A program made the position numbers and the translations under genes. Under the pieces are notes generated by a model. The model saw only the letters and a list, made by a program, of their open reading frames with translations. It was not told the origin of the DNA and made no database searches. A stretch of DNA of 44,419 bases from Deltaproteobacteria bacterium (GTDB lineage: Bacteria; Myxococcota_A; Polyangia; Polyangiales; Polyangiaceae). Every line of letters begins with the position of its first letter. Position 1 is the stretch's first letter. The stretch lies in contig VGRJ01000028.1 in the NCBI GenBank assembly GCA_016875405.1, positions 1-44,419 on the forward strand, written 5' to 3'. Shown in pieces: positions 1 through 44,419 of the stretch.

Positions 1-1
1 C

Positions 2-82
2 CAGACCTTCGCGCTCGTTGCTCGGCGCGTGCCGACCTTGGACCGCGACACCGTGCTCGTCCTCCTGCTCGCGGTCGTGTGA
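2..82 (+). CDS. C-terminal end of an unidentified protein (cut by window start)
   Basis: An open frame enters from the left edge and stops with TGA at 80-82. It encodes about 26 residues that end in a hydrophobic run (VLVLLLAVV). Almost every third codon position is G or C, as in the real genes of this window, and this argues that it is coding. It stops 59 bp before the next plus-strand gene. Too little is present to identify the protein. Other frames are open here too, so this is a tentative call. Confidence 0.4.
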   Translation, partial: QTFALVARRVPTLDRDTVLVLLLAVV

Positions 83-141
83 CGAAGACGCGAGCGTCGC
101 TCGCTGGGATGCCTGCCGCGCGTTTGGTAGGCTCTTCGACC

Positions 142-972
142 ATGCGCGCCAGTTCGCTCTCGCTCTTGCTTGCCCTCGCGGCGTGCGGCCCCAAGGCCGC
201 GCCCGCCGAAGCGCCGACCTCGCAACCCAGCGCCGCGCTGGTGGCCGCCACGCCGACCGAGGACCTCCCGGTCACTCCGATGAAGACGCCGCCGCCCGAC
301 GTGTCGGCGACCGAGAAGGGCGAGCTCTCTGGGCCGTGCGCGCCTCTGCTCACCGCGATGATCGAGGGCGAGGCCGCGGCGATCCGAGCGCTGGACGACG
401 CGTTTCACGACGGCAAGGGCGACGCCGACGAGGTCGCCCTCGCGCTCGCGATGGAGCGCGCGAAGCGGTCCTCCGAGGGCCTCGGAGCCTCCGAGCACCA
501 GCGCTGCCTCGCACTCTTCGAGGCACAGACGAAGCGCAAGCTCTTCGACCACGAGCCGGCCGAGTCCGAGGCGCGCGCGGTGGTCGACAGCTGCGTGAAG
601 CGCGTCGAGGCGGTCTACGGCAAGCAGTCCATGGCGTTCGACGAGGGCGCGCCCCAGGTGCGGCAAGGGCCGTTCTGCCCCGATGATTTTCCCGTGCCTG
701 AGAAGCTCACCGACCTGCCGTATCAGTCCAAGAAGGACGACTGGGACACGCCGGCGTTTCGCTGCCTTCAGTTCGGCCTGCGCGCGAAGCAGCACGTGCA
801 GTTCGAGTACGCGTCGCCCCTAGGCTCGGGCGAGTTCACGTGCATCGGTCGCTTCCGCCCGCGCCAGGGCGGTGCGCCGGTGGAGGTGGTGCGTGGCGGC
901 AAGCAAGGGCCCGGGGGCGAGCTCCTCCTCCAGCCGAAGATCGCCGTCCGGCGGATGACGGCGAAGCGCTGA
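142..972 (+). CDS. Predicted lipoprotein of unknown function
   Basis: This 276-residue protein begins with a lipoprotein signal (MRASSLSLLLALAAC, lipidated Cys at residue 15), so it is probably anchored to a membrane facing the periplasm or outside. A Pro/Ala/Thr-rich linker of about 50 residues follows. The body is mostly charged and helical, then a Cys-containing C-terminal part. I recognise no enzyme motif. The frame is open upstream to 79, but the start at 142 puts the signal peptide at the N-terminus and is preferred. The gene converges on the cyclophilin gene, with only 27 bp between the two stops. The exported location is well supported; the function is unknown. Confidence 0.8.
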   Translation: MRASSLSLLLALAACGPKAAPAEAPTSQPSAALVAATPTEDLPVTPMKTPPPDVSATEKGELSGPCAPLLTAMIEGEAAAIRALDDAFHDGKGDADEVALALAMERAKRSSEGLGASEHQRCLALFEAQTKRKLFDHEPAESEARAVVDSCVKRVEAVYGKQSMAFDEGAPQVRQGPFCPDDFPVPEKLTDLPYQSKKDDWDTPAFRCLQFGLRAKQHVQFEYASPLGSGEFTCIGRFRPRQGGAPVEVVRGGKQGPGGELLLQPKIAVRRMTAKR

Positions 973-999
973 GCGCCGACCGCGAGCCCGCCGACGCGC

Positions 1000-1695
1000 T
1001 CACTTCAAGAGCTCGGCGCTCTTGATGTAGTCGAGGTTCGGGAACGTCTTGCGGAGGTAGGGGTTGCCCGAGCGAGTGATCTCGCCCTGCTTGGCGCTCG
1101 GGGCCTCGCCGTACTCCTTGTTGAGCGAGTCGACGACGCTCATGCCCTCGACCACCTCGCCCACCGCCGAGAAGCCCATCTTGTCGAGGTTGGTGTTGTC
1201 CTTGTAGTTGATGAACATCTGCGTCGAGCGCGTGTTCGGGAGCGCCGTCTTCGCGAACGTAAGGCGCGCGCGCTTGTTGCCCTCCTTGACCGGCTCGTCC
1301 TGGATGTTCGCGTTCTGCCAAGCCTTGGCGACCTGCGGATGCCCGTGGATTCCGAACTGCACCATGAAGCCCTCGACCGCGCGGAAGAAGGCAATGTCCG
1401 TGAAGAACCCGATCTTCACGAGGTTGTAGAGCCGGTCGACGCCGTTCGGCGACCAGTCGCGGTGCGCCTCGACGACGAAGTCACCCTTCGTGGTGACGAA
1501 CTTCACCTTGAACGTCTCGGGGGCCTGCTCGTTCGCGTCCTTCGGCGCGAGGAGCTTCGCGCTCGGCTCTGCGAGCGCACCCTCGTCCGCGGCTGCGGCG
1601 CCCGCGGGGCGCTGGGAAGGCGACGGCTCTGCGGGCGTGTTGTTGCAAGCGACGGCGACTGCCGCCAGGACCAAGGTGCGGAAGGATGACGTCAT
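1000..1695 (-). CDS. Cyclophilin-type peptidyl-prolyl cis-trans isomerase, lipoprotein
   Basis: A 231-residue protein with a lipoprotein signal (lipidated Cys at residue 17), an Ala/Pro/Glu-rich linker of about 45 residues, and a cyclophilin domain. Visible cyclophilin landmarks are the FFRAVEGFMVQFGIHG strand (family form FHRVIPGFMIQGG), the NTRSTQMFIN segment (family form N-GSQFFI) and the GEVVEGMSVVDSL ending. The catalytic Arg of the FFRAV motif is present. The family isomerises X-Pro bonds, so this copy likely assists folding of exported proteins. The start at 1695 is chosen because it begins the signal peptide; the frame stays open much further upstream, but that part is antisense to other genes. 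Confidence 0.9.
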   Translation of the reverse strand: MTSSFRTLVLAAVAVACNNTPAEPSPSQRPAGAAAADEGALAEPSAKLLAPKDANEQAPETFKVKFVTTKGDFVVEAHRDWSPNGVDRLYNLVKIGFFTDIAFFRAVEGFMVQFGIHGHPQVAKAWQNANIQDEPVKEGNKRARLTFAKTALPNTRSTQMFINYKDNTNLDKMGFSAVGEVVEGMSVVDSLNKEYGEAPSAKQGEITRSGNPYLRKTFPNLDYIKSAELLK

Positions 1696-1742
1696 GCGCG
1701 GGGAGATAGAGTCGCCACGCGCGCGGGGCAAGTAGCTAGGGC

Positions 1743-2495
1743 TCACGACCCGTCGCGTGCGGCGCGGACGAAGCGGTACACGCGAGCGGGCTTGGTGCCG
1801 GTCTGCCGCTTCCCCGGCGCCTCCTCGAGCAAGCCCTCGTCGAGCATGCGCTCGAATTTGCGTCGGAAATTCGCAGGATCGTGCGCCTCGCCGCGGATCG
1901 CCTCGAAGACCTCGCGGAGCTCTCCCACCGTGAACGTCGGCGGCACGAGCTCGAAGGCGAGCGTCGACACCTCGACGCGCATGCGCAGCCGCGCCAGCGC
2001 GGCGTCGAGGATCTCGCGGTGGTCGAAAGCCAGCGTGAGCCGCCGTGCCTCCGATGCGACCGACACCCAGCGAGCGTCCGCGGCGTCGCTGCCCGCTCGA
2101 AGCACCGGACCGCCTCGCGCAGCGATCGTGCCGCGGAGCTCGGGGTCGAGCAGCGCGAAATACGCGATGCTGACGACGCGACCCCGCGGATCGCGGTCGG
2201 GCGCGCCGAAGGCACCGAGCTGCTCGAGGTAGATGCGTGGGCTCGCGAGCCCCGTCTCCTCGGCGAGCTCTCGACGCGCGGCCGTGTCGAGGTCCTCCCC
2301 GCGCGAGCCGCGCTCGTCGCCGACCCGAACGAAGCCTCCTGGCAGCGCCCAGGCCCCGGCAAACGGCGCCTCGCCCCTCCGAACGAGCAGCACCTTGAGG
2401 TCGGTGTCGACCACCGTGAACAGCACCACGTCCACCGTGATCGATGGGCGCGGGTACTCGTACACGTACGACTTCGTGGTCTTCGCCTTGCTCAC
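1743..2495 (-). CDS. nrtR: Nudix-domain transcriptional regulator, NrtR family
   Basis: A 250-residue two-domain protein. Residues about 15-150 form a Nudix domain. Its Nudix box ends in a good RELAEETGL, but the spacing from the first Gly to the middle Glu is off, with a two-residue insertion around GDERGSRGE; this fits a sensor rather than an active hydrolase. Residues about 165-250 match the winged-helix domain of NrtR (FTVGELREVFEAI, NFRRKFERML, ARVYRF). NrtR proteins repress NAD-metabolism genes and release DNA when ADP-ribose binds. The gene starts with GTG and overlaps the upstream kinase gene by four bases (GTGA), so it is the last gene of the set whose promoter carries a GT-N7-AC palindrome at 6059-6079. 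It probably regulates its own operon. Confidence 0.82.
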   Translation of the reverse strand: MSKAKTTKSYVYEYPRPSITVDVVLFTVVDTDLKVLLVRRGEAPFAGAWALPGGFVRVGDERGSRGEDLDTAARRELAEETGLASPRIYLEQLGAFGAPDRDPRGRVVSIAYFALLDPELRGTIAARGGPVLRAGSDAADARWVSVASEARRLTLAFDHREILDAALARLRMRVEVSTLAFELVPPTFTVGELREVFEAIRGEAHDPANFRRKFERMLDEGLLEEAPGKRQTGTKPARVYRFVRAARDGS

Positions 2496-4207
2496 GCGCG
2501 CGACGACAAGCGGTACACGGACTCTCCGCGGAACGCCAGCGCGGCCCCGCCGCTTCGCGCGAGCCGGAGCTCACCGAGGCGAGGGTCCTCGAGCGTCCGG
2601 AGCTCGAGCGCACCCGGGGTCGCGGCGTACACCTCGAGTCGGTCGGGGTCTGCCTTCGCGAGGCAGAGCCCCCGGTCGAGCACCACGAGGTCGGGGACGT
2701 CGGCGTCGACATCGCGCGACCAGCGCGCGTCGTACGACCCGGTGCTCGGGTCCACACGCAGCGTGAGTCGATCGAGCCTGCCCGCGTCCGCGACGAGCGC
2801 GACCACGACCGCCCGATCCGCGTGCGCGTCGACGAGCCTATATCCGTCGAGCTCGCGCACGCGAAGCTGTCGCGCGCCGCCGTCGGACCCGAGCAGCGAC
2901 AGGTAGCTCGCGCCGAGCAGGCTCTGCACCGCGAGACCCGGAAACAGGCGCGTCGCTCGAGGCCACACCCTCGCGACAAGGCGCGGCGTGACGATGACGC
3001 TCCCGCCGACCTCGAGCAGCGCGAGCTCGAGCAGCGAGTCCGAGACGCGCCCGAAGAGGCGGCCGCCGCCGACGGTCACCTCGTCGAGCTGCCCGGGGGG
3101 CTCGACATACGACTGCGTATCAACGTCGTAGAGGGCGAGCCCACGGGGCCGGCGCTCGACCGTGACCGGGCGGCCGTACCGCGGTGAGAACACGAGCGCG
3201 AGCCGCTCGGGCGCGAGGTCCGCGAGCCGGCGACCCTCGCCATCGAGGAGCGCGTCATGGCACTCGATGCGCACCGTGCCATCGCCGAGCTCGTGGACCG
3301 CGCGGACCCGCGACGGCGCGGTGATGAGCATGTCGAGCGAGAGGCTTGCCGAGCCTCCGACTGCGACCGGTCGCGTGAAGGGACGCGGCTCGGCGGGTGA
3401 CGCGGCGATGCACGGGGGCGCCTCGTCTCGCGCGCCCTCCTGCAACACCGCGTGGAGGTAGTCGCGATACGGCGCGGGGATGACGTCGAGCGGCAGCGCG
3501 CTCGGAGCCAGCTTGACCCTCGGGTCGAACGCGCTCGCGTGGTGCTTCATTCTGTCGAGCAGCGTGGCGTGCTCTGGGTGCGACCCGCGATAGGGGTGGG
3601 CGCCGATGAACAGCTCGAAGGCGAGCACCGCGAACGAAAACCAGTCCGACGCCTCGGAGAACACGGGTGTCCCACGCGGGTCGTAGCCGAGAGGATCCTG
3701 GATCGCTGGGGTGATGGCCGAGGCCGGGTAAGAGCGCGTCTCGTAGCTGTCCACGTCGATCGCGAACACCCGCGCATGGCGCGCATCGACGAGGAAATTC
3801 AGCTCGTTCGCGTCGACCACGAGCGCGCCCGCCTGGTGGACCGACACGAACACCTGCCGCAGCCGCTCGACGAGGGCGAGGGAGGTGTTCGCGTCGAGCC
3901 CATGGCGCTGACGGTACGCGGGGGGGATGACCTGGCACAGCGACCGCGTGTCGCGGAGGTAGCGCATCGTGTAGCCGAGGGCGCGCCCGGTCGACTCGTC
4001 TTGCACGAGCGCGTCCGGGCGCACCACGTCGGGGTCGCGAATCGCCGCGAGCTCCTGGAGCTTGCCTACGGGCACCATCGCCGTCGGGTCCGTGAAGATC
4101 TTGAAGGCGACATCGCCCTTTGCGTAGATGCTCGCTTGTCCGCCGCGCGCGACGAAGTCGCCGGGCTCGAGCGCCACGCTGCCCTGGCCGCGTACGAAGA
4201 CCTTCAT
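2492..4207 (-). CDS. Atypical Ser/Thr protein kinase-like protein with a long beta-rich C-terminal region
   Basis: A 571-residue protein with no signal peptide or membrane segment. The N-terminal 280 residues are a divergent protein-kinase fold: a Gly-rich loop at residues 20-31, a VAFKIF motif with Lys36 as the ATP lysine, VVDANELN in the catalytic-loop position (Asp132, Asn137; the usual His is absent), and DVD in place of DFG (Asp151). A DWFSFAVLAFELF stretch resembles kinase helix F. Residues about 300-571 hold repeated short beta segments, suggestive of a beta-propeller, but I cannot assign a family. GGAGG lies 5-9 nt before the ATG. It sits 35 bp downstream of the vWA gene and overlaps the NrtR gene. 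vWA-kinase pairs recur in TerY-linked stress systems. Substrates are unknown. Confidence 0.8.
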   Translation of the reverse strand: MKVFVRGQGSVALEPGDFVARGGQASIYAKGDVAFKIFTDPTAMVPVGKLQELAAIRDPDVVRPDALVQDESTGRALGYTMRYLRDTRSLCQVIPPAYRQRHGLDANTSLALVERLRQVFVSVHQAGALVVDANELNFLVDARHARVFAIDVDSYETRSYPASAITPAIQDPLGYDPRGTPVFSEASDWFSFAVLAFELFIGAHPYRGSHPEHATLLDRMKHHASAFDPRVKLAPSALPLDVIPAPYRDYLHAVLQEGARDEAPPCIAASPAEPRPFTRPVAVGGSASLSLDMLITAPSRVRAVHELGDGTVRIECHDALLDGEGRRLADLAPERLALVFSPRYGRPVTVERRPRGLALYDVDTQSYVEPPGQLDEVTVGGGRLFGRVSDSLLELALLEVGGSVIVTPRLVARVWPRATRLFPGLAVQSLLGASYLSLLGSDGGARQLRVRELDGYRLVDAHADRAVVVALVADAGRLDRLTLRVDPSTGSYDARWSRDVDADVPDLVVLDRGLCLAKADPDRLEVYAATPGALELRTLEDPRLGELRLARSGGAALAFRGESVYRLSSRA

Positions 4208-4242
4208 CGTGACCTCCTCTCGTGGTGACGGGTGAGCTCGCC

Positions 4243-4968
4243 TCAGAAGCTGAGGGACGGCGACGCGCGACCGCTGCCGAGCGCAAGCGACTGCGCGCAG
4301 ATCGAGCGACCGACGAAGTCGGCGAGGCGCGCGAGCATGTCGGCGTCGGCGCGCTCGAGCTCGACGTACCGCCCGAGCCCGGCGTCGCCCTGGAACGCCT
4401 TCAGATAGCCTGCGATCCGCGCGTCACCGACATTGACGCCGATCAGCACGGTGGTGAGCGCCTCGAGCGCCTCGGCCTGCCGTGCGCCGTCGAGCGCAGC
4501 TTTCACGTCGGCGGGCTTGGTGCGGGACGCGTTGTCTTCTCCGTCGGTGATGACGAAGAGGATCCCGTTCACGCCGAAGCCTGCATCGGCGAGGTGCTTG
4601 CCGTAGTCGACGAGCGCGGTCACGCCGTTCAAGGTCGCGTCGGCGAGAGCGGTGCCGCCGCCCCTCGGGAGGCAGCCGTCGTAGTCACCGGCGGGGCACC
4701 CCGACAGCGGTTTCAGCCCGTGGACCTCCTTCACGTCGTCCGAGAACGACAGCACGCGCAAGAGCAGGTTGTCGGCGCGCGGCGATTGTCTGCAGGCACG
4801 GACGATGGCCGCGATGCAGCGCTCGATGTCGGCGCGAAAGGGCTCGACGCTCGGGCTCGCGTCGGCGGCGATGGTGACGAGCGTGTACTCGGTCGCGGCG
4901 AGATCGCTGATGCGGCAAGCAGAGAAGCCGTAGTGAGAGCCGGTGAGGCCAAATCGTTCGAGGGTCAT
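4243..4968 (-). CDS. vWA-domain protein, TerY-like
   Basis: A 241-residue soluble protein that is essentially one von Willebrand factor A domain. The metal-ion-dependent adhesion site is complete: DASPS near residue 36 (DxSxS), a GGGTAL threonine, and the ITDGEDN aspartate. Such intracellular vWA proteins bind partners through a Mg ion and often scaffold signalling complexes. The start at 4968 is preferred over longer in-frame starts because GGAGAAAG precedes it at normal distance and the vWA fold begins soon after. It lies between the nicotinamidase-like gene (224-bp gap containing a hairpin) and the kinase gene (35-bp gap). A protein complex with the kinase is inferred from this order. Confidence 0.85.
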   Translation of the reverse strand: MTLERFGLTGSHYGFSACRISDLAATEYTLVTIAADASPSVEPFRADIERCIAAIVRACRQSPRADNLLLRVLSFSDDVKEVHGLKPLSGCPAGDYDGCLPRGGGTALADATLNGVTALVDYGKHLADAGFGVNGILFVITDGEDNASRTKPADVKAALDGARQAEALEALTTVLIGVNVGDARIAGYLKAFQGDAGLGRYVELERADADMLARLADFVGRSICAQSLALGSGRASPSLSF

Positions 4969-5149
4969 GGGATCTTTCTCCGTGGGGATGTGGTGGTGAG
5001 CGATGGTGTCGGTTGAGAGCCTTGATGCGAGCCACGCCGCGGGCGGACCGCGGGCAGAGGTCACCCTCCGCGACGAAGACGTCGGCGCATGGGATTCCCC
5101 GCAGTAGAGGCGAGGGTGCACCGCGTGGCCCGCGTTCGTCGGGCGCGCG

Positions 5150-5168
5150 CGCTCCTTGGGCAGGAGCG
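5150..5168 (-). terminator. GC-rich hairpin between the nicotinamidase-like and vWA genes
   Basis: CGCTCCT (5150-5156) and AGGAGCG (5162-5168) form a perfect 7-bp stem with a 5-nt loop, 25 nt past the stop of the upstream gene. No T run follows on the minus strand, so it is not a classical Rho-independent terminator. It could attenuate read-through or protect an mRNA end, which would lower expression of the vWA, kinase and NrtR genes relative to the first gene. Confidence 0.35.
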
Positions 5169-5192
5169 GAGCGGCGTGGCGAGAGGCGCAGG

Positions 5193-6011
5193 TCAGACGA
5201 GGTCTGGCGCGTCCTTCGTCGTGCTCGTCCGCATGCCTCGGGCGGTGAGCTCACGAAGGAACGACTCGCCGTACTGGTCGAAGCCGGTCACGTTGCTCGA
5301 GGCGTCGGTCAGGAGCACGAGCTTCGAGACATAGCGGGGATCGGCGAAGCGGTTCGCGATGTCGCGCACCGTGTTTGCGAGGCAGTGCGACAGCGCCTCG
5401 CCTGCGAGCAGGATCACGTCGGCCTCCTCGAGGGTCGCGATGAGCTGGGTGTTGATCTGAGTCGTAGGGTCCTCGGGGTCGGGCACCTCGGCCTGCACGG
5501 CAGAGAAGTGCTCGGTCCAAGGGTTTGACCCCTTGGTGACGAACTCGGCCATCGCGAACCGATCCTCCCACGCATGCACCGCGCTCGAGAGCTTGGGCCA
5601 GACGTTGTGCCCCGCATCGCCGATCAGGCAGTGGTACGGCCAGATGACATGCGGGTAACGGCCCCCGGTGGCGAGCGCGTTCAGGTACGCGAGCGTCCGC
5701 TTGAAGGCCGACGGGCGAGTCGTCGTCCAGGTGCCACGCTCGAGGTCCTCGGCCGTGATCACGGTGAACGGTGCCGGGTTTCGCCCCCGCGCGTCCTGGA
5801 ACCAGATCGGGTGCGAGATGTCGACCTTGCGGTGGCTGTCGAGCGTCACGTGGATCGCGGCGAGGCGATCGCGCATCCGGTCGACGAGGCCGGCGACGCG
5901 ATCCATGTCCCCTTCGGCCCCCTTCACGTACAGCGAGCCGTTGGGATCGCAGAAGTCGTTCTGGGGGTCGATGACGAGGAGGTGGACGTTCGGCGAGGTC
6001 TTGGAAGTCAT
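5193..6011 (-). CDS. Nicotinamidase-like cysteine hydrolase (isochorismatase superfamily)
   Basis: A 272-residue cytoplasmic enzyme. All nicotinamidase landmarks can be placed: catalytic Asp15 in VIDPQNDF, metal ligands Asp58 and His60 in TLDSHRK, a third metal His127 in WPYHC, catalytic Lys160 in VTKGSNPW and nucleophile Cys210 in GEALSHCLANT. Nicotinamidases convert nicotinamide to nicotinate and ammonia in NAD salvage. At 272 residues it is longer than the usual 180-220. The start at 6011 has AGGAGC just upstream; the longer frame would begin inside the promoter. It is the first gene after the NrtR-type operator, so NAD-linked regulation is likely. A different amide substrate cannot be excluded from sequence. 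Confidence 0.85.
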   Translation of the reverse strand: MTSKTSPNVHLLVIDPQNDFCDPNGSLYVKGAEGDMDRVAGLVDRMRDRLAAIHVTLDSHRKVDISHPIWFQDARGRNPAPFTVITAEDLERGTWTTTRPSAFKRTLAYLNALATGGRYPHVIWPYHCLIGDAGHNVWPKLSSAVHAWEDRFAMAEFVTKGSNPWTEHFSAVQAEVPDPEDPTTQINTQLIATLEEADVILLAGEALSHCLANTVRDIANRFADPRYVSKLVLLTDASSNVTGFDQYGESFLRELTARGMRTSTTKDAPDLV

Positions 6012-6055
6012 GGTGAGCTCCTGGTGTGTCGGCTCGACATCGAGTCGATAAACAA

Positions 6056-6084
6056 TGAATAAGGTACAAACCACCTTATGTCAA
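6056..6084 (-). promoter_or_regulatory. Sigma-70-type promoter overlapped by an NrtR-type operator
   Basis: Read on the minus strand, TTGACA (6084-6079) is a perfect -35 box, followed by a 17-nt spacer and TATTCA (6061-6056) as a weak -10. The perfect palindrome ATAAGGT-N7-ACCTTAT occupies 6059-6079, exactly spanning from the last base of the -35 box into the -10 box. Its centre is GT-N7-AC, the core known for NrtR sites. A repressor bound here would block RNA polymerase. It lies 48-68 bp before the nicotinamidase-like start codon. An extra AAGGT half-site sits at 6083-6087. Confidence 0.8.
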
Positions 6085-6207
6085 GGTAGGCTGCAACAAA
6101 AAGGTTCTCGTGGTGCTTGGTAGCGCGGCTCGTGGAGGGGCACGCGTTCCTCGCACGAGATGAGCCTCGGTTGCACGGCCTATGCGTCCCCGCTAGCGTT
6201 CCCCGCG

Positions 6208-7155
6208 ATGAACGAGGCGCACCGGATCGCGCAGCTCCTCTCGATCCTGGGCTCGAGCGCGCCGGGCGTGCGACTCGGCATCGGTGACGACGCGGCCGTC
6301 TTCGACGCGGCGCCCGAACCGCTCGTGTGGTCGATCGACGCGGCAGTGGAGGGCGTTCACTTTGATCGACGCTGGCTCAGCCCCGAGGACATCGGCTACC
6401 GCGCCACCATGGCGGCGCTCTCTGACCTCGCTGCGATGGGCGCCAAGCCGCTCGGCGTGCTGGCGGGTCTGATCCTCCCTCGGACGTTCGAGGACGCCTC
6501 CCTCGACGACCTCGCGCGCGGGCAGCGTCGCGCCGCCGATGCGCTCTCGACTGCGGTCGTCGGTGGAAACTTGAGTCGCGGTGGCGAGCTCTCGATCACC
6601 ACCACCGTGCTCGGGACGAGCGCGCGCCCAATGCGTCGTGATGGCGCCAAGTCAGGCGATGGCGTCTGGCTCTCGGGTGCGGTCGGGCTCTCGCGCGTCG
6701 GGCTCGAGGGGCTCGTCCGAGGCCAGCCGACGACCTCGGAGGCGCTCGCGGCGTTTCGTGCGCCGATGGCGCGCATCGCGGCCGGGCTCGAGGCGGCCCT
6801 CGTCGCAACCGCCGCGATCGACGTGTCCGATGGGCTCGCGCTCGACGCCGCGCGCGTGGCGGAGGCGAGCGACGTTGCGCTGGTCCTAGAGCCTCGTTCC
6901 TTCGTGGATGAGACGCTCCAGCGGGCGGCGCGCTCCATCGGCATGGACGGCCTCGAGGTCGCGCTTCACGGCGGCGAGGACTACGCGCTCCTCGTGACCG
7001 CTCCGCCGGGCGAACATCCTGGCGCAGCGTTTCGCCTCATCGGTCGCGTTGAAGAGCGTGCGGCCGGGCAGCGGCCGAGCGGGGCTCGAGTCTTCCTCGC
7101 GGCGGCTGGCGGTGACATCCCATTGCCGCCGCGCGGATTCGACCACTTCGCCTGA
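6208..7155 (+). CDS. thiL: Thiamine-monophosphate kinase
   Basis: This 315-residue protein phosphorylates thiamine monophosphate with ATP to give thiamine diphosphate, the last step of cofactor synthesis, in the cytoplasm. Diagnostic ThiL motifs are GIGDDAAV at residues 24-31, a VEGVHF motif (His51), the SDLAAMGAKP stretch, VGGNLSRG, IDVSDGLALD and HGGEDYALL. Length matches the family (310-330). The ATG at 6208 aligns with the family N-terminus; the frame also opens at 6160 but those residues are not ThiL-like. The gene diverges from the NrtR-regulated operon and is followed after 21 bp by a vWA lipoprotein that may share its transcript. Confidence 0.95.
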   Translation: MNEAHRIAQLLSILGSSAPGVRLGIGDDAAVFDAAPEPLVWSIDAAVEGVHFDRRWLSPEDIGYRATMAALSDLAAMGAKPLGVLAGLILPRTFEDASLDDLARGQRRAADALSTAVVGGNLSRGGELSITTTVLGTSARPMRRDGAKSGDGVWLSGAVGLSRVGLEGLVRGQPTTSEALAAFRAPMARIAAGLEAALVATAAIDVSDGLALDAARVAEASDVALVLEPRSFVDETLQRAARSIGMDGLEVALHGGEDYALLVTAPPGEHPGAAFRLIGRVEERAAGQRPSGARVFLAAAGGDIPLPPRGFDHFA

Positions 7156-7176
7156 CGCTCGCGCTATCTTGCAGCA

Positions 7177-8337
7177 GTGAGGCTCGCGATCGCCCTCGTC
7201 GCTCTTCTCGCCGCAGCGGCGATGACGCACGGCTGCTCGAGTGAAGGTCGCGACCGGAAGCTCTCGTCCTTCGCCAGCTCGACGAGCGGTGCCTCCGTCT
7301 CGGCGAGCTCGTCCGGAGGGGCGCCGCTCGGCGGGGCCGGCGGAAGCGAGGATTGCAGCGACGAAGGGGCGTGCGGGACCGAGACACACACCTTCTCGTT
7401 CGACGCCCCGAACCTCTACTTCGTGTTCGACGCTTCCGGCAGCATGCTGGAGCTCGCGACCGGCAAGAGCGTCTCCCGCTACAAAGTCGTGCGCGACACG
7501 GCGATCGATCTCGTCGAGTCGCTGGGCCCGCTCGTGAACGTCGGGGCGGCGCTCTTCCCTCCGCTCGCGGCGCCATGCTCCGCGGGCAAGGAGACGATGC
7601 CGGTGACGCCTGGCGATGCGTTCACGAAAAAGAATGGGCCGACCTTGAAGGCGTTCAAGGCCGCGACCTCTCGCGAGCCCGAGGGCGGGACTCCGACGGC
7701 GGCTACGCTCGAGGCCTTGCTACCGAACCTCGCGAAGCTCGAGGGGCGCTCGATCATGCTCATGCTCACGGACGGCGGGCCGAACTGCAACGCCGCCCTC
7801 ACGTGCAAGCCCGAAGACTGCATGCCCGTCATCGAGGGCTTGTGCAAGCCCACCGATGGCTGCTGCGATCCGGGCTTCCCCGGCGCGGGGCCGCTCGCGT
7901 GCGTCGACGAGGCCCGCACCGTGAAGGCGCTCGAGGCGATCCACGCGCTCGGCGTCGACGTGTACGTGATCGGCGTCGCGGACCTCGCCGCCTACGAAGA
8001 CGTCCTCGACGCGATGGCTGTTGCCGGCGGCGTGCCGGCGCCGGGCAGCACGAAATACGTCCAGGCGAAGAACCTCGACGACCTCGGCAGCATCTTCGCC
8101 GCGATCGCTGCGTCCGCGATCCCTTGCGAGATCAAGCTGACCGAGCCTCCGGTCGACAAGGGGCTCACCAACGTCTACCTCGGCTGCAAGGCCATCCCGT
8201 TCGACGCGGTGAACGGCTGGTCATGGCAGGGCGACGACCTCATCCTCTTGCACGGTGACGCTTGCGCGAAGCTGAAGAGCGGTAAGGTCGACGAGATGAA
8301 GGTGATCACCGGCTGCCCGAGTGAGCTGCCGAAGTAG
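7177..8337 (+). CDS. vWA-domain lipoprotein
   Basis: A 386-residue exported protein. A GTG start gives a lipoprotein signal with lipidated Cys20 (MTHGC), then a Ser/Gly/Ala-rich linker and a vWA domain from about residue 75. The MIDAS residues are visible as FDASGS, GGTPTAA and LTDGGPN. A Cys-rich insert (CNAALTCKPEDCMPVIEGLC and GCC just after) sits after the last MIDAS Asp, a layout common in myxobacterial surface vWA proteins. The last 32 bp overlap the 3' end of the convergent minus-strand gene. Role unknown; metal-dependent binding at the cell surface is likely. It is not similar in detail to the cytoplasmic vWA protein at 4243-4968. Confidence 0.88.
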   Translation: MRLAIALVALLAAAAMTHGCSSEGRDRKLSSFASSTSGASVSASSSGGAPLGGAGGSEDCSDEGACGTETHTFSFDAPNLYFVFDASGSMLELATGKSVSRYKVVRDTAIDLVESLGPLVNVGAALFPPLAAPCSAGKETMPVTPGDAFTKKNGPTLKAFKAATSREPEGGTPTAATLEALLPNLAKLEGRSIMLMLTDGGPNCNAALTCKPEDCMPVIEGLCKPTDGCCDPGFPGAGPLACVDEARTVKALEAIHALGVDVYVIGVADLAAYEDVLDAMAVAGGVPAPGSTKYVQAKNLDDLGSIFAAIAASAIPCEIKLTEPPVDKGLTNVYLGCKAIPFDAVNGWSWQGDDLILLHGDACAKLKSGKVDEMKVITGCPSELPK

Positions 8338-9286
8338 GCACGGTCCGCGCATGATCGTGCGCGAGCTTGAGCTCGGACCAGCGGGTCCCGTGCTCGAGGA
8401 TCCCCGCCTCCTCCCGCGCTGCGGCGCTGCGGACGGCCTCCAGGCTCGCCGCGAGCTTGGAGGCGATGGGGCTTCGGCGCCGCTCGGCCTCGACGAAGCG
8501 TATGAGCGGCGTTAGCGCGCCATGGTTCGCGAGCACCTTGTGGAGGAAGGCCTGCGCTGGGCAGTGGATGCGGAGGGCCGTCGCACTCGCGGTGCCAGCG
8601 TCGTCGCGCGAGTGCCACGTGAACGCGCCCGAGCGGTTGAGGAGCGTCATCGCATCGACGACCGTCGCTTGATCGACCACGAAGGCGCCGCCCTTCATGC
8701 GTCGCGTGCCCGCGACGTAGAGGGCGACGTTGACGAATTTCACGACATTCTTCGGCTGCCACTGCGAGACGAAGGGCGCGAGCCCCTCGGCGAGCAACGG
8801 CGAGCGTCGCCCCGCGAGGTCCGCGAGCAGCGCCGCGCAGGTGTGAACGAGGTCGACGAAGTGCGCGAGCGCGGTCACCGCGGTCGGGTCGCGTTGGTTC
8901 CACCGCAGGCAGGCGACGACCTCTTCCCGGGTGAATTTCTTGTGCGGACTCTCGGCGCGCGCGGACGCGTCGGCCATTTGAAATCGCTCGTCCTCGGTGA
9001 AGCCGGGCGCGAGATCGAGGGCGTCGAGCTCGGGCTCGAGTCGCGTCGCGGTCGCGTGCTCGATGAAGCCTAGAACGACCGATGGAGGCAAGAGCCGTTC
9101 GGTTGTCGAGAGAAACACGCGCGAGGCCGCGTCGATCTCGGCTTGGGTCACCGGCTCGCCCTCGCGGATCGCGAAGAAGAGGCTCCGCCGGCACATCACC
9201 CCGAGCTCACGCTCGAGCGAGGAGGGCTCGAGCGACGCCGCGATCTGCTCGAGTTGTCGGAGAAACGCGGGGCCGCCCTGTCTCAC
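8306..9286 (-). CDS. Unknown protein coupled to a TssM/IcmF-like gene
   Basis: A 326-residue, largely helical protein with no signal peptide, no membrane segment and no motif I recognise. It begins with GTG, overlapping the TGA of the TssM-like gene by four bases (GTGA at 9286-9283), so the two are almost certainly co-translated. A functional link with TssM is inferred from that coupling. Its last codons run 32 bp into the convergent vWA lipoprotein gene. A role as a secretion-linked accessory factor is possible, but nothing in the sequence proves it. Confidence 0.75.
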   Translation of the reverse strand: MRQGGPAFLRQLEQIAASLEPSSLERELGVMCRRSLFFAIREGEPVTQAEIDAASRVFLSTTERLLPPSVVLGFIEHATATRLEPELDALDLAPGFTEDERFQMADASARAESPHKKFTREEVVACLRWNQRDPTAVTALAHFVDLVHTCAALLADLAGRRSPLLAEGLAPFVSQWQPKNVVKFVNVALYVAGTRRMKGGAFVVDQATVVDAMTLLNRSGAFTWHSRDDAGTASATALRIHCPAQAFLHKVLANHGALTPLIRFVEAERRRSPIASKLAASLEAVRSAAAREEAGILEHGTRWSELKLAHDHARTVPTSAAHSGSR

Positions 9287-12180
9287 TGGATGGACGCCGG
9301 GAGCTTCAGCTTCCCGCCAACGTTGAGCGGCGCCATGAGGATCGGCAACAAGCTCGACTGCGCGACCTGATCGAGCGGCTTGAGGAAGGCCTCGGTCGTG
9401 GCAATCGCTTTGTTCAGGTCGAGGACGATCGTGTTCACCCCTGCATCACGCTGCTGTTGCTGCACCGCGAGGATGCGTTGCCGAAGGGTGTTCAGGAGCT
9501 CCATGTAGTCTGACAGCGGGGTCTCGTTCAGCGGGTTCTTGCTGCCCTCGGGAGGAACGCCGAACGACACCGCGCTCTTGAAGGTCTGAGGGACCTTGCT
9601 GACCTTGCCGGCGATCTTGTTCACGTCGACGTTGAAGCGAAGACCCGTCTTGCCCGTGAGCTGTTGATTGAGCTTCTGGTTGGCGACCTTCGAGACCCGC
9701 TTGTCCTCGAGGGTCGAGAGCGGCTTCTTCCACTGGGTGTGGTCCTCGACGGCTCGGATGATGCGAAGGTACGGCCACTCAGGGCGCCGCAGCCCCGCCT
9801 GCTCGTCGCCGTACAGCACGAGCGCCTCGTCGAGAGTGTTCGGCGACTTCACCCGAATGTCCTGGAGGAAGCCCTTCCACATCGTGACGTAGGTCTGCTC
9901 GTACATGTCGGCGAGGACGGCCACGTTGCGAAGCACCTGCTCGCCCTGCTCCTCAGGCGTCAGGGGCACGACCCACTGCTCGCGCTCGAGCAGATCCTTC
10001 GCGGCGTCGATGTTCGCGAGCACCGCCGCGTGGCCCTTGTCGGTGTAGGGGCCGGGCACCTGGTAGTAGCCCTTACCGCCGTCGTTCTGGGTACTGCGCA
10101 GCCAGGCGAGGACTTCTTTGCGGTCGCTGAACATGGTGTCGAGCGACAGCGGCGGGTAGCGCAGGTTGCCGCGCACGGGATCTTCGGACTCGTCGTAGAT
10201 CTCAGCTTCGATCGTATCGACGAACATCGCGTAGTAGCGCTGCCTCACCGGGATGTCCTGCAGCACCTTGCGAGCCCGCTCGACCACTTTTTCGTTGGCG
10301 GGGACCGGCTTCGCGCGCGCCCTGTTGTTGTGGTCCGCGCTCGGCTTGATCATGTGGAAGTAGTGATCCAGCTGAGGAAGCATTCGCTTCTTCAGGTCGA
10401 GCATGGCGATGTCGTTCGTCGCCTTGTTGATGTCGGACCACAGCGCCGTGTAGCGCGCGGCGGCGTAGTCGATCTCGAGGTGCTCGACGTCGCTGAGCAT
10501 CAAGTACGTCTTCAGCTTACGGCGCTCCTGCGCGTACTTTTCGCCGCCGATCGCGCTGAGGTCGCTCTCGAGCTTGAACTTCGCCGGTGAGACGAAGCCC
10601 TTCTGCATGTTGTAGACGTAGATCGCGACGAGCCTCGGGTAGATCTCGGCGCCCGAGTACATGAGCCAGCGCTTCTCGAACGGGACACCGTTGTCCTCGT
10701 AGCTCTCCAGCTCGATCATCATCTTGTGGAGCGGCTCGAGCGCTTCGAGCTTGGCGCGGATCGGCTCGGAGCGGTTCTCCCAGTCGATCTTCATCGCGCG
10801 TTCCGCCACCGACTGCGCATTCGTGAGGAGCTCGCGGTTGTTGAAGAACGAGATCACGGCCGGGATCGCGAACGTCACCGCGACCGCGAGGGCCGTGACG
10901 CTCACGCCGACGCGCACGAGCTTCTGGCGGCGCAGCTCGGCGGCGCTCCGTGCTGCAACTTCCGCGTCGGGAAACACGACCCGCGTGAACACGTCGTAGA
11001 GGAAGTAGCTCTTCGACTCGATGCGCTGTTCGGCGGCGAGCTGCCGAGCCTGGATGCCCATCGCCGCGCCCATGCGCTGCAGGACGCGCCCGAGCGGTGC
11101 TCCCTCCTGCGTGCCACTCGTGAAGTAGAAGCCGCGGAAGGTCGGGGTGCCCTGGAACGCGTTCACGAGGAACACTTGGCCCAGGAGATCGGTGAGGTTG
11201 CGTCGCAGCCCCGCGAACTCGAGCGGGAAGCCGTAGATCGCTTCGCGCGCCTTGCGGTCACGCTCGAAGGCGAGCCGCTTCATTCCGCGAGCGTGCAACT
11301 GCTGAACGATTAGGTCGAACTCACGCGCGAAGAGCCCTCCCGGGTCGCGGCGGTCGGCGGCGAGCGGGATGGTCGCGCCGAGGGCCTGCGAGCGGTCGCT
11401 CTTGCGCATGTCGCCGAAGAACTCGTTGAAACCGGCGACGAGGTCGCACTTCGTGACGATCACGTAGACCGGCAGCACCATGCCGAGCTTCGTCATCACC
11501 TCGTCGATGCGCGCGCGGAGCTTCTTGCCCATCGCCTCGAGCTGCATCTCGTTGGCGTCGATCACGTCGAGCACGCTGACCGCCACGATGAGGCCGTTCA
11601 AGGGCTTCTGGCCGCGGTGCTTCCGGAGCATCTCGAGGAACGAGAGCCACTCGCCCTGATCCTCGTGCTCGGTCGTGTAGCGGCCTGCGGTGTCGAGAAG
11701 GATGGCGTCGTTCGTGAACCACCAATCGCAGTTTCGCGTCCCACCGACGCCGCGGATGCTCGAGTCCGCGTAGGGGAACGGAAGGCCCGAGGCCTTGAGA
11801 GCGGTGGTCTTGCCGGCGCCCGGCGGGCCGATGATGGCGTACCAAGGGAGCGAGTAGAGCGCCGACGCGCCGCGCTTCCTGCCGCCGAGCTTGCTCTGCT
11901 TCAGCGCGTTGATGCCGTCGAGGATCTGCTTCTGAAGGGCCTGGATCTCGGCGCGCTTCTGAGGGCTCGCGTTCGCCTCCTGTTGACGGGCTTGTTCCGC
12001 GATCGCGCGCTCGAGGGCGCCGGCGGAGCGGTTCGCGCGCACCCGCAGGAAGACGAAGGTCCCGAGCGCGACGGCGAGGATGACGAGCGTGATGCCGGCC
12101 GCGAGCCACAGGCTCCACTGGAGGATGAAGCTGAGGGCCCAGGCGAGGCCGATGAGCAGCGCGTAGAGGACGTAAATCAC
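9283..12180 (-). CDS. TssM/IcmF-like membrane NTPase
   Basis: A 965-residue inner-membrane protein with two N-terminal membrane spans (about residues 3-25 and 28-47), a cytoplasmic GTPase-like domain with Walker A GPPGAGKTT (118-126) and a LLDTAGRY switch region, an NKXD-like TKCD motif, a third span near 420-440, and a large periplasmic part. This is the layout of TssM, the IcmF-family subunit of the type VI secretion membrane complex. It is shorter than typical TssM (about 1100-1200 residues), so the C-terminal outer-membrane contact region may be reduced. No other type VI gene is in the window. Translation starts at GTG; the downstream unknown gene overlaps it by four bases. Confidence 0.88.
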   Translation of the reverse strand: MIYVLYALLIGLAWALSFILQWSLWLAAGITLVILAVALGTFVFLRVRANRSAGALERAIAEQARQQEANASPQKRAEIQALQKQILDGINALKQSKLGGRKRGASALYSLPWYAIIGPPGAGKTTALKASGLPFPYADSSIRGVGGTRNCDWWFTNDAILLDTAGRYTTEHEDQGEWLSFLEMLRKHRGQKPLNGLIVAVSVLDVIDANEMQLEAMGKKLRARIDEVMTKLGMVLPVYVIVTKCDLVAGFNEFFGDMRKSDRSQALGATIPLAADRRDPGGLFAREFDLIVQQLHARGMKRLAFERDRKAREAIYGFPLEFAGLRRNLTDLLGQVFLVNAFQGTPTFRGFYFTSGTQEGAPLGRVLQRMGAAMGIQARQLAAEQRIESKSYFLYDVFTRVVFPDAEVAARSAAELRRQKLVRVGVSVTALAVAVTFAIPAVISFFNNRELLTNAQSVAERAMKIDWENRSEPIRAKLEALEPLHKMMIELESYEDNGVPFEKRWLMYSGAEIYPRLVAIYVYNMQKGFVSPAKFKLESDLSAIGGEKYAQERRKLKTYLMLSDVEHLEIDYAAARYTALWSDINKATNDIAMLDLKKRMLPQLDHYFHMIKPSADHNNRARAKPVPANEKVVERARKVLQDIPVRQRYYAMFVDTIEAEIYDESEDPVRGNLRYPPLSLDTMFSDRKEVLAWLRSTQNDGGKGYYQVPGPYTDKGHAAVLANIDAAKDLLEREQWVVPLTPEEQGEQVLRNVAVLADMYEQTYVTMWKGFLQDIRVKSPNTLDEALVLYGDEQAGLRRPEWPYLRIIRAVEDHTQWKKPLSTLEDKRVSKVANQKLNQQLTGKTGLRFNVDVNKIAGKVSKVPQTFKSAVSFGVPPEGSKNPLNETPLSDYMELLNTLRQRILAVQQQQRDAGVNTIVLDLNKAIATTEAFLKPLDQVAQSSLLPILMAPLNVGGKLKLPASIQ

Positions 12181-12232
12181 GACCCGAGGTCCATAGCCGC
12201 GCCCCCGCCGCGCGGGAATGCCTCCCGTACGT

Positions 12233-13519
12233 TCACCAGTCGGAGCTCGCCCCGCCGCCGCCGAAGCTGCCGCCGCCCCCGCCGTAATCCGAGCTGCTCG
12301 AGGACCATGAGGAGTCGCTCGACGACCACGAGGAGCCGCTCGACGAGGAGAACGTCGACGACTCGTTCCAGCTGGAGGCGGGACGATCGCGCTCGTGCTC
12401 CCAGCGGAGCTCGTCGGCGGCCGTCGGAGTCGCAGGGCCCCACGGCCCGTCGGCCGGGGAGGGCGAGGGGGCGGGCGCGTCGGACGGCTTCGAGCGCGAC
12501 GTCAGGCCGACGAAGAACGCCGTCGCGAGCGGGTTGACGACCGCCAAGGCGAGCGCCCCGAACCAAAGGACGAGTGGCCGATCGACTTGCGTGGCGAGGA
12601 CGAGCGTGACGAGGAAGGAGGCCAATAGGAAGTTGGTGCTCGTCGCGCGCGTGCGCGTCCGCGTCTGCTCCTCGGGCTCGTCGTCGACGAACGACTCGAC
12701 CACGAGCGCGGTGACGAGGCCACCGAGGCCGGCGATCAGCATGGGGCCCACGAAGCGAGGCCGCTCGACGGCGGCGTGTCCGAGGATGGCGAGCGTCCTG
12801 ATTCCGGCCGCGAGACCGAGGAGGGCGCCGAGCACGCCGAAGACCTTGTCGACGACCGAGGGCTCTCCATGTTTTCGTCGGGCCGGATACACCCGGAGCG
12901 CGGTCGCGAGCAGCGCGAGGTAGAACACGAACACGCCGGTGCACGCCGCGTCGACGATCGGATCGTCGAGGCTGGAGTTGGCCTTCGTCGAGCCGTCGCT
13001 CTTGGTGGGCTCCGAGGCTCCACCCGTCGCCGTGACGAGCTCGTCGACGAGGGTGCCCACGGCTGCGCCGTACGCCTGCGAGCGCAGGTGAGGCTTCGCG
13101 GCATCGAGGATGGCGCGCGCCTTTGCGTCGGGCAGCGCGCCCTCGAGCCCGTAACCCACCTCGATGCGCGAGCGGCGATCGTCGATGGCGAGGACGACGA
13201 GGGCGCCCTTATCCTCGCCTTTCCGCCCGCCGGCCCAGGTCGCGGCGACGCGGTGCGCGTAGTCTTCGATGGGCTCGCCGCTCGTCGAGCGCACGAGCAA
13301 CAAGGCGATCTGCACGTGCGTCGCCGCCTGATGCGCAGCGAGGCGGCTCTCGAGCGCGGGCAGCTGCTCTGCAGGCACGAGGCCCGTAAGATCCGTGACG
13401 GGCCTCGTGATCGCGGGCGCGTCCTCGGCGAAGGCGCGGTGGGGCGCGAGCGCCGCGACGACGAGCGCGAGGAGCGCGAAGAGTCCGACGATACGAGAGG
13501 GAAGGACGATGCGGTTCAT
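12233..13519 (-). CDS. TPM-domain membrane protein (long form, copy 2)
   Basis: A 428-residue protein with a cleavable signal ending near AFAED, a TPM (DUF477/YgcG-type) domain from about 40 to 170 (ITRPVTDLTGLV, DKGALVVLAIDDRRSRIE, GYGLEGALPDAKA), a linker, several hydrophobic membrane segments, and a Ser-rich tail ending in GGGGSFGGGGASSDW, the hallmark Gly-rich end of this family. TPM domains face the outside of the inner membrane; their activity is debated. It is a paralog of the next upstream gene, about 50 bp away, from tandem duplication. An in-frame TTG at 13531 is an alternative start; ATG 13519 is preferred. Confidence 0.87.
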   Translation of the reverse strand: MNRIVLPSRIVGLFALLALVVAALAPHRAFAEDAPAITRPVTDLTGLVPAEQLPALESRLAAHQAATHVQIALLLVRSTSGEPIEDYAHRVAATWAGGRKGEDKGALVVLAIDDRRSRIEVGYGLEGALPDAKARAILDAAKPHLRSQAYGAAVGTLVDELVTATGGASEPTKSDGSTKANSSLDDPIVDAACTGVFVFYLALLATALRVYPARRKHGEPSVVDKVFGVLGALLGLAAGIRTLAILGHAAVERPRFVGPMLIAGLGGLVTALVVESFVDDEPEEQTRTRTRATSTNFLLASFLVTLVLATQVDRPLVLWFGALALAVVNPLATAFFVGLTSRSKPSDAPAPSPSPADGPWGPATPTAADELRWEHERDRPASSWNESSTFSSSSGSSWSSSDSSWSSSSSDYGGGGGSFGGGGASSDW

Positions 13520-13570
13520 GAGAACTGCCAATGGATCAAGCGCAAGTCGTTCGCCTTCGGGGAAGGCCGG

Positions 13571-14809
13571 CTACCAGTCGGAGCTCGCGCCGCCGCCGCC
13601 GAAGCTGCCGCCGCCGCCGTAGTCGCTGCCCCCGCCGCTGCTGCTGTCGCTGCCGCCGCTGCTCGAATAGGAGAGCTCCCACGGCTCGCGTCGCGTCCGC
13701 GTCGAGGAGGACGCGAGCGAAGGATCGTAGGAGGACGTGAGCCAGCCGCAGAGCAAGGCGCCCAAGGGCGCCAGAAACAGCGCGAGCGAGCCGATCTCCG
13801 TCGCATCAGAGGGGTAGGGCACGAGCGCTCCGCTCAGCGAGAGGCCGAAGAGCGGGAGGAAGGCGCTCCCGGCCACGCGTGACACGATGCGGACGCGGCG
13901 CTTTCGGTCATCGTCTGCGCGGGCTTCGAGCAGCAGGGCCACGATCGCGACGATGGTCCCGATCGCGGGGAAGAGGCTCGTCGGGAGCCAGTACGCAGAG
14001 GGCAGTAGGAGCGGAACGAGCGCGAACGGCAGGGTCGGGAGGGCCAAGCTTCGCAAGAGCTCGCGTCGGCTCTGCGGCCCGGCGGCTGTCCCTTGAGCCT
14101 CGCCGCGCCCGGTGGGTTCGTCCACGCCGAGTCGACGTCGAAGGTGGGGGGACGAGGAGACGAAGAGCAGCGCCGCGACGTAGAGCAGCACCGCGACCCA
14201 GCCGAGCTTTCTGACGGTCCATGGCACCGAGGCGGGATCGATCGGTGGGCGCTTCGGCTTGGCAGACGACGCGTCGGGTCGCGAGCCCGAAGGCGCCGTC
14301 TCGCGACGAGCGCCCCCCGTGGCCACGATCAGCTCCTCGACGAGCATGTGCACGGCCGCGCGGTACGCCTGCGAGCGCAGGAGAGGCTTCGCGTTATCGA
14401 GGATGGCGCGCGCCTTCGCGTCGGGGAGGGAGGCCTCGAGGCCGTGGCCGACCTCGATGCGCGAGCGCCGGTCGTCGATCGCGAGCACGACCAGCGCGCC
14501 CTTGTCCTCGCCCTTCGCGCCGCCGCCCCAGGCGGTCGCGACGCGGTGCGCGAAATCATCGATGGGCTCGCCGTTCGTGGTGCGGACGAGGAGCACCGCG
14601 ATGTGCACGCTCGTCGACGCGCGGTGAGCGCGGAGGCGCTCCGCGATCGGCACCTCCTCTTCCGCGGTGAGCACGTTCGCGAGGTCGGTGACGGGGGCCG
14701 CGATCGTCGGAGCGTCGTCGGCGCTCGCTCGGTGCGTCCCGAGCGACCCGACGAGGAGGGCGAGGACCGCGACGACCCAGCGCAGCCAGGCAGGCGAGGT
14801 GCCGCCCAT
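13571..14809 (-). CDS. TPM-domain membrane protein (long form, copy 1)
   Basis: A 412-residue protein with a signal peptide (to about RASADD), a TPM domain nearly matching that of the downstream copy (ITRPVTDLTGLV there, IAAPVTDLANVL here; both share DKGALVVLAIDDRRSRIE), membrane segments, and the same C-terminal SFGGGGASSDW. ATG at 14809 forms TGATG with the stop of the upstream LemA-like gene; a GTG three bases earlier gives a GTGA overlap. Either way the two genes are translationally coupled. The cluster order short TPM, LemA-like, long TPM, long TPM matches the common LemA/TPM gene partnership, here with a duplicated long TPM. Confidence 0.87.
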   Translation of the reverse strand: MGGTSPAWLRWVVAVLALLVGSLGTHRASADDAPTIAAPVTDLANVLTAEEEVPIAERLRAHRASTSVHIAVLLVRTTNGEPIDDFAHRVATAWGGGAKGEDKGALVVLAIDDRRSRIEVGHGLEASLPDAKARAILDNAKPLLRSQAYRAAVHMLVEELIVATGGARRETAPSGSRPDASSAKPKRPPIDPASVPWTVRKLGWVAVLLYVAALLFVSSSPHLRRRLGVDEPTGRGEAQGTAAGPQSRRELLRSLALPTLPFALVPLLLPSAYWLPTSLFPAIGTIVAIVALLLEARADDDRKRRVRIVSRVAGSAFLPLFGLSLSGALVPYPSDATEIGSLALFLAPLGALLCGWLTSSYDPSLASSSTRTRREPWELSYSSSGGSDSSSGGGSDYGGGGSFGGGGASSDW

Positions 14810-15522
14810 CACCAGCGGACCTCGTTCGACATCGGCACGCGCTCGGGGAGCTCAGCGCGCCGCGCCCAGAAGCTCGTGAAGCTGCCGCCGCGAGCGGCGT
14901 TGTAGCGGGCCGCCGCTTCGTCGTAGCGCTTGCGCTCGATGCGAACCCGGTTCTCGGCTCCCGAGAGCTCGGCGTCTCGTCCTGGGCTCGCGGGCGCGTC
15001 TCGCCATTGGCGCTCGGCCGCGGCCTTGCGCTCGAGCACGTTGACGACCTGGGCTCGCTTGGCCTCGACGTCGGCGTGATGCACGCGGAGCTCGCGCTCG
15101 ACCGAGCCACCCACGAGCCACGCGCCGAGGCCGAGCACCAGGGCGGCCGCCGCGACGCCCGCTGCGAGCCTCGCGAGGAGGCGCGCGCGCTCGCGTCGAC
15201 GTTCCTGGGCCTGCTCCTCGGCGCGGGCCGCTTCACGGCGCTTCGCGTCGAGCGCTGCGACGGCTTGGCGGACGTAGCGCTCTTCGATGTCGAGCTCGCG
15301 CCCGACCTCTTCGAGATCGGCGAGGGTGAGCTCGCCCGCCTCACGCGCGCGGAGCTCGGCGGCAAGCCCGATGACGTCGTCGACGTCGTCGAGATCGATG
15401 CGCCGCCCGGCGTGCTCGAGCTCTCGGCCGGCATGCGCGGCCGGTCGTACCGCCTGCTCGGCCTCGTCGTAGCGGCTCGGCTCGTCCCCTGCCGAGACCG
15501 CTCGCGGCGTCGTGCTCGTCAC
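14809..15522 (-). CDS. Membrane protein with LemA-like C-terminal part
   Basis: A 237-residue protein starting at GTG 15522, overlapping the upstream TPM gene by four bases (GTGA). Residues 44-91 form a small helical domain (VIGLAAELRAREAG, LTLADLEEVGRELDIEERYV) seen in many bacterial membrane proteins. An Arg/Glu-rich helix and one membrane span (about 115-139) follow, then a coiled-coil-prone region. The end (RKRYDEAAARYNAARGGSFT) resembles the last helix of LemA (family form RYNEAVRDYN). It seems to keep only part of a LemA domain, so the assignment is moderate, but LemA next to TPM genes is the expected neighbourhood. Confidence 0.72.
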   Translation of the reverse strand: MTSTTPRAVSAGDEPSRYDEAEQAVRPAAHAGRELEHAGRRIDLDDVDDVIGLAAELRAREAGELTLADLEEVGRELDIEERYVRQAVAALDAKRREAARAEEQAQERRRERARLLARLAAGVAAAALVLGLGAWLVGGSVERELRVHHADVEAKRAQVVNVLERKAAAERQWRDAPASPGRDAELSGAENRVRIERKRYDEAAARYNAARGGSFTSFWARRAELPERVPMSNEVRW

Positions 15523-15962
15523 GACGTCGTCACCGCGTCGGGGAGCTCGTTGCCCGCCGAGTCCTCGCCCGGAGCGTGTGCGCGCAGGAGGTCCCCAATG
15601 TTCGCAAGGCCGCGCACGAGACCGCCGACGCCGTCCCCGCTCCGGTAGCCGTCCGCGACCGCCTCGACCACCTCGTGCCAGAAGCCGCTCGCCGCAGCGC
15701 CGTAGATCCCCGAGCCCGCGAACACCGCGACCTTCCGGTCCTCGGGCGCGACGTAGAGCAGTACTCCGGTGTCGTCCCGCGTCGATCGCATGCCGAGCGC
15801 CTCGTAGACCGCGCGGCTCCGAGCGAGCGCGTCGCCGCCGGGGCAGGTCCCCTCGACGTGCACGCGCACCTCTCCGCGGCTGCCGTGCTCTGCGGCGCGA
15901 ATGCCTGCGACGATCCGCGCCTCTTCGTCCGGCGTGAAGGGCTGCGGCGGATTCGTGTTCAT
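15519..15962 (-). CDS. Short soluble TPM-domain protein
   Basis: A 147-residue protein consisting of a single TPM domain without signal peptide or membrane segment. It shows the family pattern FTPDEEARIVAGIRAAE, GEVRVHVEG, GVLLYVAPEDRKVAVFAG and FWHEVVEAVADGYRSGD. Short stand-alone TPM proteins usually accompany a LemA protein and a long membrane TPM protein, as here. It is the first gene of the four-gene TPM cluster, with 76 bp separating it from the unrelated gene upstream. Biochemical activity unknown. Confidence 0.85.
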   Translation of the reverse strand: MNTNPPQPFTPDEEARIVAGIRAAEHGSRGEVRVHVEGTCPGGDALARSRAVYEALGMRSTRDDTGVLLYVAPEDRKVAVFAGSGIYGAAASGFWHEVVEAVADGYRSGDGVGGLVRGLANIGDLLRAHAPGEDSAGNELPDAVTTS

Positions 15963-16038
15963 CGGCGCGTAGTGTCGCCCCGAACCGCGGACGTCGCAAG
16001 ATGGGTATGAGCGCTTGCGACGCCGCGCGCGGCCTTCG

Positions 16039-16731
16039 TCAGCCCTCGTAGTCGGACGGCGCGTACGAGCGCTTCGCGTAGGGGTCGTCCACCTGCTTCG
16101 CGATCACCGTCTCGAGCGCGATGTCGAGCACCTCGAGGCGCGTCGACGGGAGCAGGTACTCATCCTCTGACACCGGCGGCAATTCGGCGAGCCGCATCGC
16201 GAGGGCCTCGCGGTCCTGGTCGCGGAGGTCGAAGCCGCTCCAGGGCTCGTCCTCGCCGTCGTCGCGCGCGAGCAGCGTGTAGGCGACTTCGATGGGGTGG
16301 AATGACAGCATGGCCGACTCGAACTCGAGCCGCCACGCCGTCGGATCGTCTCCGTCGATGCGCCACCAAGCGCGATGCTGCCGTCTCACGACCTCACCCA
16401 GGTACGCGCCCACCGCATGCGCCGTGAGGGGGAGCGCCTCGGGCCTATCATAGAGGGCTCGCCGCGACTCGACGACGTAATGGTCCACGAGTGAGAGCGT
16501 CTCGGGCGTGTAGTCGGGGGCGAGATTCGGCGACGGTTTGCCGGACAGCGTGCTCATCATCGTGGTGACGAATCGCACGCAGGCCTCGGCTAGCTCAAGG
16601 ACCGCGCTCGGCGGCTCTGGCAGCGGCGCGACTGGCCGCGAGAGCACGTCGTGCGTGGCGAGACCGGGGAAAGGATGGTGTCCGGGCTCGCCGCACTCAT
16701 CGCTGCCGTCTTGGTCGCGCTCGGGGCTCAC
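16039..16731 (-). CDS. Unknown protein coupled to sucD
   Basis: A 230-residue acidic soluble protein with no recognised domain. The N-terminal 40 residues are low in structure ([18 protein letters not shown]); from about residue 45 it is helical with conserved-looking Trp and Glu positions ([19 protein letters not shown]). The GTG start at 16731 overlaps the TGA of sucD by four bases, which supports this start and coupled translation. An internal ATG (residue 58) would remove the odd N-terminus and is an alternative. No link to succinyl-CoA chemistry can be read from the sequence. Confidence 0.7.
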
Positions 16732-17618
16732 TTGAGGAGGCTCGCGAGCGTCTTGCCCATATCCGACGGGGTAGGCGCGAGCGCGATTCCGGCTTCGCGC
16801 ATCGCGGCTTGCTTCGCCGCGGCCGTGCCCTTGCCTCCCGCGATGATCGCGCCCGCGTGACCCATGCGCTTGCCGGGCGGCGCGGTCGTTCCCGCGATGA
16901 AGCCGGCCACCGGTTTCTTCATGTTCGCCTGGATCCAGGCTGCCGCGTCCTCTTCGGCGGTCCCGCCGATCTCGCCGATCATGATCACGGCTTCGGTGTC
17001 CGGGTCCTCGTTGAACAGCGACAGGACGTCGATGAAGTCGAGGCCCTTCACGGGGTCACCGCCGATGCCGACGCAGGTCGATTGACCGATGCCAAGCGCC
17101 GTGAGCTGTCCGACGGCCTCGTAGGTCAGCGTGCCGGAGCGCGACACGACGCCGACGCGGCCGGGCTTGTGGATGGCGCCGGGCATGATGCCGATCTTCG
17201 TCTCCCCGGGGGTGATGACGCCGGGGCAGTTGGGTCCGACGAGGCGGGTCTTCTTGCCCTCGAGGTACGCGCGCGCCTTCACCATGTCGAGGACCGGGAT
17301 CCCCTCGGTGATGCAGATGCAGAGCTCGATCCCCGCGTCGACCGCCTCGCAGATCGCATCGGCCGCGAACGGCGGGGGCACGAAGATGCAGGTGACGTTC
17401 GCGCCGGTCGCGGCGACCGCGTCGGCCACGGTGTCGAACATCGGGACGGGCGTCTTGCCGGGGAGCTCGGGGTCGAACGTCTCGCCGGCGCGGCCGGGGA
17501 CGATGCCACCGACGACCTGCGTGCCGTAGGCGATGCAGCCCTTCGCGTGCTTTGAGCCGAACGAGCCGGTGATGCCCTGGAAGATGACCTTGGAGTGCTT
17601 GTTGACGAGGATGCTCAT
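16728..17618 (-). CDS. sucD: Succinate-CoA ligase, alpha subunit
   Basis: A 296-residue cytoplasmic TCA-cycle enzyme subunit. It forms succinyl-CoA synthetase with SucC and carries the phosphohistidine intermediate, His254 in MGHAGAII. The CoA-binding N-terminal part has [20 protein letters not shown] and [11 protein letters not shown]; the ligase part has [12 protein letters not shown] and GIGGDPVKG. Length is standard (about 290). It begins 4 bp after the sucC stop, in the usual sucC-sucD order, and its stop overlaps the start of an unknown gene. Confidence 0.97.
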
Positions 17619-17622
17619 GTTC

Positions 17623-18801
<1,179 letters not shown>

Positions 18802-18905
18802 GAGGGGACGCGACTTACCACACCGCCGGGGTCGCGGCGAGCCTCGCTGCGCGGTGATCCGTCGTGCTCCTGACCCTCGGGGTGGGCGAGCGATCGAGGC
18901 CGCGC

Positions 18906-20165
18906 TCAGCCGTCGATGCCGCGCTCGCGCGTGACGTCCGCTCCGAGCGCGCCGAGCTTCTCTTCCATGCGCTCGTAGCCGCGATCGAGGTGGTAGACGC
19001 GTCGCACGAGCGTCTCGCCTTCGGCGACGAGCCCTGCGATGACGAGGGACGCGCTCGCCCGGAGGTCGGTCGCCATCACCTCGGTCCCGTCGAGGCGCGC
19101 CGTGTGCTTCACGAAGGCGGTGTGCCCCTGCACCTCGATGTCCGCCCCCATCCGCGCGAGCTCGGGGACGTGCATGAAGCGATTCTCGAAGACCGTCTCG
19201 CTGATGCGCGAGGTCCCCTCGGCCATGCACATGAGCACCATGAACTGCGCCTGCATGTCGGTCGGGAAGCCGGGGTGCGGCGACGTCGTCACGTCGACCG
19301 ACCGGAGTCGCCCGTGGCGCAACACGCGCACGCCGCTGCCATCGGGCTCGAGCGTGACGCCTGAGGCGCGGAGCTTCGCGAGGAGCGCTTCGAGGTCGTC
19401 GACCGGGACGTTCTCGACGAGCACGTCGCCGCCCGCGGCCGCGGCCGCGACCAGGTACGTCCCGGCCTCGATGCGATCGGGGATGATCGCGTGATCGAAC
19501 GGGGCGAGCTCGTCCTGCCCCTCGATCTCGATCACGGGCGTACCCGCGCCGCGGATCTTCGCGCCCATCTTGTTCAAGACTCGCGCGAGCTCGATCACCT
19601 CGGGCTCCCGCGCGCAGTTGACGAGCGTCGTCCGGCCCTTCGCGAGCGCCCCCGCCATCAAGAGGTTTTCGGTGCCGGTGACGGTCGGCATGTCGAACAC
19701 CACCTCGGCGCCGCGAAGGCGCGAGGCCTCCGCGAGGACGTAGCCGTGGTCGGTGCGGATCGTCGCGCCGAGGGCCTCGAGGCCCTTCAGGTGCTGGTCG
19801 ACCGGGCGCGAGCCGATCTGACAGCCGCCGGGGAGTGACACCTTCGCGCGGCCGTAGCGGGCGAGAAGCGGACCCAGGACGAGCACGCTCGCGCGCATCT
19901 GCTTTACGAGCTCGTAGGGCGCCTCGGGCGTCACGTCGTTCGGCTTCACGCGGACCGTTGGGGGCGCGCACGCCACGCTGCAGCCCATCGTCTCGAGGAG
20001 CTGGCCCGTCGTGCCGATGTCGCGCAGGTCGGGCACGTTGCGCACGAGGCTCTCGCCGTCCGAGAGCAGCGTCGCGCAGAGGATCGGCAACGCGGCGTTC
20101 TTCGAGCCGCTGACCCGGACGCGACCCGAGAGCGCTCTGCCCCCGCGAATACGGATTCCGTCCAT
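18906..20165 (-). CDS. murA: UDP-N-acetylglucosamine 1-carboxyvinyltransferase
   Basis: A 419-residue enzyme for the first committed step of peptidoglycan synthesis: enolpyruvyl transfer from PEP to UDP-GlcNAc in the cytoplasm. Family marks are [18 protein letters not shown] near the N-terminus (Lys and Asn of the active site) and the [12 protein letters not shown] loop, in which the catalytic Cys falls at residue 115, the canonical number. It therefore keeps the fosfomycin target Cys. [22 protein letters not shown] and [12 protein letters not shown] are also present. It diverges from the outer-membrane protein gene at 20229, with 63 bp between starts. Confidence 0.97.
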
Positions 20166-20228
20166 GGGCTCCGCCTTACCACCTCCTGCTTGGCGCGTGG
20201 TGACGCTTCGCATAGCCTCGACCCACCC

Positions 20229-22034
20229 ATGCGAACTCGGTCGCTCGTCGCTCGCCTCGCCGCTCTGTCGTGTGTCCTCGTCGCTGGCGAGGCCACGGCC
20301 TCCGACCCGGTTCCGTCGCTCGACCTGCGCGGCTTCGCCCCGCCCACCGATCCCGTCGGAGGCCTTCGCTACGAGCCCGCGACGGTGCCCTCGCACCTCG
20401 ATTTCAATGCCGGTGTTTGGCTGAGCTACGCGCACCGGACCATCGCGCTCTACGGCGGCAACGAGCTGCGCTTCCGCGTCCTCGACCACCAGCTGACGGG
20501 CGACGTGGTCGCCAACGTCGGCCTGTTCAACCGCCTCTCCCTCGGCGTCGCGGTCCCCATGGCGTTCTATCAATCGGGCGACGCGGCGGCCCCGGGGAGC
20601 GCGGTGCCGTTCGGCGTACTCGGCGCGTACTCCCTGCCGGCGCAGGCGATCGGCGACGTCGGCCTCGTGGCGAAGGTGCTGCTCGTGCGACCGACCCTCG
20701 GCGACCCGAGCACCCCGACGGCCGGCTTCTCGCTCGCGCTGCTCGAGCGGGTGACCCTCCCGAGCGGCGCTCCGGGCTCGTTCCTCGGCGAAGGTCACGT
20801 CACCAGCGAGACGCGCGTCCTCGCGAGCTACGACATTCTCGCGCTCTCGGTGCACGGCACGGTGGGCGCGAAGCTGCGAGCCGAGCAGGAGAGCTTCGCG
20901 TGCGCGTCGACCGTGGGCGAGTGTCCGACGCGCTTCGGCCATGAGCTTCCGTACGGCCTCGCCATCGCGGTACGCCCGCAGGCCTTCGGCCTCGACCGGG
21001 ACGGCCACTGGCAGTGGTTCGTCGAGACCTACGGTCGCCTCCCGCTCTATCCGAGCGCCCCCTTCACCAACGCGGCGCTCTCTCAGACCCAGGTCGGCGC
21101 CGGCGCGCGCTACACGTTCGACAGCGATCTCTCGCTCCTCGCGGGGGTCGACTTCGCCGCCGTAAGCGGCATCGGTTCGGCCCCCGTGCGCGGCACACTC
21201 GCCCTCGGCTGGGTCCCGCGCAAGCACGACGGGGATGACGACGGCGTCCTCGATCGCGTCGACGAGTGCCCCGAGTTCAAGGAGGATCTCGACGGCTTCG
21301 AGGACGCGGACGGCTGCCCCGACATCGACAACGACGAGGACGGCGTCAAGGACGCGCTCGATCGCTGCGACGGTCAAGACGAAGACGAGGACGGCTTCCA
21401 GGACGACGACGGGTGCCCCGATCCCGACAACGATGGCGACGGCATCCTTGACGTCGAGGATCACTGCCCGCTCGTCGCCGGGATCCCGAGCCAGGACCCG
21501 CTCGAGCGTGGCTGCCCGGATCCCGATCCGGACAAGGACGGCGTGAAGGGCGCGGCCGATCGCTGCTTCGAGATCGCCGAGGACCGCGACGGTTTCCAAG
21601 ACGACGACGGCTGCCCCGACCCGGACAACGACGGCGACGGCGTCGCCGATGCGGACGACAAGTGCCGCGACGTCGCCGGGCTCGCCACCCCTGATCCCGC
21701 GACGAATGGCTGCCCCGATCGCGACACGGACGGTGTCCTCGATGGCGCCGACGCGTGTCCCGACGAGAAGGGCGTGACGAGCGAGGACCCCCAGAAAAAC
21801 GGTTGCGCCGAGGTCGTCGAAGAGCCCAAGGGCAAGAAGGGTCCGAAACCCGCCTCCGCCAAGGGGAGCAAGGGAGCCGCCGCGAAGCCAGCCGCGGACG
21901 CCGCACCCCAGGTCGTCGGTCCCAAGCCGGCCGCCGCCAAGCCCGCGGGGCCGAAGCCGCCCGCGAGACCTGCGGCAAAACCCGCGGCTGGGAAGCCCCC
22001 TGCGAAGCCTGCCGCCAAGCCCCTAAAGAAGTGA
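20229..22034 (+). CDS. Outer-membrane beta-barrel protein with thrombospondin type-3 repeats
   Basis: A 601-residue exported protein. A signal peptide (cleavage near TASDP) is followed by about 310 residues of alternating strands typical of an outer-membrane barrel (for example [34 protein letters not shown]). Residues about 335-528 hold calcium-binding TSP type-3 repeats with recurring DxDxDG and [14 protein letters not shown] units. Proteins of this design usually end in an OmpA peptidoglycan-binding domain, but here a 73-residue Pro-Ala-Lys-rich basic tail (529-601) takes its place. The ATG at 20229 starts the signal peptide. The end overlaps the convergent folK by 12 bp. Confidence 0.88.
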
Positions 22035-22553
22035 CGTCGCTTGCAGCGTCGCGACCCGCGCGAGCGCGACGCCCGCCGCGTCGAGCGATTTGAAACGCGT
22101 TCCATCGCGCGGATCGTGGGCCTCGGGGCAGACCTCGATCAGCGGCACCAGGGCGAAGGGCCGCTCGCGCAAGCGAGGGTGTGGCACCACCACCTCGGGC
22201 GCGTCGGAGGTCTCCGTCGAGCACCAGAGCACATCGACGTCGAGGGTGCGCGGACCCCAGCGGACCGGGTCGGGGCGCACTCGACCGAAGCGCCGCTCGA
22301 TCGTGAGGCCTTCGCGCATCAGGTCGACGAGCGGCCGCTCGGTCGCGACGAGCAGCACGGCGTTGAGGTAGGCGTCCTGAGGCGGTCCGCCGAACGGCGG
22401 CGTTTCGTAAACGGAGGAGCGCGCGAGGAGCTCGATTCCCTCTAGTTTTGCAATTGAATTCGAAGCGTTACGGAGGATCGCGAGGCGGTCTCCGAGGTTC
22501 GAGCCGAGGCCAAGGGCGACGAGGCGGCCGGGAATTCGACGTGGTGTCTTCAT
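22023..22553 (-). CDS. folK: 2-amino-4-hydroxy-6-hydroxymethyldihydropteridine diphosphokinase
   Basis: A 176-residue HPPK, the folate-pathway enzyme that transfers pyrophosphate from ATP to hydroxymethyldihydropterin. Motifs: LGLGSNLGDR near the start, SSVYETPPFGGPPQDAYLNA (substrate binding), RWGPRTLDVDVLW (catalytic Arg and metal Asp pair) and VVPHPRLRERPFALVPL. Length is normal. Its ATG is in direct head-to-head contact with the earliest possible start of the M15 peptidase gene. No other folate gene is nearby. Confidence 0.95.
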   Translation of the reverse strand: MKTPRRIPGRLVALGLGSNLGDRLAILRNASNSIAKLEGIELLARSSVYETPPFGGPPQDAYLNAVLLVATERPLVDLMREGLTIERRFGRVRPDPVRWGPRTLDVDVLWCSTETSDAPEVVVPHPRLRERPFALVPLIEVCPEAHDPRDGTRFKSLDAAGVALARVATLQATSLL

Positions 22554-22587
22554 GCGTGGTAAGGACCGACGCCTCCCAGGATCCCTC

Positions 22588-23520
22588 GTGCGGTTCAAGA
22601 AGACCATAGCGACCGTCGTCGTGGCCATCGGTACCGCCCTCGTCGGGACCCAGTGGTACGGCTGCACGCCGCGACGGCCGCTCGACGAGCTCGCGCGTCT
22701 GACCGACCGCCTCCCGCACGTCGCACCGTCTGCGCTGCCGAGCCTGCCCGAGCTCCCCGCGTCGGCCGATCCGACGGCCATGGTCGCGGTCCCCGCCGCC
22801 CCGACGGCCATGCCCTCGGCATCGCCGACCACTGCCCCAAGCGAGCCCGCGCCTGCCGCGTCGTTGACGGTCGCCGAGGTGCTCGATCGCTCGGCCTGCT
22901 CGACGGAGGTGGTGAAGGGCCTGTCGGAGCAGATCATCGCCGAGGAGGGCTGCTTGCGACCGAGCGCCTTTCAGCGACTCCCCGACAAGCTCGCCGCCAC
23001 GACGATCGAGGACGTGGTGTTCCCGTACCTCGCGGCGCCGGCTCACGAGGCGCTCGTCGCGGCGATCGAGAGCGCGCGGGGCGAGCCGATCAAGCTCAAC
23101 TCGATGCTGCGGACCATCGCGCAGCAGTACCTGCTTTTTCACTGGTATAAGCGCGGCCGATGCCACATCAAGCTCGCCGCGAGCCCCGGCAGCAGCAACC
23201 ACCAGAGCGGGCTCGCCATCGACATTCAGCAGCCTGGTCGCTGGAAGAACCGGCTCTCGCGCTTCGGGTTTCGATGGATGGGCGCGAAGGACAAGTGGCA
23301 CTTCGACTTCGTCGGCCGCGACGCGAAGGAGAAGGCTGCCGTCAAGCGCCTCTCGGAGGTGCACGCGGGGCTCGACGTTCGCGCGTTTCAGCGCCTGTGG
23401 AACAAGAACTACCCAGACGAGTCGGTCGGCGAGTCGGGCAGCTTCGACGAGCGGACCGAGAGCGCGCTGCGCCGCGCGCCGGTCGGCGGCTTCCCGCAGC
23501 CCATCACCTGCGCGAAGTGA
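22588..23520 (+). CDS. M15-family (VanY/DacB-like) peptidase, membrane anchored
   Basis: A 310-residue protein with an N-terminal hydrophobic anchor (ATVVVAIGTALVG), a Pro/Ala-rich linker to about residue 90, and a D-Ala-D-Ala carboxypeptidase-like domain. The zinc site is visible as SSNHQSGLAIDI (His and Asp of HxxGxAxD) and KWHFDF (family form WHxE/D). A peptidoglycan-binding-like ending follows (FQRLWNKNYP). It likely trims or remodels cell-wall peptides outside the membrane. GTG 22588 is preferred because AGGA precedes it; ATG 22552 is in frame but would overlap the folK start codon head to head, leaving no promoter room. Confidence 0.85.
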   Translation: MRFKKTIATVVVAIGTALVGTQWYGCTPRRPLDELARLTDRLPHVAPSALPSLPELPASADPTAMVAVPAAPTAMPSASPTTAPSEPAPAASLTVAEVLDRSACSTEVVKGLSEQIIAEEGCLRPSAFQRLPDKLAATTIEDVVFPYLAAPAHEALVAAIESARGEPIKLNSMLRTIAQQYLLFHWYKRGRCHIKLAASPGSSNHQSGLAIDIQQPGRWKNRLSRFGFRWMGAKDKWHFDFVGRDAKEKAAVKRLSEVHAGLDVRAFQRLWNKNYPDESVGESGSFDERTESALRRAPVGGFPQPITCAK

Positions 23521-23566
23521 GCGCCGGCTGGAGCCGCGGCCGATGATCGGCTAGGACTTTCGCGCG

Positions 23567-24970
23567 ATGAAGACTTACGACGCGATCGTGATCGGCGGCG
23601 GCCCGGGCGGCTACCCGTGCTCCATCAAGCTCGGACAGCTCGGCCTCAAGGTGGTGTGTGTCGAGAAGGAGAAGCCCGGTGGCGTTTGCCTCAACTGGGG
23701 CTGCATCCCCTCGAAGGCGCTCATTCAGGCGGCGAACACCTACGAGCGCACGAAGGACGGCGCGGCGATCGGCGTCAAGGTCTCGGGCATCGAGCTCGAT
23801 CCGAACGCGATGCAGGACTGGAAGGAAGGCATCGTCAAGAAGCTGAACGACGGCGTCCGCGGCCTCTTGAAGGGCAACGGCGCGGACTACCTCGAGGGCA
23901 CCGCGAAGCTCGTCTCGAAGGACACGGTCGAGGTCACGCTGAAGGACGGCTCGAAGGAGACCCTCAAGTCGACGAAGGGCATCGTGCTCGCCACCGGCGC
24001 ATCGACGGTCGAGATCCCCACCTTCAAGTTCGACGGCCAGCAGATCATCGGCGCCAAGGAGGCGGTCAACCTGCGCACAATCCCGAAGCGCCTGCTCGTC
24101 ATCGGCGGCGGCGTGATCGGCCTCGAGCTCGGCACCGTCTACCAGAAGCTCGGCTCGGAGCTGTTCGTCGCCGAGGCGCAGGCGAATTTGCTCGCCACGC
24201 ACGATCAGGACTGCGTGAAGCTCGTCGAGCGCAAGCTCGTGAAGCACGGTGCGAAGATCTTCAAGAAGGCTCTCGCGAAGGGCTACGAGAAGAACGCGGA
24301 CGGCTCGCTCAAGGTCACACTCGAGCAAGACGGCAAGGCGATCACGCTCGACGTCGACGTGGTCCTCGTGGCTGTCGGGATGCGGCCGAACAGCGCAAAC
24401 CTCGGCCTCGAGGCGGTCGGCGTGAAGGTCGAGCGCGGCTTCGTGCCGACCGACTCGCAGGGTCGCACGAACGTCGCCGGGATCTACGCGGTCGGAGACG
24501 TGAGCGGCGCGCCGCTGCTCGCGCACAAGGCGAGCAAGGAGGGCGAGGTGGTCGCCGAGGTGATCGCGGGGCACGCGGCCGCGAAGGACTGGGTCGCGAT
24601 CCCCGCGTCGACCTTCACCGATCCCGAGATCTCGAGCGTCGGCATCACCGAGGACGAGGCGAAGGCGAAGGGCCAGAAGGTGATCGTCGGCAAGTTCCCC
24701 TTCGCGGCGCTCGCGAAAGCGATGGCGATGCGCGAGACCGACGGCTTCGTCAAGGTGGTCGCGGACGCGGACTCCAAGCAAATCCTCGGGGTTCACATCG
24801 TCGGCCCAGAGGCGAGCGCGCTCATCAGCGAGGGCGCCCTCGCCATCGAGATGGCCGCCTTCGTCGACGATGTCATGCTGACCGTGCATCCGCACCCGAC
24901 CCTCGGCGAGGCCTTCATGGAGGCCGCCGCCGCGTCCGTTGGGCAAGCGGTTCACATCGTCAACCGCTGA
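23567..24970 (+). CDS. lpdA: Dihydrolipoyl dehydrogenase
   Basis: A 467-residue FAD flavoprotein, standard E3 length. It reoxidises dihydrolipoamide of 2-oxoacid dehydrogenase complexes with NAD. Seen: the FAD-binding IGGGPGGYPC, the redox-active disulfide GGVCLNWGCIPSK (Cys41, Cys46), the NAD-binding VIGGGVIGLELG, a second FAD motif GIYAVGDVSG, and the C-terminal HPHPTLGEAFMEA with the His-Glu pair. The other complex subunits are not in the window. The opposite strand carries a long open frame that is a codon-bias shadow. malQ follows after 33 bp and may be co-transcribed. Confidence 0.96.
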   Translation: MKTYDAIVIGGGPGGYPCSIKLGQLGLKVVCVEKEKPGGVCLNWGCIPSKALIQAANTYERTKDGAAIGVKVSGIELDPNAMQDWKEGIVKKLNDGVRGLLKGNGADYLEGTAKLVSKDTVEVTLKDGSKETLKSTKGIVLATGASTVEIPTFKFDGQQIIGAKEAVNLRTIPKRLLVIGGGVIGLELGTVYQKLGSELFVAEAQANLLATHDQDCVKLVERKLVKHGAKIFKKALAKGYEKNADGSLKVTLEQDGKAITLDVDVVLVAVGMRPNSANLGLEAVGVKVERGFVPTDSQGRTNVAGIYAVGDVSGAPLLAHKASKEGEVVAEVIAGHAAAKDWVAIPASTFTDPEISSVGITEDEAKAKGQKVIVGKFPFAALAKAMAMRETDGFVKVVADADSKQILGVHIVGPEASALISEGALAIEMAAFVDDVMLTVHPHPTLGEAFMEAAAASVGQAVHIVNR

Positions 24971-25003
24971 GCGCCGTGAGGCGACTGCCCCACGCTCGAC
25001 GCC

Positions 25004-26611
25004 ATGTCCGCACCCTCGTCCCCTGCGCGCCGCAACGCCGGCGTCACCGTCCCGCTCTTCTCGCTGCGCTCCCCGCATTCGTGGGGGATCGGCGAGATCA
25101 CGGACCTCCCGGCGTTCGGTGCCTGGGTAGCAACCGCGGGGCTCGCGCTCGTGCAAATCCTGCCCCTCGGCGAGATGTCCGGGGGCGAGACGTCGCCGTA
25201 CTCGGCGCTCTCCGCCTTCGGGATCGACCCGCTCTACATCGGCATCGAGGCGGTACCCGAGCTCGCCGACGGCGCTGGGGCGGCAGCCTTGACGGGCGAT
25301 GATCGCGCGACGCTCGAGCGCGCGCGACGGGCGCATCGGATCGACTACGGCGCCGTGCGTTGGGTCAAGCGGCAGGCTCTCGGCCGCGCATTCGCGAGCT
25401 TCTGCGAGGGGGAGCTTGCGACCGACGGTCCCCGCGCCGTCGCCTTTCGAGCCTTCGTCGCGGCCGAAGTGGCGTGGCTCCCGGATTACGCGCTCTTCCG
25501 CGCGCTGAAGGACCGGCATGGCGGGGCCGCCTGGTGGGACTGGCCGAGCTCCCTCGCGCGTCGCGACGAGGCTACGCTCGCGACGGCGCGCTCCGAGCTC
25601 GCGCGCTCGATCCTCGAGTACGAGTGGCTCCAATGGCTCGCGCACGAGCAGTGGGCGAAGGCCCGGGCCGAGCTCGCCGGGAGCGGCGTCGCGGTGATGG
25701 GGGATCTGCCCTTCATGGTCGCGCGCGACAGCGCCGATGTTTGGTCGAACCAGCGCGAGTTCGACAACGCCGTCGCGGTGGGCGTCCCGCCCGACGCCTT
25801 CGACGAGGACGGGCAGGACTGGGATCTCCCCGCGTACGACTGGTCGACGATGGCTGCCGGTGAGTTCGCGTGGCTACGTCGCCGCGCCGAGTACGCCGCG
25901 ACGCTCTACGATCGGTTCCGCGTCGACCACCTCGTCGGGTTCTATCGGACCTACTCGCGCCCCCGCGACGCGCGGCGCAACGAGCGCGGCAAGCTCGTCC
26001 AAGGGACCTTCTCGCCCGCCGTCGAGGCAGACCAGCTCTCGCACGGCGAGCGCGTCCTCGGTGCGATGACGGCAAGCGCCTCGGCGCGAGGTGGCTCGCT
26101 CATCGCTGAAGATCTCGGCACCGTCCCGCCCTTCGTACGAGCCTCGCTCGCGCGCCTCGCGGTGCCCGGCTACAAGGTGCTGATCTGGGAAAAGGACGGC
26201 GAGCACTTCCGCGATCCGGTCGCCTATCCCGAGGTGAGCGTCGCGTGCTTCGGCACGCACGACACCGCGCCCGTCTCGGCGTGGTGGGAGGGCCTCGCCG
26301 AGCACGAGCGTCGCGCGGTCGTCGAGCTCCCAGCGGTAGCGCCTCGCGCAGCAGAGCTTGGGCCACGCTACGACCTCGCCGTTCACGAGGCGCTCGCCTA
26401 CGCGCTCGCGGGCTCGGGGAGTGAGCTCGTCTTGTTCCTGGTGCAGGAGCTTCTCGGCTTCCGCGATCGCATCAACGTGCCCGGTACCGTGGGCGAGCAC
26501 AACTGGACGTTCCGACTTCCGGTCGACGTCGCGTCGCTCGCGCGGGATCCCTACGTCGCGGACCACCTCCGCATCGTGGCCGACGCCCTACGCCGCACCG
26601 GCCGAGCCTGA
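25004..26611 (+). CDS. malQ: 4-alpha-glucanotransferase (GH77)
   Basis: A 535-residue amylomaltase that transfers alpha-1,4-glucan segments in maltodextrin or glycogen metabolism. GH77 marks: SPHSWGIGEITDL and QILPLGEM at the N-terminus, YSALSAFGIDPLYI, DLPFMVARDSADVWSN, FRVDHLVGFYRTY with the nucleophile Asp, SLIAEDLGTVPPFVR with the acid/base Glu, and CFGTHDTAP with the third catalytic Asp. GVPPDAFDEDGQDWDLPAY is the 250s-loop region. Length is close to the short bacterial form (about 500). It converges on the RNase HII-like gene with 21 bp between stops. Confidence 0.95.
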   Translation: MSAPSSPARRNAGVTVPLFSLRSPHSWGIGEITDLPAFGAWVATAGLALVQILPLGEMSGGETSPYSALSAFGIDPLYIGIEAVPELADGAGAAALTGDDRATLERARRAHRIDYGAVRWVKRQALGRAFASFCEGELATDGPRAVAFRAFVAAEVAWLPDYALFRALKDRHGGAAWWDWPSSLARRDEATLATARSELARSILEYEWLQWLAHEQWAKARAELAGSGVAVMGDLPFMVARDSADVWSNQREFDNAVAVGVPPDAFDEDGQDWDLPAYDWSTMAAGEFAWLRRRAEYAATLYDRFRVDHLVGFYRTYSRPRDARRNERGKLVQGTFSPAVEADQLSHGERVLGAMTASASARGGSLIAEDLGTVPPFVRASLARLAVPGYKVLIWEKDGEHFRDPVAYPEVSVACFGTHDTAPVSAWWEGLAEHERRAVVELPAVAPRAAELGPRYDLAVHEALAYALAGSGSELVLFLVQELLGFRDRINVPGTVGEHNWTFRLPVDVASLARDPYVADHLRIVADALRRTGRA

Positions 26612-26632
26612 CCCGCGCGTCACGCAGCGCCG

Positions 26633-27589
26633 CTACGGGCTTCGCTTCGCGCGCTCGAAGCAGCGAGCGGGGACGCCTGTCTCGGCGCGTCGCAGGCTCG
26701 TGGCCGCGACGAAACGCGCCGTCACCGGATCGTGGTAGCCGCTCACGAGCGGCAGCGTCGCGTCGTCCTTGCGGAAGTGATGCACGATCCGCCCCATCAT
26801 CAGCTCGCGCACGTATTTGCCGACGAGCGAGGCGAGGCCAACGAGACGGTTTGTCGCGTCCGCGTCCACGACGAAGGCGAGCTGGCCGACGCCCGGGAAC
26901 CGGTATGCGCTGCGCCCTCGCGACTCCTCGAGCACGCTGTGCAGGCGGCCAGAGAGCGGGCCGAACACCTTGCCGTACTGCGCATAGCCTCCGACCTTTC
27001 CGCAGACGGCGTCGATCTCGTCCCCCGCGAGCTCGCGCAGTGCCAGCACGAGCCTCTCCATCGCGTGGAGATCGACCTGAAAGCGACTCCTCCCCTCGTG
27101 TCGCGCCTCGTCGAGGCGGAGGTTGCACACCACGACGCTGCGGACGGCCACGAGCCCGAGCCCGCACTCTGCGAGCTCCTCGAGGTCCCGGCTCACTCGC
27201 TCGACGAGCGCGTCGCCCTTCGGGTCGAAGGCGTCTCCGTCGACGCGCCAGCACATCGCCTTCGCTTGCGAAGGGCAGGGCGCCTGCAAGTCGGCGCGCG
27301 AGTCGAGGCACAGCGCATCCAGCAGGGAGTCCGGGGTCGACGCGTCGCGATGACGACCTGCGCCCCGGGCGACGAGGGCGCGCGCCCAGGCTTCGGCGAG
27401 CGCGGCGTCGCCGAACGAGACGAGCCCCTTCGAGTCACCGAGGCGTGCCGCGAGGCCATCGTCGCGCGGCTCGAGGAGCACGTGTCCATCACCGGTGACC
27501 TTCGCGAGCACTGCGGTGACGACCATCGGGCCGAGTCGCGGGCCGAGACCGTTCTCGTCCACGCCGATTCGAAACGTCCCCCACACCAT
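26633..27589 (-). CDS. Divergent ribonuclease HII-like protein
   Basis: A 318-residue protein that follows RNase HII in order but is much longer (RNase HII is about 200). GVDENGLGPRLGPMVVTAV replaces the classic GIDEAGRGPLAGPVV and keeps the Asp-Glu pair; GDSKGLVSFGDA matches DSKKLS; EIDAVCGKVGG supplies a candidate third acidic residue; VVDADATNRLVGLASLVGKY aligns with the segment holding the fourth Asp and the AASILAKV helix; GYHDPVTARFVA matches the KGYPT region. All four catalytic acids appear present. It may cut RNA in RNA-DNA hybrids. About 100 extra residues sit between the first and third blocks. Confidence 0.72.
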   Translation of the reverse strand: MVWGTFRIGVDENGLGPRLGPMVVTAVLAKVTGDGHVLLEPRDDGLAARLGDSKGLVSFGDAALAEAWARALVARGAGRHRDASTPDSLLDALCLDSRADLQAPCPSQAKAMCWRVDGDAFDPKGDALVERVSRDLEELAECGLGLVAVRSVVVCNLRLDEARHEGRSRFQVDLHAMERLVLALRELAGDEIDAVCGKVGGYAQYGKVFGPLSGRLHSVLEESRGRSAYRFPGVGQLAFVVDADATNRLVGLASLVGKYVRELMMGRIVHHFRKDDATLPLVSGYHDPVTARFVAATSLRRAETGVPARCFERAKRSP

Positions 27590-27658
27590 GCGTCTGACGC
27601 TTGCACATTCGGCGTGAGGAGCGGATAGTTCCGACGCTCGCGGCACGACCACGAGCGA

Positions 27659-27732
27659 CGGGGAATAGCACAGCCTGGTAGTGCGCCAGCTTTGGGAGCT
27701 GGATGTCGTCGGTTCGAATCCGGCTTCCCCGA
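27659..27732 (+). tRNA. tRNA-Pro (anticodon TGG)
   Basis: A full cloverleaf can be folded. The acceptor stem is CGGGGAA (27659-27665) with TTCCCCG (27725-27731) and discriminator A at 27732. The D stem is GCAC/GTGC. The anticodon stem is CCAGC/GCTGG around loop TTTGGGA, giving anticodon TGG. The T stem is GTCGG/CCGGC around TTCGAAT. The 3' CCA is not encoded. Confidence 0.93.
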
Positions 27733-27737
27733 CTCGA

Positions 27738-27753
27738 CGGTTCGAATCCGGCT
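27738..27753 (+). repeat. Duplicate of the tRNA-Pro T-arm 3' half
   Basis: Sixteen bases (CGGTTCGAATCCGGCT) repeat exactly the segment 27710-27725 of the tRNA, 28 bp further on, followed by CTCCC where the tRNA has TCCCC. No D arm or anticodon arm accompanies it, so it is a remnant rather than a second tRNA. It could be a footprint of site-specific integration at the tRNA 3' end or of a lost tandem tRNA. Confidence 0.8.
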
Positions 27754-27769
27754 CTCCCGGCCACGGGAG
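27754..27769 (+). terminator. Hairpin after tRNA-Pro
   Basis: CTCCCG (27754-27759) and CGGGAG (27764-27769) form a perfect 6-bp stem with a GCCA loop, 22 nt past the tRNA end and 40 nt before sbcD. It could mark the end of the tRNA transcript. There is no T run, so termination is uncertain. Confidence 0.35.
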
Positions 27770-27809
27770 CGTCGGCGGCGCGTCGCGCGCGATCCCGCAA
27801 GAGCCTCGC

Positions 27810-29108
27810 ATGCGTCTGCTTCACACCTCGGACTGGCACCTGGGCGTCGCGTTCCACGAGCGACCGCGCCTCGAGGAGCAGGCTGCGTTTCTCGACTGGC
27901 TAACGGAGACGATCGAGCGCCACGAGGTCGACGCCCTGGTGGTCGCGGGAGACGTCTTCGACACCGCCAACCCGCCGGCCGAGGCGCTGTCGCTCTACTA
28001 TCGTTTCCTCGCGGGCCTGAGCGGCCTTCGCGGCACGACGCGCTCGGGCGCGCCGCGAAAGGCAATCGTCGTCGGTGGCAACCACGATTCGCCTGCACGT
28101 CTCGATGCGCCCCGCGAGGTCTTGTCGTGCCTCGAGACCACCGTGGTCGGCGGCTATGAGCCCGCGCGAGCCTCGACGCGCCATGGGGACGCCGCAGGCA
28201 TGCTCGTGCCGCTCGCAGATGCTGCGGGGCAGGTTCGCGTGGTCGTCGCGGCGGTCCCGTTCCTGCACGACTACCGCCTCGGCGTGAGAGGCTTCGATGC
28301 CTCACCTGCGGAGCAGCTCGCCAGCATGCACGCGCGCTTCTCCGAAGTGTACGCACGCCTTGCCGAGCGCGCGGAGGCCGAGTTTCCCGGCGCGCGGCTC
28401 GTCGCCACGGGGCACCTCACCATTCTCGCGAAGGCCGGCGCCAACGTGACCGTCGAGGACGCGGTCCCGGTCGAGATCAACCGCGTCGGGACGCTCGGCG
28501 CGCTCGCCCCGAGCGTCTTCGACCCGCGCTATGCGTACGTCGCGCTCGGCCACATTCATCGAGGGTTCGCCGTGGATGATGCGCGGCGCGTCTACTACTC
28601 GGGGACGCCGTTGCAAGTCTCGGCGGTCGAGGGGGCCTCCTCGCGACGGGTGCTGCTCGTCGACGTCGAGGCCGCTCATGTCACGGTGACGCCGCTCCCC
28701 GTCCCTCAGCGGCGCCGCCTCGTCGCGCTCGAGGGATCCCTGGAGGAGCTTCGGGTGACGCTGCCGAAGGTCGTCGCCGGACCCGACGAGCTGCCGCCCT
28801 ACGTGTCGGTCGAAGTGACGGTCGAAGGGCAGTCGCAGCGCGTCGAGGACGAGATCGCCGCGATCGTCGCGACCGCCGGCGCAGCGGCTCCGCTCGTGGT
28901 CGCGGTGACGACCCGGCTCGTTCGCAAGGGCGATGGCGCGGCCTTGCATCGCGACCTGCCTGCGGTCGAGAAGCTCACGCCCGAGGATGCGTTTCGCTAC
29001 GCATGGCAGCGAAAGTACGGGTCTGAGCAAGAGATCCCTCGCGAGGTGATGCAGCGCTTCCGAGCGCTCGTCGAGGGCGAGGTCGCGGACCTCGAGGCCG
29101 AGCGATGA
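27810..29108 (+). CDS. sbcD: Exonuclease subunit SbcD (Mre11-type nuclease)
   Basis: A 432-residue metallophosphoesterase nuclease that pairs with SbcC to cut hairpins and protein-blocked DNA ends. All Mre11 motifs are visible: HTSDWHLG at residues 5-12, VVAGDVFDTANPP, VVGGNHDSPARL, VATGHLTI and ALGHIHRGF. Length is near the family norm (about 400). The ATG at 27810 begins the canonical MRLLHTSDWHLG; the frame is open upstream into the tRNA, which cannot be coding. It overlaps sbcC by four bases (ATGA), so both subunits are made together. Confidence 0.96.
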   Translation: MRLLHTSDWHLGVAFHERPRLEEQAAFLDWLTETIERHEVDALVVAGDVFDTANPPAEALSLYYRFLAGLSGLRGTTRSGAPRKAIVVGGNHDSPARLDAPREVLSCLETTVVGGYEPARASTRHGDAAGMLVPLADAAGQVRVVVAAVPFLHDYRLGVRGFDASPAEQLASMHARFSEVYARLAERAEAEFPGARLVATGHLTILAKAGANVTVEDAVPVEINRVGTLGALAPSVFDPRYAYVALGHIHRGFAVDDARRVYYSGTPLQVSAVEGASSRRVLLVDVEAAHVTVTPLPVPQRRRLVALEGSLEELRVTLPKVVAGPDELPPYVSVEVTVEGQSQRVEDEIAAIVATAGAAAPLVVAVTTRLVRKGDGAALHRDLPAVEKLTPEDAFRYAWQRKYGSEQEIPREVMQRFRALVEGEVADLEAER

Positions 29109-32100
29109 GGTTTCACGCGCTCACCTTCGAGAACCTGTGCTCGTTCTACGGAAAGCATACGGTGGATCTCGACGCCCTCTGCGGCGAGGGCGGAATGTTT
29201 CTGATCCGGGGCGTGACCGGCGCCGGGAAATCGACGCTGCTCGACGCGATCGCGCTCGCGCTGTACGGGCGCACCGCGCGCTTCGCCGCCGACGCGAGAG
29301 GCCCTGCGCTCGAGGGTGAGAAGAACCTGCCTGGGGAGACCGACCCGGCGCACCTGATGTCGCGAGGCACCGGCGCGTCGTTCGCCGAGCTCGAGTTTTC
29401 GCTCGTCGCTGAGACCGGGGTGCGCGAGCGCTACCGCGCACGCTGGAGCAGGCGCCGCGCGAATGGTCATCCGGACGGGAACCTGCAGCCCGAGAAGCGG
29501 CGGCTCGCTCGGCTCGTCGATGGAGAGTGGGTGACGCTCGTCGACTCCGACAACAAGGCACAGTGCGCTGCCGCCTTCGACGGGGCGCTGAGAGGCCTAG
29601 GCTTCGACGATTTTCAGCGAACCACGATGCTCGCGCAGTTTCGCTTTCGCGAGTTCCTCGACGCCGCCGAGGGGGACCGCGCGAAGATCCTCGAGCGCAT
29701 GACGAACAGCGAGCGCTTCACCCAGATCGGAGGGCTCGCGGCGGCGCGCTACAAACTCGCCGAGGAGCGCGTGCGCGCGCTCGAGCGTGACCTTCTCGGC
29801 AGCGACTCATGGACCGATGAGGTCCGTGCGGAGAAAGAGCACGAGCGTGCCGTCGCGGTCGCCGAGCGCGACGCGAGGCGGCGTGCACATACGGCGGAGC
29901 TCGAGCGAAGGACCTTCTGGGCGCGCCTCGTTGGGCTCGAGGAGCAGCTCGCGCGACACCGCGAAGCGACCGCGCGGGTCGAAGACGAGCGTCAGACGAA
30001 CGCGGCGATGCTCCTGGCCCTCTCGGAGCACCGTCGGACGGCGCGCGCGAGAGCGTGCCATGCCGAGTGGGCGAGGCTTCGCGCGGCCACCCTGGCAGCG
30101 GAGCAGTCCCTCTCCGAGGGGACCCGTGCGCGTGACGGCGCCGAGCAGGAGGTCCGCGCGCAAGCCGAGGAGCTCTGCCGCGCGGAGGGGGCGCTCGACG
30201 AGGCCTCGCGACGTCTCGTCGAGCAAGCTCCCGCGCTCGACGAGGCCGTCGAGGCGTGGCGCGTCGACGGCGAGAAGGCTCGCCTCGCGGTAGACCTACG
30301 AGCGCGAGCGAACGTCACGCGCAGCCATGCGAATCAGGCCGAGGAGAGGCTCGTCGAGGTCGAGACAAGGCTCACGGGTTTGCGAGAGGAGCTCGTCGAG
30401 AACGAGCGGCGTCGTTCGGAGATCCCTCGGGCGGAGCTGCTGGCCGCGTCGAGGGAGCGCGTCGCGACGCTGGTGACGCTCGCACGCGACGCGGAGCACG
30501 ACCTCGGCCCTGCCGCCGCGGAGCTCACCACGGTCGACGGAGAGGTCGCCTCCCACACGCGCCTCTTCGTGCAACTCGAGGCCGCGCTCTCGGCGCTCGG
30601 CGATGAGGAGAGTGAGGCTCTGGCGTGCGTCGAGGCTGCGTGCCTTGCGCTCGACCGTGAGACCGCGGGGCGCGCGGCGGTCGAGGCGCTGGGCGCGCTC
30701 GATGTTGCGCTTGAGAAAAGCCGCGAGCGGCGTGAGCATCTCCTCGCGCTCGAGCAGGCCCTCGAAGAGGCGGAGCGATTGCGCGACTCCGCGTCGCAGG
30801 TCGAGCGGACGAGTCGCGACGCGCGCGGGCGCGCCGAGGTCGCGAGGGGGGAGCTGGCCGCTGCGGTCGCGGACGAGGCGGTCCTTCGCAGAGCCCTCGA
30901 GGAGCGCGCTCGGAACCTGGAGGTGCTCGTGGGCGTCCTCGGTGTGCTGCCGCATCGTCACGCGCTCGAGCCCGAGCGACCGTGTCCGGTGTGCGGGAGC
31001 GAGGCGCACCCTTATCGCGAAGAGCCCGAGCGCGCGCCCAAGCTCGAGGAGACCCAGCGTCTCCACGCGCAGGTCGAGGCGGCGGTCGGGGAGGCGAGGG
31101 CCGCGCTCGACCACGCCACGTCACGTCGCGAGGAGGCTGGGCGCACCGAGGCTCGTGAGGGCGAGGCCGCGAGGCTCGCGGCTGCGCGGCTTGGCGAGCT
31201 CGAGGTCGAGCAGAGCGCCGCCGAGGCGCGCCTCATGGCGGCGCGTACGGGCGTCGACGAGGCGCTCGACGCGCGCGCGGACGTCCTCGCCGCACGCGAG
31301 GGCGAGGAGCGTCGGAGCGGTGAGCTCCGCGCCTTGGGCGCACGCATCCGCGAGCTCGATGCCGTATTGACGGATGTCAAGTGTCGCCGAGAGGCGGTCG
31401 AGTCGCGTCGCCGTTCGTCCCTCCTCGAGCTCGAGCGCGAGCGCGGTCGCGCCTCTACCCTCGTCGCGCGTCAGCAGGCGGCGCGCGACGCCCACGAGGC
31501 CAAGGTCCGCGACGTCGAGCGCGCGCGGCAGGCGCTCGAGGGTGAGCTCGCGACGCTTGAGGTCACGGCCGGCGACCCTTACCGCGGGGCAGAAGAGGCG
31601 CAGCGTCGCCTCGAGGTCCTCGACGCCGTCGAGCGGTCGCGGCGGGACGTCGAGGGACGTCTCCACGCCGCCGAAGTGGCGCGAGCGGGAGAACGCGCGA
31701 GCGCGGAGGCGGCGCGTCGCGCGCTGGTGGAGGCCGAAAGGAGCGCTGTGGCCGCCGAGTCCGAGGCCGGGAGGGTGGCGGCGTTCGCGCGAGGGTTGCT
31801 CGACGGTCGGCGCCCCGAGGAGGTCCGTGCCGAGCTTGAGGCCGCGCTCGAGGAGCAGCGTCGTCGGGTTGGGCGCGCCCGCGAGCTCGCCGCCGACGCC
31901 CGCGGGAAGCTCGAGGCCGCGCGTGAGCGCGCGGAGGAGCGCGCCGAGGCGCAGCGTCGCGCCGAGGGCGAGGAGCACGCTCCGCGAGCGGCGCTCGAGG
32001 TCGCGCTCGAGACGCTCGGCGTCGCGGACGACGCAGCTCTCGCGGCGCTGGCGCTCTCGGAGGGCGAGGCCACGAGGTCCAGCGAGCTCGAGCAGCGCTT

Positions 32101-32896
32101 GCTCGCGGAGTCGGACCACGCCCGCCGCGGGGCTCTCGAAGCGACCGCGCAGCTCGCCGCCGAACGCGCACGTGCCCCCGACGGTGCGCTCGACGTCCTC
32201 GGCGCCAACGCTCGCGAGTGCGTGGTCCTCCTCGAGGCGCGCGTGCGCGAGGCGGCGGACGCGGCGGACGCGGCGTCCCACCGCACGGGCGAGCTCGAGG
32301 CCGAGCTCCGGCGCGACGACGAGGCGCGGGCCCGACGCGCGGGGCAGCAGGGTGAGCTCGAGGAAGCCCGCATCGATCGCGACCACTGGAGGACCGTGCA
32401 CGATCTGATCGGCGTCGACGGCGGGAAGCGCTTCATGCTGGCCGTGCAGTCCTTGAACCTCGAGCGCGTCCTCGAGCGCGCAAACCAGAACCTGCGGCGC
32501 TTCATGCCGCGCTACGAGCTCGACCAGGTGATGCACGCGACCGAGGGGCCGAAGCTCGACTTTCGCGTGGTTGATCATGGTCAAGCAGGGCAGCGGCGCT
32601 CCAGCAAGAGCCTGTCCGGTGGCGAGTCGTTCGTCGTCGCGCTCGCCCTGGCGCTCGGGCTCGCGTCCACCCGCGGCGGGCGCCTGCGCATGGAGACGCT
32701 GCTCATCGACGAGGGGTTCGGCACCCTCGACCCGACGACCCTCCAGGTGGCCATCTCGGCGCTGTCGTCGTTGCAGGCGGTGCTCGGTGTACGCATCGGG
32801 CTCATCAGCCACGTCGACCACCTGCGCGAGGCCGTCCCGGCGCAGCTCCTCGTCGAGCCGATTGGGCTGGGGCGGTCGCTTGTGCGGCCAGCCTGA
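29105..32896 (+). CDS. sbcC: Exonuclease subunit SbcC (Rad50-type ATPase)
   Basis: A 1263-residue SMC-like ATPase. Walker A GVTGAGKST lies at residues 36-44. Two very long Ala/Arg/Glu-rich coiled-coil arms flank a zinc hook CPVCGSEAH with Cys627 and Cys630, right at the midpoint. The C-terminal lobe has the ABC signature KSLSGGESF and Walker B TLLIDEGFGTLD. It binds DNA ends and powers the SbcD nuclease. It starts inside the sbcD stop (ATGA). Somewhat longer than E. coli SbcC (about 1050), the extra length being in the coiled coils. Confidence 0.96.
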   Translation: MRFHALTFENLCSFYGKHTVDLDALCGEGGMFLIRGVTGAGKSTLLDAIALALYGRTARFAADARGPALEGEKNLPGETDPAHLMSRGTGASFAELEFSLVAETGVRERYRARWSRRRANGHPDGNLQPEKRRLARLVDGEWVTLVDSDNKAQCAAAFDGALRGLGFDDFQRTTMLAQFRFREFLDAAEGDRAKILERMTNSERFTQIGGLAAARYKLAEERVRALERDLLGSDSWTDEVRAEKEHERAVAVAERDARRRAHTAELERRTFWARLVGLEEQLARHREATARVEDERQTNAAMLLALSEHRRTARARACHAEWARLRAATLAAEQSLSEGTRARDGAEQEVRAQAEELCRAEGALDEASRRLVEQAPALDEAVEAWRVDGEKARLAVDLRARANVTRSHANQAEERLVEVETRLTGLREELVENERRRSEIPRAELLAASRERVATLVTLARDAEHDLGPAAAELTTVDGEVASHTRLFVQLEAALSALGDEESEALACVEAACLALDRETAGRAAVEALGALDVALEKSRERREHLLALEQALEEAERLRDSASQVERTSRDARGRAEVARGELAAAVADEAVLRRALEERARNLEVLVGVLGVLPHRHALEPERPCPVCGSEAHPYREEPERAPKLEETQRLHAQVEAAVGEARAALDHATSRREEAGRTEAREGEAARLAAARLGELEVEQSAAEARLMAARTGVDEALDARADVLAAREGEERRSGELRALGARIRELDAVLTDVKCRREAVESRRRSSLLELERERGRASTLVARQQAARDAHEAKVRDVERARQALEGELATLEVTAGDPYRGAEEAQRRLEVLDAVERSRRDVEGRLHAAEVARAGERASAEAARRALVEAERSAVAAESEAGRVAAFARGLLDGRRPEEVRAELEAALEEQRRRVGRARELAADARGKLEAARERAEERAEAQRRAEGEEHAPRAALEVALETLGVADDAALAALALSEGEATRSSELEQRLLAESDHARRGALEATAQLAAERARAPDGALDVLGANARECVVLLEARVREAADAADAASHRTGELEAELRRDDEARARRAGQQGELEEARIDRDHWRTVHDLIGVDGGKRFMLAVQSLNLERVLERANQNLRRFMPRYELDQVMHATEGPKLDFRVVDHGQAGQRRSSKSLSGGESFVVALALALGLASTRGGRLRMETLLIDEGFGTLDPTTLQVAISALSSLQAVLGVRIGLISHVDHLREAVPAQLLVEPIGLGRSLVRPA

Positions 32897-32949
32897 CGTC
32901 GCGACGCGCACGGTTCGCTCGGCCTGTCGTTCGGGGGGCGGCCCCGCGC

Positions 32950-33420
32950 TCAGCGTCCGCGCCGGCGGTCCATCTCGGCGAGCATTTCGGTCTTCGTGTT
33001 CGCGTCGAGAAGCCGCTCGGCCGCCGGAAACAGCTCATCCTCCTCGACCGCGACGTGCCTCGCGTAGCTGTCCGAGAGCTCTGCCGCGAGTTGCCGCAGG
33101 AGCTCGCGGTCGCCTCCGTCGAAGGCGTGGCCGAGCGCCAGGACCAGATCCGCCTGCCTCGCATGCTCTCGCGCGAGCATTGCCCCAAGCGCCGCGAGCT
33201 CGGGCACCCCTGCGAGCCGCGGAAACAGCGTGGTCTCTTCGTCGGCCTCGTGTCGCGCGACCGCTCGCTCGAAGAAGCCCAGCACCGAATCGATCGTTTC
33301 GCGCGCGCGTCCGTCGAGGGGGCCCGCCACGGCCTCGCGCAGCTCTTCGAGCCGCTCCGCGAGGCGGCGGTGGGAGTTTCGCAGCATTCCAAAGGCGTCC
33401 GTCGTCGCGTCGCGAGGCAT
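32950..33420 (-). CDS. Hemerythrin HHE-domain protein
   Basis: A 156-residue four-helix-bundle protein. Candidate iron ligands are His17 (RNSHRRL), the His and Glu of ARHEADEE, a His in REHARQ, and the His and Glu of YARHVAVEEDELFP, which together make the HHE pattern. Such proteins bind a di-iron centre and sense or carry oxygen or nitric oxide. ATG 33420 starts the domain; an in-frame start as far up as 33501 exists, but its extra Arg/Pro-rich residues do not resemble the family. It converges on sbcC and diverges from a lipoprotein gene. Confidence 0.85.
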   Translation of the reverse strand: MPRDATTDAFGMLRNSHRRLAERLEELREAVAGPLDGRARETIDSVLGFFERAVARHEADEETTLFPRLAGVPELAALGAMLAREHARQADLVLALGHAFDGGDRELLRQLAAELSDSYARHVAVEEDELFPAAERLLDANTKTEMLAEMDRRRGR

Positions 33421-33535
33421 CGGACGCAGCATCGCGCGGATCGCGGGCGCGTGCCATTGCCGCGCTCGCGCTCGAGGCGGGTTGCGCGAGGGCGGCGTCA
33501 TGGATCATGCTATTGCGGTCGTCTCGGTCGTCGCC

Positions 33536-34156
33536 ATGCCTCGCGCCCGTCTCCCCCGTGCAGCGTTGCTGCTCGCCACGCTCGCGTGCGTGCCGTCCGC
33601 GTGCTCCTCGGGCGAGTCGAGCGGGCCTCCGCCCGTCGCTGGCTGCACCGACCCGTTCCTCGGCGATCCGTCAAAGCCGATGGAGCTCGAGCTCGTCTAC
33701 CAAGGCGTCGATGAAGTCACGCATCCGCTCGAGGACGGCGGCGCGCTCCCGATGATCGTTCCGCCCCAAGGAGGGTGGGTCGTGTTCGTGGCGGGGCTCG
33801 TCACGAACGTCGACCCGTGCGGCGCCACCATCAAAGGAGTCCTCCGCGACCCGAGCTCCGGCAGCGTTCGAGTCGACGAGCGGACCGCGCGGCTCGTCGC
33901 CACCGTCGATGGGCGCGGCGGTCCTGCCGACGGCGACATCTCGACCTTCTCGAACGTCGCCACGTGCCCCAACCAGTGGGCCGCGCAGGCGCTGCCCGGC
34001 AATCCCATCGAGCTTACCTACTCCGTCACGGATCGCGGCGGTCGTTCCGCGAAAAAGACGATCATGGTCGTGCCCGAGTGCGCCGAACCGCAGTTCGCGA
34101 ACTCGTGCAAGTGCCAGTGCAAGCAGGACTACGTGCTCGGCGAGACCTGCCTGTAG
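33536..34156 (+). CDS. Lipoprotein with Cys-rich C-terminus
   Basis: A 206-residue exported protein. The ATG at 33536 gives an Arg-containing signal and a lipobox (lipidated Cys in VPSAC near residue 23), better than the ATG at 33500, which would add 12 odd residues. The middle is beta-rich, possibly an Ig-like or carbohydrate-binding fold (PPQGGWVVFVAGLV, IELTYSVTDRGGRSAKKTI). The last 20 residues are Cys-rich (CKCQCKQDYVLGETCL). I recognise no family. It is the first of the exported proteins that fill the rest of the window and converges on the ASPIC/UnbV gene. Confidence 0.8.
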   Translation: MPRARLPRAALLLATLACVPSACSSGESSGPPPVAGCTDPFLGDPSKPMELELVYQGVDEVTHPLEDGGALPMIVPPQGGWVVFVAGLVTNVDPCGATIKGVLRDPSSGSVRVDERTARLVATVDGRGGPADGDISTFSNVATCPNQWAAQALPGNPIELTYSVTDRGGRSAKKTIMVVPECAEPQFANSCKCQCKQDYVLGETCL

Positions 34157-34216
34157 GGCGAGCTGTCCTCCGCGTGCGCGGCCCGGCTCGAGCGACCGGC
34201 TCGCGGCGGCGACCGC

Positions 34217-35977
34217 TTACTCCTCGACGACGAGGATCGTCTGGTTGGCCTTCACATTCTTGACCGACTGAGTCTTGCCGGTCGTCCAGCGCACGCGCAC
34301 CTCCTCGACCGAGTCTCGGTTGCCGAGGCCGAAGTGCGCGCGACGCCACGACTGGCCGAGCGACCCTTGGCCGCCGATGGTGCGGAGCTGCTGCACCGTG
34401 CCCTTCTCGACGAGCGACACCTCGACGCCGACGCCATCACGGTTCGACGCCGTGCCTTCCACGTCGACCACGAGCCAGCGCCCGGGCTGCTGCTGGTTCT
34501 TTAGGTAACGGAACTGGAGCGGCGTGCCGGCGCCGACGACGATGTCGAGGTCCCCGTCGCCGTCGGTGTCTGCGGTCGCGCTGACCGCGTGGATCACGTT
34601 CGGGATCGGGTAGCCGCGGTGCGGGAGCTTCGTCTGCGAGAAGCCCTTGTGTTGCTCGTTCCAGAAGATCATGTCGTACTGAGGCACGACCTCCTGGATT
34701 TTTCCGGAGCTATTGGCCATCCGGACCATGTCCTCGTCGTTTGTGACGACGGCCGCCGCCGCGACGAAGAGATCGGTGCGCCCGTCGAGGTCGAAGTCCT
34801 CCGCAAGCGGCGCCCAGTTCGAGTGAAAGTGTGTCGCCGCGGCGATCCCGAGGTCCAGCGCTCGGTTCGCCATCGCGCCGCCGTTTGGCTGCCCGAACCA
34901 CAGGTTGCTCGGCCCCACGTCAACGCTGTAGATGTCGAGGGCCTGGTCGCCGTTGAAGTCGCCAACCGTGATGCCCATGCCGTGGTTGTAGTCGGCCATC
35001 CCGAGGAACTCCTCGCCGTGGACGTAGCCCTCGGGCGTGCTCAGGTGGATGTGGTTGATGTAGTAGTCGTTCGAGAGCAAGAGGTCGGTCTTGCCGTCCC
35101 GGTTGAGGTCGGCGATCGCGATCGCGTTGGTCGTCGCGGGGTAGGGCGGCTTCAGCACACCCTCAGCGACCTTGAACTTCCCCTTGTCATTGCGGAACAC
35201 GCGCGGGCCCGGGTTCGCGGGGTTCATGACGACGAGGCAGCGAAAGTCTGCGGGTGACGTGAACTTGCACACATCGGCCGGGTTTCCAATGGCTCCCGAC
35301 ACCGGATTCAGCCGGCCGACGACCAGGTCGAGCCAGCCGTCATGGTCGTAGTCCCACGCGCCGACGCCGACGACGAACTGGTCGGAGAAGTACGGCTGGT
35401 CGAAGACGCTTTCGAGCAGCTGGAACTGCAGTCCACCGAGGTTCTTCCAAAACTCGGCTGCGGTCCCCGATGGTCCCTTTCCGGCCATCACGGTCACGAT
35501 GTCGGTGAGCCCGTCGTTATCGAAGTCACCGGTCACGCACTTCGGCGAGTAGGCGACGGCGCCGAGCGTGCTCGCCGCGGGCTTCTGGAAATTTCCGCCC
35601 GGAGCACCGCGGTAGAGCCCGATCGTCGATGGAAAGCTTCCGCCGCTGAAGAGCAGGTCGATGGTTCCGTCGCGGTCGAAGTCCTCGAGGGCGAGGCACG
35701 AGCCGCCCTCGGTCAGGAAGCCCGCCTGGCCACTGGCATCAATGAAGCCGGCGCGCTCGACGGCGGGCGGGAGCGCGCACGAGGTGCACTCCTCGAAGCC
35801 GCTCCCGTCGGCGAGGCAGGTCTGCAGGCCGCTCGCTCCTTCGGCGCAGGTGCACGGGATGGTGCGGCCGGGCACGCAATTACGCGGGGTGTTCGCGCTG
35901 TCGCCGCCGCAGGAACCGAGGATGCAGACCGCGACGGCGGCGCGGGCGAGCAAGGCAACGAGACGTCGTCGGAGCAT
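34217..35977 (-). CDS. FG-GAP/VCBS repeat lipoprotein with ASPIC/UnbV domain (paralog A)
   Basis: A 586-residue lipoprotein (lipobox near residue 23, ILGSC). After it comes a six-Cys module (CVPGRTIPCTC, GLQTCLADGSGFEECTSC), then repeated FG-GAP/VCBS units such as LEDFDRDGTIDLLFSGG, ADLNRDGKTDLLLSND and TDGDGDLDIVVGAG, which form a calcium-binding beta-propeller. The last 75 residues are an ASPIC/UnbV domain (AHFGLGNRDSVEEVRVRW). Proteins of this CRTAC1-like design are surface or secreted, with unknown ligands. It is closest to the paralog at 41285-43057 and less close to the one at 37193-38968. It diverges from the copper monooxygenase gene with 77 bp between starts. Confidence 0.9.
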   Translation of the reverse strand: MLRRRLVALLARAAVAVCILGSCGGDSANTPRNCVPGRTIPCTCAEGASGLQTCLADGSGFEECTSCALPPAVERAGFIDASGQAGFLTEGGSCLALEDFDRDGTIDLLFSGGSFPSTIGLYRGAPGGNFQKPAASTLGAVAYSPKCVTGDFDNDGLTDIVTVMAGKGPSGTAAEFWKNLGGLQFQLLESVFDQPYFSDQFVVGVGAWDYDHDGWLDLVVGRLNPVSGAIGNPADVCKFTSPADFRCLVVMNPANPGPRVFRNDKGKFKVAEGVLKPPYPATTNAIAIADLNRDGKTDLLLSNDYYINHIHLSTPEGYVHGEEFLGMADYNHGMGITVGDFNGDQALDIYSVDVGPSNLWFGQPNGGAMANRALDLGIAAATHFHSNWAPLAEDFDLDGRTDLFVAAAAVVTNDEDMVRMANSSGKIQEVVPQYDMIFWNEQHKGFSQTKLPHRGYPIPNVIHAVSATADTDGDGDLDIVVGAGTPLQFRYLKNQQQPGRWLVVDVEGTASNRDGVGVEVSLVEKGTVQQLRTIGGQGSLGQSWRRAHFGLGNRDSVEEVRVRWTTGKTQSVKNVKANQTILVVEE

Positions 35978-36054
35978 GGGAACCTCGGACGGGTTGGGGA
36001 TGAGCCTTCGAAATCTACTACGCGCCCGTCGAATTGGCCGCTATCTTTCGCTCC

Positions 36055-37137
36055 ATGCGCCTGCGTTTGGCTTCGTTGACCGTCGTCGTCCTGGCGTCGC
36101 TCATCGCTGGCTGTGGCGGTGAGTCCGTCTCGACCGGTCCGCTCCTCGCTCCGCCGCCGTCGGGCGAGGGCTTTCAGCTCACCACCGGAGACTTCGAGGT
36201 GCCTGCCGGCAACGACGTGCAGGCCTGTTATTTCTTCAAGGTGAAGGACCTCGCGGAGCGCTTCGGTTACCGCGGCGACGAGCCGCTCATCCTTCGCCGC
36301 ACCGAGATCGCCTACAAGGTCGGCAGCCACCACATGAACATCTTTCGGGTGCGGACGATTCTCGATCTCGACCCCGCGAACGGAGACGTTCAGGTCAGCA
36401 TGAACGGCACGGGGCCGTGCTCGTTTACGCAGAACTGGTCGGACTGGCCGCTCATCGCGAACAACCAGGAGGCGGGCTACTTCGACTGGGAGTACCCGGA
36501 GGGCGTCGGCAACGAGCTGTTGCCCGACGAGACGATCATGCTCCAGAGCCACTACGTGAACACGACCTCGCAGACGACGCCGAACGGCGCGCGCGCCGAC
36601 GTGAACCTCTGGACGATGCCGAAGAGCGAGCTCAAGTACCCGCTCGGCACGCTCTTCGCGACGAAGCAGTCGATCCGAATCTGCCAATCGAACCCCACGC
36701 CGAAATTTTCCGGCAGCTGCCAGATCAACAGCCCCGAGCCCGTGCGAATCATCGGCGCGAACGGTCATTTTCACACGCGCGGCAAAGAGTTCGGCATGTA
36801 CCTGTGGGACGGGAAGACGCCCGAGACGCCGCCTGAGTCCGCGCGCTTTTACACCTCCCTCGTGTGGGACGAGCCGCCGATGCTCACGTCGCCCGAGCTC
36901 AACGTCGAGGTGCCGCCCTTCGGAGGCCTCTGGTACACCTGCTCCTACGAGTGGGCACCACCGAAGCCGTCGGTCGGATGCGCGGGGCTCAACAAGCTCG
37001 ACAAGGAGGGTGAGCTCATGACGCCCGATGAGGCGCTCGACTGCTGCTACACCTTCGGCAACACCGTCGACAGCGCCGAGCACTGCAACAACTTCGTCTA
37101 CTATTACCCGAAGCAAGACGACGTGAACTGTTACTGA
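36055..37137 (+). CDS. Copper type II, ascorbate-dependent monooxygenase-like lipoprotein
   Basis: A 360-residue lipoprotein (lipidated Cys near residue 20, IAGC) of the dopamine beta-monooxygenase / peptidylglycine hydroxylase family. Copper H-site ligands are His92-His93 (GSHHMNIF) and His166 (LQSHYVN). Copper M-site ligands are His238 and His240 (NGHFHTRGKE). The usual Met ligand, in EMCN, is replaced by His343 in EHCNNFVYYYP. The enzyme family hydroxylates aliphatic C-H bonds with O2. Cys pairs (DCCYTF, EHCNN) suit an exported disulfide protein. The start at 36055 begins the signal peptide. It lies between two ASPIC/UnbV genes. Confidence 0.87.
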   Translation: MRLRLASLTVVVLASLIAGCGGESVSTGPLLAPPPSGEGFQLTTGDFEVPAGNDVQACYFFKVKDLAERFGYRGDEPLILRRTEIAYKVGSHHMNIFRVRTILDLDPANGDVQVSMNGTGPCSFTQNWSDWPLIANNQEAGYFDWEYPEGVGNELLPDETIMLQSHYVNTTSQTTPNGARADVNLWTMPKSELKYPLGTLFATKQSIRICQSNPTPKFSGSCQINSPEPVRIIGANGHFHTRGKEFGMYLWDGKTPETPPESARFYTSLVWDEPPMLTSPELNVEVPPFGGLWYTCSYEWAPPKPSVGCAGLNKLDKEGELMTPDEALDCCYTFGNTVDSAEHCNNFVYYYPKQDDVNCY

Positions 37138-37192
37138 CGCGCGCGCGGGAGCGGCCCGCGCGCAGGCGAACGGTCGAGGTCACTCTGGAGGC

Positions 37193-38968
37193 ATGGCCAT
37201 TCTCGAACGACTTGCAGCAAGGCTCCTCGCGCTCGCGGCAGCCTCGTGCGCTCCGATGGAGGAACCGCGCACGTGTATCCCCGGTCGGACCCAAGCCTGC
37301 GAGTGCGACGAAGGTCTCGTCGGCGTGCAATCGTGCCGCGCCGACGGAAAAGGCTTCGGCGTGTGTGGTGGCTGCACTGCGAGCGCGGTGACGCCCTTCA
37401 CCGACGTCGCCCGGGACGTCGGGCTCGCCTACCTCGAGGCCGCCCCGCTCGACGGAGTCACGCCTTGCGTGGTCCCGGGATATTGCGAAATGAACCTGCT
37501 CACCGGCGGCGTTGCGATCGGCGACTACGATGGCGACGGCGGCCCCGACGTGTTCGTGAGCCGGCTCGGCGCGACGCCGCTGCTCTTTCGAAACCGTGGC
37601 GACGGCCGGTTTGACGATGTGACGGCGGCCGCCGGACTCGCCCTCGCGGCGAACTGGAACGGCGCCGCGTGGGGCGATCTCGACAACGACGGCGACCTCG
37701 ACCTGATGGCGCAGACCATTGGGAAAGGGCGGCACTACCTGTTCATCAACCAGGGCGACGGCACGTTCGTCGACGACGCGGTCGCGCGCGGCGTGGCGTT
37801 CGACAACGGCATCAGCAAGCTCGGCATGAGCGTGTCCGTCGGCGATTTCGACCGCGACGGCTGGCTCGACCTGCACCTCACCGAGTGGAGCATCAAGCTC
37901 GGCCCGCAGGCCGTCGACCCCAAGATCCCGGCGCACATTCGCCTGATGCGCAACCGCGGCGCTTCGGCCCCAGGGCATTTCGAGGACGTCACCGTCGCTC
38001 TGGGTGCGGTCATCGATCCGCCCGACGAGCTCGGCAACCGTCCGACGATGTACGGGTACGGCTCCGCGATCGCGGACTTCGACGGGGACGACTGGCCGGA
38101 ACTCGCGCTGTCGGGGGACTTCGGGACAAGCCGGTTCCTGTGGAACGAAGGCGGGACCTTCGCGGAGCGCACGCGCGACGCGGGCGTTGGTCGCGACGCC
38201 TTCGGGATGGGCTCGGCGATTGCAGACCTCGACGGCGACGGACAGCTCGACTGGTACGTGACCTCGATTTCGACGCTTCCGAATTGTCAGGCGACGAACG
38301 ATTGCGGCCATGGCGAGTGGGGCAACCGCCTCTATCGGTATGCGGGCGGGCGGCTCTTTGAGGACGTCGGCTACGACTGGCGCCTCCACGATGGGTTCTG
38401 GGGATGGGGGGCTGCGATGTTCGACTTCGACCACGACGGCGATCTCGATGTGGTTCAGACCAACGGCATCGCTTATCCGATCGTCCAACCCGGCTCGTTT
38501 TACGCGCACGACCAGGACCGCTTCTGGCGCAACGACGGCGGGACTTTCGTCGAGGCGGCGAGCGCGCTTGGCCTTGTGGATCTTCGGCGCGGCAAGGGCC
38601 TTGCCCTCTTCGATTTCGACCGCGACGGAGATCTCGACGTCTTCGTGGTGAGGAACGCCTCCGAGCCCTCGCTGTACCGAAACGACGTCGCGAAGGGGCA
38701 TTGGCTCAAGGTTCGCGTCCTGACCGATTCGGGCCGCGATGCGATCGGCGCGCGGGTACGGGTGACCTTGAAGAAGGGCGAGACCTCGCGGGTGGCGATG
38801 GTCGGTGTCGCTACGAATTTTCTGGGTCAGAGCGAGCCGACGGTGCACTTCGGGCTCGGCGACCACGGCGGCCACGTCGACGAAGTCGAAGTGCACTGGC
38901 ATGACTCGGGGAAGACTCGTGTCCTCTCGTCGGTTCCCGTCGATGACCTCCTCGTCGTCGACCCGTGA
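37193..38968 (+). CDS. FG-GAP/VCBS repeat lipoprotein with ASPIC/UnbV domain (paralog B)
   Basis: A 591-residue lipoprotein (lipobox AAASC near residue 19) with the six-Cys module CIPGRTQACEC / GVQSCRADGKGFGVCGGC, then FG-GAP/VCBS repeats (GDYDGDGGPDVFVSR, GDLDNDGDLDLMAQT, FDFDRDGDLDVFVVR) forming a predicted calcium-binding propeller, and a C-terminal ASPIC/UnbV domain (VHFGLGDHGGHVDEVEVHW). It keeps the CRTAC1-type arrangement (TPFTDVARDVGLAYLE) better than the other two copies. A GGAGG run lies almost against the ATG, closer than usual, so initiation may be weak. It follows the copper monooxygenase by 55 bp and may be co-transcribed. Confidence 0.9.
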   Translation: MAILERLAARLLALAAASCAPMEEPRTCIPGRTQACECDEGLVGVQSCRADGKGFGVCGGCTASAVTPFTDVARDVGLAYLEAAPLDGVTPCVVPGYCEMNLLTGGVAIGDYDGDGGPDVFVSRLGATPLLFRNRGDGRFDDVTAAAGLALAANWNGAAWGDLDNDGDLDLMAQTIGKGRHYLFINQGDGTFVDDAVARGVAFDNGISKLGMSVSVGDFDRDGWLDLHLTEWSIKLGPQAVDPKIPAHIRLMRNRGASAPGHFEDVTVALGAVIDPPDELGNRPTMYGYGSAIADFDGDDWPELALSGDFGTSRFLWNEGGTFAERTRDAGVGRDAFGMGSAIADLDGDGQLDWYVTSISTLPNCQATNDCGHGEWGNRLYRYAGGRLFEDVGYDWRLHDGFWGWGAAMFDFDHDGDLDVVQTNGIAYPIVQPGSFYAHDQDRFWRNDGGTFVEAASALGLVDLRRGKGLALFDFDRDGDLDVFVVRNASEPSLYRNDVAKGHWLKVRVLTDSGRDAIGARVRVTLKKGETSRVAMVGVATNFLGQSEPTVHFGLGDHGGHVDEVEVHWHDSGKTRVLSSVPVDDLLVVDP

Positions 38969-39063
38969 CATGACCCTCGCTCGCGAACCGCGGAAGAGCT
39001 TCGTTCGCTGGCGTCGAACTCCTCCATCGTGCTACCGTGTTTAGCATCGTGCCCGAAGAATCC

Positions 39064-39915
39064 ATGGCGACCGAAAGCGATCACCGACGCCGTGAGCCCG
39101 AGCGGCTCTACGCTGGCGGCACCGACAACAAACTCCTCATCGCGTTGCTCGCCGGCGCGGTGTTCGGGTCCGTCGGCACGTACGCTTACCTTTCGGGCAA
39201 CTATCGGTTCGTCGCCCCGGATAGGTACGACCAGCTTGTGCGCGGCACGGTTCCGGTGGCGGACACGGCGGTCGCGCCCAGGCCGCAAGCGACCCAAGAG
39301 ACGCCGCGCCAAGCGCCCGAGCGCTCGTCGGAGCAGGCCCCTCGCCAACAAACTCAGAGCCGCGGCGGCCCCGCGACGGGTGACTACATCGGGGGCGTCG
39401 AGAAGTTCGACCTCAAGGACTCGGCGACCCAGGGCCCCGAAAACGCTTCGGTCACCCTCGTCGAATTCAGCGACTTCGAGTGCTCCGCGTGCGCGCACTG
39501 GGAGCCCGAGATCAAGCGCCTCATGGACGAGCGAGCGGGCAAGGTCCGGCTCGTCTATAAGCACGCGATCCTGCCTGACCACATCAACTCCCGCAACGCC
39601 GCGCTCGCGGCCGAAGCCGCGAAGAAGCAGGGGAAGTTCTGGGAGTACTCGGCCGAGCTTTTCAAAGACCAGAAGTCGCTGCAGCGTGAGGACCTCGTGA
39701 GGCTCGCCGGCCAGCTCGGCCTCGACGTGACCAAGTTCAAGGCCGACATGGACGCGAAGGAGGCGAAGGACATCGTCGACCGCGACGTCCGTGAGGGCGA
39801 GCGCTCCATCGCTGGCTCCGAGAAGGCGGGCGTCCCTGCGTTCTTCATCAACGGCCGCCGCGCCGACGTGGCCTCGCCCGGCCAGCTCGCCGCGCTGCTC
39901 GACAAGGCGCTCTGA
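39064..39915 (+). CDS. Membrane-anchored DsbA-like thiol oxidoreductase
   Basis: A 283-residue protein with one N-terminal membrane span (about residues 23-43), a Gln/Pro/Arg-rich linker, and a DsbA-family thioredoxin fold. The active site is CSAC (Cys140, Cys143) in FECSACAHWEPEIK, and the cis-Pro loop is AGVPAFFIN. Such proteins form or exchange disulfides, or reduce them, outside the inner membrane. Its neighbours are Cys-rich lipoproteins, so oxidising or proofreading their disulfides is a likely job. ATG 39064 is preferred; a GTG at 39037 is in frame. The frame has no signal cleavage site, which suits an anchored enzyme. Confidence 0.9.
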   Translation: MATESDHRRREPERLYAGGTDNKLLIALLAGAVFGSVGTYAYLSGNYRFVAPDRYDQLVRGTVPVADTAVAPRPQATQETPRQAPERSSEQAPRQQTQSRGGPATGDYIGGVEKFDLKDSATQGPENASVTLVEFSDFECSACAHWEPEIKRLMDERAGKVRLVYKHAILPDHINSRNAALAAEAAKKQGKFWEYSAELFKDQKSLQREDLVRLAGQLGLDVTKFKADMDAKEAKDIVDRDVREGERSIAGSEKAGVPAFFINGRRADVASPGQLAALLDKAL

Positions 39916-39964
39916 GGCGTCGGAGACTCAATACTTGCGGGAATTTCAACGAGAGGGAAGACAC

Positions 39965-40540
39965 ATGACGAGCCAATTCGCAGCGTGTTTGGTGGTCGCG
40001 GTGGCCGCGACCGGATGCTCGAGCAAGAGCGAGACGACAGCCCCGGCCCCGGCCGCGACGACCCAGGCGGCGCTTGGAGCCGACGGCGCGCAGCAGCCCA
40101 ATGCGGCTTCCGAGGTCGGCCGCGCTCCGGCGGTCAATGCCGCGAACCCCGGCGGCGGGGCAGCCCTGCCGCCTGGTGCCGCGATGCCTCCGGGCGGCGC
40201 GCCGGTCGCTGGCGCGCAGCCGCCGACCGCTGCAAACCCTGGCGAGGCGGCGACCGCGAACGCGGCCGCGGAGGCGAAGCTCTCCGAGCCGGTGGGAGGC
40301 GATGAGCTGAAGACGGCTTGCAAGGCCGTGTGCCAGCGCGCCAACGCGTGCAAGCCCGCCGGCGCCTCGATGTCGGAGGACACCTGCGTCGAGGGGTGCG
40401 GTAAGGTGCCGGGCGGCGAAGCCAAGCGCTATGCGGTCGAGCGCATGACGAACTGCAGCACGAAGACCGACTGCAGCGAGTTCAATGCCTGCATGGCGAA
40501 CGGTGCGGCTCCGGCGTCGCCGGCGCCTCCGGCTCATTGA
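39965..40540 (+). CDS. Small Cys-containing lipoprotein
   Basis: A 191-residue lipoprotein (lipidated Cys18, TGCSS) with a strong GAGGGAAG ribosome site before the ATG. Residues about 25-110 are an Ala/Pro/Gly-rich low-complexity linker. The C-terminal 75 residues hold eight Cys in a paired spacing (CKAVCQRANACKP, TCVEGCGK, CSTKTDC, CMANG), which suggests a small disulfide-bonded domain exposed on a flexible stalk. Role unknown. It sits 49 bp after the DsbA-like gene. Confidence 0.82.
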   Translation: MTSQFAACLVVAVAATGCSSKSETTAPAPAATTQAALGADGAQQPNAASEVGRAPAVNAANPGGGAALPPGAAMPPGGAPVAGAQPPTAANPGEAATANAAAEAKLSEPVGGDELKTACKAVCQRANACKPAGASMSEDTCVEGCGKVPGGEAKRYAVERMTNCSTKTDCSEFNACMANGAAPASPAPPAH

Positions 40541-40638
40541 TCGGCGCGTCGCAGGATATATTCGCGCCGGCGTCGTCTTCGGGCGCAGACGTCTAAGTCT
40601 GGTCCTCGCTTCTTGGCTTGATTATCCTCGGAGAAACG

Positions 40639-41259
40639 ATGAAAGCGTTCTTGAAAGTCGGGTCGTTCGCACTCCTCTTCGGGCTCGCCGCCGCGTGCGC
40701 GAAGGAGAACGCGGTCACGAACTGCCCGCCGAACGAGTCGGTGTCTTGCGCCTGCCCCGGTACGGCCCTCCCGGGCGCGCAGGTGTGCCTCCCTGACGGG
40801 AGCGGCTACGGGACGTGTAACTGTAGCCCGTCGGGTACCGGCGGCGCCGGCGTGGGAGTTGGTTCCAGCGTATCCTCCGTGGGCTCCGGGCAGATGCAGC
40901 CGTCAACGGGCACCGGCTTCTCGTCGTCGACCTCGAGCTTTGCGGGCGCTGGCGGCGCCGATCCCAACCAAGGGATCTGCGATACGGGCGGCGAGTGCTC
41001 GACCTGTCAGAACTCGAAGTGCGCGGTCGACCTCTGCAAGAACGAGCTCGCCGCCTGCGAGCTGAACCCGAACTGCAAGAACCTCCACGACTGCACCAAA
41101 TTGTGCGACGTGATGGACCCGCCGTGCTTCAACGACTGCATCGGCAAGTACCAGAACGGCACGAGCGACCTCATCGCATTCTTCGTGTGCACGTCGTGCT
41201 CGCCTGGGCCATGTTTCGGGGACTGTCAGGGCAGCTTGCAGTGCAACATGATGCAGTGA
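40639..41259 (+). CDS. Cys-rich lipoprotein
   Basis: A 206-residue lipoprotein (lipidated Cys near residue 20, LAAAC) with GGAG at the right distance before ATG 40639. It has the same six-Cys N-terminal module as the ASPIC/UnbV lipoproteins (CPPNESVSCAC, GAQVCLPDGSGYGTCNC), a Ser/Gly linker, then a C-terminal domain with more than fifteen Cys in repeated short spacing (CSTCQNSKCAVDLC, CKNLHDCTKLC, CFNDC, CTSC, CFGDC). No enzyme motif. This looks like an extracellular disulfide-rich structural or binding protein. It lies 25 bp before paralog C of the ASPIC/UnbV family. Confidence 0.85.
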   Translation: MKAFLKVGSFALLFGLAAACAKENAVTNCPPNESVSCACPGTALPGAQVCLPDGSGYGTCNCSPSGTGGAGVGVGSSVSSVGSGQMQPSTGTGFSSSTSSFAGAGGADPNQGICDTGGECSTCQNSKCAVDLCKNELAACELNPNCKNLHDCTKLCDVMDPPCFNDCIGKYQNGTSDLIAFFVCTSCSPGPCFGDCQGSLQCNMMQ

Positions 41260-41284
41260 CGCGAGGGGCGTACACTTGTCGAGA

Positions 41285-43057
41285 ATGAAGAGGTTTTCGG
41301 CGGCTTCGCTGATGCTGGGGCTCGGGGCGCTCGTCCTGGTCGCTCCGAGCTGCGGCTCCGAGGACAGCGCGACGCCGAGGGTCTGCGTCCCCGGACGCAC
41401 GGTGAAGTGCTCCTGCGACGACGGAGGCCAGGGACTGCAGTCCTGTCTGCTCGACGGCTCGGGCTTCGAGGCGTGTAGCTTCTGCAAGGCGAAGCCAGAT
41501 CCGTCGACGGAAGCGGGGTTCGCGGATATCACCGCCGCGATGAACCTGATGAACGGGTCTGGCCCGTGCCTTGGGTTCGACGACTTCGACGCCGACGGAG
41601 ACCCGGACCTCATCCTCTCGCAGGCCAAGACCGTCCACAACGGCAACACGTTCGCCCCGGCGGAGATGGTCATCTACGTCAACGAAGGTGGCGGCAAGTT
41701 CTCGGCGCAGCCGGTCGCGAGGCTCGCCGAGGGCTTTGCCATGCTGTGCACCACCGGCGATTTCGATCGCGACGGGCTGCCGGATGTCGTCATCGAGGTC
41801 GATCAATTCGACCAGCCCGGCAAGCTCCTTCTCCTTCGAAACAAGGGAAAGTTCGTCTTCGAGATCGACCCGGAGGGCTTCGACATCGTCCCGATTGACG
41901 ACTCGATGCTGCTCGCGCTCGGGACATTCGACTCCGACAACGACGGTTGGCTCGACGTCGTCCTCGGCCGCTCGCACGGTGGCGGACCTGCTTCCGGCGA
42001 GGCCTGCAAAATGCTCGAGAACGACTTCGTCTGCGAGAGCACGCCATACCCTGGCTCTCAGGGGCCGCTCCTGTGGCGAAACGTCACCGGGCGCTTCAAG
42101 CTCGACCTCTCGGCGTTCACCGGACCGTTTCCAGGCACCACGAACGCGCTCGGGTTCGCTGACTTCGACGGCAACGGCCTCACCGACATGTTCATGGCGA
42201 ACGACTGGTACTCAAACCACCTGCATCTGCAGATGTCCCCAGGCAAGTTCAAGCGGGCCGAGACGCTCCTCGGACTGAACCTGTTCAACCACGGCATGGG
42301 CGTCGGCATCAACGACTTCGATCGCGACGGACACCCCGACATCTACGTCGCCGATCTCGGGCCGAACAGCTTCTGGTTCGGCAAGCCCGACGGCACCTTC
42401 GAGAACCTGAACGCCGAGCTCGGGATCTCGGCCGTGACGCGCTACCACTCGAACTGGGCCACCATCGCCGAGGACTTCAACCTCAACGGCTACCCGGACC
42501 TCTTCGTCGCCTCGTCCGGCTTGGTGACGAACGATGAGGACATGGTGAAGATGGCGGTCGTGTCCTCCTCGCCGCTGAAAGAGGTCGTCCCTCAGTTCGA
42601 CATCTTGTTTTGGAATCGCGGCAACCGAGAATTTTTCCCGTCGACGCTTCCACATCGGCCGGGACAGCGCCCCGTCGTCGTGCTCGCCTCATCCGCGACA
42701 GCCGACTACGACGGCGACGGCGACCTCGACATCGTCACCGCCGCCGGCGACAATCTTCAGTTCCGCTTCCTCCGAAACGAGCAGCCTCCGGGGAACTTCC
42801 TGATGCTGAACCTCGTGGGCACGGCGTCGAACCCGCACGGCATCGGCGCCGTCGTCGACTTGATGAAGGGCGACGAGATGGTCCAGCGTCGCTACGTCGG
42901 GTCGGGCGGTTCCATCGGCAACTCCTGGAAGACGGTCCACTTCGGCCTCGGGACCGAGACGAAGGTCGAGCGCATTCGGATCCGGTGGCCTGCCGGCGGA
43001 ACGCAGTTCCTAAACGACGTAGACGGAAACCAGATCCTTCGCGTTGTCGAGCCCTGA
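41285..43057 (+). CDS. FG-GAP/VCBS repeat lipoprotein with ASPIC/UnbV domain (paralog C)
   Basis: A 590-residue lipoprotein (lipobox APSC near residue 23), then the six-Cys module CVPGRTVKCSC / GLQSCLLDGSGFEACSFC, then FG-GAP/VCBS repeats (FDDFDADGDPDLILS, NDFDRDGHPDIYVAD, ADYDGDGDLDIVTAA) and a C-terminal ASPIC/UnbV domain (VHFGLGTETKVERIRIRWPAG). It matches paralog A along its whole length (for example both have GTASN, then the FGLG motif and a final VVE) and lies in the opposite orientation. The start at 41285 gives the signal peptide; a TTG nine bases earlier is in frame. It follows the Cys-rich lipoprotein gene by 25 bp. Confidence 0.9.
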   Translation: MKRFSAASLMLGLGALVLVAPSCGSEDSATPRVCVPGRTVKCSCDDGGQGLQSCLLDGSGFEACSFCKAKPDPSTEAGFADITAAMNLMNGSGPCLGFDDFDADGDPDLILSQAKTVHNGNTFAPAEMVIYVNEGGGKFSAQPVARLAEGFAMLCTTGDFDRDGLPDVVIEVDQFDQPGKLLLLRNKGKFVFEIDPEGFDIVPIDDSMLLALGTFDSDNDGWLDVVLGRSHGGGPASGEACKMLENDFVCESTPYPGSQGPLLWRNVTGRFKLDLSAFTGPFPGTTNALGFADFDGNGLTDMFMANDWYSNHLHLQMSPGKFKRAETLLGLNLFNHGMGVGINDFDRDGHPDIYVADLGPNSFWFGKPDGTFENLNAELGISAVTRYHSNWATIAEDFNLNGYPDLFVASSGLVTNDEDMVKMAVVSSSPLKEVVPQFDILFWNRGNREFFPSTLPHRPGQRPVVVLASSATADYDGDGDLDIVTAAGDNLQFRFLRNEQPPGNFLMLNLVGTASNPHGIGAVVDLMKGDEMVQRRYVGSGGSIGNSWKTVHFGLGTETKVERIRIRWPAGGTQFLNDVDGNQILRVVEP

Positions 43058-43240
43058 CGCTTCTCCCGAGGGGGCCCACGAAGACGCTCCCGCGGGGCAC
43101 TCGAGGCGCCACGCAAGACCTTCGGTGGTTTGTCCTCGTTTTCCCACGCGCCGAGGCCTCCTCTAAGCCCTGCGTCGGTCCTGCGCGGGAGCGAGGCGCC
43201 CCGCGCCCCGGTGCGAGTCATCCTGGCCGCTCGCCCTATG

Positions 43241-43293
43241 GACTTTTTTCCAAGCAAAAAACACTTCTTTCGTATTTCGAAATTTTATTTTCG
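43241..43293 (+). promoter_or_regulatory. AT-rich tract, likely promoter region of the repeat lipoprotein gene
   Basis: About 53 bp with roughly 28% GC inside DNA of about 70% GC. It contains TTTTTT (43244-43249) and AAAAAA (43256-43261) as an inverted repeat, a TTTCGAAA palindrome, and a run ending in TTTTATTTTCG. It ends nearly 60 bp before the GTG start at 43351. It is the main feature of the 293-bp gap 43058-43350. I cannot fix a -35/-10 pair; a strong UP-element-type or protein-bent promoter is the simplest reading. Confidence 0.5.
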
Positions 43294-43350
43294 CGTGCTA
43301 CCCTCCTCCATTGGGCGGTCTTTCACCTGCAGAGAACACACGGGGAACAC

Positions 43351-44419
43351 GTGAAAAGCTTGGTAGCGCATCATCGCTGGGCGGCACGACTGTTCTGTCT
43401 TCTATCGCTCTTCCTCGTGGGCCTCGTCGCCTGCGCCGGAGACGGCAGCGAACCGAATCCCTCGGAGGTGTCGCTTACCGGCACGTCTGACGGTGGCTCC
43501 GCGAGCGCACCGACGGGCGTCGGAGGCGGAAACCTCCTCATCGGTCCGTGCGAGGACGGCGAGCAGCGCGCCTGTCACGTAACCCTTGGCGAGCACGAGG
43601 GCGTGCTGAGCTGCTTCGTTGGCGTGCAGGTGTGCGTCGACGGTGCCTGGTCGGCGTGCAAGGACGGCTCCGAGGTTGAGAAGGTCCCCGCGGACGATGG
43701 CAAGCCGCTGTCGCTCACCGCCGAAAAGGTCTGCGACGACAACCCGTGCGATCCGCGCTGCAGCAAGTGGGTCGAAGACGGCAAGTGGGTTGCGGATGGC
43801 TCGGTCTGCAAGTGGCCGTGGAGCTGGTCCGCGGACCCGAAGGCGAGCATCGACCAGGCAAACAAGGACGGTGCCGCGAAGGAGCCGTGTACGCACGGCA
43901 GCGAGTGCCACCAAAACCAGAAGTGCCAGGACCCCGCTCAAGGGAGCTGCTCGCACGACATCTGCACGAAGGGCGTCGGCCTCATCAAGGGCTGCGAGAC
44001 CAAGTGCGTCGACAAGATCTGCGACGAGAAGCCCCAGTGTTGCGAGAAGAAGTATACCGGCACCTGCGAGGTCGAGCCCTGCCTCACCTACAAGAAAGGC
44101 CTGACGAAGGACTGCGACCCCGACGTCAAGAAGACCTGCGACTGGGACAAGACGTGCTGCCCCTACAAGCAGTGGGAGACCTGCAAATACTGGGGCATCG
44201 TCGGCTACGAAGAGGTCTGCAAGTGGGTCGAGACCTACAAGTGTGGCTGGCGTAACTACTACATCTGCGGCTGGCGTTGGCGCGAGTTCTACATCTGCGG
44301 CTGGCGCTGGCGCGAGTTCTACGTCTGCGGCTGGCGCTGGCGTACTTTCTACGTCTGCGGCTGGCGTTGGCGCGAGTTCTACGTCTGCGGCTGGCGCTGG
44401 CGTACTTTCTACGTCTGCG
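43351..44419 (+). CDS. Cys-rich lipoprotein with C-terminal CGWRWREFYV tandem repeats (3' end outside window)
   Basis: The open frame begins at GTG 43351 after GGGGAAC and runs off the right edge, at least 356 residues. The signal has a lipobox LVAC with lipidated Cys28. A Ser/Gly/Thr linker follows, then a CEDGEQRAC / CVDGAWSACKDG part distantly like the six-Cys module of nearby lipoproteins, a Lys/Asp/Cys-rich region with CC and CxxC pairs (about residues 130-297), and from residue 298 a decapeptide repeat CGWRWREFYV: one 8-residue starter (CGWRNYYI), five full units, and more beyond the edge. The repeat is dense in Cys, Trp, Arg and Tyr. I recognise no family. A disulfide- and aromatic-stabilised surface fibre or adhesin is a guess from composition. 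Confidence 0.85.
   Translation, partial: MKSLVAHHRWAARLFCLLSLFLVGLVACAGDGSEPNPSEVSLTGTSDGGSASAPTGVGGGNLLIGPCEDGEQRACHVTLGEHEGVLSCFVGVQVCVDGAWSACKDGSEVEKVPADDGKPLSLTAEKVCDDNPCDPRCSKWVEDGKWVADGSVCKWPWSWSADPKASIDQANKDGAAKEPCTHGSECHQNQKCQDPAQGSCSHDICTKGVGLIKGCETKCVDKICDEKPQCCEKKYTGTCEVEPCLTYKKGLTKDCDPDVKKTCDWDKTCCPYKQWETCKYWGIVGYEEVCKWVETYKCGWRNYYICGWRWREFYICGWRWREFYVCGWRWRTFYVCGWRWREFYVCGWRWRTFYVC
44242..44419 (+). repeat. Tandem 30-bp coding repeat (CGWRWR[E/T]FYV)
   Basis: A degenerate 24-bp unit (44242-44265) is followed by five 30-bp units starting at 44266, 44296, 44326, 44356 and 44386, then the start of another at 44416. Units alternate Glu and Thr at position 7 (E, E, T, E, T), giving a 60-bp higher-order unit: 44296-44355 and 44356-44415 differ at a single base. 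This points to recent expansion. The array continues beyond the window. Confidence 0.95.

Follow-up and report, generated by a model that had tools for sequence, protein, structure and literature searches.

The array gene and its probable other half

The window, that is, the whole stretch of 44,419 nucleotides analysed here, is the entire contig C28 of a Polyangiaceae genome (G000). Close to its end a reading frame opens at a GTG (position 43351) and stays open to the last base. Since the window is a complete contig, the tandem array in which this frame ends is cut by the assembly, and not by a stop codon. The features of the region are the following.

39037-39915, forward strand: DsbA/thioredoxin-like protein with a CSAC motif, read by eye (Pfam Thioredoxin_4, 1e-23; DSBA, 1.9e-12)
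41276-43057, forward strand: FG-GAP/UnbV_ASPIC lipoprotein-like neighbour (Pfam), kept beside the array gene in genome G095
43351-44419, forward strand: 5′ part of the array lipoprotein gene, GTG start, running off the contig end and very probably continued at the start of contig C148 of the same genome (L039:2-1048), with synteny to L042/L005 on both sides
43351-43434, forward strand: signal peptide (from the translation) with lipobox LVAC (43423-43434) and lipid-anchored Cys28
43543-44160, forward strand: conserved Cys-rich N-module of a Polyangiaceae family, 71% identical to L005 and also aligned across the family (alignment A1)
44182-44419, forward strand: proposed outgoing strand of a hairpin, truncated by the contig end, with Cys gaps of 12, 8, 8, 10, 10, 10, 10 and 10
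44242-44265, forward strand: first CGW unit, CGWRNYYI, 8 residues
44266-44415, forward strand: five 10-residue CGWRWR(E/T)FY(I/V) units (Tandem Repeats Finder, unit reading)

That the protein is an exported lipoprotein, as originally predicted, was borne out by the lipobox, whose pattern was present in 38 of 46 homologous frames after near-identical frames had been dropped. Tandem Repeats Finder gave the array scores of 285 and 236, the top two of 17 rows in the window. The 10-residue units read, in order, CGWRWREFYI, CGWRWREFYV, CGWRWRTFYV, CGWRWREFYV and CGWRWRTFYV, and the next Cys codon lies at the contig end. The perfect 10-residue phase that had been claimed holds for these five units but not for the first one, which is 8 residues long. 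The last two 60-bp blocks (44296-44355 and 44356-44415) do differ at a single base, C at 44307 versus T at 44367, a synonymous Arg change. Variation among units by codon position was mixed, and was left out of the argument.

The protein of one relative, L005 (from Polyangiaceae MAG RH-23may17-336, and the same gene as G095:C21), is 1014 residues long, and its N-module is 71% identical to that of the window over 294 residues. Behind the N-module come the CGW units, which mostly alternate between 12 and 10 residues, then an array of CWWE units with 10 or 12 residues each, and finally the C-terminal domain. A search of the window's genome with the second half of L005 led to contig C148, which at its start carries YECWWEERYECWWELIKECW, with the last part of a second, unlike array of CWWE units (its Cys gaps, on the proposed return strand, end 8, 8, 13), and then a C-terminal domain 71% identical to that of L005. 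Gene order in G095 matches on both sides: FG-GAP, DsbA-like, two small genes, FG-GAP, array protein, and a lipoprotein with a sub-threshold DUF4215. Because of this agreement, C28 and C148 very probably carry opposite ends of a single gene, the middle of which is unassembled. A contig of G096, from the same genus, likewise begins inside the CWWE array; this right half, obtained in a class-wide profile search, has gaps of 10, 12, 10, 12, 12, 12, 10, 10, 8, 8 and 13.

Reading past position 44419, as had been proposed, thus yielded the C-terminus but not the number of units, owing to the assembly gap. A stop or frameshift just beyond the window had been considered as a possible refutation: neither was found in the window, or from the start of C148 to its own stop, the middle being a gap. 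As to the other concern, a repeat collapsed by the assembly, a gap of unknown length does sit inside the array.

The DsbA-like gene is linked to the array gene in G000 and G095, and was not found within the stretches of two more distant relatives, L040 and L041; its product is a possible helper for disulfides. Two FG-GAP/UnbV_ASPIC proteins (37193-38968 and 41276-43057), both conserved in G095, flank it, and G095 has one further, inverted copy upstream. On the reverse strand of L005 (5079-7220), the antisense of the arrays is open for 713 codons, which we take as a by-product of codon composition.

Relatives in Polyangiaceae and in large phages

The array protein gave no match in Pfam, NCBIfam or PHROGs and no significant one in the PDB, in agreement with the prediction that no named repeat family would fit. 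With Pfam thresholds relaxed to E 10, positions 44206-44418 of the window and both L005 arrays returned no family, thrombospondin type 1 included. The best PDB hit by sequence, a beta-porphyranase (E 0.018), was attributed to composition. A literature search with CGWRW returned no paper, and among the papers listed by other searches none was recognised as describing the array protein. Among 282 genomes of the phylum, the L005 arrays matched in six (G000, G095, G182, G218, G234 and G305), of which the last four were discarded by eye as low-complexity or antisense frames, one being a CRISPR-like repeat. A DNA pattern of tandem CGW codons matched in 49 of 108 family genomes; among the matches listed, CGW(R/H)(W/Y) units were read only in G000:C28 and G095:C21. 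Plasmids gave two weak records. Profile searches produced 173 matches from 377 phylum genomes and 150 from 289 class genomes, and those listed fell mostly in the vWA or the C-terminal part.

Outside the arrays the protein belongs to a wider, unnamed family of Cys-rich lipoproteins. The window protein had matches at E 0.001 or better in 69 of the 108 family genomes, and an alignment of eight members has several dozen invariant columns, most of them Cys. The array protein resembles the vWA-type Polyangiaceae members in its lipobox, N-module and C-terminal module (tblastn to vWA-type loci; 71% identity of C148 to L005), and several of their stretches share the downstream lipoprotein gene. It differs from them in its middle. 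The Pfam VWA domain (PF00092) scored above cut-off in 5 of the 7 relatives scanned, but Pfam returned no vWA or other family for L005, the window protein or the C148 part (the middle of the window gene being an assembly gap). The window and L005 came out as sisters (100/99) in a tree built from 47 N-modules, and this pair groups with L041 (genome G050) and L040 (G094), again with 100/99. Both L040 and L041 retain the vWA domain, and their middle is irregular and rich in Cys, Trp and Tyr; L041 has two near copies of CGYKYKWVNVKK, similar by eye to the later unit. In the other relatives sampled (L042, being the same gene as L005, was omitted here), different Cys modules replace the Trp/Tyr/Cys arrays. 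Two members of about 4,000 residues with vWA-like motifs (L079 and L083) were seen in a single genome, G013.

Scans of IMG/VR, one kind with the L005 arrays and another with alignment A3, brought up full-length homologues on four virus contigs of 211,097, 80,682, 47,640 and 21,270 bp. These four proteins have 772, 933, 804 and 835 residues, a lipoprotein-like start by eye, and no vWA segment in their sequences. Neighbours chosen for comparison with PHROGs, rather than every frame, matched a tail fibre (5.8e-98), a 2-aminooxy adenylosuccinate synthetase, a head maturation protease, an endolysin, a sigma factor, a ligase and an exonuclease. Peptidase_S77 and Terminase_6N were both found on the 211-kb contig and neither on the other three; Terminase_6N also matched in 6 of 14 control genomes. 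INPHARED gave no match. Polyangiaceae may be the hosts of these phages, as the shared gene suggests.

The phage array loci have a GC content of 31-42%, versus 69% for the window. Third-position GC, computed without Trp and Met, was 235/273 in the arrays versus 135/550 in the flanks of the phage copy L114, and 131/183 versus 224/557 in L115; no contrast between array and flank was present in L116 and L118, and a smaller one in L005 itself (295/322 versus 459/576). At the DNA level, the arrays of L115 share 88% identity with those of L005, while for the flanks of L115 the values are 68-69% (against L005) and 71-72% (against the window and C148). For L114, identity to L005 (arrays 78-80%, aligned flank pieces 74 and 79%) does not discriminate, and third-position GC does. 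GC-rich arrays inside AT-rich genes in L114 and L115, together with the identity contrast of L115, suggest that the array part was exchanged between the genes of bacteria and phages; alternatively, the arrays may have drifted slowly. Trees of the N- and C-modules did not resolve the direction of transfer between phage and bacterium.

Several other genes lie near the phage copies. On two related contigs a 2-aminooxy-adenylosuccinate-synthetase-like gene (phrog_1211; L117:8608-9597 and L118:7514-8503), which we take as a hint of diaminopurine DNA, is close to the array gene. A match to a phage endonuclease family (phrog_4645, L120:4513-5382) and a similar-looking reverse-strand frame (L120:11024-11857) also lie near it, and are possibly homing endonucleases able to help move the array gene. 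On the 21-kb contig, a second small lipoprotein-like frame is directly upstream of it (L119:3902-4180).

Mirrored cysteines and proposed pairing across the arrays

Distances between successive Cys in the arrays are mostly even: 8 of 8 in the window, 2 of 3 in C148, 37 of 39 in L005, 22 of 29 in G094 and 25 of 33 in G050, and in the phage copies 33 of 35 (L114), 23 of 25 (L115), 17 of 23 (L116) and 21 of 27 (L118). By comparison, 860 of 1636 gaps were even in 22 canonical members chosen from the 46 homologous non-window frames. Extended beta strands that carry their Cys on a single face would be expected to show such spacing. Aromatic residues favour the Cys face in the window, L005 and G050, and have no such preference in G094 (23 even, 28 odd).

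Starting from a central C-x4-C or C-x8-C turn, the Cys gaps of the seven complete arrays examined are much alike towards either end. For L114 the series from the centre is, on both sides, 6, 12, 10, 12, 10, 12, 10, 12, 12, 10, 12, 12, 10, 10, 8, 8, followed by 12 versus 13. Mirrored gap pairs amount to 18/19 in L005, 16/17 in L114, 11/12 in L115, 8/11 in L116, 10/13 in L118, 10/14 in G094 and 11/16 in G050. L005 and L115 mirror like L114, L116 and L118 deviate only beside the tip and at the base, and G094 and G050 match at most inner gaps and less so at the outer ones. The mirror fails at the outer gaps of G094 and G050, near the tip in L116 and L118, and at the base gaps (12 versus 13), all of which counts against a perfect hairpin. 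The central gap is odd in all seven, either 5 (CDWWSC, CDWWGC, CNFFWC, CDFFWC) or 9 (CWKWGWNWGC, CAGWGKWKWC). The two halves are equal in length within one residue in every case (207/208, 179/180, 125/126, 93/94, 113/114, 104/104 and 121/120 for L005, L114, L115, L116, L118, G094 and G050), and Cys numbers from base to base, counted as gaps plus one, are all even (40, 36, 26, 24, 28, 30 and 34).

When the order of the gaps was shuffled 20,000 times per protein, the observed match was reached in at most 0.04% of shuffles for each of the seven. Among 18 control proteins chosen from the same 46 frames, 16 gave p >0.2, and the sisters L059 and L066, with six matched pairs, p 0.004 and 0.008. As the repeats are related by descent, these p values, and the pairing counts below, overstate independence. 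A scan for long mirrored runs in the frames of all loci gave L005 (18), L114 (16), L115 (11) and G094 (8). It also picked up an unrelated plasmid frame (7) and, on the antisense strand of L005, a further frame (9), which means that short mirrored runs alone prove little.

In the mirrored register of L005, 48 W:Y and 16 Y:Y pairs were counted among 79 Cys-face pairs. Aromatic pairing in the mirrored register was above chance in five of the seven proteins (hypergeometric P 4e-5 or less each), and not in G094 and G050 (P 0.18 and 0.40). Cys-face positions were aromatic with aromatic, or other with other, in 154 of 164 cases (38 distinct unit pairs, five proteins). At the one clearly variable position of 10-residue units, Fisher's test gave p 0.014, for units related by descent; in 12-residue units, left position 8 and right position 4 were mismatched in 7 of 12. 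Over the twelve 10-residue rungs listed for L116 and L118, left position 7 and right position 5 covary (I with I, F with R, V with V or Q).

The two arrays also changed in copy number together. L116 and L118 have 322 of 325 C-terminal-domain residues in common, yet each array of L118 is longer by two units: CGWRWREFYV rises from one copy to three, as does CWWELRYVYE on the opposite side, the two being mirror partners in both proteins. This supports the predicted change in array copy number. The 10-residue unit, first described as the repeat itself, looks like half a rung whose partner is the second array of CWWE units, absent from the window; units of 8 and 12 residues also occur, in mirrored places.

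The proposed fold and its alternatives

The simplest reading of the mirrored spacing is a two-stranded antiparallel ribbon with Cys opposite Cys. We infer the fold, the disulfides and the surface display of the array protein from its sequence, and on this basis its middle is probably one giant antiparallel beta-hairpin. The chain would run out along the CGW array, turn at a short aromatic loop (C-DWWS-C or C-NFFW-C, and C-x8-C in two relatives) and return along the CWWE array. Each Cys would face its mirror-image Cys, giving a ladder of ~12-20 disulfide rungs; disulfide cross-linking, as originally suggested, is plausible, and the DsbA-like gene nearby speaks in favour of it. Between rungs, aromatics of the same face would form cross-strand pairs in the manner of a tryptophan zipper, with beta-branched and charged residues on the opposite face. 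The ladder of stacked Trp and Arg first imagined finds no support here, as the mirrored register sets Trp opposite Tyr on the Cys face and leaves Arg on the other. The N- and C-modules would come together at the base, and the hairpin would form a stiff lance of roughly 30-70 nm (at 0.33 nm per residue) with its aromatic tip away from the membrane. Points against this reading are the AlphaFold2 models described below, the aromatic pairing at chance level in G094 and G050, the mismatched position in 12-residue units, and the two control sisters with mirrored gaps.

That the arrays instead pair between molecules, the outgoing array of one chain with the returning array of another, in antiparallel dimers or a cross-linked matrix, seems unlikely to us. 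The mirrored spacing would suit any antiparallel pairing, and so would charge in L005 and the four phage proteins, whose outgoing half is rich in Arg/Lys and whose returning half is rich in Asp/Glu (Arg/Lys to Asp/Glu, 19/6 versus 1/39 in L005). This contrast is however missing in G050 (31/3 and 30/3) and weak in G094, and the short, Cys-bounded central turn of all seven arrays favours a fold-back within one molecule. An equally low probability is given to beta-solenoids or amyloid-like fibres in which each 12+10 unit pair makes one coil with stacked Cys. AlphaFold2, given the CGW array of L005 alone, did produce an all-beta coil with a 22-residue period (pLDDT 80.2, pTM 0.78), which aligned to a SufBCD chain (VIA-align Z 15.7, rmsd 3.2, 187 aligned). 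The five models nevertheless span pLDDT 67-80, Foldseek found nothing at 0.001 (best E 0.31), and neither mirrored spacing, nor halves of equal length, nor an odd gap at the centre would follow from a solenoid. One study reports that AlphaFold2 turns more than 40% of random perfect repeats into beta-solenoids (PMC11795689), a known artefact, and the model was set aside as deciding neither way. The full-length model was poor (pLDDT 40.6). A reduced array binding metals, as had also been suggested, or serving as a redox buffer, is very improbable: Cys does make up 9-12% of the arrays, but it is unclustered, mostly 8-12 residues apart, in a protein with an export signal, and neither the even spacing nor the mirror, which require no metal, would be explained.

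Returning to the single-chain hairpin, residues an even distance apart share their pairing type, so that Cys and Trp/Tyr pairs may all use non-hydrogen-bonding sites. These are the sites where tryptophan zippers work, and disulfides are another common means of holding a hairpin (PMC7915549). The array protein would share with these designed peptides the alternation of aromatics on one face and cross-strand pairs at the same type of site (PMC7915549). Unlike them, it is natural and would have strands of ~90-210 residues, with a Cys ladder and with pairs that are mostly Trp:Tyr and not Trp:Trp. Tachyplesins and theta-defensins are small disulfide-laddered hairpins whose Cys are mirrored about a short turn; they have few disulfides, as opposed to the 12-20 rungs proposed here from two unlike tandem arrays of a lipoprotein. 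Mussel foot decapeptide-repeat proteins have 10-residue repeats rich in aromatic and cationic residues, and we know of no mirrored second array or Cys ladder in them. The principle of a hairpin pinned by disulfides or Trp is familiar from short peptides; to our knowledge it has no precedent at such scale, the literature not having been searched for giant cystine-ladder hairpins as such. We give about an even chance to the complete proposal, a natural giant hairpin of ~12-20 rungs and ~30-70 nm, made of two unlike arrays changing in step, and serving as a surface lance of Polyangiaceae and of large phages that exchange the array part.

As to function, the proposed geometry would hold a small aromatic tip 30-70 nm off the membrane, and our best guess is an adhesive or recognition lance; the adhesin of the original prediction is likewise a guess. 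We would guess at adhesion or contact recognition in the bacterium and, in the phages, at remodelling of the infected-cell surface, perhaps for superinfection exclusion, though we regard these functional readings as less likely than not. The phage role would fit a phage-borne allele of a host-type surface lipoprotein.

If the hairpin is real, it would be a protein counterpart of covariation in RNA stems, with a fold readable from cysteine spacing alone. It would also be a natural stiff rod of variable length, in which the coordinated copy-number change of the two arrays is directly testable. Finally, this shared surface protein links large uncultured phages to the Polyangiaceae, with signs of gene-segment exchange between them.
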